DNA of 64,000 bases from Pseudomonadales bacterium (lineage in GTDB: Bacteria > Pseudomonadota > Gammaproteobacteria > Pseudomonadales > Azotimanducaceae): NCBI GenBank assembly GCA_007131295.1, contig SLQW01000009.1, positions 1-64,000 of the forward strand. Reading direction: 5' to 3'. Both the position numbers and the translations under genes were made by a program. Within the stretch, counting starts at the first letter, position 1, and each line of letters starts with the position of its first letter. Positions 1 through 64,000 of this stretch are shown here, one piece after another. Under the pieces are notes generated by a model that saw nothing but the letters and a program-made list of their open reading frames with translations, did not search any database and was not told the origin of the DNA.

Positions 1-60
1 ATTCTGAACGGGGATACGGACGACGAGATCCCTTGGATCGATCCTGACGGCGACGACTGA
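1..60 (+). CDS. C-terminal end of an unidentified protein (partial)
   Basis: The first 60 bases are open in frame 1 and end in TGA at 58-60, giving a 19-residue acidic tail rich in Asp. The stop lies 6 bases before the convergent gene that ends at 67, the tight spacing usual in this window. Only the tail is present, so no family can be assigned, and a chance open frame of this length cannot be excluded. Confidence 0.35.
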   Translation: MLNGDTDDEIPWIDPDGDD

Positions 61-66
61 GCGCTC

Positions 67-525
67 TCACATGTCGCGAATGCGGTTCATCTGCTGGGCC
101 ATCTGCCTCGTGTGGCCCTCCTCGAGATCGACCACCCGCTGGATGAGCTCTTTGGCCTCTGGAATGTCCGCCCTTGGGAGCAGCTGGCGAAACAGGCTCA
201 TGACCTGATTGTGGACCTCGAACACCGCGCGTGTGACGGCATCGAAGGAGAGATCGTCCGTGGCTCCGCCGGTGATGCGCTCCGGGGCCTGAGGTGGGTG
301 ATCCAGCCAGTCGTAGAGCCAGGTACCCAGGGCTTTGCTGTCCGTACTGTCGTCGAGCCCTTTGAGCTGTCGTGCCATCTTGCCTTCATGTTCGGCCGCG
401 TACTCGATGAACCATTTGGCAGGGCCGTCCTTGGAGCGCGAAGCTCCGGTCGAGAGGCGCTCTTCGAGTTGAGCGTGGATCGCTCCGGACCATGCCAGCA
501 GTTCTCCCAGCGTTTCGACTTTCAA
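67..525 (-). CDS. ferritin-like four-helix protein, function unknown
   Basis: A 152-residue, almost wholly alpha-helical soluble protein without signal peptide or membrane segment. Acidic and histidine residues recur at helix positions typical of a ferritin/rubrerythrin-like bundle: EYAAEHE near residue 45, EVHNQ near 105 and LEEGH near 137. This suggests a carboxylate/His metal site, but I cannot confirm that a complete di-iron ligand set is present. The start is the first ATG. The upstream gene on the other strand begins about 140 bases away, so the two diverge. A stress or iron-related role is inferred from the fold only. Confidence 0.6.
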   Translation of the reverse strand: MKVETLGELLAWSGAIHAQLEERLSTGASRSKDGPAKWFIEYAAEHEGKMARQLKGLDDSTDSKALGTWLYDWLDHPPQAPERITGGATDDLSFDAVTRAVFEVHNQVMSLFRQLLPRADIPEAKELIQRVVDLEEGHTRQMAQQMNRIRDM

Positions 526-668
526 TGGCTAACTCCTATACGTCAGGCCGTGCAGTGTAGCGTTGTCGACCCGCGGCTGGCCAAATGGGACGCGATTCGC
601 CACCCGGTAGCTTGACCAGGAGGCACCCAGGGTTCATCTTCCGCCCCCGTTGACCCGCCGCACACAGG

Positions 669-1892
669 ATGTCGCTCGTGACTGCACAGTCCACGTCTCC
701 CAAGGTGCTCGTGGTCGGTAATTCCTCGGACGATCCATTCGCTATCGACGTCGCCTTCGGTGTCGGTCAGACCGAAGACATCGCTGATCTGATCAGCATG
801 AAGACCTTCGCCAATTCCGAGTTCTGCCCGCGCTTCATCTCCGACGAGAACGATTTCAGCCGGATCGGGCGGCAGCTCGAGGGTCGCACCGTCGTCATCG
901 TCAGCACCAGCAGCCGCTCCGTGAGCCGTCAGACGCTGGCGATGCGCACCCTGTTGATGACACGCGCCGCCAAGGAAAACGGGGCGGCCGAAGTCGTCCT
1001 GGTGGAACCGGATCTGTATTACAGCGCCCAGGACCGCGGACCGGATCGCGAGCTCGGTGAGACCCAATTCGAACGCGATCAGGAGGACCTGAAGAAGTTC
1101 GATGGTCAGCCGTTCACGGCCAAGCTCTATGGGCAGATGCTGAAGCTCGCAGGTGTCGACCGCGTCATCACGGTGCACAACCACAGCTACGCCGTGCAAC
1201 GCATGTTCCGGGAGATCTTCGAGGGCGAGTTCTACAATCTCATGCCCTACGAGATCTATGCGGACTACCTGAAGCATTCGAACATCGTCCGCCACGGACC
1301 CGAAGGCGAGGGGCTCGCGCTGTGCGCGCCGGATCAGGGAGCCCGGGGTTTCGTCAAGGAGCTCTACACCAAGCTCAATCTCCCAAAGGCGAAGTTCATC
1401 CTGCTCGACAAGGAGCGCTTCGGCGAGCGCAAAGTGCAGATCACCCTGCATCGCGAAAGCGAGTCGACATTCGAGGAGATCCGCGGCCACGATGTCGTGC
1501 TTCTCGACGACATGGTCCGCACCGGCTCGACCGTGGTTAAGACCTGCCAGTTCCTGAAGCAGATCGAGCCCGGCCGCATGGTGTTCGGGGTCACCCATTT
1601 CTACGCCAGCGAGGAAGGGCGGCAGAAGATGGCGGACGTAGCCATCAATGAGATCCTGACCCTCAACACGCTACCCACGATCCTCAACCGCGACGAGCAG
1701 GGCCGGCTGCGGCGCAAGTTGGTCGTCCTGAAGATCGAAAGCTGGCTCGCCAGTCAGCTGTGCGAGATCCTCGGTCTGCCGCAGCGCGAAGGCGCTTCGC
1801 TCTACCAGATCGACATGTCGTCGAAGAACCCCCGCTTCATCCGCAAGATCTGGTCCAACGATCAGCTTTCAGAGCTGCACGGCCCGCACTGA
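669..1892 (+). CDS. divergent ribose-phosphate pyrophosphokinase (PRPP synthetase) family protein
   Basis: The 407-residue protein has the two-domain phosphoribosyltransferase layout of PRPP synthetase, which makes PRPP from ribose 5-phosphate and ATP. Visible landmarks are a YSAQDR segment near residue 118 matching the ATP-loop region of Prs, VDRVITVHNHS where Prs has its VDLHA motif, a flexible-loop Lys/Arg stretch (DKERFGERK), and the PRPP-binding loop VVLLDDMVRTGST near residue 278. It is about 90 residues longer than the usual 315, with an inserted charged stretch after YSAQDR and an extended C-terminus. It is probably a second, specialised paralogue rather than the housekeeping Prs. ATG 669 is preceded by a weak CAGG. 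Confidence 0.8.
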   Translation: MSLVTAQSTSPKVLVVGNSSDDPFAIDVAFGVGQTEDIADLISMKTFANSEFCPRFISDENDFSRIGRQLEGRTVVIVSTSSRSVSRQTLAMRTLLMTRAAKENGAAEVVLVEPDLYYSAQDRGPDRELGETQFERDQEDLKKFDGQPFTAKLYGQMLKLAGVDRVITVHNHSYAVQRMFREIFEGEFYNLMPYEIYADYLKHSNIVRHGPEGEGLALCAPDQGARGFVKELYTKLNLPKAKFILLDKERFGERKVQITLHRESESTFEEIRGHDVVLLDDMVRTGSTVVKTCQFLKQIEPGRMVFGVTHFYASEEGRQKMADVAINEILTLNTLPTILNRDEQGRLRRKLVVLKIESWLASQLCEILGLPQREGASLYQIDMSSKNPRFIRKIWSNDQLSELHGPH

Positions 1893-1979
1893 GAGCGCAC
1901 GCGCTTGCGGGCGCGAAATCCAGGCACGAACAGGCGCACCCTGATTCCAGCACGCTTGACTGTTTTGCGTCGAACGGGG

Positions 1980-2007
1980 TCGACTGCGCGCCTCCGGGCG
2001 TTATACT
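1980..2007 (+). promoter_or_regulatory. candidate sigma-70 promoter for the P450 gene
   Basis: TCGACT at 1980-1985 and TATACT at 2002-2007 are separated by 16 bases and lie 38 bases before the P450 start codon. The -10 hexamer is close to consensus and the -35 is weaker. The assignment is by eye only. Confidence 0.4.
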
Positions 2008-2045
2008 GGCTCTTTACCTGCATGCGTGAATGAATGTGAGGAGCC

Positions 2046-3380
2046 ATGGCTGCCAACCCCCCGAAAACTGCCGGTGCCACCTGCCCGCTGAAGCAGCCCG
2101 AGACGGTCGATGACATCGACCTGTTTTCGCCCGGCGCTCAGGAGCGCTGGTACGACGCCTATCCAATCCTGCACCGGGACGCGCCGGTGCTGAAGATTCC
2201 GGGTGAGGGCTTAACGCCGGGCACCGACGGCTACATCCTCTCGAAGTACGAAGACATCGCCATGGTGGTTCGGGATCCGGTTCGGTTCCCGCCGACGCTC
2301 ACGCTGGCCCTGAAGGTGTTCGACGATGCGGACGTTCCGCCGGAGGAAGTGCCGCACGTGAACGCCATGCTGCTGTCGATGTACACGCTGCGGCCGACCA
2401 ACGAGCTGTATCGATCGCATCGGCAGGAACTCACCGATCCCTGGGTCGGCCCCGGCGCGAGCCGCCACACCGAGATGATCAAAGCGCACGCCAACCGGCT
2501 GATCGATCAGTGGATCGGACGCGATTCGCAGTCGCTGGATTTCGTCAGCGAATTTGCGCGGCCACTGCCTCAGCACGTGATGGCCAGCGTGCTCGGCTTC
2601 CCACAGGAGGACGTTCCACAGCTTGCGCGCTGGGGTACCGAACAGGTGAAGCCCTACGTCATCGGCCGCGGGCACAAGAACGAGCTGACCCGGGAGCAGC
2701 TCGAAGAGCAGTTCAAGGGACTCGACGGCTTCAAGGAATACGTTGCCGAAACCGTGCGCGAAAAGCGACGCAACCCGGCCGACGACATGATCAGCTGGCT
2801 GTGCGACGTCGAGTACAAAGCGCTCGACCGCAAGCTCACCGACATGGAGATCAACGGCATCGTCTATGCCATGGTCTTAGGTGGGCTCGAGACCACGCAG
2901 TACGCCCTCGAGCAGCAGGCCCAGCTCGTCTGTGAAACACCTGGACTTTTCGAGACGCTGAAGGCCGATCGCAGCAAGATTCGCGGCTTCTGCGAGGAAG
3001 GCATGCGCCTGCGCTCGCCAACCCAGGGCCTGTCGACCCGGATCACGAGCCAGGACGAGGTATTCCAGGGCGTGACCGTACCGAAGGGATCTCTGCTGCA
3101 CCTGCGCTGGGCGGCCGGAAACGTCGACCCGGACGAGTGGGAGTGCCCCTACGACATCGACATCGAGCGCAAGGCGGTGACGCGTCATCTGGCCTTCTCC
3201 CAGGGACCGCGCGTGTGTCCGGGTGCCGGCATATCGCGCATCGAGCAGCAGACCGCCTGGAACCTCTTGCTAGACCGCCTCGATGGTCTCGAGTACGCAG
3301 GCGACAATGACTTCGAACATCAGCCCGGGATCATGATGGGCACACTGAAGCTCAACCTGCGCTTCACGCCTGCCTCCTGA
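2046..3380 (+). CDS. cytochrome P450
   Basis: A 444-residue soluble bacterial P450, a haem-thiolate monooxygenase needing an external ferredoxin and reductase; none is encoded nearby. The I-helix oxygen-activation motif GGLETT begins at residue 279, the K-helix ExxR lies at about 318-321 and the haem loop FSQGPRVCPG begins at 384 with the axial cysteine at about 391. ATG 2046 follows GAGGAG at ideal spacing. There is no membrane anchor. The substrate is unknown. The flanking transporter, GST and hydrolase genes fit a xenobiotic or terpenoid/steroid catabolic setting, but that is inference. Confidence 0.93.
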   Translation: MAANPPKTAGATCPLKQPETVDDIDLFSPGAQERWYDAYPILHRDAPVLKIPGEGLTPGTDGYILSKYEDIAMVVRDPVRFPPTLTLALKVFDDADVPPEEVPHVNAMLLSMYTLRPTNELYRSHRQELTDPWVGPGASRHTEMIKAHANRLIDQWIGRDSQSLDFVSEFARPLPQHVMASVLGFPQEDVPQLARWGTEQVKPYVIGRGHKNELTREQLEEQFKGLDGFKEYVAETVREKRRNPADDMISWLCDVEYKALDRKLTDMEINGIVYAMVLGGLETTQYALEQQAQLVCETPGLFETLKADRSKIRGFCEEGMRLRSPTQGLSTRITSQDEVFQGVTVPKGSLLHLRWAAGNVDPDEWECPYDIDIERKAVTRHLAFSQGPRVCPGAGISRIEQQTAWNLLLDRLDGLEYAGDNDFEHQPGIMMGTLKLNLRFTPAS

Positions 3381-3388
3381 GCTTGCAG

Positions 3389-3416
3389 TGGCCGCTGGAC
3401 GCTAGACCAGCGGCCA
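3389..3416. terminator. inverted repeat between convergent P450 and SLC13 genes
   Basis: A perfect 10-bp stem (TGGCCGCTGG / CCAGCGGCCA) with an 8-base loop sits just after the P450 stop and overlaps the last codons of the convergent transporter gene. No T-run follows on either strand, so it may be a bidirectional mRNA 3'-end stabiliser rather than a strict intrinsic terminator. Confidence 0.4.
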
Positions 3417-5189
3417 GATCAGGGGCACGAGCAGGATCGTCACGATGCCGGCGAGGATGTTCATCATGATGCCGATGCGCATGAAGTCGGTGAAGCGATA
3501 GCCGCCGGGTCCGAACACCATCAGGTTGGTCTGATAACCCAGCGGCGTCGCGTAGCTCGCTGAGGCCGCGATCATCACCGTGATCACATAAGGCTCCGGG
3601 TTGATGCCGAGCGCGCTGGTTATGCTCAGCACCACCGGCAGCATGATCAGCGCGGCGGCGTTGTTCGTGATCATTTCGGTGAGAACCGACACCGCGAAGA
3701 AGGTCAGCACCAGCAGAAGCAGTGGGTTGCCGTCGGCAAGTACGAGCACCCCGTTGCCGATCCAGGCGGCGGCCCCGGACGCCTGCAGAGCGTTGCCGAG
3801 AGCGAAGCTGGCGGCAATCGTGATGATGACCGTCAAGTCGAGACTGCGACGCGCTTCCGCCATGGACAGGCAGCGCGTCGCGACCATCGCGAGAGCCGCC
3901 AAAAGCGAGGCATTGAGCATGCTGGTCACGCCGGATGTGGCCAGCGCCACCATGGTGAAAAGGATGCCGATGGCGAGCCCGGTCTTGCTGTGGTCGGGGC
4001 GCTGCTCGTTGAGATCGTTGATCATCAGGAAATCGCGCAGGTGCCGTTGCCGGGTGACGAACGGTGAGCGCGCCTCGAGCAGCAGGACGTCGCCGGCCGC
4101 CAGCTCGATGCTGCCGAGATTGCCGCGGATGGATTCACCGTTGCGGTTGACGGCCAGCACCACGGCGCCGTAGCGATCGCGGAACCGGCCATCGCGGATG
4201 GTCTGGCCGATACCTTCGCAGTAGGGCGAGACCACGGCCTCCACCAAGCGCCGTTCCGCCTTGTCCTTCTCGATTACAGGCGTCGTACTGTCGGAGGCCA
4301 CCAGCCCGTTGATGCGCAGAACATCGACGATGGCATCCGTCTCGCCGACGAATACCAGGCGATCGCCGGCCTGCAGCCGCTCTTCAGGCGCTACGGCGGC
4401 GACGATGGCGCCATGGCGCTCGATCTCGGCGAGGAAAATGCGGCCGAGATTGCGCAGCCCGGCCTGCTCGATGGACAGGCCCACGAGTGGCCCGTTCTCG
4501 GCTACTGCCACTTCGAAGGTGAACTCTCGCCGGTTCGCGAACTGCTCGGAGACGCTCGGGCGCTCTGGCAGCAGACGCTTCGCCGTCAACAGCAGCATCA
4601 GAAAGCCCGCCGTCGCCACTCCGAGGCCCACTGGCGTGATGTCGAACATCTGGAAGCCGTCGCGCCCGGTCAGTGCCTGGAACTGGCCGTTCACCACCAG
4701 GTTGGTGCTGGTGCCGATCAGCGTCAGGGTGCCGCCGAAGATAGACGCGTAGGAAAGAGGAATCATCAACCGGCTCGGCGTGACGTTGATCTGCTTCGAC
4801 CAACGTGCCACCGCCGGGATCATGGTGGCCACTACCGGGGTGTTATTGAGGAACCCGCTCATCGTGCTGACCGGAAGCATCAGGCGCGTGAGCGCGCCGC
4901 GATAGCTGCGCGGTCGGCCGAGCACGCGACCGACGATGGCGTCGACGCCGCCGGCGTTCTGCACGCCAGCGGCAACTACGAACAGGGCGGCGACAGTGAT
5001 CAGCCCCGGGTTGGCGAAGCCGGCGAGGGCCTCGGCGGGTGCGAGGATGCCGGCGACGCTGAGTACGGTGAGTGCCGCCACCAGCACCAGGTCGGGAGTC
5101 AGTCGGGTGCTGGCCAGGGTCGCCAGGACCGCGACGCAGGTAAACAGTGTCAGCCAGCCCTGCCACTCCAAGGTGATCGTCTCGCCCAC
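3402..5189 (-). CDS. SLC13/DASS-family anion permease with central TrkA-C (RCK_C) domains
   Basis: A polytopic inner-membrane carrier of about 595 residues. N-terminal membrane helices contain the family signature region SGFLNNTPVV, then IGTSTN. The middle of the protein is soluble, with two RCK_C-like segments (for example GDRLVFVGETDAIVDVL and GDVLLLEARSPF), followed by a second membrane half containing EMITNNAAA. This is the layout of the sulfate/dicarboxylate permease branch with TrkA-C insertions. The GTG at 5189 was chosen because it has a GAGGG four bases upstream and begins just before the first helix; the longer open frame to 5324 adds an atypical Arg-rich stretch. The substrate (sulfate, dicarboxylate or other anion) cannot be told. 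Confidence 0.85.
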   Translation of the reverse strand: MGETITLEWQGWLTLFTCVAVLATLASTRLTPDLVLVAALTVLSVAGILAPAEALAGFANPGLITVAALFVVAAGVQNAGGVDAIVGRVLGRPRSYRGALTRLMLPVSTMSGFLNNTPVVATMIPAVARWSKQINVTPSRLMIPLSYASIFGGTLTLIGTSTNLVVNGQFQALTGRDGFQMFDITPVGLGVATAGFLMLLLTAKRLLPERPSVSEQFANRREFTFEVAVAENGPLVGLSIEQAGLRNLGRIFLAEIERHGAIVAAVAPEERLQAGDRLVFVGETDAIVDVLRINGLVASDSTTPVIEKDKAERRLVEAVVSPYCEGIGQTIRDGRFRDRYGAVVLAVNRNGESIRGNLGSIELAAGDVLLLEARSPFVTRQRHLRDFLMINDLNEQRPDHSKTGLAIGILFTMVALATSGVTSMLNASLLAALAMVATRCLSMAEARRSLDLTVIITIAASFALGNALQASGAAAWIGNGVLVLADGNPLLLLVLTFFAVSVLTEMITNNAAALIMLPVVLSITSALGINPEPYVITVMIAASASYATPLGYQTNLMVFGPGGYRFTDFMRIGIMMNILAGIVTILLVPLIWPLV

Positions 5190-5361
5190 TGCGCCCTCAG
5201 CCTGCCTGCATGACGTAAGGCCGGCCCTGACCCCGGCGCGGCATCGGGAGCGATGCGCCAGGGCAAAGGACAGACCAGAGGCTGAGCATGCTGCGCCCTG
5301 TAGCCCGCGCAGAAAAGGAATCAATGGCGATTTTCATATGCCCCCACGCGTAGCGGTCTGA

Positions 5362-6090
5362 TCAACGCTCGTCCGGCGCCGGCCGCGCACGCTGGTTGTA
5401 GAGCAGCTTGCGCAACGCGGCCTTCTCTTCGTCGCTCAACTTGGAGAAGTCGTTGCCGAGATCGGCGCCGGCGGCCATGCCGCGCTGCACTGCGGCCCGC
5501 TCGCCCATTTCCGTGAACCAGCGCTTGAAGTGCCGGAAGTCGTCGATGTTCTGGCCCTGGCCTTCGAAGCCCACGGTCCACGGGTAGCAGATCATATCGG
5601 CGATGGTGTACTCGTCCCCGGCAACGTAGCGGTGGTGGTAGAGCTGGTTGTTGAGGACGCCGTAACAGCGGTTCACCTCGTCAGTGAAGCGGGTGACTGC
5701 ATAGCTCTGGTCCCCCTGAGAGTCCTTCAGCCGCCGGAAATGCCCGCACTCGCCGGTCTTCGGACCCTGATTCGCCATCTGCCACATGACCCATTCGTGG
5801 ACGCGGGTGCGGCCGCGGGCATCTGCGGGAAGAAAGCGCCCTTCTTTTTCGGCGACGTACCACATGATCGCGCCTGACTCGAACACGGAGATCGGTTCGT
5901 CGCCGTCCGCGGGAGCGTGGTCCACCAGGGCCGGCATGCGATTGTTCGGCGAGATGCGTAGGAAGGCATCGCTGAACTGATCCCCCTTGCCGATATTGCA
6001 GGGAACGATGCGATAGTCTGCTCCCAGTTCCTCGAGCAGGATCGTGACCTTTTTGCCGTTCGGCGTCGGCCAGTAGTGGACGTCGTACAT
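5362..6090 (-). CDS. glutathione S-transferase, Nu-class (YfcG/YghU)-like
   Basis: A 242-residue cytosolic GST. The N-terminal thioredoxin-like domain opens with TPNGKKVTILLEEL, the pattern seen in YfcG/YghU disulfide-bond oxidoreductases, and continues with the cis-Pro region NNRMPAL and the glutathione-binding FESGAI. A helical C-terminal domain follows, with YTIADMICYPW. ATG 6090 follows GGAGA; the upstream extension of the open frame is rejected. The gene diverges from the Tat-exported hydrolase across an 84-base gap. The likely role is glutathione-dependent disulfide reduction or detoxification; the substrate is unknown. Confidence 0.88.
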   Translation of the reverse strand: MYDVHYWPTPNGKKVTILLEELGADYRIVPCNIGKGDQFSDAFLRISPNNRMPALVDHAPADGDEPISVFESGAIMWYVAEKEGRFLPADARGRTRVHEWVMWQMANQGPKTGECGHFRRLKDSQGDQSYAVTRFTDEVNRCYGVLNNQLYHHRYVAGDEYTIADMICYPWTVGFEGQGQNIDDFRHFKRWFTEMGERAAVQRGMAAGADLGNDFSKLSDEEKAALRKLLYNQRARPAPDER

Positions 6091-6174
6091 CTGCGTTCTC
6101 CGCGCTGCCTGCGTTGGGGCATGATACGGGTCCCGGCGCAGCCTGCGCACCGGGTCACCCGCTGGAGATCACCC

Positions 6175-7023
6175 ATGGCCGAAGAGCTTCGCCCGCCGCC
6201 ACTCACCCGCCGTCACTTCCTCGCGACCAGTGCCGCTGCCGGATTTGCTCTCGCGGTCCGTCCGGTCAGTGCCGAGACGGTGATCCGGACCGATGCCGCG
6301 GGGCTCGTTGCCGGCGACGTCTCCATTCCGGTGGACGATGGCGAAATCCCGGGCTATCTGGCACGCCCGGAGGGCGACGGAGCGTTTCCGGTAGTGCTCG
6401 TCGTACAGGAGATCTTCGGCGTCCATGAACACATCAAGGACGTCTGTCGCCGCTTCGCTCATGAGGGCTACCTGGCTATTGCGCCGGAGATGTTCTATCG
6501 CCAGGGCGACGTCTCCGGGCTGCGCGACTTCGACGCTATCCTGGCCATCGTTCGTCAGGTCCCCGACGCGCAGGTCATGGCCGATCTCGACGCTGCCGTG
6601 GCGTACGCCGCCGGGGAACAAGGCAACGTCGCCCGGCTCGGCATCACCGGCTTCTGCTGGGGTGGTCGCATCACCTGGCTGTATGCGGCCCACAGCGAGC
6701 TGGTGGGTGCCGGCGTGGCCTGGTACGGGCGCGTTACGGGCGAGGCGAGCGAACTGCAGCCGCGCCATCCAGTGGACGTGGCTCATGAGCTGAATGCGCC
6801 GGTACTCGGACTGTACGGTGGCCAGGACACCGGCATCCCCATGTCCGAAGTGGAGAGAATGCAGGCTGCACTCGAAGCTGCGGATTCGCCTTCCAGGTTC
6901 CATATCTATCCGGATGCGCCCCACGCGTTCTTCGCCGACTATCGACCGAGCTACCGCGAAGCAGCGGCGGAGGACGCCTGGCCGCGGGCGATGGCCTGGT
7001 TCCGCGACCACGGCGTCGGCTGA
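6175..7023 (+). CDS. Tat-exported dienelactone hydrolase-family protein
   Basis: A 282-residue alpha/beta hydrolase. The N-terminus carries a twin-arginine signal (TRRHFLATSAAAGFALA, about residues 15-31), so the enzyme should be exported folded. The dienelactone-hydrolase nucleophile is the Cys in GFCWGG, with acid GGQDTG and His in DAPHAFF completing the triad. ATG 6175 follows CTGGAG. The thioredoxin-like gene begins 79 bases downstream on the same strand, so the two may be co-transcribed. The natural substrate is unknown; many family members are carboxylesterases. Confidence 0.9.
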   Translation: MAEELRPPPLTRRHFLATSAAAGFALAVRPVSAETVIRTDAAGLVAGDVSIPVDDGEIPGYLARPEGDGAFPVVLVVQEIFGVHEHIKDVCRRFAHEGYLAIAPEMFYRQGDVSGLRDFDAILAIVRQVPDAQVMADLDAAVAYAAGEQGNVARLGITGFCWGGRITWLYAAHSELVGAGVAWYGRVTGEASELQPRHPVDVAHELNAPVLGLYGGQDTGIPMSEVERMQAALEAADSPSRFHIYPDAPHAFFADYRPSYREAAAEDAWPRAMAWFRDHGVG

Positions 7024-7102
7024 GTCTGGCCGGCGACACCGTTCTTTCCAGGCGTGCCCAAACACGCGAGACTCACTGCACCAGCACAGACTGGAGTCAC
7101 TC

Positions 7103-8203
7103 ATGCTGTTGCGATCCCTGCAGATATCGAAATCAGAGTTCGAAGCGGGTACCGGCTGGCAGTTGAAGCCGGAGGGCGCCTGCAAGGGCGACGTGTGTAT
7201 TCCGCTGCCGGAGTTACCTGGCGATACCTTGGACGTCGCGGCTGTGGCCGAGACCATGGGACTGCCGCTCGCGTCCGCGCCGGAGCACGGACTCTGGGCT
7301 CTCGGGCCGGAGGCGATCGGCGGCCGCGCGCTGACCACCGCCGAGGCTCCCGACTTGCGTCTCCCCGACCTCGACGGTAACGACTTCGCGCTGTCGAGCC
7401 TGCGCGGCAAGAAGGTCCTGCTCTACGCCTGGGCCCCCTACTGAGGCTGTTCCGGCGACCTGTCCGTGTGGCAGGCACTGAGGAACGAACTCGCGCCCAA
7501 GGGCTTCGAACTCGTCACGGTGGGCCTCGATACGCTCGGCGCCGAAGGCTGCCGGCCGTACATCGAGGCAGCGCAACCCGAACATCCGGCGTTGATCGAT
7601 CAGTACCACAAGCTCGCCGATGCCTTCGGGTTCATCAACATTCCGAGCAGCGTCTGGATCGACGAAGACGGCATCATCGTTCGTCCCGCCGAAGTGGCGC
7701 CGGCACCGCCGGGCGCCCGCTCTGGACCGCCGCCGGAGCTGCCGCCGGAAACGCCGGAACGCCTGCGCTCGATGATGCAGGAAGCGGTGAAGATTCCGGA
7801 CGACTCGAAGGCCTACCACGAGGCGCTGAAGGATTGGGTAGAGCGGGGTCACGACAGCCCCTATGCATTGGCTTCAGAGGAAGTGATCGCTCGCTCTCGT
7901 CCGCGGGACACGGACCGCTCTCTCGGCCACGCCCACTTCGAGCTGGCCAGCGCCTTGGAGCTGGCAGGGCATCACGACGCCGCCATCGAGCACTTCAGAG
8001 AGGCGCACCGCCTGGTACCTGAGAGCTGGACTTTCCGGCGTCAGGCCTGGTCTCTGGAACCTGTGGAGGCGGCCGGGCCGTTCGCTCGCTTCTGGCAGGG
8101 GCCGCGCCCGGACGATCCTGAGTCCTGGCCCTACGATGGCGGTTGGCTGGAAGACGTGAAGCGGGTCGGCGCTGAGAACTACAACGAGCGCTGGAAGCCC
8201 TGA
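7103..8203 (+). CDS. candidate selenoprotein: thioredoxin/AhpC-TSA-fold protein with in-frame UGA (Sec114) and C-terminal TPR-like segment
   Basis: The frame is open from ATG 7103 (preceded by CTGGAG) to the stop at 8201-8203, except for one TGA at 7442-7444. Read as selenocysteine, it gives a 366-residue protein with Sec at 114 in the context AWAPY-U-GCSGDL, where thioredoxin-fold relatives carry the reactive Cys of a WxxWC-type motif. A resolving Cys116 follows. Residues 1-75 form an N-terminal module with a GACKGDVC motif; about 85-235 resemble a TlpA/AhpC redoxin domain (LPDLDGNDFALSSLRGKKVLLYAW before the TGA, WQALRNELAPKGFELVTVGL after it); about 270-310 resemble a TPR unit. No frameshift or other lesion is visible and codon usage matches on both sides. 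A SECIS-like hairpin follows the TGA. The alternative is a point-nonsense pseudogene or two separate ORFs. Confidence 0.78.
7445..7486 (+). promoter_or_regulatory. bacterial SECIS-like hairpin directly 3' of the in-frame UGA
   Basis: Two nested stems can be drawn by eye: a lower stem GUUCC (7449-7453) with GGAAC (7482-7486) and an upper stem CCUGUC (7459-7464) with GGCAGG (7470-7475, one G-U pair), closing a 5-nt apical loop CGUGU at 7465-7469. The loop starts 20 nt after the UGA and has G as its second base followed by U. This fits the known bacterial SECIS pattern: a hairpin immediately downstream, the loop roughly 16-37 nt from the UGA, and a G among the first loop bases. Not computed with folding software. 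Confidence 0.65.
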
Positions 8204-8276
8204 CGGGGCGGTCGAATTCCCACTCCCCGTCGAGGACAATGCCTCCAGGGCGCCTGTGCCAGGGAGGCGAATTGCA

Positions 8277-8924
8277 GTGATCGGTCTGGTGATTTTCGAC
8301 TGCGACGGCGTGCTCGTGGACAGTGAGCGGCTGGCCGTGCGGATCGAAGGTGCAGCCCTGGCCGAGCTTGGGCTCCGGCTTTCCGAGGCCGAGCTGGCGG
8401 AGCGCTTCGTCGGGACCACGGACGGTTATTTTCGTCGTGCCATCGAGGCCGAGCTTGGGTGCCCGCTCCCCGACAACTGGGAGCAGATCATGGGTGCCCG
8501 CTATCGCGATGCCTATCGCAACGAGCTGGCCCCGGTGGATGGTGTGCTCGAGGCGCTCGAAGCCATCAGGCAGCCCACCTGCGTGGCCTCGAACGGCAGC
8601 CACGCCAAGATGCGTTTAACCCTTGGCATCACCGGCCTGCATGACCGTTTCGCCGGACGGATCTTCAGTGCCTATGACGTGCCGCGTGGGAAACCCGCCC
8701 CGGATCTCTTTCTGCACGCCGCCGAGCAGATGGGATTTCACCCCCAGCGCTGCGTGGTGGTGGAAGACAGCACCAATGGCGTTGCCGCAGCCCGCGCCGC
8801 TGGTATGCACGTGTTCGCCTTCGCCGGAGGCCTGACTCCTGGCGAGCGCCTCGAAGGTCCGGATACCACCGTTTTCGACGACATGCGTGCGCTGCCCTCG
8901 CTTCTCGCCCGCCATACCCTATGA
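8277..8924 (+). CDS. HAD-superfamily phosphatase, YieH / beta-phosphoglucomutase-like
   Basis: A 215-residue cytosolic HAD hydrolase. Motif I FDCDGVLVDSE lies at the N-terminus, motif II is in VASNGS, the Lys motif is GKPAPD and motif IV is VVEDSTNG. The cap domain is helical, as in subfamily I phosphatases. Overall wording resembles E. coli YieH, a 6-phosphogluconate phosphatase, but substrate transfer is uncertain. GTG 8277 is preferred for its AGGGAGG at 8261-8267; an in-frame GTG at 8256 would lie upstream of that site. The gap to the selenoprotein candidate is about 70 bases. Confidence 0.85.
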   Translation: MIGLVIFDCDGVLVDSERLAVRIEGAALAELGLRLSEAELAERFVGTTDGYFRRAIEAELGCPLPDNWEQIMGARYRDAYRNELAPVDGVLEALEAIRQPTCVASNGSHAKMRLTLGITGLHDRFAGRIFSAYDVPRGKPAPDLFLHAAEQMGFHPQRCVVVEDSTNGVAAARAAGMHVFAFAGGLTPGERLEGPDTTVFDDMRALPSLLARHTL

Positions 8925-9003
8925 CCGCTTTTCGTTTGGGCGGGGGCGTCTGGGTAGCCCATCAGGGTCGGACCAAGTTATACCCCTGAAATCCCTTGCT
9001 TTC

Positions 9004-10317
9004 TCAGCGGTTGTTCAGCTCCGTGAGCGCCTGATAGGTCAACGCCTTGAGCTCCCTTCGCAGTGGCCACGGTGATTGCATGAGCTGGATCATGCCGATC
9101 ACGATGAGGTCCTCCACCGGATCGACCCAGAAAACCGTACCCGCGGCGCCGCCCCAGCTGAACTCTCCGACGGAGCCCACCATCTGCGTTGCGGGCACGT
9201 CGGTAGTGACCCCGAAGCCGAGGCCGAAGCCGCTACCGCTGCGGCCGCCGCCGACCCCTGTCAGGCCGGGGTTCTCACCGCTGCCGCTGGCTGCCACGGT
9301 AGCCGGCAGGTGGTCCATGGTCATCAGCTCAACGGTTTTCGGCGACAGAATGCGAACGTCGCCGAGCGCGCCGCCGTTGCGCAGCATTTCAGCGAACCGG
9401 GCGTAGTCGGCTGCGGTAGAGATCAGGCCGGCGCCGCCGGAGAAGAACGTGGTGTCCTGCCAGCGCGGATAGTTTGGTGTCGGCAGGACCGTCAGTCGGC
9501 CTTGCTCGCGGTCATAACTGTGGTTGGTCCCGAGACGATCGCGCTTGTCGACGGGGATGTCGAAGAAGGTGTCGTGCATACCGAGGGGTCTGAACAGCCG
9601 CTCCTCGAGGAACCGGTCGAAACGCTGGCCGCTGGCCCGCTCAACGATGGCGCCGAGGACGTCATTGGCGACGCTGTAGTGCCAGCGGCTGCCCGGCTGG
9701 AACCTCAGTGGCAACGTAGCGAGTCGTTCGATGAAGTCGTCGATATCCTCGCTTTCGCCCCAGTTGGACTCCCGATACAGAACGTCGACCGGGTCGCGCG
9801 GTGAAAAGCCGTAGCTGAATCCTGCCGTGTGCGTGAGCACATGATGCACGGTTATCGGCTGCGCGGGAACGCGTTCACCGCCTTCTTCGAGGACTTCGAG
9901 TTCGGTCAGTTCCGGCAGGAACTTTGCGATGGGATCCGAGAGCTGCAGCGCACCCTCTTCGTAGAGGATCATCGTCGCCACCGCGGCGACCGGCTTGGTC
10001 ATGGAGTAGATGCGGAACAGGGTGTCTTCAGCCATGGGCGTGCCCAGATCAAGGTCGGCCACGCCGACCGCCTCGTGGTGCACGATTTGCCCATGGCGTG
10101 CCACGAGCGTGACCGCGCCCGCCACGTGCCTGTCGTCGACGTACCGCTGCATCAGCGCGCTGACGCGCTGCAGGCGTGCTGCGGACATCCCGACCGTCTC
10201 CGGGTCGGCCTGCGGCAGCACGGTGCTGTCGCCGATGACGGGAGGTGCCGCTAACGTGAGGAGCAGTGTCGCGAAGGCGACGGTGGTGAGTGCCCGAAAC
10301 CGTGTGGCGATGCTCAT
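9004..10317 (-). CDS. secreted serine hydrolase, beta-lactamase class C/esterase family
   Basis: A 437-residue exported protein. Residues 1-29 form a Sec signal peptide ending near PPVIGD. The active-site Ser-x-x-Lys is SMTK, the Tyr motif is YSVAN, and the C-terminal half contains the Gly-rich GGGRSGSGFGLGFG region before the last strands. The family includes penicillin-binding-protein-like esterases, D-aminopeptidases and AmpC; nothing here argues specifically for antibiotic hydrolysis. ATG 10317 follows GGAG at a rather long spacing. A second hydrolase of this superfamily is cut by the right edge of the window. Confidence 0.9.
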   Translation of the reverse strand: MSIATRFRALTTVAFATLLLTLAAPPVIGDSTVLPQADPETVGMSAARLQRVSALMQRYVDDRHVAGAVTLVARHGQIVHHEAVGVADLDLGTPMAEDTLFRIYSMTKPVAAVATMILYEEGALQLSDPIAKFLPELTELEVLEEGGERVPAQPITVHHVLTHTAGFSYGFSPRDPVDVLYRESNWGESEDIDDFIERLATLPLRFQPGSRWHYSVANDVLGAIVERASGQRFDRFLEERLFRPLGMHDTFFDIPVDKRDRLGTNHSYDREQGRLTVLPTPNYPRWQDTTFFSGGAGLISTAADYARFAEMLRNGGALGDVRILSPKTVELMTMDHLPATVAASGSGENPGLTGVGGGRSGSGFGLGFGVTTDVPATQMVGSVGEFSWGGAAGTVFWVDPVEDLIVIGMIQLMQSPWPLRRELKALTYQALTELNNR

Positions 10318-10637
10318 GGCTGTGATGCTCCAGCATGTGTGCGCAGAGTCGGGGTGAGCGTTCGAACTATAGCGCGTGAGAGTAGGTCGGGGACTGCAAT
10401 CGGAGAGATTCAGCGCACACAGCTAACCGTGGCGCGAGCAGGGCGAGTTCGAGGACCAAAGTTGCGTCGATTGCTACTGGTCCGCTACGTTCGAGGCGCG
10501 CTTTCGCATCTCTTTCACCGCTCGCACAAACTGCTGCTGGCCGCATGGCATCCGCGTGCAGGCGCTACGGTAAGCACGGGTACTGGAGCGTCTTGGAGAC
10601 GAAGAGCAGAACCGTTGAGCAGGCGCGGGAGCAGCCA
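10318..10637. other. 320-base intergenic region, nothing recognised
   Basis: This divergent spacer lies between the serine hydrolase and the deacetylase gene. The second half is open in the deacetylase frame back to an ATG at 10545, but that extension is not typical of the family. I see no tRNA, clear terminator or repeat. Promoters for both flanking genes presumably lie here. Confidence 0.5.
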
Positions 10638-11735
10638 GTGATCGGAGATCGCAGTGTCTTGGTGTTCTACGACGAGCGCGTCCTCGGGCACGAGCCCAAC
10701 ATCGAAGAGCCCTTTCTCCCGGGGCGGCTCGCGCGCCGCGTCAAAGAGATTCTGGAAGGGCTCGATGTCAAGTGGAGCTATCCTGAGCATCCTGGGCGCG
10801 TTAGAGCCGTTATGGAGCTGCTCAAGGCGGAGCCTATCGCAGGCGTGACCTTCCGATCAGGCAAGCCCGCCACCCGTGAGCAGCTCGCGCGCGTGCATAC
10901 CCTTTCCTACCTGGACGACATTTTCGCCATGCGCGGCCAGAATGCCTGGCTCGACCGCGACACCACGGCGGTCTCGACTGGCAGCGTCGAGGCTGCAGAA
11001 GTCGCGGCGGGCACGGCAATCGCGGCGGTCGAAGCGGTCGTCGCCGGTGAGGCCCAGAGCAGCTTCGCCCTTGTCCGGCCACCCGGCCACCATGCCGAGC
11101 CCGTTAGGGCACGTGGATTCTGCCTCTTCAACAACGTCGCCGTGGCCGCGGCTCACGCCCAGGCAGAGCTGGGCTGCCGACGCGTGTTGATCATCGATTG
11201 GGACGCACACCACGCCAACGGTACCCAGGCCATTTTCTATTCCGATCCTGACGTCATGCTCTTCGATACGCACAGGGCATCGCCGTTTTACCCTGGTAGT
11301 GGTCATATCGAGGAAGTCGGTGCGGGTGCTGGTGAGGGGACGACCGTCAACGTGCCTTTGCCAGCCGGTACGGGTGATATCGCCATGGTCAAGGCGTTCC
11401 GTGACATCCTGGTGCCCGCGGCAGAATGGTTCGAGCCTGACCTGGTTCTGGTCTCGGCGGGATTCGACCCGCATCGCCTCGATCTGGCGCTTAACCTGAG
11501 CTATGACGGCTTTGCCGCCATCACCGAGGTCGTGCAGGAAGTCGTGGATCGCCACTGCCCTGGGCGGCTGGCGATGATACTCGAGGGTGGTTATCACCTG
11601 GAGTCCCTGGCCAGGGGCGCCCATACCGTCATTGAGGTTCTCGCCGGAGGCGACGCGCCGACTCCTGGCGAGGCGGGCGTTGAGGAAGTTGCCGAAGCTG
11701 TGGCGTTTCATCTGAGCGCGTTCAGGGACGACTGA
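10638..11735 (+). CDS. histone deacetylase-family (HDAC-like amidohydrolase) protein
   Basis: About 365 residues of the arginase/deacetylase fold. Zn-dependent deacetylase landmarks are all present: [10 protein letters not shown] (the paired His), [12 protein letters not shown], the metal-binding [13 protein letters not shown], the second metal Asp in SAGFDPH and the tyrosine-containing LEGGYH. Bacterial members remove acetyl groups from polyamines, small molecules or protein lysines; the substrate here is unknown. GTG 10638 is chosen because it has GGGAG six bases upstream and begins next to the conserved [11 protein letters not shown]; the ATG at 10545 would add 31 atypical residues. Confidence 0.9.
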
Positions 11736-11764
11736 TTGCGTAACGCTCTCGCGCGCTCCCTTGA

Positions 11765-12187
11765 TCAAGCAAGCCAGAAAACGCAGACGTGACACAGCAC
11801 CGCCACGCCGGTGAGCTGCCAGCGCAGGTTGCGATAGGCGGGTGCATAGTCGCGGTCGATACCACTACCGATTTCGCTGAGGCGCAGCGCCAGGAACAAA
11901 AGCGCCTGAATGGGCGCGACCAGAGTCGGCAGCAGCGCGAACGCGAGAAAACTTGCGACTGGAAAGCTTACCGCGAGGACCGCCATCGATGCCGGGCGCT
12001 CGGTCTGATACAGCGCCGGCCAGAGGACGCCTGCCATGAACCCGAGAATCAGCGCGCTATAGACGTGGAACAGCTGCAGAGCTTGAGGAGCGGTGCCGAC
12101 GATCGGCTGCCATGCGAGCAGCGCAAGCCCGAGAAACGGAATCAAGCCGGCATAGCCGAGCGCGCGAATCACGGTCAGCTGCTGCAT
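11765..12187 (-). CDS. DUF3429 small membrane protein
   Basis: A 140-residue protein with four to five hydrophobic helices, matching DUF3429 in size and pattern: an N-terminal LGYAGLIPFLGLALL segment and a central helix FMAGVLWPALY. It is an inner-membrane protein of unknown function. It lies 5 bases downstream of serA on the same strand, so it is probably co-transcribed with it, and it converges on the deacetylase gene. Confidence 0.75.
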   Translation of the reverse strand: MQQLTVIRALGYAGLIPFLGLALLAWQPIVGTAPQALQLFHVYSALILGFMAGVLWPALYQTERPASMAVLAVSFPVASFLAFALLPTLVAPIQALLFLALRLSEIGSGIDRDYAPAYRNLRWQLTGVAVLCHVCVFWLA

Positions 12188-12192
12188 GGTGG

Positions 12193-13428
12193 TCAGAAGA
12201 GCACACGTGTGCGGATGGTACCCTCCACCTTGCGGATACCATCGAGCGCGATCTCGCTGTGCTCGACGTCGGTATCGATCACTACGTAGCCGATCTCAGC
12301 GTTGGTCTGCAGGTACTGCGCTGCGATGTTCAGTCCGCTGTCCGAGAAAACCTTGTTGATGGCCGAGAGCACGCCCGGAACGTTGCGATGGATGTGCAGC
12401 AGCCGGTGCTTGCCCGGGTGCGAAGGCAGGCCCACCTGCGGAAAGTTCACTGAGCCGACGCTGGAGCCATTGTCGCTCCAGAACACCAGCCGTTCGGACA
12501 CCTCGCGGCCGATGTTCTCCTGGGCTTCTACCGTACTGCCGCCGATGTGTGGAGTGAGCATCACGTTGTCGAAGCTGCACAGCGGGGATGCAAATGTCTC
12601 ATCGTTGCTGCGTGGCTCTTCGGGAAAGACGTCGATCGCCGCGCCGAGGATCTGCCTCGCTTCCAGGGCGGCTGCAAGCGCATCGATGTCGACAACCTGG
12701 CCGCGCGATGCGTTGATCAGGACCGCATTGCGCTTCATGTAGCCAAGCGTAGTGGCATCGATCATGTTGCGGGTGCTGGGCGTGTCCGGCACGTGCAGGG
12801 TGACCACGTCTGCCTCCCCGAGCAGGTCGCGCAGGCTGTCCACCTGTTCGGCGTTGCCGAGCTTGAGCTTGCGGGTAACATCGTAGAAGCGCACGCGCAT
12901 CCCCAAGGACTCCGCAAGCACGCCGAGCTGGGCGCCAATGTTCCCGTAGCCAATGATACCGAGGGTCTTGCCTCGCAATTCGTAGCTCTGCTTTGCCGTC
13001 TTCTGCCAAATGCCGCGATGCGCGAGCGCGTTCTTCTCGGGAATACCGCGCAGCAGCAGGATCGCCTCGGCGATGACCAGTTCCGCCACGCTGCGGGTGT
13101 TCGAGAAGGGTGCATTGAATACGGGAACACCACGCTTCAGCGCTGCGAGCAGGTCCACCTGGTTGGTGCCGATGCAGAAGCAGCCCACCGCGATCAGCCG
13201 CTTCGCCGCGGCGAACACCTCCGCGTCGAGCTGCGTCCGCGATCGGATGCCGAGCAGGTGCACCCCGGCGACGGCTTCGAGCAGGTCCTCCCGGGACAGA
13301 GATCCGTTGACCAGCTCCACGTTCCGATAGCCGGCGCGGGCAAAGTTCTCCACGGCAGTATCGCTGATGCCTTCGAGCAGCAGAATCCGGATCTTGTCCT
13401 TGGCGAGGGAGGTGCGGGCGACGGTCAT
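12193..13428 (-). CDS. serA: D-3-phosphoglycerate dehydrogenase
   Basis: The first enzyme of the phosphorylated serine pathway, oxidising 3-phosphoglycerate with NAD+. The 411 residues match the E. coli-type enzyme (410) with one C-terminal ACT domain. Visible are the NAD-binding LGIIGYGNIGAQLG, the catalytic Arg region INASRGQVVDI, LTPHIGGSTVEAQENIG with the catalytic His, and a final ACT domain (LLHIHRNVPGVL to the C-terminus) that should bind serine for feedback inhibition. Members of this subgroup can also reduce 2-oxoglutarate to D-2-hydroxyglutarate. The divergent flavoprotein next door is the enzyme expected to recycle that product. Confidence 0.96.
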   Translation of the reverse strand: MTVARTSLAKDKIRILLLEGISDTAVENFARAGYRNVELVNGSLSREDLLEAVAGVHLLGIRSRTQLDAEVFAAAKRLIAVGCFCIGTNQVDLLAALKRGVPVFNAPFSNTRSVAELVIAEAILLLRGIPEKNALAHRGIWQKTAKQSYELRGKTLGIIGYGNIGAQLGVLAESLGMRVRFYDVTRKLKLGNAEQVDSLRDLLGEADVVTLHVPDTPSTRNMIDATTLGYMKRNAVLINASRGQVVDIDALAAALEARQILGAAIDVFPEEPRSNDETFASPLCSFDNVMLTPHIGGSTVEAQENIGREVSERLVFWSDNGSSVGSVNFPQVGLPSHPGKHRLLHIHRNVPGVLSAINKVFSDSGLNIAAQYLQTNAEIGYVVIDTDVEHSEIALDGIRKVEGTIRTRVLF

Positions 13429-13469
13429 GTTCCGATGCAGGTCCAGGAAAAACGGCCGCGCATGATAGC

Positions 13470-14924
13470 ATGGCCCTCCCGCGTCCCCTGCTGCTTAACG
13501 TCATGACTTCGAGTTCCGCTCCTGTCCCTTACCCGACCCTGGCTGCGCCCGCCCATTCAGCGCTCGAGGCCCTGTTCGGCGAGCGCCTGCGCACCGATAC
13601 CGATACCCTCGGGAGCTGGGGACGGGACTGGACCCGCAGTTTCACGGTGGCGCCCTCTGCGGTGGTTTTTCCTGAGTCCACCGAGGAAGTGGTGGAGCTG
13701 GTTCAGACGGCCCGGACGCATCGCTTCGCGCTGGTCCCTTCGGGCGGTCGAACGGGTCTGTCCGGTGGCGCCGTCGCGCCGGCGGGAGAGGTGGTGGTCT
13801 CCTTCGACCGGATGCACCGTATCCTCGACCTCGATGTGCCCGGTCAGCTGATGCGCTGCGAGGCGGGTGTGATCACCCAGACGATTCAGGAACATGCCTC
13901 CGAGCACGGGCTTTACTATCCGGTGGACTTCGCTTCCGCCGGTTCCTCGCAGATCGGCGGTAACGTCGCCACCAATGCCGGCGGCATCAAGGTGATCCGT
14001 TACGGCATGACGCGCGACTGGGTCGCGGGTTTGCAGGTGGTCACCGGGCGGGGCGAAGTGCTCGACCTCGGTCGCGGCCTGGTCAAGGACAACACGGGCT
14101 ATGACCTGCGCCAGCTCTTCATCGGCTCCGAAGGCACTCTCGGCCTCATAACGGAAGTGACGCTGCGCCTCACCCGTGCGCCCGCCGCCCAGCAGGTGCT
14201 CGTACTCGGGCTGCCTGCGTTCCCGGTGGTGATGGAAGTGCTCAATGCCTTTCGCAGCCGGCTCGAGGTGTCAGCGTTCGAGTTTTTCGACCACAAGGCC
14301 TTGGCGAAGGTGCTCAGCCGCACGGGACTCCCACGGCCTTTTGAGGCCAACCCCGAGAGCGTTCCGTTCTACGCTCTGGTGGAGGTTGAAACCGCAGTTG
14401 ATGCAGATGCGCCCCTGGGCGTATTCGAACATTGCGTCGAGCAGGGCTGGGTCGTGGACGGCGTGCTCAGCCAGTCGGAGGAGCAGGCGCGCAAGCTCTG
14501 GCGTCTGCGCGAGGACATCTCGGAGACCATCAGTCACTGGACGCCCTACAAGAACGACCTCGCCGTGCGCGTCGCCGACGTTCCAGCATTTCTCGCAGAG
14601 GTCGATGCCTTCGCTGCGCAGCGCTATCCGGACCTGGAGGTCGTGTGGTTCGGCCACATCGGTGACGGCAACCTGCACCTGAACATTCTGAAGCCGGAAG
14701 CCATGCCCCAGCATGAGTTCTATGATCGCTGCCACGCCGCTTCGAAGGCGATCTTCGAAACGGTGCGACGCTATGGCGGCAGCGTGTCGGCAGAACACGG
14801 CGTGGGCCTGCTGAAGAAGGACTATCTCGGCTACTCCCGCAGCGACCCGGAAATCGCGTATCTGCGCGCGATCCGCTCGACCTTCGATCCGGACGGCATC
14901 CTCAATCCTGGCAAGCTGGTCTGA
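13470..14924 (+). CDS. FAD-binding D-2-hydroxyglutarate dehydrogenase / GlcD-type oxidoreductase
   Basis: A 484-residue flavoprotein of the VAO/GlcD family. The PCMH-type FAD domain spans roughly residues 60-240 (LVPSGGRTGLSGGAV, GGNVATNAGGIKVIRYG, GSEGTLGLIT). The C-terminal domain carries WFGHIGDGNLHLN and SAEHGVGLLK, which hold the metal/substrate-binding His and Glu residues of D-2-hydroxy acid dehydrogenases. Divergence from serA across about 40-75 bases fits the described SerA/D2HGDH coupling in Pseudomonas. Start is uncertain: ATG 13470 gives 484 residues; ATG 13503 would leave more room for a divergent promoter. Neither has a clear Shine-Dalgarno. D-lactate or glycolate remain alternative substrates. 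Confidence 0.87.
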   Translation: MALPRPLLLNVMTSSSAPVPYPTLAAPAHSALEALFGERLRTDTDTLGSWGRDWTRSFTVAPSAVVFPESTEEVVELVQTARTHRFALVPSGGRTGLSGGAVAPAGEVVVSFDRMHRILDLDVPGQLMRCEAGVITQTIQEHASEHGLYYPVDFASAGSSQIGGNVATNAGGIKVIRYGMTRDWVAGLQVVTGRGEVLDLGRGLVKDNTGYDLRQLFIGSEGTLGLITEVTLRLTRAPAAQQVLVLGLPAFPVVMEVLNAFRSRLEVSAFEFFDHKALAKVLSRTGLPRPFEANPESVPFYALVEVETAVDADAPLGVFEHCVEQGWVVDGVLSQSEEQARKLWRLREDISETISHWTPYKNDLAVRVADVPAFLAEVDAFAAQRYPDLEVVWFGHIGDGNLHLNILKPEAMPQHEFYDRCHAASKAIFETVRRYGGSVSAEHGVGLLKKDYLGYSRSDPEIAYLRAIRSTFDPDGILNPGKLV

Positions 14925-14990
14925 CGCCCGACGGGCATCGTCACTGCGGGACGTACTCGTTCGGCACGGCACCATGGCCTTGGAGAGTTC

Positions 14991-15623
14991 ATGACGGCGC
15001 ACGTCATTGGAGGTTTGGTGGCACTCGTGGCGGCCGTGATCGCGCTGGCCACCGAGAAGGGCGGAACGCTGCATCGTGGCAGCGGACTCGTTTTCGTGGC
15101 GGCCATGGTGATCATGGCGGCGACCGGCGCGGCCTTGGCGGCGTTCGTTCCGGAGCGCCTCTTCGTGGTCGCCGGGGGGCTAACGCTGTATCTCGTTGTC
15201 ACCGGGCTCCTGACAGTGCGCCCGCCGCCGGCGGACGATCGCACCATACACTGGGTGGCGCTCGGCTTCGGCGCCTTCATCGCGCTTCTCAGTTTCACCT
15301 TCGGCGTCGAGGCGCTCACCCTTGGTGACGGTGCGCTGGACGGCTTCCCCGCACCGCTGTACTTCATCTTCGGCGCCGTCGCCGCCGCTGCAGCCATCGG
15401 CGACCTCATCACGCTGCGTTCGCCCTCGTCCGCGCCCCGACGGCGCATCGCACGCCATCTCTGGCGCATGTGCTTCGCCCTGTTCATCACCACGGCGTCG
15501 CTGTTCCTGGGTCAGGCGCAGGTGTTCCCGGAGGCGATCCGCCATTTCGGCCTGCTCGTTATTCCCGTGATTGCCGTGCTGCTGGTCATGGCGTACTGGC
15601 TGCTGCGGGTGCGCACGAGTTGA
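14991..15623 (+). CDS. membrane protein, DUF2306-like
   Basis: A 210-residue protein with about six to seven hydrophobic helices. An N-terminal HVIGGLVAL segment and EKGGTLHRGSG motif resemble DUF2306 proteins, where the conserved His and Gly/His residues sit between the first helices. It is an inner-membrane protein without known function. ATG 14991 follows GGAGAG. The upstream flavoprotein ends 66 bases before and may share transcription. Confidence 0.7.
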   Translation: MTAHVIGGLVALVAAVIALATEKGGTLHRGSGLVFVAAMVIMAATGAALAAFVPERLFVVAGGLTLYLVVTGLLTVRPPPADDRTIHWVALGFGAFIALLSFTFGVEALTLGDGALDGFPAPLYFIFGAVAAAAAIGDLITLRSPSSAPRRRIARHLWRMCFALFITTASLFLGQAQVFPEAIRHFGLLVIPVIAVLLVMAYWLLRVRTS

Positions 15624-15707
15624 AGCAGCGGTTCCGAAAGGAGCAGTGCTGCCACAGTGGCGAAATTAAGGCAGGATCCCGACGGTCAGCAACGGATGAA
15701 GTGAAGC

Positions 15708-16310
15708 ATGAGTGAGCTGCCGTTCTCTGCCGCCTGCGAACGCAATCGCGAGCCCATTCTGCAAGTGCTGCGGGAGGTTTTCGCGAGCCGGCGTAGCGTG
15801 CTCGAAATTGGATCCGGGACTGGCCAGCACGCCGTGTACTTCGCGGCTGCGCTACCCCATCTCGTCTGGCATACGAGCGATAGGGCGGAGCATCATGCCG
15901 CTATTCAGGCCTGGATCGACGCCCACGGTCCGGACAACGTGCGTACGCCGATCCTGCTGGACGTATCGGCACAGTCCTGGCCGGACACGCCGCCGGTGGA
16001 CGCGGCATTCAGCGCCAACACGGCGCACATCATGGGCTGGCCTGAAGTGTGCGACATGTTTGCCGGTCTCGGGACGCGGCTGCCGCCAAGTGCGCCGTTC
16101 TGTCTCTATGGTCCTTTCAATAGCAGCGGCCGCTTCAGCAGCGACAGCAATCGTGCCTTCGATGCATCTCTGCGCCGGCGTGACGTGCGCATGGGGCTGC
16201 GCGATCTCGATGACCTCGCGGCGCTGGGCGAGCGCACTGGGTTCGACCTCGTCGTCGATCACGCCATGCCAGCGAACAATCGGCTGCTGGTCTGGCAGCG
16301 CAGGCCATGA
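15708..16310 (+). CDS. DUF938 family SAM-dependent methyltransferase-like protein
   Basis: A 200-residue class I methyltransferase fold. The SAM-binding motif VLEIGSGTGQHAVYFA lies at about residues 31-46, and the family-typical PFSAACERNREPIL N-terminus and NTAHIMGW, LYGPF and NNRLLVWQR segments are all visible. These features define DUF938 proteins, whose substrate is not established. The gene converges on the arginase-family pair, with 23 bases between stops. Confidence 0.87.
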   Translation: MSELPFSAACERNREPILQVLREVFASRRSVLEIGSGTGQHAVYFAAALPHLVWHTSDRAEHHAAIQAWIDAHGPDNVRTPILLDVSAQSWPDTPPVDAAFSANTAHIMGWPEVCDMFAGLGTRLPPSAPFCLYGPFNSSGRFSSDSNRAFDASLRRRDVRMGLRDLDDLAALGERTGFDLVVDHAMPANNRLLVWQRRP

Positions 16311-16333
16311 ACCGGCTTTCGAATGGGTGAGGC

Positions 16334-17941
16334 TCAGTATTCCTCGCTTTCCTCTTCTTCCTCGCCCTCATCCTCCCCTTGGCGGCGCCGACGTTCGGCT
16401 TCCTGAGCGGTGGAGTCGAGATAGAAGCGCTGATCGCCATAGTAGTCATCGATGGCATGTTCGGACGTCAGCGGGCTCAAGTAGTGTTTGCCGGTCAGGC
16501 CTTCCTCGCGCATGGCGAGTCCGACCAGGCAGGCTTTGACGATGTGCGCGCTGTTCAGTGTGGTCCTGTAGGTCGGATCGAGTGCGGGGTGGAGCTCGAT
16601 CAGATCGAAGCCGATGACGTTCGATTCCGCGCACAGGCGGCGAACGATGGCGATGGATTCGCGCATGGTCAGGCCACCGGCGACGGGCGTTCCGGTAGCT
16701 GTCATATAGGCCGGGTCGAGGACGTCGATATCGAAGGAGATGAAGAGTTTGCGGCCATCCTCGCTGGCTTCGGCAACCACCCGGTCGAGCACGGCTTCCC
16801 ATCCACGACGTTCTATTTCGGCCATGGTGTGATAGCGCATGCCGTTCTCGCGCATCCATTCAAAGGCAGCACGATTGGGGCCGCTGGAACGCAACCCCAC
16901 CTGGATGTAGTCGGAAATCCGTACGTGACCTTCGTTCAGGAGCCGATAGACCGGCGCGCCGTGGCTGATCAGATGCGGTGACCCCCACCAGGCATCATAG
17001 TGCGCATCGAAGTGAATGACGCTCAAACGCTCCTTGCCGTAGACGTCGGCCAGTCCGGCGATATTCGGGTACGACAGGGAATGGTCACCACCGATGATCA
17101 AGGGAACCGCACCCGTTTCGGCGATTTCCCGTACCACTTCGCGGACGTGCTGCATGGATCGTTCTGTACTGGCATTGTCGATGGCGACATCGCCGTAGTC
17201 GACGATGTTGAGTACGCTTCCAGGATTGACTAGCACGTATTGATCCGGGCTGCCCATGAGGCCACCGAGAACCCGCATCTCCACGGTGCTCTGGGAGCCC
17301 GAGTCGCGCCAGGCCGAGCCCATGTTCAAGGGCGCGCCGACGATCACTGCGTCCACCTCACCTGCGATGAGGTCCTCCTGGGTGAGCGCAAGCGGGAAGC
17401 CACCGAAGGTGGGTGGCCCGCCGCGACCACCGTAGCGACCAAGCGGTAGCGGTCCCGCCTCACGTTCCGGATCCATGGAGCGCGGGCGAATCATGCGCCA
17501 GGCGTTGAACTCCGGTGAGTCCGTGTTGAGGGGAATGTTCGGGGCGTCGCGACCTTCTACGAAGCGGTCGCCTTCGACCACATAGATCATGGCCTGCACC
17601 CAGGCCCGGATCGCTTCCGGCGTGCGCTTCTCGAGCTCCTCCACGGTCTTGTCCAGATCGCCGGCGAAGCGACGGGCCTTGCCGCTTTCCAGGAACTCGA
17701 CTTCCTCCTCCGTAAGCAGTTCGAGCTTCGGTCGCACCGAGTCCGGCAGCTCGATACCGGGTGGCTCCTCCTCGCGCCGCTCTACCGTATCGAACGGATA
17801 CGGATTGGTCCCGACCACGTGCTCTGGTGTCTCCGGCGGTTCCGAGGCGCTGGCCGCGACGACCATCATGCTGCCCAGCAGAAGTTGCGCGAACCGGGAA
17901 CAGCGCCGACGGAACTCAAAGGGGGGGAGGGCAGCTTTCAT
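16334..17941 (-). CDS. exported arginase/agmatinase-family ureohydrolase, metal site intact
   Basis: A 535-residue protein with an N-terminal Sec signal (about residues 1-33, FAQLLLGSMMVVAASAS), so probably periplasmic. About 120 residues follow before the ureohydrolase domain. All six Mn ligands of the family can be placed: His287 in GGDHS, Asp312/His314/Asp316 in FDAHYD, and Asp404/Asp406 in FDIDVLDP. The family hydrolyses guanidino compounds (arginine, agmatine, guanidinobutyrate and others) to urea; the specific substrate is unknown. The C-terminus ends in a run of Glu/Asp. ATG 17941 follows GGAG and begins the signal peptide. It lies 49 bases downstream of its paralogue on the same strand. 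Confidence 0.87.
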   Translation of the reverse strand: MKAALPPFEFRRRCSRFAQLLLGSMMVVAASASEPPETPEHVVGTNPYPFDTVERREEEPPGIELPDSVRPKLELLTEEEVEFLESGKARRFAGDLDKTVEELEKRTPEAIRAWVQAMIYVVEGDRFVEGRDAPNIPLNTDSPEFNAWRMIRPRSMDPEREAGPLPLGRYGGRGGPPTFGGFPLALTQEDLIAGEVDAVIVGAPLNMGSAWRDSGSQSTVEMRVLGGLMGSPDQYVLVNPGSVLNIVDYGDVAIDNASTERSMQHVREVVREIAETGAVPLIIGGDHSLSYPNIAGLADVYGKERLSVIHFDAHYDAWWGSPHLISHGAPVYRLLNEGHVRISDYIQVGLRSSGPNRAAFEWMRENGMRYHTMAEIERRGWEAVLDRVVAEASEDGRKLFISFDIDVLDPAYMTATGTPVAGGLTMRESIAIVRRLCAESNVIGFDLIELHPALDPTYRTTLNSAHIVKACLVGLAMREEGLTGKHYLSPLTSEHAIDDYYGDQRFYLDSTAQEAERRRRQGEDEGEEEEESEEY

Positions 17942-17990
17942 CGGTGGATCTCCGGCGCGAGCAGCCATTTTGGAAAGGGTGAGGTCACCT

Positions 17991-19412
17991 TCAGTCCTGT
18001 TCATGATCGAGCGCCAGTGGATGGACATAGTCTGGTGCCAGTCCTGCGGCCCGTGCTGCCATGCCAACCAGACATGCATTGAGCACGGCATTCGCATTCA
18101 CGGCCGAGAGCCTCGAGTAGTCGAGCATGGGTGCCATGTCGGTGATCTCGAAGCCGACGATTTCCTTTGCGGCACAGAGATGGCGGATCGCCCGCGTGAC
18201 GTCCTGCACGCGCAGGCCGTTGGAGGCGATGCGCCCGGCGGCGACCATTTCGGCTGGCTCGATCACGCTGACGTCGATGGAAACAAACAGTTTCTCCGGC
18301 CCCCCTGCCGCCTCCGTCAGAACGCGTTCGAGTACGGTGTCGTATCCGAGCCGGCCGATTGCCGCCATGGTGTGGTAGCGCACGCCCTGACTGCGCAGCC
18401 ACTGAAGGTTGTCTGCGGTGACGTCATTGCCGCGGAGGCCGACCTGGATCAGGTCGCGACCGGTGACTATGTTCTCGTCGAGCAGCAGGAAGATCGCCTG
18501 GGTGTCCGAAATGGGGTGCACGGCCGTACGGTGCACGTCCGGGTGGGCGCTGAAGTGCACCAGACCGAAGCTGCCTTTGCCATGATGGCGCGCCACGCCC
18601 TTCACACCCGGATACAGCATGGAGGTATCACCACCGACCATCATCGGGACTGCGCCCGTGGCTGCAGTCTCCGCCACCATGTCCGTGACGTGGCCGACCG
18701 TGCGCGCGGTGCTCATGTTGTCCACGGCGAAATCGCCGTAATCGACGACCGAGAGCACTTCGAGGGGGTTCAGCAGCGTTTGCACGTCTGCGGTGCCGAT
18801 CGTGTTCAGTGCTCGCATCACCCGTGGTCCATGACCGGCGTTGCGGCGCCCGCTGCCCATGTCGTTCGGAATGCCGATGATGGCGACGTCCACCTGACCG
18901 GCCACCAGATCTTCCGGATAGATAGCAACCATTGCACCGGCGAAGGTCGGGACGCCGGACTCGGGAAAGATGTAGCGGTGGACACTGAAAGGGCCGGGGG
19001 TGCGCTCGATTTCCCGCAGCGGCTCCGGCGTCGGGATGGCTCCGCCGTGAAAGCGCTCGGAGTCGAGATTCAGGGGTATCGCGCCCATATCCCGTTCAGC
19101 GTCGTACCCCATCTGCGCAGCGACCTCCATGAGGTCAGCTACGAGTGCTCGCATAGATGCTGCGTCGCGCGTGCCGAGTTCGTGCTCGAGCTGCCTTGCG
19201 GGCATGAAGTCGAGCGCGGCGCCGCTTTCGACGAACCTGCGCTGCTCGGGCTCCAGCGCCGATAGGGCAGATTCCAGCTCGCCCGGTAGCTGCCAGGCGT
19301 TGGCAAGTACACCCGGTCCGAAAACGGCAGTTCCGAAAACGGCAGTTCCGAAAACGGCAGCGAGGACAAAAACCGCGAGCAGGTGCGCGCGAAGTGATGC
19401 ACCGTCCATCAT
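17991..19412 (-). CDS. exported arginase-fold paralogue with degraded metal-binding site
   Basis: A 473-residue protein paralogous over its length to the downstream ureohydrolase: same GGD-S, HFxAH, SxD blocks, same ERDMGAIPLNLDS region and a signal peptide. The Mn site is broken: GGDTS (Thr263 for His), FSAHPD (Ser288 for the first Asp, His290 and Asp292 kept) and SIDVSVIEP (Asp380 kept, Ser382 for Asp). Three of six ligands are lost, yet the frame is intact and the fold-defining segments are kept. It is likely a non-catalytic or altered-metal partner, perhaps forming hetero-oligomers with its neighbour. The start is one of two adjacent ATGs (19412, 19409) after GGAG. Confidence 0.83.
   Translation of the reverse strand: MMDGASLRAHLLAVFVLAAVFGTAVFGTAVFGPGVLANAWQLPGELESALSALEPEQRRFVESGAALDFMPARQLEHELGTRDAASMRALVADLMEVAAQMGYDAERDMGAIPLNLDSERFHGGAIPTPEPLREIERTPGPFSVHRYIFPESGVPTFAGAMVAIYPEDLVAGQVDVAIIGIPNDMGSGRRNAGHGPRVMRALNTIGTADVQTLLNPLEVLSVVDYGDFAVDNMSTARTVGHVTDMVAETAATGAVPMMVGGDTSMLYPGVKGVARHHGKGSFGLVHFSAHPDVHRTAVHPISDTQAIFLLLDENIVTGRDLIQVGLRGNDVTADNLQWLRSQGVRYHTMAAIGRLGYDTVLERVLTEAAGGPEKLFVSIDVSVIEPAEMVAAGRIASNGLRVQDVTRAIRHLCAAKEIVGFEITDMAPMLDYSRLSAVNANAVLNACLVGMAARAAGLAPDYVHPLALDHEQD
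19316..19360 (-). repeat. three 15-bp tandem repeats inside a signal peptide
   Basis: Three copies of a 15-bp unit (TTCCGAAAACGGCAG on the + strand, first copy with one mismatch) encode AVFGT/AVFGT/AVFGP in the hydrophobic core of the signal peptide of the metal-site-degraded arginase paralogue. Copy-number change would alter the length of the hydrophobic core in five-residue steps without shifting frame. Confidence 0.85.
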
Positions 19413-19712
19413 CGAGTCTCCAGCTCCCCGGGCTTTGTTTGCTGCGCCGCCGTGACGTGCCGTGGTTGCTTGCACGGCAACGTTCACCTGTCCGTCGCAG
19501 GGGAAAGATCGCATGCAAGGTCGGCGCCAGTCCGGCGCCAAGCGTGGGTTCGGCCCGTTCACGAGCTCGTGATTCAGCCGCCGGCGGGCCGTGCGCACCA
19601 ATTCCGAGCGCAGCCTGGAGCGGCGACCCGTTCCGGTGCAGTGGCATTGATGCGTGCCCGTAGACGCAAGAGGGTCTTCGCTCGTGATACCTCCGGACCC
19701 GTCAAAGCGCTC
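19413..19712. other. 300-base spacer upstream of the arginase-fold pair
   Basis: The spacer lies between the thioredoxin-CcdA gene end and the arginase-fold operon start. It contains one inverted repeat (TGCCGTG 19458-19464, CACGGCA 19473-19479), about 50 bases upstream of the downstream start codon on the minus strand, which could be an operator or leader hairpin. No convincing gene, tRNA or T-rich terminator is seen. Confidence 0.4.
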
Positions 19713-20996
19713 TCACCAGCCGTCACCGATGCGCACACCGAGTGTAGGCAGCACACGGCGATGAAGCAGGATCACCAGCACCGTCGCGACGATTGCGGCC
19801 GCGAACACCCCGACGGCAGCGCGAATGTCGTGCATCAACTCCGGAGCAATAAGCAGTACCAGTGCAAGAGCGAGCATGACCATACCGCCAATGAGCTTGA
19901 GGACACGGCCATGTCGCTCTTCGAACCGGTCGATGCGCATGGTGATCACAGCGATAAGGAAGATCACCAGCTCGATGCCCAGATAGATGGAGAGGTAGAG
20001 CGCGAGCAGCACAGCGAAGGCCGGCCACTCGATTTCCCGGCTGCTGACCAGCGCGCTCCAGAGCACCGGAAAGCCTGCGGTGCAGGGCAGTTCGATCAAT
20101 GAGATCCCGGCAGCCATCACGGCCGTCGCGCCGATCAGGGCCGGGGTAGACCGGCCTTCTCTGATCAGTTCGCGAATGCGGCGGTAGATTCCCGGTTTGT
20201 GTTTGTCATCGATGGTGAACGACAGTCCGCGTTGGAAATAGAAGTAATCCTTGATGTTGACCACAGCAAACATGAGAGCGAGCAGGGCGACGAGTGCATA
20301 GACCCAGCCGATCCCGCTGAGCAGATCGAGTACGCCAAAAACGCCCGTGATGAATAATCCATAAAGCGCTGCCGTGACCGTGAGGAATGTCAGTCCGACG
20401 ATCAGAATGCGTCGCCGCGATCCGGAGTGAAGGACCAGCGCCAGCAGGATGGTCAGCACCCAGATGGAGCAGGGATTGAAGCCGTCCACGAACGCGATTA
20501 GGGCCGTGGCAAGGGCCAGCGGTTGCAGCATGAGGTCGATGCGGCCGAGAAGCGGAATGTCCAGAGCCAGATCTTCGGCCGCAGGTGCAACCGGAATCTG
20601 TGGTCTGCCGAAATCCCAGGAATCCGGGCAGTTGCCCCGCGCGAGACAGGCCTCAACATGGCCGACGATCCGGCTGCGGATCAGCTGGCTGTCGCCGACC
20701 CAGGATCTGCCGCCCACGAACACGGTGGGAACGGAGCCGGCGCTGATTCCGTGTGCGGCTGCAATCTCTCGAAACAAGGCTCTGTTTCGCGCCGAGTGCC
20801 GAAGTTCGAAGAACTCGACGGACAGCTCCTCGTTTTGATCAGCGAGGTCTTCGAGGAAAGGCTTCTGCGCTTCGCAGTGTGGACAGCTTTCGGAAACGAA
20901 CACGAGCATATGGAGCTGCCCGTGCGCAGTAGCCGCTGCAAGGGACAAAATACTGGCCGCGATCAAGACCAGGAAATTGCGCACCAGCAAATTCAT
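19713..20996 (-). CDS. thioredoxin/glutaredoxin domain fused to a CcdA/DsbD-like membrane domain
   Basis: A 427-residue thiol-disulfide protein. Residues 1-26 are a signal or anchor helix; a thioredoxin-like domain with CPHC at about 38-41 and cis-Pro SVPTVFVGG near 88 follows. From about residue 165 there are six to eight membrane helices with the paired cysteines of a CcdA/DsbD beta domain in FNPCS and ELPCTAGFP. The layout suggests electron transfer across the inner membrane to a periplasmic thioredoxin domain in the same chain. The order (thioredoxin first, transmembrane second) differs from classical DsbD, which has its thioredoxin domain C-terminal. Its physiological partner is unknown. 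Confidence 0.85.
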   Translation of the reverse strand: MNLLVRNFLVLIAASILSLAAATAHGQLHMLVFVSESCPHCEAQKPFLEDLADQNEELSVEFFELRHSARNRALFREIAAAHGISAGSVPTVFVGGRSWVGDSQLIRSRIVGHVEACLARGNCPDSWDFGRPQIPVAPAAEDLALDIPLLGRIDLMLQPLALATALIAFVDGFNPCSIWVLTILLALVLHSGSRRRILIVGLTFLTVTAALYGLFITGVFGVLDLLSGIGWVYALVALLALMFAVVNIKDYFYFQRGLSFTIDDKHKPGIYRRIRELIREGRSTPALIGATAVMAAGISLIELPCTAGFPVLWSALVSSREIEWPAFAVLLALYLSIYLGIELVIFLIAVITMRIDRFEERHGRVLKLIGGMVMLALALVLLIAPELMHDIRAAVGVFAAAIVATVLVILLHRRVLPTLGVRIGDGW

Positions 20997-21038
20997 GTCA
21001 CGACCCTGTCAGGATGCGTCGAGGCTCGACATGCTCGG

Positions 21039-21719
21039 TCAACTGCGATTCCTGAGCCGACGCTCGACGCCGGCCGCGCCTGCGATCAGCAGCACGTCTG
21101 CCGGCCGCAACGCGAACAGACCGTTGCAGACCACCCCGACGAGGTCGTTCAGGCGGCGTTCGCAGGCGGGTGGGTCTCGCAGGTCCAGACCTTTCGTATC
21201 GACGATGAGGTTGCCGTTGTCAGTCACGAAACCGGCCCGCACCTGCGGCTGGCCGCCGAAATCGCGCAGACCACTCATCACCAGCTCCCTTGCCATGGGA
21301 ATGACTTCGAGCGGAAGCGGGAAGGCGCCCAGCACGTCGACGCACTTGCTGTCGTCGACGATGCAGACGAAGTTTTCTGATGCGGCTGCGACGATCTTCT
21401 CCCGGGTCAGCGCGCCGCCACCGCCCTTGATCAAGTTGAGCCCGACGTCGACTTCGTCGGCGCCATCCACGTAGACCGCCAATGAGCCTGCTTCGTTGAG
21501 GTCGAGGACGCGGATGCCGTGGCCCTCGAGGCGAGCTGCGGTGGCGTTCGAGCTGGCGACGGCCGCGTCGAAGCGTCCCTTGTGGTCGGCAAGCAGGTCG
21601 ATGAAACAGTTGGCGGTGGATCCCGTGCCGACGCCGATCACCGCACCGCGGACGAGCTGCTCGCGAATCTGCTCGACGGCTGCGGCGGCCACCGCCTGTT
21701 TTTTCGATGCCTGGTCCAT
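21039..21719 (-). CDS. rpiA: ribose-5-phosphate isomerase A
   Basis: A 226-residue enzyme interconverting ribose 5-phosphate and ribulose 5-phosphate in the pentose phosphate pathway. Family signatures are visible: [14 protein letters not shown] (phosphate loop), [17 protein letters not shown] with the catalytic Asp, and [15 protein letters not shown] with the catalytic Glu and Lys. Length matches E. coli RpiA (219). ATG 21719 starts the conserved N-terminus; the longer open frame to 21863 is rejected because it would overlap the divergent ilvA start. The two genes diverge over 142 bases, the arrangement also seen for rpiA/ilvA in Pseudomonas. Confidence 0.96.
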
Positions 21720-21861
21720 CGCCTGTCCCTCGATCTGCGGTGAGTGATGGTAACAGGTGGGGTTCTCGCTGGCGTGGTGCGGGCGCACTCCGTACCATCG
21801 CGACGCGCCGCTGCGGGGCGTCGACGGCAGCCGCGCGCCCATGTATGCAAGGAGCCGAGTC

Positions 21862-23379
21862 ATGCTCGAGCGTTACGTCAAGCGGATCCTGGAAGCCCGG
21901 GTCTACGACGTGGCCGTGGAGACGCCGCTGGACGTGGCGCCACAGCTGTCTGAGCGTCTGGACAATCATGTCCTTATCAAGCGCGAGGACCTTCAGCCCA
22001 TTCATTCCTTCAAGCTTCGCGGTGCCTACAACAAAATCGCGCGTCTGGACCCGGAGCAGCTTGCGCGAGGTGTGATCGCGGCTTCCGCAGGCAACCATGC
22101 CCAGGGCGTGGCGCTGGCTGCCGCGCGTCTCGACATCAAGGCCCATATCGTCATGGGCCGCAACACGCCGGCCATCAAGGTGAATGCGGTGCGGGCCCTC
22201 GGTGGGCACGTGATTCTGCACGGGGATACCTACGACGACGCCGCGCAGCACGCGCTGCAGCTGATCGAGAAGCACGGCTACACGCAGATACCGCCCTATG
22301 ACGACATCGACACCATCGCCGGTCAGGGTACGGTCGGAATGGAACTGCTGCGCCAGCAGCCAGGACCGCTCGACGCCATATTCGTCCCGGTTGGCGGGGG
22401 TGGCCTCATCGCCGGGATCGCTGCCTACGTGAAGTACCTCCGGCCGGAGATTCAAGTGATTGGCGTCGAGCCGGACGGTTCTCATTGTCTCGCTGCGGCC
22501 AAGGCCGCCGGGCGCAGGGTGCGTCTGCCCTACGAAAAACTCGACCTGTTCGCCGACGGTGTCTCCGTGGCTCAGGTCGGTCGTGAACCGTTCCGGATCG
22601 CGCGCAAGCACGTCGATGAGGTCGTCGTGGTCAGCACCGATGCGATTTGTGCGGCCATCAAGGATCTCTACGAGGACACCCGCTCCCTCGCAGAGCCGGC
22701 GGGGGCGCTGGCGGTGGCAGGCATGAAGGCCTGGGTCGAGGCGCAGGGCGTACATGGCAAGACGCTGATCGCGATCCACAGCGGTTCGAATCTCAATTTC
22801 GATCGTATGCGTCATATCTCCGAGCGCGCCGATCTCGGCGAGAAGCGCGAGGCGATCCTGGCGGTGACCATTCCGGAGCAGCCCGGCAGTTTCCGCCGGT
22901 TCTGCAAGGTGATCGGCAAACGCAGCGTTACCGAGTTCAACTACCGGTACGCCGATCCAGACCGGGCGCATGTGTTCCTGGGGCTTGCGCTGACGCCCCA
23001 GCGGGACCGCGAGAGTTTTGTCAGTCGCTTGGGCGGCGAGGGCTACCCCGTGGTGGACATGACCGACAACGAGATGGCGAAGCTGCACGTCCGCCATCTG
23101 GTAGGCGGCCGGGCACCGGGCGATCATCCAGAACTGATTTTCCGCTTCGAGTTCCCGGAGCGGCCCGGTGCTCTGATGAATTTCCTCACCGTGCTCGGTG
23201 AACGCTGGAACATCTCACTGTTCCACTATCGCAATCACGGAGCTGCCTGGGGGCGGGTACTGGTGGGCTTTCATGCGGCAAAATCGGATCGCCCCGCGCT
23301 GGTGAAGTCGCTGGCGGCGACGGGCTATCGCTTCTGGGAAGAGACGGACAATCCTGCCTACGCCCAATTCCTGGTCTGA
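21862..23379 (+). CDS. ilvA: threonine ammonia-lyase, biosynthetic
   Basis: A 505-residue PLP enzyme converting threonine to 2-oxobutyrate, the first committed step to isoleucine. The PLP Lys lies in [10 protein letters not shown] (about residue 53); [13 protein letters not shown] and the phosphate-binding VGGGGLIAG follow. The C-terminal 180 residues form two ACT-like regulatory domains (one opening [15 protein letters not shown], the other [16 protein letters not shown]), as in the isoleucine-inhibited biosynthetic enzyme. ATG 21862 follows AAGGAG at good spacing; the upstream extension is a non-coding artefact. Confidence 0.96.
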
Positions 23380-23398
23380 GCGCGCGCCCGACCCAGAC

Positions 23399-23947
23399 TC
23401 AGTCGACGGCTGCGGCGGAATCGCCGAAGCGGGCGAATTCTTCCTCGAACATCAGTTTTGTGCTGTCCTCGAGGCGATCGACGTAGAGCCGTCCGTCGAG
23501 ATGATCGAATTCGTGCTGGAACACCGTGGCGAGAAAGCCTGCATGCTCCGCCTTGTGTTCGATGCCCTCAAGATCCCGCCAGCGCACCCGGATCGCCCGC
23601 GGCCGCTTCACGAAGCCGCGCAGCCCCGGCACCGACAGGCAGCCCTCCCAGAAGCCCTGCTCGGCTGCGTCGATCACCTCGATCTCAGGATTGACGTAGA
23701 CGGTGAGCGGGACCGCCTCGATCTCCCCATAGCGGCTCGGGCCACCGGGGATACGGATAATGGCAAGGCGTAGCGACACGCCGATCTGTGGCGCCGCGAG
23801 ACCGATTCCTCCGGCATCTGCCAGTGTCTCGACCATGTCGTCAACCAGAACGCGGAGCTTGGGGGCCGCGATCTCGTCCTCTGTTAGCTCACGTGCCGGT
23901 TGTCGCAAGAGCGGATGCCCCATGCGTAGGATTTCACGGATGGCCAT
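23399..23947 (-). CDS. def: peptide deformylase
   Basis: A 182-residue metalloenzyme that removes the N-formyl group from nascent proteins. All three motifs are present: GIGLAAPQ (about residues 47-54), EGCLSVP with the metal Cys, and QHEFDHLDG with the HExxH metal site. ATG 23947 overlaps the stop of the 5-FCL gene by one base, so translation is probably coupled. Location next to 5-FCL makes functional sense, since both touch formyl-folate use, but def is more often beside fmt, so this may be a second copy. Confidence 0.94.
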   Translation of the reverse strand: MAIREILRMGHPLLRQPARELTEDEIAAPKLRVLVDDMVETLADAGGIGLAAPQIGVSLRLAIIRIPGGPSRYGEIEAVPLTVYVNPEIEVIDAAEQGFWEGCLSVPGLRGFVKRPRAIRVRWRDLEGIEHKAEHAGFLATVFQHEFDHLDGRLYVDRLEDSTKLMFEEEFARFGDSAAAVD

Positions 23948-24588
23948 CAGTTGGTTCCTCGCAAGCTCTCGGCCGGTTCGATGAAGCGGCGGTCGGTGGC
24001 GATGCCGTCGAGCGGCACGTCGTGGGGGGCTGCCGACAGGGCTTCGACCTGCTGCAGGTCGTGGGCGAGACCGATCAGCCGCGGTCGATGGGCCCGCGGA
24101 CGGCGCTGATCGAAGCTGCGGTCGTAGAAGCCACCGCCCATGCCCAGACGCTGGCCGTCGCGATCAAAACCGACCAGGGGCATGAGCACCAGATCGAGGG
24201 TCCAACCGGGCACGCTACGCACGCCCACCGGCTCCGGGATGCCGAAGCGATTGGTCGCAAAGCGCGTGTCCGGGTGCCACGGTGCGAAGCGCAATCGTTG
24301 ACTGCCGCGCGTGATGGGGTCGATCACCGGCAGGCAGACCATGACGCGGCGCGCATAGAGCCAGTCCGCGACCGGGCCAGGATCGATCTCGCCGTCCTGC
24401 GGCAGATAAACGGCGATGCGCCGTGCCCGGCGCACTTCAGGCCGACGCTGGAGGACGGTGAGCAGGTCCATGGCGGCTTCGGCCTGTTGGCGGTGGGTCA
24501 GAGCGCGTCTGCGTGCGCGCAGTTCGTGACGCAGACGCCGACGTTCGGATCCATTAGTGGCGCGGGAGGGCGCTGGTGCCGAAGTCAC
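23947..24588 (-). CDS. fau: 5-formyltetrahydrofolate cyclo-ligase
   Basis: A 213-residue enzyme that converts 5-formyl-THF to 5,10-methenyl-THF with ATP (YgfA/5-FCL). Visible are the basic N-terminal helix (RRLRHELRARRRAL), VYLPQDGEIDP, and the C-terminal GFDRDGQRLGMGGGFYDR nucleotide-binding loop. GTG 24588 is chosen because it has GGAGG five bases upstream; the longer frame to 24720 would run into the 6S RNA gene. It lies directly downstream of the 6S RNA, the conserved gammaproteobacterial arrangement in which 6S RNA and this gene are co-transcribed. Confidence 0.93.
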   Translation of the reverse strand: MTSAPAPSRATNGSERRRLRHELRARRRALTHRQQAEAAMDLLTVLQRRPEVRRARRIAVYLPQDGEIDPGPVADWLYARRVMVCLPVIDPITRGSQRLRFAPWHPDTRFATNRFGIPEPVGVRSVPGWTLDLVLMPLVGFDRDGQRLGMGGGFYDRSFDQRRPRAHRPRLIGLAHDLQQVEALSAAPHDVPLDGIATDRRFIEPAESLRGTN

Positions 24589-24667
24589 GTCCGCCTCCAG
24601 GTGATGGCCGGATTCGGGTTCACGCAGGCGCACACGCTGGCTGATGAATTCGGCACCGGGGTAATAG

Positions 24668-24849
24668 CTCGCTCCCCGGGAGTGCCGCTGTCGATATGGT
24701 CCTTGAACCCGAAAGTCCAAGGTGGGAGTTCAGGCGACCCCTCAGGCTTTCCGACGCGCGGACATGCACACCGGGGTCTGCACTTCACTCCCTGGTACAA
24801 CATAAGGCTCGAGGACGTGCACCGACTGGCGAACATCCCAGGGAACGAG
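24668..24849 (-). ncRNA. ssrS: 6S RNA
   Basis: The minus strand between zapA and 5-FCL reads as a 182-nt 6S RNA. The ends form a 14-bp terminal stem (24849-24836 with 24668-24681, two G-U pairs). The conserved 5' block CTGGGATGTTCGCCAG, close to the E. coli CTGAGATGTTCGCAAG, is present, followed by a CCTCGAGCC segment like the E. coli CCCTGAGCC. The 3' half has CTTGGACTTTCGGGTTCAAGG, matching the CTTGAACCAAGGGTTCAAGG closing arm, and a GCGGCACTCCCGGGG end. Length and synteny match E. coli (about 184 nt). 6S RNA mimics an open promoter and sequesters sigma-70 RNA polymerase in stationary phase. Confidence 0.93.
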
Positions 24850-24880
24850 ACGGAAGCATAGCGCAGATCCCGGTTGCCGG

Positions 24881-25192
24881 TCAGCCGGTGCGCAATTGCC
24901 GAACTTCGCCGAGGACACGGTCGATGCGTTCGTTCAGGCGGGCGATGGACTTCTTCGCCTCACCCTGATTTTGATCGAGCGATAGGAGCTCGTGCGCGAT
25001 GTTGAGAGCTGCCATGACGGCGATGCGTTCCGTGCCGACGATCTTGCCCGTGCTGCGGATCTCGCGCATCTGCTCATCGAGGTGGCGTGCGGAGCGTTCG
25101 AGCGCTTCGCGTTCGTGGGCAGGACAGCTCACCTGGTAGTCACGGCCCAGGATGTTCACTGTGACCGTGACATTCGCTTGCGCCTCGCTCAT
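24881..25192 (-). CDS. zapA: cell division protein ZapA
   Basis: A 103-residue cytosolic protein that bundles FtsZ filaments at the division ring. The N-terminal domain has the family pattern VTVNILGRDYQVSCP, followed by the long helix ERIAVMAALNIAHELL and a C-terminal coiled coil with heptad Leu/Ile. The start overlaps the end of the upstream zapB-like gene by four bases. The 6S RNA gene begins 31 bases downstream. Confidence 0.94.
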   Translation of the reverse strand: MSEAQANVTVTVNILGRDYQVSCPAHEREALERSARHLDEQMREIRSTGKIVGTERIAVMAALNIAHELLSLDQNQGEAKKSIARLNERIDRVLGEVRQLRTG

Positions 25193-25398
25193 CCATCCTG
25201 CTCCAGCGACTTCAAGCGACTGATCATCGCTTCGACCTTGCTCTTGGCAAGTTCATTCTTCTCGATGAGCTGCGCTCGCTCGCTTGCCCAATCCGAATGC
25301 CGGCCCATCAGCGCCTGATTCTCATGCGCAAGTTGCTCGCACAGGCGCAGCAGCTCTTCGATGCGCCGTTCGAGCGTATGCAGGTCATGCTCACTCAT
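25189..25398 (-). CDS. ZapB-like coiled-coil protein (TIGR02449 type)
   Basis: A 69-residue, almost entirely coiled-coil protein with heptad leucines (LERRIEELLRLCEQLAHENQALM). Small coiled-coil proteins of this kind sit immediately upstream of zapA in many gammaproteobacteria and are annotated as TIGR02449 or ZapB-like. ATGA overlap with zapA implies translational coupling. A role at the division ring is inferred from position and coiled coil only. Confidence 0.82.
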   Translation of the reverse strand: MSEHDLHTLERRIEELLRLCEQLAHENQALMGRHSDWASERAQLIEKNELAKSKVEAMISRLKSLEQDG

Positions 25399-25563
25399 GG
25401 CCGTGACCCTGGGCGGGACGGTAGGATGTCGACCGCGCCACTATAGGTTTGGCCCTGAGGGCGGTCAACGCGCGCGCGCACGCCTTTCCGACGCAGTGGA
25501 CCCCGGTCGAGACGAGCGGCGGGAAGCGGTTATGATCTTCCTCCATTCGCCGCCGAGTTCCTC

Positions 25564-26121
25564 ATGAACACACGCATCTCCGCCGCCGCACTCGATTGGA
25601 ACGAGGCTGGCGAACGGCTCGCCGACATTTCCACCTGGATCCGTCCTGCGGAGCTGCACGGTCTGCTCTGCGGGAGCGCTTGTGCCGGCGGTGACCTGGA
25701 CGACCGTGCCTGGCTGCAGCGTCTCCGTGAGCATGCGGGGACGGAACTGGCCGCGGACGCAGGTGCTCAAGATCTGATCTGGTTTCGCAATCGGGCGTTG
25801 GTGAACCTCGGCGACGCCGAGCTGCGCTTCGATCTCCTGCTGCCGGAACCCGATGCCGCATTGCCGGAACGACTCGACGCGCTGGCCGCATGGTGTTCGG
25901 GTTTTCTCTCCGGATTCGGTCTCGCCGGCGGGCGCGCCGAGGCGCTCGATGCCGACGGGGCATCCGGCCTGGTGGATCTTGCCGCGATCGCTGATCTGGA
26001 TGCGCATTCCACCGAGCCCGACGCGGAAGAGAGTTACGCCGAACTGGTGGAGTATGTCCGTGTTGCGGTGCTGCTGATGCTGCAGCAGCGCGTGGCAAAC
26101 GAGCAAAGGGGGCCAGCGTGA
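25564..26121 (+). CDS. ygfB: UPF0149 / YgfB family protein
   Basis: A 185-residue acidic helical protein. It carries the UPF0149 signatures AELHGLLCGSACAGG near the N-terminus, the central LAAWCSGFLSGFGLAG and the C-terminal EESYAELVEYVRVAVLLM. It precedes pepP and ubiH, as in E. coli and Pseudomonas. The molecular function of YgfB is not settled in general; in Pseudomonas it has been linked to regulation of a cell-wall amidase. It diverges from the zapB-like gene across 165 bases. Confidence 0.92.
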   Translation: MNTRISAAALDWNEAGERLADISTWIRPAELHGLLCGSACAGGDLDDRAWLQRLREHAGTELAADAGAQDLIWFRNRALVNLGDAELRFDLLLPEPDAALPERLDALAAWCSGFLSGFGLAGGRAEALDADGASGLVDLAAIADLDAHSTEPDAEESYAELVEYVRVAVLLMLQQRVANEQRGPA

Positions 26122-27539
26122 GCTTGGGTGGTGGCGGCAAGAGCGGCAAGCGGTCAACGAAGAAAGCTGCGGCGCCTCGCAAGGACAATGTGAACGCTGT
26201 ATCGAATCTGCTTCAACCCACTGGCATCACGGTGGCTGAGTACGGTCGCCGGCGGCGGCGCCTGATGGACGGTCTGGATAACGACGCGGTGGCGTTGGTC
26301 CCCGGTGCACAAATCCGCTTGCGCAATGGCGATACGGCATACCCGTTCCGGCAGGATTCGAACTTCATCTATCTGACGGGCTTCAGCGAACCTCAGGCCC
26401 TGCTCGTGCTGCTGCCGGAACGCAGTCAGGGCGAGAGCATCCTGTTCTGTCGCGAACGGGAGCCCCGCGCGGAACGCTACGACGGTGAGCGGCTCGGCCC
26501 GGAACGGGCAGCCTCGGCGCTGAATCTCGACGACGCGTTTCCCTGGGAAGACATGGACGAAATCCTGCCTGGCCTGATCGAGGGCCGCCGCAGGATTTAC
26601 TTTCCGCTCGGCAGTGACGCGGATTTCGATCGCCGGGTGCTGGGCTGGGTCCACAGCCTGCGTACCCGGATCGGCGCTGATGCTCTGCCTCAGTGCGAGT
26701 TCGTCGACATCGGCCATCTGCTGCACGATCTGCGCCTGGTGAAGAGTCCGGCGGAGTTGCGGCTCATGCGGCAGGCGGCGTCCATTTCCGCAGCCGCTCA
26801 TTGCCAAGCTATGCAAGCTTGTCGGCCCGGTCTCACCGAGGCCGACCTCGAGGCGGAGCTGCTTTACAGCTTCCGCCGTGGTGGAGCCCGCGAGGCAGCC
26901 TACGAAAGCATCGTCGCGGCAGGCGAGAATGCCTGCACGCTGCACTATGTCCGCAACAGCGATCCGCTGCGGACCGGTGATCTGGTGCTGATCGATGCCG
27001 GTTGCGAGTACCTGGGTTACGCCGCCGACATTACCCGCACGTTCCCTGCTTCCGGCAAGTTCACCGACTTGCAGCGGGACCTCTACGAGTTGGTGCTCGC
27101 GGCGCAGCATGCAGCCATCGACTCGGCCCGCCCTGGCCGCCACTTCAATGCTCCGCACGAGGCGGCGGCGCGCATACTCACCGAGGGCCTGAAGGATCTC
27201 AAGCTGCTCGAGGGTGACCTTGATGAGCTGGTCGCAACGGAGGCCGCGCGCCGCTTCTGCATGCACAAGACTTCGCATTGGCTTGGCCTCGATGTCCACG
27301 ACGTGGGTGACTATCGGGTTGGTGAGGCCTGGCGCGAACTGGAGCCCGGCATGGTGCTGACAGTGGAACCCGGCCTGTATTTCCCGCCCGAACTGGCCGA
27401 TGTTCCCGATGCCTTCAAGGGCATCGGCATTCGGATCGAGGACGACGTCGTCGTCACCCGGGGCGAGCCGGAAGTGCTCACGGGGGGCGTGCCGAAGTCG
27501 GTGCATGCCATCGAGGCCCTCATGGCCGAAGCACGGTGA
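26118..27539 (+). CDS. pepP: Xaa-Pro aminopeptidase P
   Basis: A pita-bread dinuclear metallopeptidase that removes N-terminal residues before proline. The N-terminal domain (RQDSNFIYLTGF) is followed by the catalytic domain with metal ligands in LIDAGCEYLGYAADITRTFP (two Asp), HKTSHWLGLDVHDVGDY (His), VEPGLYF (Glu) and GIRIEDD (Glu). GTG 26118 overlaps the ygfB stop and gives 473 residues; GTG 26190, with AAGGA four bases upstream, gives 449, closer to E. coli PepP (441). The second start may be the real one. It is translationally linked to ubiH downstream. Confidence 0.93.
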   Translation: MSLGGGGKSGKRSTKKAAAPRKDNVNAVSNLLQPTGITVAEYGRRRRRLMDGLDNDAVALVPGAQIRLRNGDTAYPFRQDSNFIYLTGFSEPQALLVLLPERSQGESILFCREREPRAERYDGERLGPERAASALNLDDAFPWEDMDEILPGLIEGRRRIYFPLGSDADFDRRVLGWVHSLRTRIGADALPQCEFVDIGHLLHDLRLVKSPAELRLMRQAASISAAAHCQAMQACRPGLTEADLEAELLYSFRRGGAREAAYESIVAAGENACTLHYVRNSDPLRTGDLVLIDAGCEYLGYAADITRTFPASGKFTDLQRDLYELVLAAQHAAIDSARPGRHFNAPHEAAARILTEGLKDLKLLEGDLDELVATEAARRFCMHKTSHWLGLDVHDVGDYRVGEAWRELEPGMVLTVEPGLYFPPELADVPDAFKGIGIRIEDDVVVTRGEPEVLTGGVPKSVHAIEALMAEAR

Positions 27540-28738
27540 GCGAACGCAGCGCCATCGTTGTCGTGGGTGCGGGCGTCGTCGGCGCCGTGACCGCGCTCCT
27601 GCTGCAGCGCTCGGGTGCGGAAGTCCTGGTTCTCGAGCGGCAGCCACCTGCGGGCGAAGCGGCCACCGCCGGCAGGCTCGGAGAGGATCTGCGTACCTGG
27701 GCGCTCTCTCCTGGTTCGCTCGCTGTGCTCGACGAGCTCGGAGCCTGGGACGCGGTCTGTCGCGAACAGTCCTGCGCCTACGGTGCCATGGAAGTCTGGG
27801 ATGGCGACGGCACCGGGCGGATTCGCTTTACGGCGGAGGAAGCGGGTGAGCTGGAGCTTGGGCGCATCGTCCCGAACCACGTGCTGGTGACGCAACTTTG
27901 GGCTGCACTGGATCGGGAGGGCGTGCGTTGTCTATCCGGGCGTAGCGTCGTCGCGCTCGATCGGGTGGCCGACCGCTCGGAACTCGTACTCGATGACGAC
28001 AGCCGAGTGTCTGCGATTCTGGTCGTCGCCGCCGACGGCGGCGACTCCAGGGTGCGGGCGCTGGCGGGCATCGAGGTGGACGAGGAAGATACCGGGCAGC
28101 GTGCGGTCGCGACGCTGGCTGCCCTTCGCGAGCCGCACGATGGCACTGCCTGGCAGCGGTTTCTCGATACCGGGCCACTTGCCTTCCTGCCTCTTCCGGA
28201 CCTGGGCGGTATGCATCGGGTCTCGGTGGTCTGGTCGCTGGACGCTGTGCAGGCGAAGCATGTCGAGGCCCTGGACGACGCTGCATTTTCGGACGCGCTC
28301 GAGCGGGCAATGGAGTGCCGTTTCGGTGGCGTCGAGGCAGTGGACCGGCGCCTCGCCTTTCCTCTGCGTCAGCGCCATGCACGCCGCTATCGAGCCTCTG
28401 GTGTCGTGCTGGTGGGCGATGCTGCGCATGTGCTGCATCCGCTTGCGGGGCAGGGCGTGAACCTCGGTATCCGTGACGCCATCGTGTTGCGCGACGAACT
28501 TCGGCCGCATCTCCGAGGCGCAGGTTGCACGCTGCTGGGCGATCCCGATCTGTTGCATCACTACGAGCGCATCCGACGCGGAGAAAATGCGATCATGTTG
28601 CGGACTATGTCAGGCCTTAAGCAGCTGTTCGGCGCGGACGACCTGGGCTTGCGCTGGTTGCGCAACCAGGGTCTGCGTTGGGTAGACGGCTTGCCGCTAG
28701 TGAAGCGCGAGTTCCTGCGTCAGGCGCTGGGCCGATGA
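27536..28738 (+). CDS. ubiH: UbiH/UbiF/VisC-family FAD monooxygenase (ubiquinone biosynthesis)
   Basis: A 400-residue flavoprotein hydroxylase. FAD-binding motifs are VVVGAGVVGAVTA at the N-terminus, the DG motif VVAADGGDSRVR, and VGDAAHVLHPLAGQGVNLGIRDA near residue 295. UbiH-family enzymes hydroxylate the benzoquinone ring of ubiquinone; position after pepP supports the UbiH assignment, although UbiF/UbiI paralogues share all motifs. GTG 27536 overlaps the pepP stop by four bases, so the two are translationally coupled. Confidence 0.87.
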   Translation: MSERSAIVVVGAGVVGAVTALLLQRSGAEVLVLERQPPAGEAATAGRLGEDLRTWALSPGSLAVLDELGAWDAVCREQSCAYGAMEVWDGDGTGRIRFTAEEAGELELGRIVPNHVLVTQLWAALDREGVRCLSGRSVVALDRVADRSELVLDDDSRVSAILVVAADGGDSRVRALAGIEVDEEDTGQRAVATLAALREPHDGTAWQRFLDTGPLAFLPLPDLGGMHRVSVVWSLDAVQAKHVEALDDAAFSDALERAMECRFGGVEAVDRRLAFPLRQRHARRYRASGVVLVGDAAHVLHPLAGQGVNLGIRDAIVLRDELRPHLRGAGCTLLGDPDLLHHYERIRRGENAIMLRTMSGLKQLFGADDLGLRWLRNQGLRWVDGLPLVKREFLRQALGR

Positions 28739-28741
28739 CGG

Positions 28742-28789
28742 GCCAACGCGGGTGCCAACGCGGGTGCCAACGCGGGTGCCAACGCGGGT
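28742..28789 (+). repeat. four perfect 12-bp tandem repeats upstream of gcvT
   Basis: Four identical copies of GCCAACGCGGGT occupy 28742-28789, in the 75-base gap between the ubiH stop and the gcvT start, ending 24 bases before the gcvT ATG. They are identical, so recent expansion is likely. They could affect spacing or an mRNA leader for the gcv operon; no protein-coding role is apparent. Confidence 0.9.
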
Positions 28790-28813
28790 GAAGTCAGATC
28801 GGGAAGCCAATTC

Positions 28814-29896
28814 ATGAGCGAACGCACGCCTCTCTATGCCGAGCACCTTGCGGACGGTGCCAGGATGGTGGACTTCCACGGCTGGGATATGCCTTTGCAC
28901 TATGGCTCCCAAGTGGAGGAGCACCACGCGGTGCGGCGAGCGGGCGGGCTGTTCGACGTTTCGCACATGACCGTGGTGGACGTGGAGGGCGACGGTGCCA
29001 CGGCTTGGCTGCGGTGGCTGCTGGCGAACGACGTGGCGCGGCTGAAAGCGCCCGGGCGGGCGCTGTACACGACTATGCTCAACGCCGAGGGCGGCATTCT
29101 CGATGACTTGATCGTGTACCGCCGTGACGGGGGCTGGCGACTCGTGGTCAACTCCGCGACCCGCAAGGACGATCTCGCCTGGATGGAAACGCAGCGGCGC
29201 AAGGATGTCATGATCCGCGAACGCCCGGAGTTGGCGATGATCGCGGTGCAGGGACCGGACGTCATGAAGCTGGCCGCTGCTTGGCTCGGCGCTGCCGCCC
29301 CGGTGGTGCAGGCGCTGAAGCCGTTCGGGTTCGTCGAGGACGGCGACCGTTTCGTGGCTCGAACGGGCTACACCGGTGAGGATGGCTTCGAGGTCATCCT
29401 CCCAGGCCCGACGGCAGCTTCGGCCTGGCGCACGCTGCGGGAGGCCGGTATTGCAGCTGCGGGACTCGGCGCGCGCGACACGCTGCGCCTCGAGGCTGGA
29501 TTGAATCTTTATGGCCAGGACATGGACCCCTCGGTTACGCCGTTGGAGTCGAATCTGGGTTGGACCTTGGCCTGGAAGCCGCAGGAACGCGACTTCATCG
29601 GCCGGGCGGCGCTGGAGCGCCAGCGCGAAGAAGGGGTGCCGCGCCGTCTGATCGGACTCACGCTCGAAACGCGAGGGGTCCTGCGCCGAGGTCACCAGGT
29701 TATGTACGATGGTAGGGCCATAGGTGAACTGACCAGTGGCGCGTTCTCGCCCACGCTCGGAGTGGGAATCGGTCTTGCGCGAATCGACGCAGGCGTCGAG
29801 GCCATCGCCGAGGCAGACGTCCTGACCGTGGACGTTCGCGGCAAGGCGCTGCCGGTGAAGGGGATGAAACCGCCCTTCGTCAGCCGCAAGGCATAG
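28814..29896 (+). CDS. gcvT: glycine cleavage system aminomethyltransferase (T protein)
   Basis: A 360-residue enzyme that transfers the methylene group from the lipoyl arm of H protein to tetrahydrofolate, releasing ammonia. Visible are the N-terminal MVDFHGWDMPLHYGS, GLFDVSHM, the folate-site regions GYTGEDGFEVILP and DTLRLEAGLNLYGQDMD, and a C-terminal barrel ending VKGMKPPFV. Length matches E. coli GcvT (364). It is the first gene of the gcvT-gcvH-gcvPA-gcvPB operon. I see no glycine riboswitch: the leader is only 75 bases and holds tandem repeats. Confidence 0.96.
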   Translation: MSERTPLYAEHLADGARMVDFHGWDMPLHYGSQVEEHHAVRRAGGLFDVSHMTVVDVEGDGATAWLRWLLANDVARLKAPGRALYTTMLNAEGGILDDLIVYRRDGGWRLVVNSATRKDDLAWMETQRRKDVMIRERPELAMIAVQGPDVMKLAAAWLGAAAPVVQALKPFGFVEDGDRFVARTGYTGEDGFEVILPGPTAASAWRTLREAGIAAAGLGARDTLRLEAGLNLYGQDMDPSVTPLESNLGWTLAWKPQERDFIGRAALERQREEGVPRRLIGLTLETRGVLRRGHQVMYDGRAIGELTSGAFSPTLGVGIGLARIDAGVEAIAEADVLTVDVRGKALPVKGMKPPFVSRKA

Positions 29897-29908
29897 CCAC
29901 CCCATTCC

Positions 29909-29925
29909 GGCGCGCCGAGCGCGCC
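29909..29925 (+). other. perfect GC hairpin between gcvT and gcvH
   Basis: GGCGCGC (29909-29915), loop CGA, GCGCGCC (29919-29925) form a perfect 7-bp stem of G-C pairs in the 51-base gcvT-gcvH gap, just upstream of the gcvH ribosome-binding site. It has no T-run, so it is more likely an mRNA-processing or stability element than a terminator. Confidence 0.5.
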
Positions 29926-29947
29926 ACGGCAAGGAGAAGCGAGGCCC

Positions 29948-30346
29948 ATGAGCAGCAACATCCCGGCGGAACTGCGCTATGCGTCCACTCACGAATGGGC
30001 GCGGCTCGAAGAGGACGGTACCGTGACCGTAGGCATCACGGACCACGCCCAGGATGCGCTCGGTGACGTGGTGTTCGTGGAGCTGCCCGAACTGGACATA
30101 GAAGTGCAGGCGGGAACAGAGGCCGGCGTGGTCGAGTCGGTGAAGGCGGCCTCGGATATCTATGCGCCGGTAAGCGGAACCATCATCGCCGTGAACAACG
30201 CGCTCGAAGATGCGCCGGAGGTGGTCAACGCCGAGCCATACGGTGATGGTTGGTTCTTCCGTCTGCGGCCTACCGACACGGCAGAGCTCGAGGAGCTGCT
30301 GGACGCTGAGGCTTATGCCGAGGTCGCGGAAAGCGAAGCCCACTGA
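29948..30346 (+). CDS. gcvH: glycine cleavage system H protein
   Basis: A 132-residue lipoyl carrier that shuttles the aminomethyl group between P, T and L proteins. The lipoylated lysine lies in [13 protein letters not shown] at residue 66. The N-terminus ([31 protein letters not shown]) and C-terminal [10 protein letters not shown] are typical. An AAGGAGA Shine-Dalgarno precedes ATG 29948. No lpd (L protein) gene is in the window, so the system presumably shares the 2-oxoacid dehydrogenase E3. Confidence 0.97.
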
Positions 30347-30377
30347 ACCGAATCGTAGGATTTTCACGGGTCCAATC

Positions 30378-30399
30378 GGGTCGCGCTCTGCCGCGACCC
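30378..30399 (+). other. hairpin between gcvH and gcvPA
   Basis: GGGTCGCG (30378-30385) and CGCGACCC (30392-30399) form a perfect 8-bp stem with a 6-base loop in the 95-base gcvH-gcvPA gap. The stem ends about 40 bases before the gcvPA start and has no T-run. It could set relative expression within the operon. Confidence 0.5.
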
Positions 30400-30441
30400 C
30401 GGTGGAGGCGCTGCCCGCAGCCGGCGTAAGGAAAGTGAACG

Positions 30442-31809
30442 ATGCCCTTCATTCCGCATACCGAGCACGACACGGCGACCATGCTCGAGGCCATCGGCGT
30501 TGCGCGTATCGAAGACCTCTTCGATGAGATCCCCCAGTCTTTGCGCGCCGGTGAGCTCGGCGCCGTACCTGAAGGCGTCAGTGAGATGGCCATGCTTGCC
30601 GACCTCGGCGCGCGCGCTGCTCTCGATGCCGATGTGACCTGCTTCGCCGGTGCCGGCGCCTACGATCATCACATTCCCGCCGCCATCTGGGACGTTGTGG
30701 GCCGCGGCGAGTTCATGACCGCTTACACGCCGTATCAGGCGGAAGCGAGTCAGGGCACGCTGCAGCTCATCTACGAATACCAGACCATGCTCGCCGGCCT
30801 GACCGCCATGGACGTGTCGAATGCGTCGGTCTACGACGGCGGATCCGGTCTCGCTGAGGCCTGCCTGATGGCGATCCGCGCCAACCGCAAGTCGAAGTCG
30901 CGCCGGATCCTGGTCGCAGACTCTCTGCATCCGCGCTATCGGCAGGCGACGGAGGCCATCGTCCGCAATCAGGACATGGCGCTGGTCGGTCTCGCCGCCG
31001 ACGCGGATGGCACCGTTGCTCCCGAGGCGCTCGCACCTTATGCGGACGAGGACTACGCCGCAGTCGTGGTCCAGCACCCGAACTTCTTCGGGCGCCTGGA
31101 GGATGTTCACGCTCTCACCGATGCCGCCCATGCGGCCGGGATGCTCGTGATCGCGGTGGTCAATCCCACCTCGCTGGCGCTGCTCGAGCCGCCGGGACGC
31201 TGGGGCAGGGAGGGCGCGGACATCGTGGTCGGCGACGGCCAACCGCTCGGCGTCCCGATGGCTTCCGGAGGCCCTTACTTCGGTTTCATCTGCTGCCGCA
31301 AGGAGCACGTCCGGCAGATGCCAGGCCGGATCGTCGGCCGCACCGTGGATCTCGACGGCCGCATTGGCTACACGCTGACGCTGCAGGCTCGCGAGCAGCA
31401 CATCCGCCGCGGCAAGGCGACGTCGAACATCTGCACGAACCAGGGCCTCCTGGTGACCGCGGGGACACTGTACATGGCGCTGATGGGTCCGGAAGGTTTG
31501 CGCCGCGTCGCCGGTCACTGCCACGCCCGCACCCGCGCTCTGGTCGAGCGGCTGACCGCCATCGAAGGTGTCGAGCGGGTCCATGCGGGACCGTTCTTCC
31601 ACGAAGCGGTGCTGCGGCTCCCGCGTCCGGCAGGTGCGATAGTCGAGGCACTCGCCTCGAAGCGCATCCTGGCGGGCGTCGCTCTGTCGGCCTTCTGGCC
31701 TGAACGTGGCGACGAATTGCTCGTGTGCGCCACGGAGAAGCGCACCGATGCGGAGATCGATGAATTTGCACGGGCACTGTCCACGACGCTCGAGGAGGTG
31801 CCGGCATGA
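30442..31809 (+). CDS. gcvPA: glycine dehydrogenase (decarboxylating), subunit 1
   Basis: A 455-residue N-terminal half of the P protein in the two-subunit form. Landmarks are [19 protein letters not shown] at the start, [25 protein letters not shown] and [10 protein letters not shown]. It has a PLP-dependent aminotransferase fold but not the PLP lysine, which is in subunit 2. AAGGA precedes ATG 30442. The split P protein distinguishes this organism from E. coli and Pseudomonas, whose GcvP is one chain. Confidence 0.96.
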
Positions 31810-33293
31810 CTCGCGCCGAACGCCAAGGCCGCACCCTGTTTGATCTGTCAGCGCCAGGCCGCAGCGCGCTGGCCCAGATGCTGCCGGAGCCACCGGTGGC
31901 GGACGACCTGCCCGAGGCGCTACGGCGTTCCGAGCCCGCGGCCCTGCCAGAGGTGTCGGAGCTGCAGGTAGTCCGGCACTACACGAATCTTTCGCGGCAG
32001 AACTTCTCCATCGATACCGGCTTCTATCCGCTCGGGTCCTGCACCATGAAGTACAACCCGCGCGGTGCCCACAAGGCGGCGAACCAGCCGGGCTTCCTTG
32101 GCCGTCATCCGCTGGCGCCGGCGGTGCTGTCCCAGGGCATCCTCAGCGTCTTCTATCAACTGCAGGAGATTCTGCGCTCGGTTACTGGCATGCGCGGCGT
32201 TTCGCTCACGCCCATGGCAGGAGCGCAGGGCGAGTTCGCCGGCGTGGCCATGATTCGGGCCTACCACGAGGCCCGCGGTGATAATGAACGGCAGGAGATC
32301 ATCGTTCCGGTGGCGGCGCACGGGACCAATCCAGCCACCGCAGTGATGTGCGGCTACAAGGTCCGCGAAGTTGCGGTCGACGATGACGGCGACGTCGACA
32401 TCGATAGTCTGAACGAGGCGCTCGGTCCTCAGACCGCAGGACTGATGATGACCAATCCGTCCACCTGTGGCGTGTTCGAACGGCGGATCAAGGAGATCGC
32501 CGACGCGGTGCACGAGGCCGGCGGGCTGCTCTACTACGACGGCGCGAATCTGAACGCCATCCTGGGGAAGGTGCGCCCGGGTGACATGGGCTTCGATGTC
32601 CTGCACATGAATCTGCACAAGACCTTCGCCACACCGCACGGCGGCGGTGGTCCCGGCGCAGGACCGGTAGGGGTCGGCGAGCGGCTGCTGCCCCACCTGC
32701 CTACGCCCGTGGTAGTACGCGAGGAGCGTAACGGTGAACCCTGGTATCGCTGGGTCGACGACGACGAGATGCCCGGCAGCATTGGACACTTGTCTGCTTT
32801 CATGGGCAACGCCGGCATCCTCGTTCGGGCGCTGGCGTACGCACTCATGCTCGGGCGCGACGGCATGCACCGGGTAGGCGAGTACGCCACGCTGAATGCG
32901 AACTATCTGGCCCGACGTCTGGCCGCGGAAGGCTTCGAACTGGCGTATCCGAAGCGGCGCGCCACCCACGAGTTCATCCTCACCTTCGCGCGTATGGCAA
33001 AGGAGCGTGACGTCAACGCCATGGACCTGGCCAAGCGCCTGCTCGACTACGGCCCGCACGCGCCGACCACCTACTTTCCTTTGCTGGTACCGGAGTGCTG
33101 GCTCGTGGAGCCCACCGAGACCGAATCGAAAGAGGAACTCGACGCTTTCGTCGAGGCGATGGTGGCGATCCGCAAGGAGGTAGAGCAGACGCCCGAGCTT
33201 GTGCGTACTGCGCCGTTGACGACGCCGGTGAAGCGCCTTGACGACGTGCGTGCCGCGCGCCAGCTCGATCTCGTCTGGAAGCCTGCCGTCTGA
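31806..33293 (+). CDS. gcvPB: glycine dehydrogenase (decarboxylating), subunit 2
   Basis: A 495-residue C-terminal half of the P protein, which decarboxylates glycine and loads the aminomethyl group onto GcvH. The PLP-binding Lys272 lies in [32 protein letters not shown] near residue 75 and PAHGTNPA-like [11 protein letters not shown] are typical of the subunit. The ATG overlaps the gcvPA stop by four bases, implying stoichiometric coupled translation of the heterodimer. Confidence 0.97.
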
Positions 33294-33329
33294 GCGGCCT
33301 GGCTCGCCGGCGGCTCTGATCGGGCAGCT

Positions 33330-35081
33330 TCAGTCTGCTTCGGTCTGCTCGCTGATCCAGCTGCGCATCTTTCGCTCCAGGGCGGACAGCGGCATCGCGC
33401 CTTCGTCGAGGATGCGGTCGTGGAAGGCGCGCAGGTCGAAGTCGTCGCCGAGCGCCTCCTCGGCTTCGCGCCTGAGGGCCCGGATCAGCAGTTCGCCGCT
33501 CTTGTACGCCAGCGCCTGACCGGGCCAGGCTATGTAGCGGGACACCTCTGTGCGTACATTGTGAGGCGCAAGAGCCGAGTTTTCCCGCAGGCAGGCCTCG
33601 GCTTCCTCCCGGCTCCAGCCGTACCAGTGCAGGCCCGTGTCCACCACCAGTCTGCAAGCGCGCCACATCTCGTAGGTCAGACGACCGAAGTCCTCGTAGG
33701 GCGTGCGGTAGATGCCCATCTCCTGACCTAGATACTCGGTGTAGAGCGCCCAGCCTTCGACAAATGCGGTGATGCCCGCACGGCGCCTGAATTCGGGCAC
33801 GTTTTCAAGTTCCTGCGCAATGGCGATCTGGTGATGATGACCCGGCACCGCCTCATGCACCGTCAACGCCGGTAGTTCGTACAGCGGCCGCTGATCGAGC
33901 GCGTAGGTGTTCACCATGTAGCCGCCAGCCTCTCCGGCCTCCAGGCTTCCAGACCAGTAGCGCGCGGTGGTGTAGTTCGGTGCCATGGAATCCGGTACCG
34001 GCCTGACGCCGTAGGGCAGGCGCGGCAGGTGTCGGAAGAAGGCTGGCATGGCGTCGTCGGCCAGCTTGGCGATGCGCGACGCGTGCATGAGCAGTTCTTC
34101 GGGGGTTTCAGCGTAGAACTTCGGGTCCGTGCGCAGGTAGTCGAGAAACTCGGCGAAGCTGCCGTCGAAGCCGCTGGCCTCGATCACCGCATCCATCTCG
34201 CGGCGGATGCGCTCGACTTCGTTCAGGCCGCGCTCGTGGATGTCCTCCGGGGTGATGTCGAGGGTGGTGTGGTCGTACACCAGGGCGCGATAGTAGTCCC
34301 GGCCGTCGGGGACTTCGGAGATGCCCAGGCTCTGCCGCGGTGCCGCGAGATACTCATTCCTCAGATAGCGCTCGAGTTCGCGATACGCGGGCAATACCTT
34401 TTCGGCCAGCGCCTCGCGCGCGGCGTGCTCGAGGCGGGTACGCTCTTCGTCAGGGATGCTCGCAGGCAGCCGCGTCAGGGGAGCGAAGAGGTCGCTGTCT
34501 GCCGGTGAGCTGTCGGCAATGCTGGCGATCTGCTCGATCACCTTGCGCACGATGGGTTCGGGCTGGACGAAGTCCGTCGCCGCGCCTCGCTCGAGCCAGG
34601 CGCGGTGGCCGGCCAGAAACTCTGGAATGCCTTCGAGCCTCGAAATCCACGCCTCTGCTTCTGCAACGTTGCGCGGGCGGGTCGATGCTGCGATACGAAT
34701 CGGCGTCGAAAAGAAACCGCTGTCGTTGGTGAACGGTATACGCTGACTTTCGAAACGGCCGTGCATCAGGCGGGAATCGAGCAGGTAGTCGAGTACACCG
34801 TGGCTGACCTGCCGACCCGGGTCGAGCGTGTCCGCCGCAATCGCGTCGAGGCGAGCGCGGAAAGCGCGCACGGCCTCCAGGCGTTCGGCGACCGCATCCG
34901 GACGCCCGTCGGGCCAGCGTCCGAGTGCCGCGAGATCACCTTCGCGGCCGGCAGTGATCGGATCATGCTCGCGCTCGTGGGCGTCGAAGTCCTCGAGCAG
35001 GGCGTCGAAAGCGGCCTCGTCAGCTAGCGCGGGCAGAAGCACGGCCGCCAGCAGAGACGCGGTGACAATGGAACGCAGCAT
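33330..35081 (-). CDS. DUF885 family exported metallopeptidase-like protein
   Basis: A 583-residue protein with a Sec signal peptide (residues 1-20, SIVTASLLAAVLLPALA). The DUF885 core is recognisable: the metal-site motif HEAVPGHHHQIA in the second half, followed by GWALYTEYLGQEMG and a late YIAWPGQALAYKSGE segment. Family members resemble M3/M32-type zinc carboxypeptidases and are usually periplasmic. ATG 35081 after GGGAG begins the signal peptide; the upstream extension to 35147 is rejected. It diverges from the DUF456 gene. Confidence 0.87.
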   Translation of the reverse strand: MLRSIVTASLLAAVLLPALADEAAFDALLEDFDAHEREHDPITAGREGDLAALGRWPDGRPDAVAERLEAVRAFRARLDAIAADTLDPGRQVSHGVLDYLLDSRLMHGRFESQRIPFTNDSGFFSTPIRIAASTRPRNVAEAEAWISRLEGIPEFLAGHRAWLERGAATDFVQPEPIVRKVIEQIASIADSSPADSDLFAPLTRLPASIPDEERTRLEHAAREALAEKVLPAYRELERYLRNEYLAAPRQSLGISEVPDGRDYYRALVYDHTTLDITPEDIHERGLNEVERIRREMDAVIEASGFDGSFAEFLDYLRTDPKFYAETPEELLMHASRIAKLADDAMPAFFRHLPRLPYGVRPVPDSMAPNYTTARYWSGSLEAGEAGGYMVNTYALDQRPLYELPALTVHEAVPGHHHQIAIAQELENVPEFRRRAGITAFVEGWALYTEYLGQEMGIYRTPYEDFGRLTYEMWRACRLVVDTGLHWYGWSREEAEACLRENSALAPHNVRTEVSRYIAWPGQALAYKSGELLIRALRREAEEALGDDFDLRAFHDRILDEGAMPLSALERKMRSWISEQTEAD

Positions 35082-35189
35082 GACGATCGCTCCCCTCGGT
35101 GCAGTCGACCCGAGTCTACCCCTTCCCGCGCGGGGACAGGCGGCCATGACCGGGTGCTGTGCCGGGCGGAGCGTCCGTGAGGAGAAGGC

Positions 35190-35675
35190 GTGGAACTGGT
35201 CTGGCTGATCTACCTGCTCGCAGGCCTGCTGATCGCCATTGGGCTGGTGGGAACCGTGCTCCCCATCATCCCTGGTGTCCCACTCATGTTCCTCGGCATG
35301 TGGCTCGTGGCCTGGATCGAGGATTTCGCGCGCGTGGGTGCGGTCACGCTCTGGTTTCTGGCCCTGCTCGCCTTGCTGTCCGTAGCGGTGGATCTGCTCG
35401 CCAGTGCCCTCGGGGCGCAGCGCGTCGGCGCCAGCCGCGGCGGCCTCCTCGGCGCCATGATCGGTACGGTCCTTGGCTTGTTCTTCGGGCTACCGGGTAT
35501 TCTGTTCGGGCCATTGATCGGCGCTGTGATCGGGGAGCTCGCCTACCGCGGCGGCCTGCACGGCGCGGCCCGGGTGGGTGTCGCGACCTGGGCTGGCATC
35601 GTCGTCGGAGCCGTGTTCAAGGTGGCCATTGCCTTCATCATGCTCGGTACCTTCCTGTTCGCCCTCGTGTTCTGA
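35190..35675 (+). CDS. DUF456 small membrane protein
   Basis: A 161-residue protein with four to five hydrophobic, glycine-rich helices. The opening LVGTVLPIIPGVPLMFLGM and the central GAMIGTVLGLFFGLPGILFGPLIGAVIGE repeats are the DUF456 signature. It is an inner-membrane protein of unknown function. The start follows GAGGAGAAGG. The convergent peptidase gene ends only 5 bases after its stop. Confidence 0.87.
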   Translation: MELVWLIYLLAGLLIAIGLVGTVLPIIPGVPLMFLGMWLVAWIEDFARVGAVTLWFLALLALLSVAVDLLASALGAQRVGASRGGLLGAMIGTVLGLFFGLPGILFGPLIGAVIGELAYRGGLHGAARVGVATWAGIVVGAVFKVAIAFIMLGTFLFALVF

Positions 35676-35680
35676 GCCAC

Positions 35681-37842
35681 TCAATCCATGAGTCGCTGTT
35701 TCAGGAACACGTGCAGCAAGGCGTCCCTGTGCGCCCGCTCCTCCAGGTTGGCTGCGCCCGCGTGCCCGCCTTCGATGTTCTCGTAGTAGAGGTAAGGATG
35801 ACCGAGTTCCTCGAGCAGATGCGCGAACTTGCGCGCGTGGCCCGGATGCACGCGGTCGTCCTTGGTGGAGGTGTAGAGCATGATCTCCGGATAGCTGCCG
35901 CTGCGTCTCAAGTTGTGATACGGGGAGATCGAACGCAGGAACGCGCCCTCCTCGGCGTCATCTGGATGGCCGTACTCACCAACCCAGCTCGCGCCGGCAA
36001 GGAGCAGGTGGTAGCGCAGCATGTCCAGCAGCGGCACGCCGCTGATCACGGCGCCGAAGAGATCGGGGCGCTGCGTGTACATGACCCCGGTGAGCAGCCC
36101 GCCGTTGGAGCGGCCATCGACGGCGAGCCGCTGCGGTGAGGTGACCCCGGTCTCGATCAGGTCTTCAGCCACACTGATGAGGTCGTCGTAAATGCGCTGC
36201 CGGTTCGTCTTCAGCCCGGCCTGGTGCCACGCCGGTCCGAACTCCCCGCCGCCGCGCAGGTTCGCCAAGGCGTAGGCGCCGCCCTGTTCCAGCCAGAGGC
36301 GCCCGCTAAGGCCAGAGTAGGACGGCCTCATGCTGACCTGGAAGCCGCCGTAGGCGTAAAGCTGCACCGGCGTACTACCGTCGAACGGCAGATCTTTACG
36401 ATGCACCAGGAAGTAGGGCACCACGGTGCCGTCGCTGGAGCTGACTTCGCGCTGAGTCACGGTCAGGCCGTCGGCATCGAACCAGGCCCGCGCGGAGCGA
36501 ATCGGCATCACGGCGACCGTGCCGGCCTCCAGGTAGTAGATCGTGGGTGGTTCGAGGAAGCCTTCAGCGGCGAACAGCGCCAGGTCCAGCTCCGGGTCCG
36601 TGCTGAGTAAATTGACGGCGCGATCGCCGGAAAGCGGAACCGGCCGGCTGCGCCAAGCGTCCTCGGTGAACTCGAGCTGCAGGAGCGCGCCTGTGACATT
36701 GTCGTCTATGGCGAGCAGCACGCCCCCGGAGGTGACGCCGACGCTGCGCAGCGACTGCCGCTCGCCCGGGGTGAACACCACATGGACGTCCGGCAGGTGG
36801 CCCCGCTCCAGGAAGCGGGCGAGGTCGAAGGACAGCAGCGTTCCTCTTTCGTGGCGGTCGCCGTTTTCCAGCGGCCAGGGTTCGTTGAGGGAGACGAGGA
36901 GCTGTCCCTGGTAGAGCCCGCGGAGACTGGCCTGCCGCGGCAGCGGCAGGGCGACGAGATCGCCTTCGTCGGTGAAAACCCAGCGACTGGCTTCGTAGAA
37001 CGTGTGCCTGACCTGGACCACGATATGGGCTTCGCCCCCGGTGCCCTGCAGGCGGAACGCGGACACGCTGACGTCGTCGTGATCGCCGCGCAAGACCGCT
37101 TCGGCTTCTGCAAGAGGGGAACCGCGCTGCCAGCGCCGCACCACTTTCGCGTAACCGGAAGCCGTGGTGTCGGCCGCTTCCGTTGCGAGCGTGAGGAGGA
37201 GGGTGTCCTCGTCGATCCAGGTGGTGCCGCCCTTGGCTTCGGGGGTGACGAAGCCATCGCCGACGAAGCGTCGGGTTCCGAGGTCGAACTCACGCCGGAG
37301 TGCCGAATCGGTACCGCCGTCAGAAAGCGTCAACATGCAGCGGGAACTGTCCCCGGGGGCGCAGTCGGCACCGCGCCAGATCCAGTTGCGACCTTCTTCG
37401 GCCGCCAGCTCATCGAGGTCGAGCAGCGTTTCCCATTCGGGTTCGCCTCGCAGGTAGGGCCTGAGCGCGGAGCGGCGCCAGAGGCCGTGGCGGCGTTCGG
37501 CATCCTCCCAGAAGTTGTAGACCTTGCCGTGACGCAAGCGGCCGTAGGGAACCCGGTCCTCGCTCTGGTGAATCGCCAGTGCGTCCCGGAACATGGATGA
37601 GTAGCGCGGATCGTCGCGCAGGCGGGCGTAGGTGCGGTCGTTCTGCTCCCTTACCCAGGCGAGCGCGGCTTCGGATTCGACGCTCTCGAGCCAGACTCGC
37701 GGGTCGTCTTCCGGGTCGATGATCACGCGATCCCCAGCCGCGGCGGATGGTTCATCCATGGCGTGATTCCGATGCGAAGGCGTTTCGGGCGAGGGACTGC
37801 AGGCTGCAGTCAGCAGCGCCGAGACCAACAGTACCCTGGCGG

Positions 37843-37846
<4 letters not shown>
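35681..37846 (-). CDS. prolyl oligopeptidase-family lipoprotein serine peptidase (S9)
   Basis: A 721-residue two-domain peptidase. The N-terminus has a lipoprotein signal with lipobox LTAAC (Cys16), so it is membrane-tethered. An N-terminal beta-propeller is followed by an alpha/beta hydrolase domain. The catalytic Ser is in VDGRSNGGLL, the Asp in KDDRVHPGHA and the His in EGGHAG. This matches prolyl endopeptidases that cut proline-containing oligopeptides. The GTG start overlaps the stop of the upstream DUF255 gene by four bases, so the two form a coupled pair. Confidence 0.92.
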
Positions 37847-39963
<2,117 letters not shown>

Positions 39964-40019
39964 ACGCACTTCTGTCGCTCGCGGGGGCAGGATCATAACG
40001 CAACGCAGCAGGAGGCAGC

Positions 40020-41243
40020 ATGCCGACCGCGGAACTGCGGATTCTCAAGCTCAAGCCACGGGAAGAGCGCCGCCTGCGGCAGGGGCACCTGTGGATCTAC
40101 TCGAACGAGGTGGACACTCGGGCAACCCCTTTGAAGGGCCTGGAGCCAGGGGCCGAGGTGGTGGTCTGTGCGGCCAGCGGCAAGCCCCTCGGGCGAGCGC
40201 TGATGAGCCCGCAGGCATTGATCTGTGCGCGCCTGATTTCCCGCGACCCCGAGCAGGGCCTCGATGCCGCCATGGTCGGCGAACGCCTGCGCGCTGCCCT
40301 GGCGCTCCGGGAGCGGCTGTATCCGGGCACTGGCTGCTATCGACTGTTCTACGGTGAGGCGGACGGCCTCTCCGGGGTGATCATCGACCGCTACGGCGAC
40401 GTGGTCGTCTGTCAGCTCAACACCATCGGCATGGAGCAGCGCAGGGATATGCTCGTGGATGCCCTGCGCGATCTCCTCGAGCTGCGCAGCATCGTATTCA
40501 AGCTCGACGCTGGGGCCCGTGCCACGGAAGGGCTCGACCGCTACGTGGACGTGGTCGGCGAGCCCCCTCCGGATCTGGTACCGCTGGTGGAAAATGGCGT
40601 CGCCTTCCAGGCGCCGGTGCTCGGGGGGCAGAAGACGGGCTGGTTCTATGATCACAGGGAGAACCGGGCTCGGACCGCTGCCCTCGCGCCCGGTGTGCGC
40701 GTCCTCGACGCTTTCAGTTACGTGGGTGGCTGGGGCCTGCAGGCGCTGGCGTTCGGCGCCGACAGTCTGCTCGCCGTGGACAGCTCCGAGACTGCTCTGG
40801 AAGTCCTGCGGGCCAACGCCAAGCTGCAGGGCGTGTCGGACCGGGTCACGGTCCAGAAGGGGGACGCTTTCAGCACGCTGGAGGCCCTCGCCGACGCCGG
40901 CGAGCGCTTCGGGCTGGTGGTGATCGATCCGCCGGCGCTGGTGAAGCGCCGCAAGGATCTGGGTGCCGGTCAGCACGGCTACCAGCGCCTGGCGCGTCTC
41001 GGCATGCGCCTGACTGAGGATGACGGGCTGCTCCTGTTCGCTTCCTGCTCGCTGCATTTCGATCGCGCCATGCTGCGCGAGACCTTGCGCGCAGCGGCGC
41101 GCCACGTGGACCGGCATGCGCAGCTTCTCGGAGTATGGGGAGTCGGTCCCGACCATCCGCTGCACCCGGCCATTCCAGAGATGGACTATCTCGGCGCAGC
41201 GCTGCTGCGGCTCCGCGCCCCGGGTCGTGGCGGCGTGCTCTGA
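40020..41243 (+). CDS. rlmI: 23S rRNA (cytosine-C5)-methyltransferase RlmI-like
   Basis: A 407-residue class I methyltransferase with an N-terminal PUA domain (RILKLKPREERRLRQGHLWIYSNEV). The central EEHGE/FGEADGLSGVIIDRYGD segment and the SAM-binding VLDAFSYVGGWGLQAL (about residue 228) follow. The catalytic-region DPPALVK motif and SCSLHFD complete the RlmI pattern. The family methylates C1962 of 23S rRNA. An AGGAGG Shine-Dalgarno precedes ATG 40020. Confidence 0.9.
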   Translation: MPTAELRILKLKPREERRLRQGHLWIYSNEVDTRATPLKGLEPGAEVVVCAASGKPLGRALMSPQALICARLISRDPEQGLDAAMVGERLRAALALRERLYPGTGCYRLFYGEADGLSGVIIDRYGDVVVCQLNTIGMEQRRDMLVDALRDLLELRSIVFKLDAGARATEGLDRYVDVVGEPPPDLVPLVENGVAFQAPVLGGQKTGWFYDHRENRARTAALAPGVRVLDAFSYVGGWGLQALAFGADSLLAVDSSETALEVLRANAKLQGVSDRVTVQKGDAFSTLEALADAGERFGLVVIDPPALVKRRKDLGAGQHGYQRLARLGMRLTEDDGLLLFASCSLHFDRAMLRETLRAAARHVDRHAQLLGVWGVGPDHPLHPAIPEMDYLGAALLRLRAPGRGGVL

Positions 41244-41334
41244 TGCGGCCGACTCAGTGAAAGAAGCTGTTTGCCGTCGCGTCCGCTCTGGGTGAATATG
41301 GAGTCCAAGAGGTTGTATACGTAACGGTGCAGCC

Positions 41335-41820
41335 GTGATCGATCGAGACGGCTTTCGCCCGAACGTCGGCATCATCCTGGCCAACGATCTTGGCCAGGTA
41401 CTCTGGGCACGCAGGGTTGGTGGTCGCGACGCCTGGCAGTTTCCGCAGGGAGGCATCCAGGCGGACGAATCCCCGGAAGCGGCCATGTTCCGTGAGCTGC
41501 GGGAAGAGGTGGGTCTCGTGCCGGACGCGGTCCAGGTGATGGCCTGCACACGTGGCTGGCTGCGATACCGTCTGCCGCGGCGCATGCTCAGGCACAACGC
41601 GACGCCGAAGTTCGTCGGTCAGAAGCAGAAGTGGTTTCTGTTGCGCATGCTCGCGCAGGATGACGCGGTGTGCGTGGCGTCGTCTGAGAAGCCCGAGTTC
41701 GACTATTGGCGGTGGGTCAGCTACTGGTACCCGCTCGGCCAGGTGGTATCGTTCAAGCGCGACGTTTATCGCCGCGCGCTTGCCGAACTGGCAACTCGAG
41801 TGCCCGTCAACGGCGCCTGA
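41335..41820 (+). CDS. rppH: RNA pyrophosphohydrolase
   Basis: A 161-residue Nudix hydrolase that removes 5' pyrophosphate from mRNA to trigger decay. The N-terminus [14 protein letters not shown] and the Nudix box [22 protein letters not shown] are typical of RppH, as is the C-terminal [10 protein letters not shown] segment. It begins with GTG at 41335 and is followed 25 bases later by ptsP, the conserved gammaproteobacterial order. Confidence 0.96.
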
Positions 41821-41845
41821 TCTCTTCACCCATTCGGGACGATCC

Positions 41846-44128
41846 ATGCTCGACACGCTGCGCAGCATCGTGCAAGAGGTCAACGCAGTTCCTGACCTGG
41901 AAGCTGCCCTGGGCATCATCGTCCGGCGCGTGCGCGAAGCGATGGGGACGAAGGTCTGCTCCGTCTACCTGGTCGATCAGGCCACTGGCCGCTACATGTT
42001 CATGGCCACCGAGGGCCTGAACAAGGACATGGTACGAAGACTGTCTCTCGGGCCCGGTGAGGGTCTCGTCGGCCTGGTTGGTCAGCGCGCGGAGCCCATC
42101 AACCTGGACGATGCCCCCGGGCATCCGAATTACCACCACTTTCCCGAGATCGGCGAAGAACCGTTCAACGCCTTCCTGGGCGTCCCCATCATCCATCATC
42201 GGCGCGTGCTCGGCGTTCTGGTGGTGCAGCAGCAGGCCACGCGCCGCTTCGACGAGAGCGAAGAAGCCTTCCTGGTGACACTCTCGGCTCAGCTCGCCGG
42301 AGTCATCGCCCATGCCGAAGCCACCGGTGGCATGGATCACCTCGGACAGCGAGGGGCTGAGCGTCAGGATGCCCGCTTCGTCGGTGTCCCCGGTGCGCCA
42401 GGGGTGGCCATCGGCACGGGGCTGCTCATGTATCCGCTCGCCAATCTCGATGCGGTGCCGGAGCGGGAAGCCGAGGACATCACCCTAGAGCTGCTGCTGT
42501 TCGAGAGAGCGCTGCGGGCCGTGCGGGAGGACATCGGCTCCCTGCGGGAGAAACTCGCCAGCAAGCTCGATCCGCAGGAGCAGGCCCTGTTCGACGCCTA
42601 CCTGCACATGCTCGACGATCGCGCGCTCGGTGGCGAGATTGCGGCGCATATCCGTAACGGTCAGTGGGCCCAGGGCGCACTGAAGCAAGTGATTGCCGAG
42701 CACGTTGCCCATTTCGAGCTGATGGAGGACTCCTATCTCCGCGAGCGCGCCGCTGACGTCAAGGAGCTCGGTCAGCGGGTGCTCGCCCACCTGCAGGAAT
42801 CTGTGCGGCCAAAAAAGCACTTTCCGGAGCGTACGGTGATCATCGGCGAGGAGATCACGCCCGGCATGCTTGGTGAAGTGCCTGCCGAGCGGCTCGCGGG
42901 CATCGTCTCCATGAAGGGTTCAGGCAACTCGCACATTGCCATTCTTGCCCGCGCCATGGGCGTTCCCACGGTCATGGGTGCGGTCGATCTGCCGCTTGCT
43001 CAGCTGCAGGGCCGCGAACTCATCGTCGACGGCTTTTACGGCCAGGTCTATGCCAATCCAACCCGGCCGCTGCGCGAGCACTACGAGGAGGTGATCCGCG
43101 ACGAGAAGCAGTTCTTCGAGGGTCTCAACGAGCTTCGCGATGAGCCCTGCGTCACGACCGACGGCCACCGCATCGCGCTGTGGGTGAACATCGGTCTGTC
43201 GGTGGATGTGGAACGGTCGCTGGACCGGGGTGCGGAGGGAGTGGGGCTCTACCGTACGGAGATTCCCTTCATGTCCGCGGACCGCTTTCCGACGGAAGAG
43301 GAACAGCGCGTCATGTATCGGGAATCCATGCAGGCGTTCAATCCGAGGCCGGTGACCATGCGCACTCTGGACATCGGCGGCGACAAGGCGCTGACCTACT
43401 TTCCCATTCAGGAAGAGAATCCGTTCCTGGGCTGGCGTGGCATCCGGGTGACGCTGGACCACCCGGAGATTCTCCTGGTGCAGGTTCGGGCGATGATGAA
43501 GGCCAGCATCGGCATGAAGAGCCATCTGCGCATCATGCTGCCCATGGTCACGAATCTGGCCGAGGTGATCGAGGCGCTCGGGCTGGTGCACCGGTCCTAC
43601 GACGAGCTGCTCGAGGAGGGCCACGAGATCCGTCGTCCGGAGGTGGGGGTGATGATCGAGGTCCCGGCGGCGGTCTATCAGGCGCGGCAGATCGCCGAGC
43701 AGGTGGACTTCCTGGCGGTGGGGAGTAACGACCTGACCCAGTACATGCTGGCGGTGGATCGCAATAATCCGCGCGTCGCAGACCTCTACCAGGACCTGCA
43801 TCCGGCGGTGCTCGAGGCCATCCGCAGGGTGGTGGATTCGGCCCGTGATGCCGGCAGACCATCGGGCATCTGCGGGGAACTGGCGGGGAATCCGGCCGCT
43901 GCGGTCCTGCTCATGGGTATGGGCTTCGACGTACTGTCGATGAACTCCACGAACCTGCCGAAGGTGAAGTGGGTGCTGCGGTCTTTCAGCCTGGCGCGGG
44001 CGCGGGAGCTGGTGGACGAGGTTCTGACGATGGATTCCGCCGAGAGCATCGCCGAGTTCATGCATGACGTGCTCGTCGAGCAGGGACTCGGCCGCGCCAT
44101 CCGTCCGGATTCCCGCGTCGCGGCTTGA
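41846..44128 (+). CDS. ptsP: PTS-Ntr enzyme I (phosphoenolpyruvate-protein phosphotransferase)
   Basis: A 760-residue protein with an N-terminal GAF domain (about residues 1-165; VCSVYLVDQATGRYMFMATEGL), an enzyme I N-terminal domain with the phosphorylatable His in GSGNSHIAILAR, and a C-terminal PEP-binding TIM barrel (GVGLYRTEIPFM, DIGGDKALTYF, FLAVGSNDLTQYMLAVDRNN, GICGELAGNP). It starts the nitrogen-related phosphorelay to NPr and EIIA-Ntr, which are not in this window. The GAF domain is thought to sense glutamine or 2-oxoglutarate. ATG 41846 is the conserved N-terminus; the long upstream frame overlaps rppH and is rejected. Confidence 0.96.
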   Translation: MLDTLRSIVQEVNAVPDLEAALGIIVRRVREAMGTKVCSVYLVDQATGRYMFMATEGLNKDMVRRLSLGPGEGLVGLVGQRAEPINLDDAPGHPNYHHFPEIGEEPFNAFLGVPIIHHRRVLGVLVVQQQATRRFDESEEAFLVTLSAQLAGVIAHAEATGGMDHLGQRGAERQDARFVGVPGAPGVAIGTGLLMYPLANLDAVPEREAEDITLELLLFERALRAVREDIGSLREKLASKLDPQEQALFDAYLHMLDDRALGGEIAAHIRNGQWAQGALKQVIAEHVAHFELMEDSYLRERAADVKELGQRVLAHLQESVRPKKHFPERTVIIGEEITPGMLGEVPAERLAGIVSMKGSGNSHIAILARAMGVPTVMGAVDLPLAQLQGRELIVDGFYGQVYANPTRPLREHYEEVIRDEKQFFEGLNELRDEPCVTTDGHRIALWVNIGLSVDVERSLDRGAEGVGLYRTEIPFMSADRFPTEEEQRVMYRESMQAFNPRPVTMRTLDIGGDKALTYFPIQEENPFLGWRGIRVTLDHPEILLVQVRAMMKASIGMKSHLRIMLPMVTNLAEVIEALGLVHRSYDELLEEGHEIRRPEVGVMIEVPAAVYQARQIAEQVDFLAVGSNDLTQYMLAVDRNNPRVADLYQDLHPAVLEAIRRVVDSARDAGRPSGICGELAGNPAAAVLLMGMGFDVLSMNSTNLPKVKWVLRSFSLARARELVDEVLTMDSAESIAEFMHDVLVEQGLGRAIRPDSRVAA

Positions 44129-44140
44129 CGCGCACGCATC

Positions 44141-44365
44141 GTCTTCGTTCGATGCTCGCTTCGTTTGGGGTGGCTGCCTTCGTTCGGGCGCTGCTTTGCA
44201 GCGCATCGGGGTTTTGTCTTCGTTCGAGGCCCGCTTCGTTCGGAGTGGTTGCCTTCGTTCGGGCGCTGCTTTGCAGCGCATCGGGGTTTTGTCTTCGTTC
44301 GAGGCCCGCTTCGTTCGGAGTGGCTGCCTTCGTTCGGGCGCTGCTTTGCAGCGCATCGGAGCGCC
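44141..44365. repeat. three 75-bp tandem repeats each with a perfect hairpin
   Basis: Copies begin at 44141, 44216 and 44291. Within each lies GCGCTGC-TTT-GCAGCGC (first at 44188-44204), a perfect 7-bp stem-loop, and several CTTCGTTCG motifs. Copies 2 and 3 are nearly identical and copy 1 is slightly diverged. 75 is a multiple of three and no stop falls in several frames, which creates apparent repeat ORFs on both strands; none has a ribosome-binding site or known domain. It follows the ptsP stop and may be a mobile palindromic repeat or a 3'-end element. Confidence 0.88.
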
Positions 44366-44528
44366 GCGGGGCGGCACTCCTTCCCACACACTATCGGGGT
44401 TGTTGTGCCTTCGGTCGGAGCGGGCTCTTTGTGGGAAGGTGTGCAACGCGCAGCGTTGCGCGCCGATCGGCGGCGCAGCCGCCGTGATCGCCTTGCTCGA
44501 GGCGTCGCGATCGGGGTGATGGGTTTGC
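44366..44528. repeat. cluster of inverted repeats downstream of the 75-bp repeats
   Basis: This gene-free stretch holds three inverted repeats: CCTTCCCACA (44379-44388) with TGTGGGAAGG (44430-44439); CAACGC-GCA-GCGTTG (44444-44458); and CGGCGGC-GCA-GCCGCCG (44468-44484). The last two share a GCA loop. It resembles a composite of palindromic intergenic repeats and lies between ptsP and the convergent NRDE gene, where it could block transcription readthrough. No T-rich terminator tail is seen. Confidence 0.65.
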
Positions 44529-45335
44529 TCAGCGGTGCGCGGCGCGGTCGCGGCGGGGCGCGCCGGCGTTGATTTCGAATTCGAAGTCCCGGCGCCCCTC
44601 GCGTCGGCCTTCTGGACCGAAGCCCACCTCCGTGAAGGCGATCGTGCCGTCCTGCCGCATCAGCACCACGGTGCTGGCCCGTGTTCCGTAGACGTCACCG
44701 CGGATGAAGCAAGGCGCCGCACGCCGCATCCGCTCGGGATCGAGGCCCGCTGCCAGCAGCTCGGCGTCGGAAGGCCGGGTCTCGTCAGCAAGCAGGTTCA
44801 GCAGGGTCTGGATGTCCGGGTGCGACTCCGCCTCCTCGAATACGGTCAGGGCCGACTTGCCCTGCCGGACCTTCGGCCACTCCGTATCCAGCAGATGGTT
44901 GGAAAGGCCGTAGGTGCCCGGCTCGAGCTGCCGTGGCTTGGCGATTCGGTTGGAGTAGTACCACAGCGATTCCGCGTCGCCGACCAGGAGATTGAAGGCC
45001 CGGTACTCCTGCGCATGCTGCGCTACGCCCAGCAGATAGCGCTCCGGATCCAGTTCGGCATCAGCGAGGAAGTCGCTCACCAGCGCACCCCGTGAACGCG
45101 GCGGCAACGGGTCGGGTGGATCCTCGGTAAAATTGGTGACCGCGGCGAAACGTCCTGCCCGCGACACACCGAGCCAGGTACCACCCGCTTCCAGATCCTT
45201 GCCGGCAAGCACCCCGGCCGGTGAATCCCAGAAATCCGCGGCCGCTGCCGGCCGGCCGTGAAACTCGTCCCGATTGGCCGCGACGATCAGCGGAAACCCG
45301 GGGTGGACCCGGTGGGCAAACAGAATCAGACACAC
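44529..45335 (-). CDS. NRDE (TANGO2-like) family protein
   Basis: A 268-residue protein with the NRDE motif that names the family: (V/M)CLILFAHRVHPGFPLIVAANRDEFHGRP at the N-terminus, in which Cys2 is the expected N-terminal nucleophile after Met removal. GGTWLGVSRAGRFAAVTNF and GLSNHLLDTEWPKV are typical of the family, as is the C-terminal YGTRASTVVLM. GTG 45335 was chosen to place Cys at position 2; the open frame extends further upstream into lgt. TANGO2-family proteins have been linked to haem handling, but the bacterial role is not settled. Confidence 0.88.
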   Translation of the reverse strand: MCLILFAHRVHPGFPLIVAANRDEFHGRPAAAADFWDSPAGVLAGKDLEAGGTWLGVSRAGRFAAVTNFTEDPPDPLPPRSRGALVSDFLADAELDPERYLLGVAQHAQEYRAFNLLVGDAESLWYYSNRIAKPRQLEPGTYGLSNHLLDTEWPKVRQGKSALTVFEEAESHPDIQTLLNLLADETRPSDAELLAAGLDPERMRRAAPCFIRGDVYGTRASTVVLMRQDGTIAFTEVGFGPEGRREGRRDFEFEINAGAPRRDRAAHR

Positions 45336-45474
45336 GGAACTGGCATCTCCGGTTCGAGGCAGGCGCACAGCAGACTGCAGACGCGGCCCGGACGCAAGTG
45401 GCTCCTGAGCCGCCGACGCAGGGCTGCCTGAATGCACTGCCCCGCCTGCCGCGGGGCATGTAAACTGCGCGCCC

Positions 45475-46266
45475 ATGCGTGCTTATCCCGCCATCGATCC
45501 GGTTGCCTTCTCCCTGGGTCCGATCTCGATCCACTGGTATGGCCTCGCCTATCTGGCGGCCTTCGCCTTCGCATGGTGGTATGGCACGGTCCGCTCCCAG
45601 CGGGCAGACAGCGTGTTCTCGCGTCAGGACGTGGCGGACCTGGTGTTCTACGGCGCTCTCGGTGCCATCCTCGGTGGCCGCGTCGGCTACGTGCTGTTCT
45701 ACGGGTTCGACCGCCTGTTGGCGGACCCGCTCTACCTTTTCGCCTTCCGCGAGGGCGGCATGTCCTTTCATGGGGGCATGCTCGGCGTGACTCTGGCGGT
45801 GTGGTGGTTCGGTCGGCGCAAGGGCAGATCGCTGCTGCAAGTCACCGATTTCGTCGTGCCCCTGGTCCCGATCGGGCTCGGACTCGGGCGGTTGGGCAAC
45901 TTCGCCAATGCGGAGTTGCCGGGGCGCGTCACCGACGTTGCCTGGGCTCTGGTCTACCCGGGCGATGTGGTCGCGAGACACCCCTCTGCCCTCTATCAGG
46001 CCTTCACCGAAGGACTGGTGCTGTTTGCAATTGTGGTCTGGTTTGCCCGACATCCGCGCCCGACTGGTGCAGTCTCCGGGGTCTTTCTCATCGGTTATGG
46101 CGCACTGCGCTTTACGACCGAATTCTTTCGCGAGCCCGATGCCCATCTGGGTTTCGTCGCGCTCGACTGGATGTCCATGGGTCAGCTGCTGTCGTTGCCG
46201 ATGATCGTGGCCGGGGCTGCGCTTTTGATCTGGTCGCTGCGGAAGGGGGCGGTGCGGCATGCGTGA
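45475..46266 (+). CDS. lgt: prolipoprotein diacylglyceryl transferase
   Basis: A 263-residue inner-membrane enzyme that transfers diacylglycerol to the lipobox cysteine of prolipoproteins. Seven hydrophobic segments are seen. The Lgt signature [11 protein letters not shown], the essential HGGMLG loop (FHGGMLGV) and [16 protein letters not shown] are intact. Several lipoprotein candidates occur in the window (prolyl oligopeptidase, S9 peptidase). The gene overlaps thyA by eight bases. Confidence 0.96.
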
Positions 46267-47053
46267 GTATCTGGATCTCCTGCGCGATGTGCGTGAGAAC
46301 GGGGTCTACCGCGAGGACAGAACCGGTACCGGCACCTACTCCGTATTCGGGCGCCAGCTGCGTTTCGATCTCAGCCGCGGTTTCCCGCTGGTCACCACAA
46401 AGAAGGTCTTCTTAAAGGGCATCATTCACGAGCTGCTGTGGTTTCTTTCCGGCAGCACCAACGTCCGCTATCTGCAGGAGCACGGGGTGCGGATCTGGGA
46501 CGAGTGGGCGGACGAATCCGGGGAGCTGGGTCCGGTTTACGGCTCCCAGTGGCGTTCCTGGCCGCGACCGGACGGAGGCCAGATCGACCAGGTCGCAGCG
46601 GTACTCGACTCCATTCGCAACAATCCCAACTCCCGGCGCCACATCGTCAGTGCCTGGAACCCCGCGGAGGTGGACGCCATGGCGCTGCCACCCTGCCATA
46701 CGCTGTTCCAGTTCTACGTTGCCGAAGGACGTCTCTCCTGCCAGCTCTACCAGCGCAGTGCCGATCTGTTCCTCGGAGTGCCCTTCAATATCGCCAGCTA
46801 TGCCCTGCTGGTGCTGATGATCGCGCAGGTGACCGATCTCGAGCCCGGCGACTTCGTCCACACCTTTGGTGATGCCCACCTCTACTCGAATCACGTCGAG
46901 CAGGCCGACCTGCAGCTTGCGCGGGAGCCTTATCCGCTGCCCACCATGCGTCTGGATCGCGGCGTGCAGGATTTGTTCGCGTTCCGCTATGAGCACTTCG
47001 CGCTCGAGGGTTATCAGAGCCATCCGGCGATCAAGGCGCCGATCGCGGTCTGA
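46259..47053 (+). CDS. thyA: thymidylate synthase
   Basis: A 264-residue enzyme, the same length as E. coli ThyA, converting dUMP and methylene-THF to dTMP and dihydrofolate. The catalytic Cys146 lies in [12 protein letters not shown], with the Arg-rich [10 protein letters not shown] before it and [17 protein letters not shown] after. It overlaps both lgt and folA, so the three are translationally linked; FolA regenerates the THF that ThyA oxidises. Confidence 0.98.
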
Positions 47054-47583
47054 TGACGGGGACCGAAGACGCTGCCGCGATCAAGGTCGCGCTGATCTGG
47101 GCCATGGGCGAGAACCGGGTCATCGGTCGCGGTAACACGCTGCCGTGGCGGCTGCCCGGGGAGATGCAGTACTTCCGCGCCATCACCCTGGGCAAACCGG
47201 TGATCATGGGGCGCAAGACTTTCGAGTCGCTGGCCAAGCCGTTGCCGGGGCGTACGAACATCGTCGTCAGTCGCAGCGTGACGAACGACCATCCGCGCGT
47301 GAAGGTGGCGCGGACGCTGGAGGAAGCGCTCACTCTCGCCCGAGCGCAGGCAGAGCTGGATGGGCAGGAAGAAGTGTTCGTAATTGGCGGCGCTGATCTT
47401 TACCGAGCGGCCCTGCCGCTGGCGGATCGCCTCTATCTTACGCTGGTCCACGCGGCGCCGGATGGCGATACCTTCTTCCCCGAATATGACGTCGGCGCCT
47501 GGCAGGAAAAGCGACGCCTGCGGGTACCGGCGGACGCCGACAACGTGTTCGACTTCAGTCTGATTCTTCTGGAACGCGCCTGA
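47053..47583 (+). CDS. folA: dihydrofolate reductase
   Basis: A 176-residue DHFR. Typical blocks are IWAMGENRVIGRGNTLPWRLPGEMQYFR, GKPVIMGRKTFESL and GRTNIVVSR, followed by VFVIGGADLY. The active-site acidic residue lies in LPGEM. ATG 47053 overlaps the thyA stop by one base (TGATG). It reduces dihydrofolate made by ThyA. A short N-terminal extension (about 10 residues) is present compared with E. coli FolA (159). Confidence 0.96.
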   Translation: MTGTEDAAAIKVALIWAMGENRVIGRGNTLPWRLPGEMQYFRAITLGKPVIMGRKTFESLAKPLPGRTNIVVSRSVTNDHPRVKVARTLEEALTLARAQAELDGQEEVFVIGGADLYRAALPLADRLYLTLVHAAPDGDTFFPEYDVGAWQEKRRLRVPADADNVFDFSLILLERA

Positions 47584-47752
47584 AGTATTTTTCGCCAAGC
47601 CTTGCATTGGCAGTGGGAATTCGCCAGCGGGCGTGCTAGGGTGATTTTCGATTCATAGTGGTCCGGGCATCCGGATCCCCCTCGGGAACCGCATCAACCC
47701 CCTACATGAGTCGTCAACAACCATCGAGTCAATATGGTTCGGTGGGTTTCCA

Positions 47753-47770
47753 CGTCGGCGCAAGCCGACG
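47753..47770 (+). promoter_or_regulatory. GNRA-tetraloop hairpin in the cold-shock gene leader
   Basis: CGTCGGC (47753-47759), loop GCAA, GCCGACG (47764-47770) form a perfect 7-bp stem with a GNRA-type tetraloop 26 bases before the cold-shock ATG. The folA-csp gap is 213 bases, long for this window, consistent with a structured 5' UTR of the sort that controls csp mRNA in other bacteria. No strong Shine-Dalgarno is seen between the hairpin and the start codon. Confidence 0.55.
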
Positions 47771-47796
47771 ATTTATAGTGAGATTGAGACACAAAA

Positions 47797-48006
47797 ATGG
47801 CAGACCAGATCGAAGGCATCGTCAAGTGGTTCAATGACGAGAAAGGGTTCGGCTTCATCCAGCGTGAAGGCGACAAGGACGTTTTCGTCCATCATTCAGC
47901 CATCAACGGAACGGGCCGCAAGACCCTGCACGAAGGCCAGCGCGTCATGATGAACGTGACCCAAGGCCAGAAAGGCCCTCAGGCCGAGAACGTCAACCCG
48001 CTGTGA
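47797..48006 (+). CDS. cold-shock domain protein (CspA family)
   Basis: A 69-residue single cold-shock domain. RNP1 (KGFGFIQ) and RNP2 (DVFVHHSAI) are intact, and the opening [14 protein letters not shown] is near the family consensus. It binds single-stranded RNA/DNA and acts as an RNA chaperone. A long structured leader precedes it and an intrinsic-type terminator follows, so it is probably a single-gene transcript. Which Csp paralogue it is cannot be told. Confidence 0.96.
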
Positions 48007-48014
48007 CGTCCTTC

Positions 48015-48047
48015 GCGGGCGGCGCTTTAGCGCCGCCCGCATTCCTT
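48015..48047 (+). terminator. Rho-independent-type terminator after the cold-shock gene
   Basis: A perfect 11-bp GC stem (48015-48025 with 48030-48040) closes a TTTA loop and is followed by ATTCCTT. The U-tract is imperfect, but stem strength and position 9 bases after the stop support termination. Confidence 0.8.
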
Positions 48048-48121
48048 GAAGACAACTTCTCACCGCCCCCCCCTCAGCAGCGTCTTCGTATACCCTTGTC
48101 CGTCTCGGATAGGAGGGAGCG

Positions 48122-48490
48122 ATGACTGACAATGCCCGCATCATCAGCGATTTCATCGAGGCCTGGTCACGGCTCGACCCGGACGAGCTCGCGAGCTACT
48201 TCACCGACGATGGTGTCTACCACAACATGCCGGTTCAGGCTGTTGCCGGTCGAGATGCTGTGCGGGCCATGATCAAGGGCTTTATCAGCACCTGGACCGA
48301 CACGGATTGGGAGATCCGCACCCTGCTCGCATCGGGTGACACGGTCATCGTCGAGCGTGTCGACCGCACCAAGACGACATCTGGCGACGTCGACCTGCCC
48401 TGTGTCGGTGTGTTCGAGATGCAGGATGGACGCATCCGCGAGTGGCGCGACTACTTCGACCTCGGTACCTACGCCAACGCCATGAAGTGA
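48122..48490 (+). CDS. limonene-1,2-epoxide hydrolase-like / SnoaL-like protein
   Basis: A 122-residue NTF2-like fold protein. The pattern VERVDR in the middle and PCVGVFEMQDGRIREWRDYFDLGTY at the end resembles limonene-1,2-epoxide hydrolase, whose catalytic Asp-Arg-Asp triad would be filled by Asp and Arg in these two segments. It is cytosolic. ATG 48122 follows GGAGGGAGCG. The substrate is unknown; SnoaL-like isomerases and scaffold proteins share the fold. Confidence 0.78.
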   Translation: MTDNARIISDFIEAWSRLDPDELASYFTDDGVYHNMPVQAVAGRDAVRAMIKGFISTWTDTDWEIRTLLASGDTVIVERVDRTKTTSGDVDLPCVGVFEMQDGRIREWRDYFDLGTYANAMK

Positions 48491-48583
48491 GCATGCTCTC
48501 GCGTCGGGCGGCCCCTCAGCCCTTGTCCAGCCGCTATACTTACCGCCGTGTCATCAGAAGAAGCGTTCTTCCGGAGTGCCTCA

Positions 48584-50560
48584 GTGAATCTTCTGCGTAC
48601 TTTGCCCGTCACCCTCGCCGTTCTGCTGCTCGGCGCCTGCGCCAGCGCGCCCCCGCCCTCTGCAGTGGATACCGTCGACCGCCGTCAGGAAGGCAACCTG
48701 GTATTCGAGGACATTCCGCCGGTGCCGGACGAGATCGACACGCGGCTGGCGCAGTATCTGGAGGTGCGCAGTGCAAGCTTTCAGGGTTGGCTTGCAGGCG
48801 GAGGGGTGTTGATCAGTACCCGCTTCGGAGAGACGGCACAGATTCACCGGGTAGCGCGCCCGGGCGCAGCCCGCGAGCAACTCACCTTCTTTCGCGAGCC
48901 CGTGACCGGTGCCCTGGCATCGCCGAATACGGAACGTCCCGGCTTCCTGTACTTGAGAGACGCTGGTGGTTCCGAGTTCTGGCAGCTCTACTTCTTCGAC
49001 CTCGCAACAGGCCACTCTCATCTTCTAAGCGACGGTGAAGCCCGCAACTCGTCACCTGTTTGGGACAGGGGCGGTCGCCAGATTGCCTGGTCTTCCACCG
49101 TGCGCAACGGGCGAGACACCGACATCTGGCTGCGCACCCTGGACGGGGAGGCGCAGCTTGTCCTGGCCGAAGGAGGCACCTGGTTCGCGCAGGATTTCGA
49201 TACCGCGGGCGAGCGCCTTCTCGTGTCGCGTTTCGTTTCGCGCTCGGAGAGCCACCCCCACGTGCTCGACCTGGACAGCGGCAGCCTCACGCCGCTGTTG
49301 CCGTCAGGTGTCGTGGCCCGAATCGATCGTCTGCGCTTCGGGCCGGAGGGCGACATCTTCTTCACGTCGGATCTCGGCGGTGAGTTCGTCCGCCTGTTCC
49401 GGGTGCTCGAGCCAGGCAGCGAGCCGCAAGCGGTGACGGGAGAGGTGGACCATGATGTGGAGCAGTTCGAGATCTCCGGCGATGGTCGCTACCTCGCCTA
49501 TAGCGTCAACGACAACACCGTCAGCCGCCTGCAGGTACGGCGTCTGGAGGACGATGCGTTCATTGCGCTCCCGGAGCTCCCAGAGGGCCTCATTTTCGGT
49601 CTCGACTTCGAGCCCGGTGGCGATCGTCTCGGCTTCACGCTCAACACCGCCACCTCGCCCGGTGATGCACACAGCATTGATCTTCGTGCACGCACCCTCA
49701 GTCGCTGGACCGCAAGTGAGGTGGGCGGCTTGGATACCGAGCGTTTCGTCTCCCCCGCGCACTTCAGCTTTCCCACCTTCGATACCCCGGACGGACGCAC
49801 CCCGCGCATCGGGGAGGCGCGGCGGCAGATCCCCGCATTCATCTACCGCCCGGAAGGCCCCGGTCCACATCCGGTGGTGATCCAGATCCACGGTGGCCCG
49901 GAGGCGCAGGCACGCCCTGGGTTCTCGTCCGTGCACCAGTTCTGGGTTAACGAGCTCGGATTCGCTGTCGTGGTGCCGAACGTGCGTGGTTCCACCGGCT
50001 ACGGGCGCAGCTTCCACCGGCTGGACAACGCGGAACTCCGCGAGGACTCGGTGCGCGACATCGGGGCACTGCTGGACTGGGTTGCGACCCAGGAGGATCT
50101 CGACGCTTCCCGCGTCGCCACCATCGGCGGCTCCTATGGCGGCTACATGGTGCTCGCATCGCACATGCACTACAGCGACCGACTCGCTGCGGGCGTCAAC
50201 GTGGTCGGCATTTCCAACTTCGTGACCTTTCTCGAGAACACTCAGGATTACCGGCGCCACCTGCGTCGGGAAGAGTATGGCGACGAGCGCGACCCGGAAA
50301 TGCGTGCCTTTCTCGAGGCGATTTCGCCGCTGAACAATATCGAGCGCATGACCCGGCCGCTGCTCGTGGTGCATGGCGCCAATGATCCTCGCGTGCCGCA
50401 GAGCGAAGCCGATCAGCTGGTGGCTGCGCTGCGCGCCCAGGGCCAACCGGCGCCCTACCTGCTGGCCCTCGACGAGGGTCACGGCTTCCGCAGGCGCAGC
50501 AACCGGGATGCCTACCTCGCGGTGGCGGCAGACTTCCTGCGCCGCCACCTCAGCGACTGA
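48584..50560 (+). CDS. S9-family lipoprotein peptidase (dipeptidyl/acylaminoacyl-peptidase-like)
   Basis: A 658-residue membrane-tethered peptidase. The signal peptide ends in the lipobox LLGAC (Cys19 or so). A seven-bladed WD40/TolB-like propeller (for example [23 protein letters not shown]) precedes the alpha/beta hydrolase domain with Ser in GGSYGGYM, Asp in HGANDPRVP and His in DEGHGF. GTG 48584 is chosen for GGAG seven bases upstream and a compact signal peptide. This is a different S9 subfamily from the prolyl oligopeptidase at 35.7-37.8 kb. It suggests active extracytoplasmic peptide use. Confidence 0.91.
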
Positions 50561-50653
50561 CCTTGCATCGCCGAAGAACCGAACGCGGCAGCGCCCGGGC
50601 GCCGCAGGCGGTATTCTGTCCCCCGCATCCGTAACGGCAGCAGAGGGGGAGCC

Positions 50654-51784
50654 ATGCTCAACAAGTTCGACGACTATCCCATTCACCAGACCGCGGAGCC
50701 GCTGGCCCATCCTGTGACCAGCGACCGCAACGTCTATGACCGCACCTGGTTCAATGGGTACGCCCGCGATGGCTCCTATTACTTCGGCGTGGGCATGGCG
50801 ATCTACCCGCATCGAGGCATTCTCGACGGCGCCTTCAGTGTGGTGCAGCCGAACGGGCGCCAGCACTGCTTCTACGGCTCGCGCCGGGCACCCACCGAGC
50901 GCAGCGAGATGCAGGTGGGCCCCTACCGCATCGAGGTCGTCAAACCCATGCGCCAGGCTCGGGTGGTGTTGGAGAACAATCCCAGCGGCATCACCTGTGA
51001 GCTCACGTTCTCGGCCCGCACGGCGGCCATCGAAGAAAAGCATCAGACGCTTTGGAGCGGTGCCCGCCGCGTGATGGATGCCACCCGCTTCGATCAGTTC
51101 GGCCGCTGGCAGGGTTGGATCCGCCATCCCGACGGCGAGATTCAGGTGGACGAAGAGGTCTGCCTGGGCACCAAGGACCGATCCTGGGGTGTGCGAGGCG
51201 TCGGCGAACCGGAAGCCGGGGGTGCGCCGACACGGCCGAACGGTATCTTTTTCCTCTGGGCGCCACTGATCTGGGAAGATCACATCACCCATGCCATCTT
51301 CTTCGATGGTCCCCACGGCGAGCAGTTGGTGCGCGAAGGACTGGAGGCGCCGCTGTATCCGAGCGAAGCGGCCCTGCCGCCCGGCAGCGAGGACGGCTTC
51401 TGTCAGCGCATGGCTACCGCCGCGCACCGGGTGCAGTACCACCCGGGTACCCGGCTCGCGAAGTCGGCGGAGATCGACCTGGTGGACCTGCACGGCAAGA
51501 CCCGCACCATTGCCCTGGAACCGATCCTGAAGTTCCAGATGAAGGGCCTCGGTTACCTGCATCCGGACTGGGGCCAGGGGATGTGGAAGGGTGAACTGGA
51601 ACTCGGCGGCGAGAGCTTCGATCCACGGCAGCTCGACATGCTCGCTCGCGAGAACCTGCACGTGCAGCAGGTGGTTCGCGCCAGCGACGGTGAAAGCGAG
51701 GGCATCGGCGTGCTCGAGCAGATCTGCATCGGCCCCTATGCACCGGCCGGCTTCACCGACTTCTTCGACGGCGCAAAGGGCTGA
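50654..51784 (+). CDS. uncharacterised protein, beta-rich, CrtC/AttH-like fold possible
   Basis: A 376-residue protein without signal peptide or membrane segment and rich in aromatic and beta-strand residues (RTWFNGYARDGSYYFGVGMAIYP, IFFLWAPLIWEDH). The repeated Trp/Phe/Gly strand pattern recalls hydroxyneurosporene synthase (CrtC)/AttH lipocalin-like proteins, but I cannot place a catalytic residue. A GGGGGAGCC site precedes ATG 50654. It lies 3 bases before an enoyl-CoA hydratase gene, so a role in acyl-CoA or terpenoid/steroid breakdown is plausible by context only. Confidence 0.55.
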   Translation: MLNKFDDYPIHQTAEPLAHPVTSDRNVYDRTWFNGYARDGSYYFGVGMAIYPHRGILDGAFSVVQPNGRQHCFYGSRRAPTERSEMQVGPYRIEVVKPMRQARVVLENNPSGITCELTFSARTAAIEEKHQTLWSGARRVMDATRFDQFGRWQGWIRHPDGEIQVDEEVCLGTKDRSWGVRGVGEPEAGGAPTRPNGIFFLWAPLIWEDHITHAIFFDGPHGEQLVREGLEAPLYPSEAALPPGSEDGFCQRMATAAHRVQYHPGTRLAKSAEIDLVDLHGKTRTIALEPILKFQMKGLGYLHPDWGQGMWKGELELGGESFDPRQLDMLARENLHVQQVVRASDGESEGIGVLEQICIGPYAPAGFTDFFDGAKG

Positions 51785-51787
51785 GCG

Positions 51788-52645
51788 ATGACCGAAACCG
51801 CAGACACTGCAGCCGAGCCGATTCGGTTCGAAACCCACGATGGCGGCGTCGCCCGCATCGTGCTCGCCCGTCCCGAAGTGGGCAATGCGCAGGACAAGGC
51901 GCTGCTCTACGCCTTGAACGATGCCTTCGACCGCGCCGCCCACGACGATGCGGTTAAAGTGATCATCCTGGCGGGGGAGGGCAAGCATTTCTCCACTGGC
52001 CACGACATGCGCGACCGCAGCTCCATGCGCCGCTTCGAGCCCGTCGGGAACTGGGGTGGGTTCCGCCTGCCCGGAGCCGAAGGTCACATGGCGTTCGAGC
52101 ACGAACTCTATCTCGGGATGTGTTGGCGCTGGCGCAATCTGCCCAAGCCGACCATCGCTGAGGTGCAGGGACGCGTGATTGCCGCCGGCCTCATGCTGGT
52201 GTGGGTCTGCGATCTCGTGGTGGCAGCGGATAATGCCCAGTTCTCCGATCCCGTCGTAGCCTTCGGCGTCAACGGCGTGGAGTACTTCGCGCATCCCTGG
52301 GAGGTCGGCGTGCGCAAGGCCAAGGAGATGTTGTTCACGGGCGAGGCGATCAGCGCCGAGGAGGCACGCGCCCTCGGCATGGTGAACCGGGTGGTGCCGC
52401 TCGCGGATCTGCCTGCGCATACGCTGGCCCTCGCCCAGCACATTGCCAAGCGCCCGAGCATTGGATTGAAGCTAGCGAAGCAGTCCGTGAATCAGATGCA
52501 GGACGCACAAGGCCTGTGGACCGCGCTACAGTCCGCCATGTCTCTGCAGCAGCTCGGCCATGCCCACAATCGGGAGTTGCATGGCTTCCCCGCCGATCCC
52601 GCGGGCGCACAGGTCATTCGCGACCAACTTACCAAGGACGGCTGA
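51788..52645 (+). CDS. enoyl-CoA hydratase/isomerase family protein
   Basis: A 285-residue crotonase-fold enzyme. The CoA oxyanion-hole segment GKHFSTGHDM (about residue 64) and the second hole IAAGLMLVWVCDLVVAADNAQF are visible. The usual acidic pair of enoyl-CoA hydratase is not clearly retained, so isomerase or hydrolase activity is equally possible. The C-terminal region is helical, as normal. It starts 3 bases after the upstream unknown gene, with which it forms an operon. Confidence 0.86.
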   Translation: MTETADTAAEPIRFETHDGGVARIVLARPEVGNAQDKALLYALNDAFDRAAHDDAVKVIILAGEGKHFSTGHDMRDRSSMRRFEPVGNWGGFRLPGAEGHMAFEHELYLGMCWRWRNLPKPTIAEVQGRVIAAGLMLVWVCDLVVAADNAQFSDPVVAFGVNGVEYFAHPWEVGVRKAKEMLFTGEAISAEEARALGMVNRVVPLADLPAHTLALAQHIAKRPSIGLKLAKQSVNQMQDAQGLWTALQSAMSLQQLGHAHNRELHGFPADPAGAQVIRDQLTKDG

Positions 52646-52650
52646 TCGCT

Positions 52651-53193
52651 TCAGTCGTCCTCGGACACTTCGAGGATGCGCATGTCTAGGCTGTTTTCCT
52701 TGAGGGCGTCCTGCGCCGACTGCGCATCAGCATCATCCTCGATCCTGGCCAGCAAGAGGAGATGACCCTGATCGAGATGCCCCTGAAGATCTGCGGCATC
52801 GTCCTGACTGATGATCGCAGCCAGGGCTGCGCCCACCGAGCCGACTGCGGCAGCGCCCGCCACCGCCGCCACTACCGGGCCAGCAAGTGCGGCCGCGGAC
52901 GCCACGACAGCGCCAGCAGCGACGGTCTGACCGGTGAATGCAAGGCCCCGGCTGAGCCCGTGGGTCGCCTCGTCGCCCTGCTTGCGGGGCTCGAACGCAG
53001 AACCTTCCTCACCTTCAGATGCCTCGAAAAGATGTTCCAGGTGCGCCTTGACGCTGCTGTCGGTAGTGAGGAGGGTCAGGCGGTCGTCGCTGAAACCGGC
53101 CAGAGTCAGCCGCTCCGCAGCCCGCTCGAGCGATCCCGGATCGACGAAGACGCCGACGGCTTCGCGGATTTTCCCTGTCTGCGCTTGGCTCAT
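52651..53193 (-). CDS. stress-associated protein with glycine/alanine-zipper segment (YflT/GsiB-like)
   Basis: A 180-residue protein with two alpha/beta repeats around a small-residue hydrophobic core (about residues 85-130, VAAGAVVASAAALAGPVVAAVAGAAAVGSV-like). The opening AVGVFVDPGSLERAAERLTLAGF and the closing HLLLLARIEDDADAQSAQDAL resemble general-stress proteins of the YflT type and related glycine-zipper proteins. It may associate with membranes. No catalytic motif is seen, and the name is a family guess. Confidence 0.6.
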   Translation of the reverse strand: MSQAQTGKIREAVGVFVDPGSLERAAERLTLAGFSDDRLTLLTTDSSVKAHLEHLFEASEGEEGSAFEPRKQGDEATHGLSRGLAFTGQTVAAGAVVASAAALAGPVVAAVAGAAAVGSVGAALAAIISQDDAADLQGHLDQGHLLLLARIEDDADAQSAQDALKENSLDMRILEVSEDD

Positions 53194-53299
53194 CTCGATG
53201 CTCCTGCCAGCACGTGTAGCGGACCCAACAGCCTAGAAAGCGCCGACGATGGGCGCAAATCAGGGGGGCGTGTGCCAAACCGGACGCTCTTGCGGGCTC

Positions 53300-54241
53300 A
53301 TGCAATCGCTGACTGATCTGAGCACGGCGCAGCGCTGGCGCTACGCCCTGAAGCCTGCGAGCTGGCCGAAGCTCCTGGTCCCTACCGTGCTTGGACAGGC
53401 GCTCGGCGTCCTCGCCGCAGGCGCATTCTCGATTGCGGCTCTGATGCTTGGGCTACTTTTCACGCTTGCCAACGGCACTTTCATCGTACTCATGAACGAC
53501 TGGGGCGATCGCGAGGTGGACGCGCTCAAGCGGCGCATGTTCCCCGACGGCTGTTCGCCGAAGACCATCCCCGACGGCATTCTTCCGGCGCGACACCTGC
53601 TCCTGGCCGGTGCCGCTTCGGGTGTCGCTTCGGTGGCGGTCGCGTTCCTGCTCGGCGCGCTCGCGGAGCGTCCCTGGCTCGGGGTTCTCGGCGTCGTCTG
53701 CACGCTCACCTTCGTCGCTTACAGTCTGCCGCCAGTGGCGCTGAACTACCGCGGCGGCGGCGAACTGCTCGAAGCGCTAGGCGTCGGTCTGCTGCTGCCG
53801 CTGTTTCATGCCCACGCCCAGTCCGGATTGTTCTGGGCGCAGGAGTGGTGGGTGCTGGCGGGATTCGTGGCGCTGTCGCTGGCGAGCGCCCTGGCGAGCG
53901 GGCTTGCCGACGAGGAGAGCGATCGCGCCGGCGGCAAGCGCACGCTTGCCTCGGTGGCTGGCAACGCGGTCGCGCGGCGGACCACGGAGGCGATGGTCCT
54001 CGTCGGCGCATCAATCTGGTGGCTAACCGTGTTGATGCCCGGACTTCCTGGGTCCGTTATGGTGCCGGCCGGAGCGCTCGTTCTGGGCTACGGCATCGCC
54101 ATGCTGCGCATGAGTTCGCATGCGACGACCGGTGCCTTCGCGGCGCAGGGCGTCTACAAGCAACGCCTGCATCAGGGCATCTGGCTCGGTGCGCTGGTTG
54201 TGGCCGGGGGCCTGCTGCTGACGGGTTGTTGGAGTTCATGA
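53300..54241 (+). CDS. UbiA-family prenyltransferase 1
   Basis: A 313-residue polytopic membrane prenyltransferase. The first prenyl-diphosphate Mg site is NDWGDREVD (Asn/Asp-rich) and the second acidic motif is ADEESDRAGGKR, placed as in UbiA/MenA. Eight to nine hydrophobic helices are present. ATG 53300 starts the conserved region; there is no strong Shine-Dalgarno. The stop overlaps the next gene by four bases (ATGA). The acceptor is unknown; MenA-, chlorophyll- or haem-type substrates are all possible. Confidence 0.87.
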   Translation: MQSLTDLSTAQRWRYALKPASWPKLLVPTVLGQALGVLAAGAFSIAALMLGLLFTLANGTFIVLMNDWGDREVDALKRRMFPDGCSPKTIPDGILPARHLLLAGAASGVASVAVAFLLGALAERPWLGVLGVVCTLTFVAYSLPPVALNYRGGGELLEALGVGLLLPLFHAHAQSGLFWAQEWWVLAGFVALSLASALASGLADEESDRAGGKRTLASVAGNAVARRTTEAMVLVGASIWWLTVLMPGLPGSVMVPAGALVLGYGIAMLRMSSHATTGAFAAQGVYKQRLHQGIWLGALVVAGGLLLTGCWSS

Positions 54242-54987
54242 TGCACGAGGATTTAAACGCTGGTGTCGAGCGCCGGCTTGCCGTGCTCGACGCGGAGCTT
54301 GCAGCCTGCGCTGGAACGCTGGCTTCGCTCGCGCCTGGGCGCGACAGTGCGAGCTCGTTAGTAACCATCGCCACGAGTCTGCTCTCCGGGCGCAGCAGCG
54401 CATGGGAAGATGCTTTCGCGAGCAGCGCCGAGCGAGTCGTGCGTGCGCTGATCGAGCATTTTCCAGGCAATCTCTATTGGGATCTCGACTATCTCCTCGC
54501 GGCGTTGCTCGAGGAGGCGGCGGCGCCGGAAGGCCTGTTGGAGGCGGCGAACACGGTGGCCCGGCTGCAGGCCTTGTTCGGTTGTCACTCGAAGATCGCC
54601 TTCCGATATCTGCACGACTTCACTTACGGCTTCGATTGGGCGCGCTGGTCGGTGCGCCGTCCTGCAGAGCGCGAGGGGATCGGACCGTTCTCGCCGCTGT
54701 TTCTCGCTCACCTCGAGCAACGCGGTCGGGAGATCACGGCAGCCATCGACGCGGGTGATGAGCGGTTTCCACGCCTCTCCCCAGGCACGTACCGCAATCC
54801 GTTCCCTTTCTCCCGCAAACCCTTCCATGAGCGCCTGTTGCTCGAGGATCTGGCGGCACGAAATCTTGTGCCGATTCATACCTGGTCTATCCAGGCACGG
54901 CCGCGCAATGACCTGCCCTTCTCAGAACTCCGGGAGGAGCGCGCGCGCGCATTGGCCATCCCTCCCGAGATGCAGCCCGCGCCATGA
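54238..54987 (+). CDS. uncharacterised soluble protein between two UbiA genes
   Basis: A 249-residue protein, helical and soluble, without a motif I recognise. The region FGCHSKIAFRYLHDFTYGFDWARW (residues about 117-140) is dense in aromatic residues and His/Asp and is the likeliest active or binding site. The C-terminal third is rich in Pro/Phe (YRNPFPFSRKPFHERLL). It overlaps both neighbouring UbiA genes by four bases at each end, so the three are almost certainly a translationally coupled unit. An accessory or quinone-modifying role is inferred from context only. Confidence 0.6.
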   Translation: MMHEDLNAGVERRLAVLDAELAACAGTLASLAPGRDSASSLVTIATSLLSGRSSAWEDAFASSAERVVRALIEHFPGNLYWDLDYLLAALLEEAAAPEGLLEAANTVARLQALFGCHSKIAFRYLHDFTYGFDWARWSVRRPAEREGIGPFSPLFLAHLEQRGREITAAIDAGDERFPRLSPGTYRNPFPFSRKPFHERLLLEDLAARNLVPIHTWSIQARPRNDLPFSELREERARALAIPPEMQPAP

Positions 54988-55895
54988 AGGCAAAGCTGCG
55001 TGCCTGGTTTCAGGCCTCGCGCCTGCCCTCCCAGTCCTATCTGTTCCTGCCGCTGTTGCTCGGAAGCGTGCTTGCCTGGACTGTCTCCGGTCAGTGGAGC
55101 TGGACGGTCTTCGTCCTGGTGCACCTCTTCGGCCTGTTCGATCAGCTCTATATCGTCTACGCGAACGACGTCGCCGACGAGGCCACCGACCGCGACAACT
55201 CAACGCCCACTCTTTACTCGGGTGGCTCGCGGGTGCTGGTCGAAGGGCGGCTGAATGCCGCAGCACTACTGCGCGCGGCCTGGGTCATGGCGGCGCTCGC
55301 CGTGACGACGACGGTCGCCATCGGTTTCATGGCCGGGACCTGGTTGCCTTTGTTGCTCGGTTGCATCGGCATCGCGCTGCTGTGGGCCTACAGCTTCCCT
55401 CCTCTGCGTCTGTCGTATCGCGGTGGCGGCGAACTGCTGCAGACGCTAGGGCTGGGGATGGTGCTACCGCTGCTCGCCTATGCGGCGCAGGCCGGCGATC
55501 TCGAAGGCTTTCCCTGGGCGCTGTTCGCGGTGCTGCTGCCCCTGAATCTGGCCACCGCCATCGCCACCGCATTGCCCGACGCGCCGTCCGATGCGCGGGC
55601 AAGCAAACGCACGCTGGCGGTGATGCACGGTATCGCGCCGGCGCGCAGGTTCATTCTCGTACTGATCGCGGGCGCGCTGGTGCTGCATGCGCTGTATGCA
55701 CCGCTGCTGCTCGGGATCGATGCGGTCGTGGCCCGCTGGGTGGTACTCGTGCCTGGCCTCGCGGTGGGTGCCGCGGCGCTCATTCACCTGCGTGCAGAAC
55801 CAGGTACGCGCGTACTCGATGCGTTCCTGTTTCTGGCGATCCTTGCGAATCTTGCCTACGTGGCGGGGCTCATCACACTGCTGCTCTGGGGCTGA
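54984..55895 (+). CDS. UbiA-family prenyltransferase 2
   Basis: A 303-residue polytopic membrane prenyltransferase. Its first Mg site is YANDVADEATD and the second acidic motif (LPDAPSDARASKR) is reduced compared with the first paralogue's DEESD. The shared RGGGELL block appears in both UbiA proteins of this operon, showing they are paralogous. It may have a different acceptor or prenyl chain length. It ends 10 bases before the convergent AbgT gene. Confidence 0.86.
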   Translation: MKAKLRAWFQASRLPSQSYLFLPLLLGSVLAWTVSGQWSWTVFVLVHLFGLFDQLYIVYANDVADEATDRDNSTPTLYSGGSRVLVEGRLNAAALLRAAWVMAALAVTTTVAIGFMAGTWLPLLLGCIGIALLWAYSFPPLRLSYRGGGELLQTLGLGMVLPLLAYAAQAGDLEGFPWALFAVLLPLNLATAIATALPDAPSDARASKRTLAVMHGIAPARRFILVLIAGALVLHALYAPLLLGIDAVVARWVVLVPGLAVGAAALIHLRAEPGTRVLDAFLFLAILANLAYVAGLITLLLWG

Positions 55896-55905
55896 GGTAT
55901 GCAGG

Positions 55906-57459
55906 CTAGAGACTGATCGGCGCCCCCGGCCCCAGCGGCAGGTCGAAGGTGACCCAGACGGTGAGCAGGGCGGACCAGGCCAGCAGCAGAGCGATAGAGT
56001 AGGGGATCATGGTGGCGATGAGGGTGCCGAGGCCGGCTCGCTTGTCGTACTGCTGGGTGAAGGCAAGCACGAGGGCGAAGTAGGGCATCAACGGCGTGAT
56101 GATGTTAGTAACCGAGTCGCCGATCCGATAGGCCATCTGGGTAGCTTCCGGTGATATGCCGAGCAGGTAGAGCATCGGCACGAACACCGGGCCCATGATC
56201 GCCCACTTGGCGGAGGCGCTACCGATCAGCAGATTGATGCCGGCGGCGAGCAGGACGAAGATGAGCAGCAGCGGCAGGGTGCCGGGGTCGATCGCCGCAA
56301 GGAGCTGGGAACCGCCGATGGCGGTGATCAGGCCCAGGTTCGTCCAGCCGAACCAGGCAACGAACTGTGCTGCGAAGAACATCAACACCAGGTAGACCGC
56401 CATGGTCTCCATGGTCCGCTCCATGCTGCGGATGACATCGCCGCCGTCCGCGAAGCTGCCCGAGAGCTTGCCGTAGACGACGCCACAAAGCGCCGCCCAC
56501 AGGGCAATCACCACCACGATGCCGTTGATGAACGGCGAGCGCAGGATGCTGCCGGTTTCCGGGTCGCGCAGGACGCCGTCAGCAGGAACGAGGCCCGCCA
56601 GGATCAGCGCCAGCGTCACCAGGGTCACCACGCCCGCACCGCGCAGACCGCGCCGTTCCGCGTCCGTTTCGCCGCTCGAATCGTCCTGCCCGGGCATCTC
56701 GGGCGGCAGCTCGGCCGGGGCCAGGCGTCTTTCGGTGACGAACTCGGTGACGAGGGTCACGACCACCGCGATCAGGAACGTGGAGGCGATGATGAACCAC
56801 CAGTTGCCCGCGGCCGTGACCTCGTAGTCGGGGTTGACGAAGCGCACCGCTTCCGTGGACAGCCCCGCCAGCAGCGCGTCGAGCGGACCGATCAGCAGGT
56901 TGGCCGAAAAGCCGGCCGAGACGCCGGCGAAGGCGGCAGCGATGCCCGCCACCGGGTGGCGACCGGCGGCTATGAACACCAGAGCGGCCAAGGGGATCAG
57001 CACCACGTAGCCGGAGTCGACGGCGATAGAGGAAAGCACGCCGGCGAGCACCACGAAGAACGTCAGCAGGCTCGTCGGGGCCGCCATCACCAGGCGCTTC
57101 AAGAGCACGTCGAGCAGACCGGAGCGTTCGGCGATGCCGATGCCGAGCATGGCCACCAGTACGGTCCCGAGGGGGGCGAAGCCGGTGAAGTTAGTCACGG
57201 TACCGGCCAGGATCCGGCGGATGCCCTCGCCGGAGAGAAGATTCACCGTATCGATGCGCTCACCGCTGACAGGATGGGTGGCGCTGACTCCGAACAGGGC
57301 GCAGACCGCGGAGAGGATCAGCACCAGTATGGCCATCCAGGCGAACAGCAGGGCCGGGTGCGGTAGCCGGTTGCCCGCACTCTCGATAGCGTTCAGGATG
57401 CGCCCGAGCCGTCCAGGAGCCGCCGTGTCCGTCGTCGCCCCATTGTCATCTCGGATCAT
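55906..57459 (-). CDS. AbgT-family transporter
   Basis: A 517-residue inner-membrane transporter with about eleven hydrophobic helices and two hairpin-like re-entrant regions. Typical AbgT segments are GNRLPHPALLFAWMAI, GFSANLLIGPLDALLAGLSTEA and GSASAKWAIMGPVFVPM, followed by YRIGDSVTNIITPLMPYFALV. Characterised members import p-aminobenzoyl-glutamate or export sulfonamides. Either would link to the folate enzymes in the window. ATG 57459 follows GGAG; the open frame upstream is spurious. It diverges from the kinase-like gene over 84 bases. Confidence 0.93.
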   Translation of the reverse strand: MIRDDNGATTDTAAPGRLGRILNAIESAGNRLPHPALLFAWMAILVLILSAVCALFGVSATHPVSGERIDTVNLLSGEGIRRILAGTVTNFTGFAPLGTVLVAMLGIGIAERSGLLDVLLKRLVMAAPTSLLTFFVVLAGVLSSIAVDSGYVVLIPLAALVFIAAGRHPVAGIAAAFAGVSAGFSANLLIGPLDALLAGLSTEAVRFVNPDYEVTAAGNWWFIIASTFLIAVVVTLVTEFVTERRLAPAELPPEMPGQDDSSGETDAERRGLRGAGVVTLVTLALILAGLVPADGVLRDPETGSILRSPFINGIVVVIALWAALCGVVYGKLSGSFADGGDVIRSMERTMETMAVYLVLMFFAAQFVAWFGWTNLGLITAIGGSQLLAAIDPGTLPLLLIFVLLAAGINLLIGSASAKWAIMGPVFVPMLYLLGISPEATQMAYRIGDSVTNIITPLMPYFALVLAFTQQYDKRAGLGTLIATMIPYSIALLLAWSALLTVWVTFDLPLGPGAPISL

Positions 57460-57543
57460 GCCTGGTCTCCGTTCTGGCACGCCCCGGCATGCCCCGGGGC
57501 ACCATAGCGGGCGCGCTCCGGTGCCAGCAAGCGGGCGCAGAGA

Positions 57544-58548
57544 GTGAGGTCGAGCCGCCGCGGCCGCCTCGGGATCATCGCCAATCCTATGGCCGGGCGT
57601 GACGTCCGCCGGCTCGCCGCCAGAGCCTCGGAAGTCACGCATCAAGCTAAACGCGACATGGTGGCGCGTATCGCCGCCGGTGCGGATACGGCCGGCGTGG
57701 AGTCCATCGTGGTGCAGGCTGAGCCGTTCCGGATCGCCACCGGCGCGGTGGAATCCATGGAACTCGCCGCCCGCGTGCAGGTGGTGGGGGAGGGATGCCG
57801 GCGCTACCACAACGGCCCCGAGGACACGGTGGCCGCCATTGCGGCCATGCGCGATCTCGGCGTGACCGCCCTGGTGGTGCTCGGTGGAGATGGCACCAAC
57901 CGGATCGTCGCCCAGGCCTGGCCGGACGCTGCGCTGGTCCCGGTGTCCACGGGGACCAATAACGTCTTTCCGCGCATGGTCGAACCGACTCTGGCGGGCG
58001 CCGCGGCCGGGCTCGTTGCAGCCGGCCGGGTGCCGCTGCATGCGCATTCTCGTAGGGTGAAGGTAATCCGCGTTCGTCCCTACGATGGGCCGTCAACGCT
58101 GGCGTTGGTGGATGCGGTCCTGTTGCGGGACGACTTCAGGGGTAATCTGCTGCCGGTGGATCCGACCAAAATCGATCGCATCCTGCTCACGGTGGCTTCC
58201 CCGGCCGCGGTGGGTATGTCGCCGGTGGGTGGGCTGCTGGTACCCGTCAGCGCTGAAGAGGAAGGCGGTCTCCTGGTCACCTGCAACCGCAGCAGCGGCG
58301 ACAGGCGTGTGCAGGTCCCGATTTCGCCAGGTTTGTACCGGGAAGTGCGGGTCGCCGAGGCCCATCGGGTGGCGGCGGCCGTGACTTTGCTGTTCGAAGG
58401 GCCCGGCGTGATCGCCCTCGACGGGGACCGTGAGGTGAAACTCGGTGCCCGCCAACGGGCGCGGTTGCACGTGGAGCGCACCGGGCCGCGGCTTATCGAC
58501 GTCGATGCGGTCCTGCGGCGGGCGGCACAAGACGGGCTGTTCGGTTGA
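57544..58548 (+). CDS. ATP-NAD/AcoX kinase-family protein
   Basis: A 334-residue protein of the NAD-kinase/diacylglycerol-kinase fold. The nucleotide motif VVLGGDGTNRIVAQ (about residue 115) carries the family GGDGT; GIIANPMAGRDVRRLAARA begins the protein and VSTGTNNVFP follows. Families of this size with N-terminal IANPMAGRD are annotated ATP-NAD kinase or AcoX. The substrate is unknown and housekeeping NAD kinase is usually about 290 residues, so this may be a specialised paralogue. It starts with GTG. Confidence 0.83.
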   Translation: MRSSRRGRLGIIANPMAGRDVRRLAARASEVTHQAKRDMVARIAAGADTAGVESIVVQAEPFRIATGAVESMELAARVQVVGEGCRRYHNGPEDTVAAIAAMRDLGVTALVVLGGDGTNRIVAQAWPDAALVPVSTGTNNVFPRMVEPTLAGAAAGLVAAGRVPLHAHSRRVKVIRVRPYDGPSTLALVDAVLLRDDFRGNLLPVDPTKIDRILLTVASPAAVGMSPVGGLLVPVSAEEEGGLLVTCNRSSGDRRVQVPISPGLYREVRVAEAHRVAAAVTLLFEGPGVIALDGDREVKLGARQRARLHVERTGPRLIDVDAVLRRAAQDGLFG

Positions 58549-58607
58549 GCCGGCGGCTGCGGTTACACTTGCCCGCTGCATGCTGAAAGGCCTTTGGGGG
58601 AACCTCG

Positions 58608-59798
58608 ATGATCGTCAAACCTCGCGTACGTGGCTTCATTTGCACCACGGCTCATCCGGTGGGTTGTGCCGCCAACGTGGCGGAGCAAGTGGGCTACGTC
58701 CGCGGCCGCCCGGCGCTCGCCGATGGCCCGAAGAACGTGCTTGTGATCGGTGCCTCCGGCGGCTACGGCCTGCCTTCGCGGATCAGCGCGGCCTTCGGTG
58801 CCGGCGCCGCGACACTCGGGCTGTCGTTCGAGAAACCGCCCACCGAAACGCGAACCGCCTCTGCCGGCTGGTACAACAATCGCGCCTTCGACAAGCTCGC
58901 CATGGAAGCTGGACTGTGGGCGCGGACGCTGGACGGCGATGCCTTCTCCGACGACATGAAGGCGCAGACGATCGATGTCATCAGAAAGGAAATGGGCCCT
59001 ATCGATCTCGTCGTCTACAGCCTGGCCTCGCCGGTGCGCACGGATCCGGAAACGGGTGAGACCTATCGCAGTGCAATCAAACCGTTGGGGGAAACGTTCC
59101 ACGTCAAGACGCTGAACGTAGACAAGGCGGAGGTCCACGAGGTGGATCTCGAGCCGGCCACCGAGGAAGAGACGCAGGCCACGGTCAAGGTGATGGGTGG
59201 TGAGGACTGGGAACGCTGGATGCACGCGCTTGCGGATGCGGGCGTACTCGCCGATGGCTGTCAGACCGTGTCCTACACCTACATTGGCAGCGAACTCACC
59301 TGGCCGATCTACTGGCACGCGACGCTGGGCAAGGCAAAGGAGGATCTCGACAGGGCGGCAAGCGCCATCGATGCGCACCTCAAAACACTCGCTGGCAAGG
59401 CCAAGGTCGCAGTGCTGAAATGCGTCACGACCCAGTCCAGCGCCGCCATCCCCGTGGTGCCGCTCTACGCGTCGCTTTTGTTCAAGGTGATGAAGGAGCA
59501 GGGGAGTCACGAGAGCTGTATGGAACACGTGCAACGGCTGTTCGAGACCCAGCTTTACGGCGACGGTGAGCAGCGCCTCGACGAGCAGGGACGCATCCGG
59601 GTCGACGATCTCGAGCTGTCCGACGCGGTGCAGAACGAAGTGAAGCGGCGCTGGCCGCAGGTCACCACTGAAAACCTCGACGAACTCACCGATTTCGCCG
59701 GCTTCCGTTATGACTTCCTGCGGATCTTCGGTTTCGGCGTGCCCGGAGTCGACTACGAAGCCGAAGTGGATCCGCAGCGCATCGAGCCCATCGGGTAA
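58608..59798 (+). CDS. fabV: trans-2-enoyl-CoA/ACP reductase FabV
   Basis: A 396-residue FabV-type enoyl reductase, a triclosan-tolerant alternative to FabI. The N-terminus VKPRVRGFICTTAHPVGC is diagnostic. The Rossmann nucleotide motif lies in VIGASGGYGLPSRISAAFG, and the catalytic Tyr-(x)8-Lys is seen in SELTWPIYWHATLGKAKEDL. The C-terminal acidic region (DDLELSDAVQNEVKRRWPQVT) is also typical. Length matches Pseudomonas/Vibrio FabV (about 398). It completes the last step of fatty-acid elongation. Confidence 0.96.
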   Translation: MIVKPRVRGFICTTAHPVGCAANVAEQVGYVRGRPALADGPKNVLVIGASGGYGLPSRISAAFGAGAATLGLSFEKPPTETRTASAGWYNNRAFDKLAMEAGLWARTLDGDAFSDDMKAQTIDVIRKEMGPIDLVVYSLASPVRTDPETGETYRSAIKPLGETFHVKTLNVDKAEVHEVDLEPATEEETQATVKVMGGEDWERWMHALADAGVLADGCQTVSYTYIGSELTWPIYWHATLGKAKEDLDRAASAIDAHLKTLAGKAKVAVLKCVTTQSSAAIPVVPLYASLLFKVMKEQGSHESCMEHVQRLFETQLYGDGEQRLDEQGRIRVDDLELSDAVQNEVKRRWPQVTTENLDELTDFAGFRYDFLRIFGFGVPGVDYEAEVDPQRIEPIG

Positions 59799-59880
59799 CG
59801 GCTACGCCGGGTGCGCATCGCATCCTCGCGATCGCTCGGGCAAGCTGTAGCATCCGCCCGCTGCTCCGAAGGGAACCGCC

Positions 59881-61284
59881 TTGGCCTGGATCGACTACGT
59901 ACTCACGCAATTTTCGAACTTCGTCTGGGGCTATCTGGTCCTGTGGCTCCTGCTCGGAGCCGGTTTTTGGCTGCTGTTTTATTCTCGCGGACTTGCCTAT
60001 CGCCACTTCCATCATGCCTTCCAGCTTTTGACCGGACGTTGGGACCGGCATGATGACCCGGGGGATATCACGCATTTTCAGGCGCTGTCCGCTGCGCTCT
60101 CGGGAACGCTGGGTCTCGGCAACATTGCCGGCGTGGCGGTGGCGATCTTCGTTGGTGGCCCCGGTGCGATTTTCTGGATGTGGCTGACCGGCCTGCTCGG
60201 AGTCACGCTGAAGTTCTTCACCTGCTCGCTCGCGATCATGTATCGAGGGCGCGACTCCATGGGCGTACTTCAGGGTGGCCCGATGTACGTCATTCGCGAG
60301 GGCCTGCCTAAACGCTGGTATCCGCTGGCCGTGTTCTTCGCCGTTGCCGCCATGTTCGGCACGCTACCTGTGTTCCAGGTCAATCAGCTCACGCAGATCG
60401 TCCGCGACGTCATTGCCATACCGCAGGGTTGGGCGATGGCCGATGCCCACTTCGGCTTCGATCTCGGCTTCGGTCTCGTGGTGGCGTTCATGGTGGGCGT
60501 TGTGATCTTCGGCGGTATCAGCCGTGTCGGATACACGGCGGCGCGGATCGTACCTTTCATGGTACTGATCTACCTCGCCGCTTCGGTGTGGATTCTCATC
60601 GACAATGCCGGCGCTATTCCTGCGGCGTTCGCCTTGATCTTCAGCGATGCTTTCACCGGTCAGGCCGCGGCAGGAGGTTTCCTCGGTGCGCTGCTTGTGG
60701 GTGTGCGGCAGGGCGCGTTCTCCAACGAAGCCGGGATCGGTAACGAGTCTCTTGCCCACGGTGCCGCCCGAACCAAGGTGCCGGTTCGCGAGGGACTCGT
60801 GGCCATGATCGGCCCGGTGGTGGATACGCTTATCGTCTGCACTGCGACGGCACTGGTGATCCTCGTGACCGGTGTCTGGGAGCTGGGTACGGACAGCGGC
60901 GTCACCATGACCGCACAGGCCTTCGAGAGCGCACTCGGTGCCTTCGGTCCATGGTTGCTGGTGCTGCTGGTGGTGTTTTTCAGCGTCAGCACCATGTTCA
61001 CGTTCTGGTACTACGGTGCGAAGTGCCTGGGTTTCCTCATCGGAGCGCAGAAACAGCACTACTACCGCTGGTTTTACGTGCTTCTCGTAGTGGTGGGTTC
61101 GGTGCTTTCAATTGACGCGGTGGTTGGTCTGATCACCGGCATGTACGGTCTGATGGCGATTCCGACCGTGATCTCCACCCTGCTGCTGGCACCGAGAGTC
61201 ATGTCGCATGCGCGTGACTACCTCTCCCGCAGCGAGGCCGAGCGTGCCCGCTGGACGGCGGATCAGGATCTCGAACGGACCTGA
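59881..61284 (+). CDS. sodium:alanine/glycine symporter (AGCS family)
   Basis: A 467-residue inner-membrane Na+-coupled amino-acid symporter with about eleven hydrophobic helices. The family signatures GTLGLGNIAGVAVAIFVGGPGAIFWMW (N-terminal) and GVRQGAFSNEAGIGNESLAHGAA (middle) are intact. It likely takes up alanine or glycine, and glycine would feed the glycine cleavage system encoded upstream. Translation appears to begin at TTG 59881 after AAGGGAA. Confidence 0.93.
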   Translation: MAWIDYVLTQFSNFVWGYLVLWLLLGAGFWLLFYSRGLAYRHFHHAFQLLTGRWDRHDDPGDITHFQALSAALSGTLGLGNIAGVAVAIFVGGPGAIFWMWLTGLLGVTLKFFTCSLAIMYRGRDSMGVLQGGPMYVIREGLPKRWYPLAVFFAVAAMFGTLPVFQVNQLTQIVRDVIAIPQGWAMADAHFGFDLGFGLVVAFMVGVVIFGGISRVGYTAARIVPFMVLIYLAASVWILIDNAGAIPAAFALIFSDAFTGQAAAGGFLGALLVGVRQGAFSNEAGIGNESLAHGAARTKVPVREGLVAMIGPVVDTLIVCTATALVILVTGVWELGTDSGVTMTAQAFESALGAFGPWLLVLLVVFFSVSTMFTFWYYGAKCLGFLIGAQKQHYYRWFYVLLVVVGSVLSIDAVVGLITGMYGLMAIPTVISTLLLAPRVMSHARDYLSRSEAERARWTADQDLERT

Positions 61285-61291
61285 TTCCTTA

Positions 61292-61558
61292 TCAGAGCTT
61301 GCGGAAGCGAAAATGCACGAACAGGCGGCCGTGGTTGTCCCTGTCCTTGTCGAGCCGGTGGTAGCGGGCGCGGATGTCCTTGCGCTGCAGAAAGCGCAGG
61401 ACCCGTTTCTTGAGCTGCCCGCTGCCCTTGCCCGGAATGATTTCCACCGTGGTGATGCGCCGGCGTTCTGCTTCGTCCAGCACCCGCTCGAGTTCGGCCT
61501 CGATCAGCGCACCCTTGTTGAAAATCGGGTGGAGATCGAGTGTCAGCTTCGCTCCCAT
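61292..61558 (-). CDS. small Smr/MutS2 C-terminal-domain protein
   Basis: An 88-residue stand-alone Smr domain. LTLDLHPIFNKGAL at the start and EIIPGKGSGQLKKRVLRFL in the middle match the family (LDLHG...GxGSG...). Smr domains are found in MutS2 and in nucleases acting on RNA or branched DNA; the conserved His in LDLHP is the likely catalytic residue. It converges on the AGCS symporter, with 7 bases between stops, and diverges from the thiamine-binding gene. Confidence 0.87.
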   Translation of the reverse strand: MGAKLTLDLHPIFNKGALIEAELERVLDEAERRRITTVEIIPGKGSGQLKKRVLRFLQRKDIRARYHRLDKDRDNHGRLFVHFRFRKL

Positions 61559-61593
61559 ACGCTGTCGATCCTGACTTTCCAGGGAGGTTCATT

Positions 61594-61908
61594 ATGAAAG
61601 TGAGTCTGGAGATCTGTCTCGTACCCATCGGTGTCGGGACCTCGGTCTCGGCCTACGTCGCTGCGTGCCAGGAAGTGCTGGCCGAGGCCGGGCTCGAGCC
61701 GCAGATGCATGCCTACGGCACCAACGTCGAGGGTGAGTGGGACGACGTCTTTGCTGCGCTCAAGCGCTGTCATGAGCGGGTTCACGCCATGGGCGCTGCA
61801 CGCATTTTCACGTCGCTCAAGGTCGGCACGCGAACCGATCGCCTGCAGACGCTCGCCGAAAAGATCAGCAGCGTCGAACGCCAACTGCAGACCAGTCAGG
61901 ATCAGTGA
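61594..61908 (+). CDS. MTH1187-family thiamine-binding protein
   Basis: A 104-residue ferredoxin-like-fold protein. The conserved opening VSLEICLVPIGVGTSVSAYVA and central GLEPQMHAYGTNVEGEWDDVFAALKRCHERV match the MTH1187/YkoF-like family, members of which bind thiamine. ATG 61594 follows GGAGG. MgtE begins 19 bases downstream on the same strand, so the two probably share a transcript; magnesium and thiamine metabolism are linked through Mg-dependent thiamine diphosphate enzymes. Confidence 0.87.
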   Translation: MKVSLEICLVPIGVGTSVSAYVAACQEVLAEAGLEPQMHAYGTNVEGEWDDVFAALKRCHERVHAMGAARIFTSLKVGTRTDRLQTLAEKISSVERQLQTSQDQ

Positions 61909-61927
61909 GCCGAGGAGATTCAGGGCC

Positions 61928-63298
61928 ATGCTGATCGATACCCGCAATCTGGAGGCGGACGCCCGGGAAATGCGCGATGCATTGAAGCAGCGCGAAGTTC
62001 CCAGAGCACTCAACATCATCGATCGAGTATCGCCTCTGCGGACGGCACGCCTGCTTGCGGATGCGCCCCCGGACACGCTGCTGCCCTTCATGGCGGGCCT
62101 CGAGGTTGGCTACGCGGCGGACGTGGTCGAGCACTTCCCTTCGGCGCTGGCGGCTCAGTATCTGGCCGAAATTGACCAGGGTCGGGCCGGGACCATCCTC
62201 TCAGAGATGGATATCGAGCGTGTGGTCGACATGCTGCGGCATCTGCCGGAGGAACCGCGCACTGCACTACTCGATCAGTTCGAGGCGGGCTATCGGCAGC
62301 AGGTGGAAACGCTGGCGAGTTTCCCTGAAGGCTCCTGCGGTGCGGCCATGTCGCCTCATTTTCTCGCCGTCGAGGAGGAGGCGAGAGTGCATGAAGTGCT
62401 CGACGCCGTGCGCTCTGCCAGTGGGGTCGCTCAGCGGGTGCCCTATGTCTACGTTCTGCGAGCGAATGGCAAACTCGCGGGCGTGGTTTCGCTGCGTGAT
62501 CTGATCACGGCCAACCCTGACAGCATCATCTCGCGCGTCATGGTGAGCGACGTTGTGACCGTCCGTACCCGTGACGATGCCGAAGACGCGGCACGCCGGA
62601 TCCGCTCTCGCCATCTGAAAATGCTGCCGGTGGTCGACGACAGCGACGTGCTGCGCGGGGTGCTCACCATCGAGCATGCGGTCGAGATTCTCGCGGCCGG
62701 GGTGGCCGAGAGTTTCGTTGCCGTGAATGCGGCATCGCCGGACGAGTCGTTCTTCACGCCGCCGCGACAAGCCGTCAAAAAACGGCTGCCATGGATGGCT
62801 GCCAACATTTTCCTCAACCTCGGCGCGGTCATGGTGATTGCCGGCTTCGAGGACACCATCGCCACGGTCGCGATCCTCGCGGCGTTCCTGCCCATGATCA
62901 CTGACATGGGGGGCAACGTAGGCATTCAGGCGCTGTCGGTGTCGATCCGCAGCATGGCGCTCGGGGAAGCACGCATCGGCGACATCTGGAAGGCGGTGAA
63001 CAAAGAAGTGACCATCGGGCTGGTCAATGGTGCGGCGCTCGGGGCGTTGTTCTGTGTGGTCGCGTACCTCTTCGAGGCGAACATGGTGCTGGCGCTGGTA
63101 GCGGGCTTCGCGCTCGGCTGCAACGTCCTGCTCGCCGGTGTCGTGGGTGGCACCATCCCCTTCATCATCCGCCGTCTGGGAGGAGACCCGGCGATGATGA
63201 CCGGGCCGGTGCTGACCACGATCACAGACATCACCGGGGTGACGATCTACCTTGGGCTCGCGACGGTGTTCCTCACCGGGTTGATGGCCGCGGCCTGA
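61928..63298 (+). CDS. mgtE: magnesium transporter MgtE
   Basis: A 456-residue Mg2+ channel-type transporter. An N-terminal helical superhelix (about residues 1-135) is followed by two CBS domains (about 140-265; VPYVYVLRANGKLAGVVSLRDLI and MLPVVDDSDVLRGVLTIEHAVEIL) and five transmembrane helices. The pore-region signatures FLPMITDMGGNVGIQALSVSIRSMALGE and GDPAMMTGPVLTTITDITGVTIY contain the Mg-site Asp residues. The N-terminal and CBS domains gate the channel by cytosolic Mg2+ in characterised homologues. Confidence 0.96.
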   Translation: MLIDTRNLEADAREMRDALKQREVPRALNIIDRVSPLRTARLLADAPPDTLLPFMAGLEVGYAADVVEHFPSALAAQYLAEIDQGRAGTILSEMDIERVVDMLRHLPEEPRTALLDQFEAGYRQQVETLASFPEGSCGAAMSPHFLAVEEEARVHEVLDAVRSASGVAQRVPYVYVLRANGKLAGVVSLRDLITANPDSIISRVMVSDVVTVRTRDDAEDAARRIRSRHLKMLPVVDDSDVLRGVLTIEHAVEILAAGVAESFVAVNAASPDESFFTPPRQAVKKRLPWMAANIFLNLGAVMVIAGFEDTIATVAILAAFLPMITDMGGNVGIQALSVSIRSMALGEARIGDIWKAVNKEVTIGLVNGAALGALFCVVAYLFEANMVLALVAGFALGCNVLLAGVVGGTIPFIIRRLGGDPAMMTGPVLTTITDITGVTIYLGLATVFLTGLMAAA

Positions 63299-63319
63299 GG
63301 TGGCTCCTGGCCCACGATG

Positions 63320-64000
63320 TCAGGTCATCCAGACGCCGCCCGCGTTGCTGCGATAGCCCAGCGCCGTGTAGGCCGCATCCACCAGCGCCTGGCCGCGCTC
63401 GTTCAGAAGCAGGCCGGCGCCCATGCGGTTCATGCTGTAGCCGAAGGCGAGTTCGCAGTCCGGATCCGCGAAGCCGAGACTACCGCCAGCGCCGACGTGG
63501 CCGAACGCCCGCTCGCCGAGGATCACGCTCTCGATGTTGCCGTGGGGCCGATGCCGGTTGTCCATGGATTTCATGAAACCGAGGGCGAAGCGACTGGGAA
63601 TGAGCAGCGTGGCGTCTTTCTGGGTCGCCATGGACACCTGGCTCATGCGGGTGACGGCGTCGCGGCTGAACAGGTCGCCGCCGCCAAGTGCCAGCGGCTC
63701 GAACATGCCGGAGACGCCGCGGGCGTTGCTGATGCCGCCGCCGCCGCCGATCTCCGCCGCGTGGGCCTCGCGTGAGTCGGGCATATAGCCGCCGGAGTTC
63801 AGCAGCGAGAGCGCGGGAATGGACTGCTGATCCGCCATCAGCGCCTGGGTGAAGTCGGTGAACGGTCCCTCAGGGCCGGGAGCCCAGGGAATCAGGCGGG
63901 AGACTCGTGGCTCGATGGCCTCGGGCAGACCAATCCAGAAATCGATGCCGAGCGGTCCGGCCACCTCCTCGGCAAAGAAGGTCCCGAGCGAGCGGCCGGA
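63320..64000 (-). CDS. serine hydrolase, beta-lactamase/esterase family (partial, N-terminus outside window)
   Basis: The C-terminal 226 residues of a class C beta-lactamase-superfamily hydrolase are present; the frame stays open to base 64000. Segments visible are SGRSLGTFFAEEVAGPLGID, characteristic of EstB/EstA-type serine hydrolases, GGGDLFSRDAVTRMS, and FGHVGAGGSLGFADP, which holds the C-terminal His-Gly-Gly-type motif. The nucleophile Ser-x-x-Lys and Tyr motifs would lie beyond the right edge. It is the second protein of this superfamily in the window. Confidence 0.88.
   Translation of the reverse strand, partial: SGRSLGTFFAEEVAGPLGIDFWIGLPEAIEPRVSRLIPWAPGPEGPFTDFTQALMADQQSIPALSLLNSGGYMPDSREAHAAEIGGGGGISNARGVSGMFEPLALGGGDLFSRDAVTRMSQVSMATQKDATLLIPSRFALGFMKSMDNRHRPHGNIESVILGERAFGHVGAGGSLGFADPDCELAFGYSMNRMGAGLLLNERGQALVDAAYTALGYRSNAGGVWMT

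Follow-up and report, generated by a model that had tools for sequence, protein, structure and literature searches.

The gene at positions 7103–8203 of the forward (+) strand encodes, with a probability of about 0.95, a genuine selenoprotein of the recognised WAxxUGC_long family (NF041054), in which the UGA codon at 7442–7444 is predicted from sequence analysis to be read as selenocysteine (Sec114). It lies in the window, the whole stretch of 64,000 nucleotides analysed here. When TGA is translated as Sec, the frame encodes 366 residues and is open except for this single internal codon; the terminal stop of the gene (8201–8203) is TGA too. The codon falls at the redox site, in the motif AWAPY-U-GCSGDL, with WAPYUGC occupying residues 110–116. 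An earlier note on this DNA had described one TGA splitting an otherwise continuous, lesion-free frame, and the translation bears out both its coordinates and its description. The note had further proposed that the codon encodes Sec at a redox motif, and had pointed to the genome's Sec genes, the homologue column and the downstream sequence as places to look. The proposal is supported in all of them: selA, selB, tRNA-Sec and selD are present, the column holds TGA or Cys, and a conserved SECIS-like hairpin lies 3′ of the UGA.

We scanned one genome per species, from 84,980 species, for homologues of the protein. The query was stored with Cys in place of Sec, so the scan was not biased towards TGA. 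It gave 26 loci, of which 25 span the site; each of them has TGA at this codon and is free of any other internal stop. These 25 homologues show 54–86% identity and come from Pseudomonadota, Acidobacteriota, Actinomycetota and Chloroflexota. Among 98 related genomes, 26 matches exceed the NF041054 cut-off, 23 of them with one TGA and three without a stop. The stop-free matches are more distant homologues, Cys forms whose motif WASWCGC places Cys where the others have TGA. Sampling 299 genomes from the whole phylum yielded a single additional relative (in genome G231), so the family is uncommon beyond the lineage to which the window belongs. The existence of Cys forms, together with the single substitution that separates TGA from a Cys codon, might suggest that the TGA is a lesion and the gene a Cys-type redoxin that is either a pseudogene or wrongly sequenced. 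However, the TGA occupies the same codon in independent assemblies from four phyla whose frames are otherwise intact, and the adjoining hairpin is frozen. The homologue column refutes both a pseudogene and a sequencing error, and we give the lesion practically no credence.

The predicted SECIS-like hairpin spans 7459–7475 (+), with arms at 7459–7464 and 7470–7475 and the loop CGUGU at 7465–7469 (window sequence C-CTGTC / CGTGT / GGCAG-G). The stem has 6 bp, the five-base loop contains a G, and the distance from the UGA to the loop is 20 nt. We assessed the pairing in 42 distinct genes; because these were chosen by the motif with its stop, they are a test of the hairpin only, not of the TGA. 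In these genes 250 of 252 base-pair cells are paired, and the two unpaired cells belong to Reyranella, where an alternative bulged stem exists. Drawing synonymous codons from each gene gave 217.8 ± 4.7 paired cells, with a maximum of 234 in 2000 draws, under a null that is not strict and overstates independence, the 42 genes being related. No other offset between −240 and +199 nt exceeds 198 paired cells, which makes the hairpin the best offset in the gene. Stem and loop show frozen codons (Pro CCC in 35/35, Val GTG in 33/33 and Gln CAG in 38/39), whereas most others vary freely. One homologue (L062) has a compensatory change, with TTG in place of Leu CTG and CAA in place of Gln CAG, and another (L070) retains pairing with TTG opposite CGA. 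Codon freezing and compensatory change are stronger points for the hairpin than the synonymous null. RNAalifold, applied to 57 nt, recovered this stem and a second, weak helix. None of four Cys homologues has the full stem, with 4–5 of the 6 pairs present. Bacterial SECIS elements have little sequence in common, and the lack of a SECIS match in the window at Rfam gathering cut-offs is therefore not counted against the finding. By its pairing, offset and frozen codons, we take the hairpin to be a SECIS-like element.

The genome encodes the complete selenocysteine machinery on a single contig (C138): selA (508 bits), selB (427 bits), tRNA-Sec (62.5 bits) and selD (225 bits). The selA, selB and tRNA-Sec genes are consecutive on one strand, with selD nearby on the opposite strand, and ARAGORN assigns the tRNA-Sec the anticodon tca. 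Across the 98 genomes, TGA-bearing UGC genes are found in 35 selA-containing genomes and in two without selA, versus 26 and 35 of the remaining genomes (Fisher p = 9e-8, a statistic that ignores the relatedness of the genomes). The two TGA-bearing drafts in which selA was not found, G045 and G052, are 93% and 73% complete, and the absence is most simply explained by missing draft sequence. The selD domain forms the C-terminal portion of a protein of 752 residues (L082:5214-7472, +) adjoining the selA, selB and tRNA-Sec genes; the N-terminal half of that protein resembles a pyridine-nucleotide-disulfide/NADH dehydrogenase-like oxidoreductase.

A continuous frame alone would leave the inserted residue unnamed, and the TGA might be read as another amino acid through codon reassignment or near-cognate readthrough. 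Against this, the genome has the complete machinery, including a tRNA-Sec with the matching tca anticodon, and a SECIS-like hairpin is present. TGA is still a stop here, because this gene and many homologues end at TGA. Moreover, the stop-free homologues have Cys at this position, rather than Trp or Gly. Taken with the homologue column, the machinery and the hairpin lead us to reject other recoding as very improbable.

The earlier note had left open whether the family had been described. It has: the gene belongs to a selenoprotein family that is already recognised and is not new. Among NCBIfam models the protein matches NF041054 best (WAxxUGC_long, "ResA-like WAxxUGC motif-containing protein"), with 489.8 bits against a cut-off of 300. 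This equivalog model already has selenocysteine written into its name. The match is full length (profile positions 1–353 of 354) and includes the WAxxUGC motif, and nothing material separates the protein from this family, of which it is an ordinary member. In the literature, 46 "Prx-like (UGC-containing)" selenoproteins appeared in a 2008 Global Ocean Sampling paper (PMC2398784), and a Prx-like/TlpA-like UGC entry is kept in reviews of 2022 and 2026 (PMC9312934, PMC13188914), with MBL6689828.1 and MDE0950781.1 as representatives. This published group shares with our protein a UGC motif in an AhpC-TSA (pfam00578)/TlpA-like (cd02966) domain. It likely corresponds to the long three-part architecture seen here, a match made by description and not by sequence. 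The term "WAxxUGC" is absent from the selenoprotein papers searched, and we found no biochemical study of the family there.

The three parts comprise an N-terminal motif GACKGDVC (7178–7201, +) with Cys27 and Cys32 in a CxxxxC arrangement, a thioredoxin-fold domain of the AhpC-TSA/Redoxin (ResA/TlpA-like) type at residues 80–194 (7340–7684, +), and a TPR-like repeat region at residues 277–313 (7931–8041, +; Pfam TPR_2 2.9e-5, TPR_14 6.9e-5). The note had recorded both the N-terminal module and the TPR-like tail, and these stand; its view of the architecture as unusual does not, since the arrangement is normal for NF041054. Pfam recognises residues 80–194 as one continuous domain across the TGA (AhpC-TSA 2.5e-12, Redoxin 2.3e-11), with a weak GSHPx match also present. 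The AlphaFold model is of moderate quality (pLDDT 74, pTM 0.58): most of the thioredoxin domain is well modelled, the arrangement of the domains is not. In the PDB, ResA and TlpA are the closest solved relatives of this domain in both sequence and fold; they align over ~115 residues at 18–28% identity. These thiol-disulfide oxidoreductases have CxxC. In our protein the motif is U-G-C, a CxxxxC module is added at the N-terminus and a TPR-like tail follows, and no export signal is evident. It falls outside the ResA/TlpA/DsbE subfamilies, scoring 49.8 bits against 170 for ResA and 37.8 against 230 for TlpA, and lacks CxxC. Judged by eye there is no evident signal peptide, so the product is probably cytoplasmic.

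These features suggest how the protein may be made and may work. The hairpin just 3′ of the UGA would recruit SelB and Sec-tRNA-Sec, leading to insertion of Sec114 into a thioredoxin-fold oxidoreductase. Judging from fold and conservation, Sec114 replaces the nucleophilic Cys that opens the ResA/TlpA CxxC, and from there it could attack a disulfide or a peroxide. Cys116, the nearest partner in a U-x-C pair, would then form a selenenylsulfide and so resolve the adduct. A role in electron relay is plausible for the Cys27-x4-Cys32 pair, because both residues are invariant in all 20 aligned Sec and Cys homologues. More speculatively, the TPR-like tail might bind a partner or substrate. We somewhat favour chemistry resembling that of disulfide reductases. 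Mainly peroxide-reducing chemistry of the Prx/GPx type, rather than thiol-disulfide exchange, agrees with the AhpC-TSA, Redoxin and weak GSHPx matches and with the name Prx-like given to the UGC group in the papers cited above. This alternative is unlikely, though it deserves some weight: ResA and TlpA are the best neighbours in both sequence and fold, and Sec takes the place of the first Cys in CxxC.

Of the three genomes in which we saw Cys forms, two have no selA: G089, which carries two WASWCGC Cys copies, and G087, which has a weaker Cys form. The third, G009, has selA and holds a TGA form and a Cys form together (L080, G009:C130:7032-8051, and L056, G009:C387:12873-13964), the Cys form being the more distant. 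A tree of 53 proteins requires three Sec/Cys changes, a result that one long branch (L081) leaves partly unsure. With midpoint rooting, the long-form Cys copies of G089 lie just outside the Sec clade.

The window's own genome contains a second UGC selenoprotein gene (L077:5015-6148, −; G000:C12:29098-30006), encoding 378 aa with the motif WSSW-TGA-GC. Like the window protein, this paralogue and its WSSW/WASW-UGC relatives (L071–L076) have a TGA-coded UGC motif and a CxxxxC module. However, L077 shares 29% identity with the window protein and scores 240 bits against NF041054, under the cut-off of 300; it passes no other NCBIfam model. TGA-bearing relatives of L077 were found in many related genomes, and together they look like an unnamed sister subfamily. 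We tentatively suggest that both UGC proteins of this genome are members of a larger superfamily, whose multi-domain Sec/Cys oxidoreductases are cytoplasmic and carry a CxxxxC relay module of their own. The WSSW/WASW-UGC proteins (~380 aa) would form a part of it lacking its own NCBIfam model, and Sec and Cys would have been exchanged more than once.

In our reading, a stop-split thioredoxin-like gene in a proteobacterial draft genome is confirmed as a real selenoprotein. The known kinds of selenoprotein are unchanged by the finding, which adds evidence to a named family that is biochemically uncharacterised as far as the papers searched show: a SECIS-like element that is clear and shows frozen codons, and Cys forms in relatives without selA. 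Its value lies mainly in a clean confirmation and in pointing to the sister subfamily that has no name yet.

Clustering of flanking ORFs at 28 loci found no neighbour common to distant taxa, and the two clusters with the widest spread consist of overlapping ORFs at the selenoprotein gene itself. A plasmid search returned partial matches only, including a C-terminal fragment in Rhodococcus plasmids. The copy on Rhodococcus erythropolis plasmid pRhX5 (L085:2501-2773), annotated as a hypothetical protein, matches only the C-terminal module (residues 234–324, 48% identity) and is probably a gene remnant. Elsewhere in the window, a 6S RNA gene lies at 24669–24847 on the reverse (−) strand (Rfam RF00013, 102 bits).

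Follow-up and report, generated by a model that had tools for sequence, protein, structure and literature searches.

Selenoproteins of the UGC-motif type have been catalogued before. The GOS survey of 2008 lists a group named "Prx-like (UGC-containing)" (PMC2398784), and a 2026 table (PMC13188914, Table 1) includes a TlpA disulfide reductase family that contains UGC. NCBIfam holds a corresponding model, NF041054, named "ResA-like WAxxUGC motif-containing protein" (WAxxUGC_long). The minimal SelB-binding SECIS of E. coli is reported to be a 17-nt upper stem-loop (PMC11431864). We took the rules for bacterial SECIS elements (bSECIS) from the legend of Fig. 2A of PMC13188914, which give an apical loop of 3 to 9 nt on an upper stem of 4 to 16 bp, a G within the first two loop positions, 16 to 37 nt between the UGA and the loop, and a minimum free energy (MFE) of -7.5 kcal/mol or lower.

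We compared these systems with a gene interrupted by an in-frame UGA in a 64,000-nt stretch of DNA (the window), whose features are collected in Table 1. With the UGA, codon 114 of the frame, read as Sec, the product matched NF041054 at 489.8 bits, above the curated cut-off of 300, and the match spanned residues 1 to 365 across the UGA, with U in the motif WAPYUGC. The protein has an AhpC/TSA-ResA-like domain (Pfam PF00578, AhpC-TSA/Redoxin) followed by a TPR-like C terminus, and its redox role is a prediction. The UGC motif and the AhpC-TSA/TlpA-type domain are common to this protein, the GOS Prx-like family (PMC2398784), the UGC-containing TlpA family (PMC13188914), and NF041054, and we found no feature that distinguishes it from them; that the GOS family is the same as NF041054 is a judgement from motif and domain. 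The motif string WAxxUGC occurred in none of the papers listed in a literature search. At strict E-value limits, the family is sparse in the wider sample, where a single genome among 369 from the class and two among 398 from the phylum contain it, but it occurs in 87 of 206 genomes of the source organism's own family.

Table 1. Positions in the window of the predicted selenoprotein gene and of the elements in and around its UGA codon.
Feature	Position	Strand	Basis
Predicted selenoprotein gene, 366 codons plus stop (ATG start at 7103, stop at 8201-8203)	7103..8203	+	NF041054 score, Pfam PF00578, TPR matches
In-frame UGA, predicted Sec codon	7442..7444	+	UGA aligned in 148 distinct homologues
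Conserved hairpin core, predicted SECIS, 17 nt (6-bp upper stem CCUGUC/GGCAGG, 7459-7464 with 7470-7475; apical loop CGUGU, 7465-7469)	7459..7475	+	Homologue comparison, RNAalifold, covariance model
Lower stem of the initial annotation, GUUCC/GGAAC, 5 bp	7449-7453 with 7482-7486	+	Folds here, not conserved
Loop bases N1 (C7465) and N4 (G7468), flanking the G-U tip	7465..7468	+	Covary as C:G or A:U in homologues

The genome (98.17% complete, 222 contigs) contains everything expected of a host of bacterial SECIS elements, namely, SelA, SelB, SelD, and tRNA-Sec. The genes selA (547.4 bits), selB (427.4 bits), and selC adjoin each other on a single contig, C138, with selD (225.3 bits) nearby. The tRNA-Sec matched at 62.5 bits and was called by ARAGORN as tRNA-Sec with the anticodon TCA (UCA). 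The selD match (L192, G000:C138:16410-17348) lies within a 778-codon open frame, so that a fusion of SelD with a further domain is probable.

The initial annotation had described a SECIS-like hairpin directly after the UGA, and the position of the UGA, the spacing, the 6-bp upper stem, the CGUGU loop, and the 5-bp lower stem were all present as described. The distance from the UGA to the apical loop is 20 nt (7445-7464), and the MFE is -7.9 kcal/mol for the 21-nt core and -14.2 kcal/mol for 42 nt. In common with the bSECIS consensus (PMC13188914), the hairpin has a 5-nt loop, a 6-bp upper stem, a G at the second loop position followed by U or G, a 20-nt spacing, and an MFE at or below -7.5 kcal/mol. 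It also resembles the minimal E. coli element (PMC11431864) in being a 17-nt upper stem-loop within coding sequence, a likeness of size and not of sequence; the E. coli element was proven by experiment, whereas the present one is known from sequence comparison. Rfam scans gave no match to a SECIS family. Compared with dinucleotide shuffles, the folding energy had z scores of -0.41 and -0.60, and 59 and 48 of 200 shuffles were at least as stable. The stability of the single sequence is not above chance and proves nothing by itself; it is the comparative evidence, not the folding energy, that sets this hairpin apart.

For this comparison we collected homologues by whole-genome searches and from GTDB contigs, giving 148 distinct UGA-bearing sequences, with full-length homology on both sides of the UGA, and 4 distinct Cys sequences. 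Pairs are numbered with index 0 as the U of the UGA. Orthologues that lacked the hairpin, or that kept the UGA with broken stems, would speak against a SECIS by the initial annotation's own criterion, and we looked for them; instead, the upper stem persisted in every UGA homologue, and its inner pairs 22:28, 21:29, 20:30, and 19:31 were standard in 148 of 148. The two outer pairs change in a compensatory way, from C-G to U-A. Within the Leu type (97 sequences), pair 18:32 occurs as CG in 82, UA in 12, and UG in 3, and pair 17:33 as CG in 75, UA in 11, UG in 9, and CU in 2. The 51 Val-type paralogues have a bulge at index 32, beyond which the register is shifted and the pairing becomes 18:33 (51 of 51) and 17:34 (41 of 51).

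In 32 divergent sequences, about 99.5 to 99.6% of cells in the upper stem were paired, compared with at most 68% in slid controls, double-change cells numbered 15 against 3.0 when shuffled, and the covariation score reached 0.335, where the slid controls gave no more than 0.110. The RNAalifold consensus had the 6-bp upper stem as its sole element. The homologues are not independent of one another, and we also counted independent contrasts on a protein tree from which the hairpin codons had been left out. For the Leu-type sequences, N1:N4, 18:32, and 17:33 gave about 2, 3.5, and 5 concordant changes, respectively, and no discordant ones, a total of about 10 in which each pair alone has too few for firm significance; the outer pair of the Val type was uninformative.

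The loop varies within narrow bounds. Its forms are CGUGU, AGGUU, CGGGU, and AGUUU, with G second in 148 of 148, as the loop-G rule invoked in the initial annotation would have it, and bases 23 and 26 are C:G in 119 and A:U in 29 of all 148. Position 5, a U, is the first base of an invariant Trp codon. We tentatively propose, as a possibility on the weaker side of even, that in this family loop positions 1 and 4 form a covarying pair (C:G or A:U) that closes the SECIS tip, so that just two bases, G-U or G-G, make up the tip and the U at position 5 stays unpaired, and that the Val-Pro-Val-Trp paralogues are a sub-type with one additional base bulged out of the 3' strand. Such a pair would differ from the inner N1-N2 pair of the bSECIS model in leaving two bases between the partners, where the model leaves at least three.

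A hairpin within coding sequence could lack any function as RNA and be a by-product of GC-rich codon usage and the conserved residues L-P-V-W-Q, and the folding energy, no lower than that of shuffles, agrees with such an origin. We weigh it by synonymous recoding, which swapped codons while preserving every protein sequence together with its codon usage. Recoding left all four inner pairs intact in about 42% of sequences (62.5 expected, against 148 of 148 observed), and the conserved LPVWQ residues do account for part of the pairing. However, all pairs including N1:N4, a pair defined after the data were seen, were kept in 146 of 148 sequences against 21.2 expected, placing the upper stem and loop far beyond chance and bearing out the view that a SECIS lies inside the coding sequence. 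Codon choice is restricted accordingly: Leu is solely CUG or UUG, the third base of Pro/Ser is solely C or A, and Leu position 1 and Gln position 3 change together. The stem was broken in all of the Cys homologues, of which the set has only four distinct ones; one of them (L091) retains LPVWQ, yet its stem has an A-C mismatch. The synonymous-codon test largely refutes a by-product origin, which we consider very improbable. A genome of the same order (G089) has two full-length Cys forms (WASWCGC; L018 and L103/L201) without the hairpin, and these outscore the Sec forms against NF041054.

The UGA is in frame and is followed by an open reading frame with a GTG start, and it could mark a genuine stop, an assembly error, or a pseudogene, in which case re-initiation at GTG 7466 would yield a separate 245-aa product. 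The position of the UGA is shared by 148 distinct homologues, the homology runs full-length to either side of it, and the genome has the complete Sec machinery, all of which makes this reading scarcely credible. How far the functional element extends is a separate matter. The initial annotation proposed a two-part hairpin, and the MFE structure of the local sequence does hold both stems, as it would if the whole 38 nt (7449..7486) were the SECIS. Across the 32 divergent homologues only 46.9% of lower-stem cells were paired, and RNAalifold predicted no lower stem. The upper half of the proposal thus stood and the 5-bp lower stem did not: the latter is a feature of the present sequence or genus, or chance, and a 38-nt element is unlikely. 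Because the lower stem fails across homologues, the conserved element is the 17-nt upper hairpin.

From these comparisons, the hairpin at 7459-7475 is almost certainly the bacterial SECIS of a UGC-motif ResA/TlpA/Prx-like selenoprotein gene. SelB with Sec-tRNA-Sec and GTP would bind the 17-nt stem-loop as the ribosome reaches the UGA and would deliver Sec at codon 114, and translation would run on to 8203.

A covariance model built from a 42-sequence alignment matched the present locus, a training member, at 53.3 bits. One other strong match was found in the genome (C12:29623-29667, 50.3 bits), and it is the predicted SECIS of a shorter Val-type paralogue at C12:29098-30006, so that the genome has at least two genes of this kind. 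This paralogue (L076/L114, G000:C12:29098-30006, minus strand) contains a UGA, has a shorter NF041054 match of 228 bits, below the cut-off, and carries the bulged base in the 3' strand of its hairpin. Weak matches within the window, at 14883-14904 (minus) and 21206-21230 (plus), were both short and local; we rejected the former as a chance match, since the hairpin core is missing from it and an intact open reading frame of 484 codons runs antisense to it. Relatives were not found in the viral contigs searched, and a plasmid search gave solely distant, partial matches. The window also encodes a 6S (SsrS) RNA at 24669-24847 on the minus strand (Rfam RF00013, 102.2 bits).

This locus is a well-supported but ordinary example, in which both the recoding mechanism and the selenoprotein family were known beforehand. 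If the UGA were not read as Sec, annotation would wrongly split the gene in two. The hairpin is a clear instance of the same bases being constrained both as codons and as RNA structure, and its approximately 150 natural variants could calibrate SECIS prediction. The 1:4 tip pair, if true, would sharpen the general model of the bacterial loop that SelB recognises.
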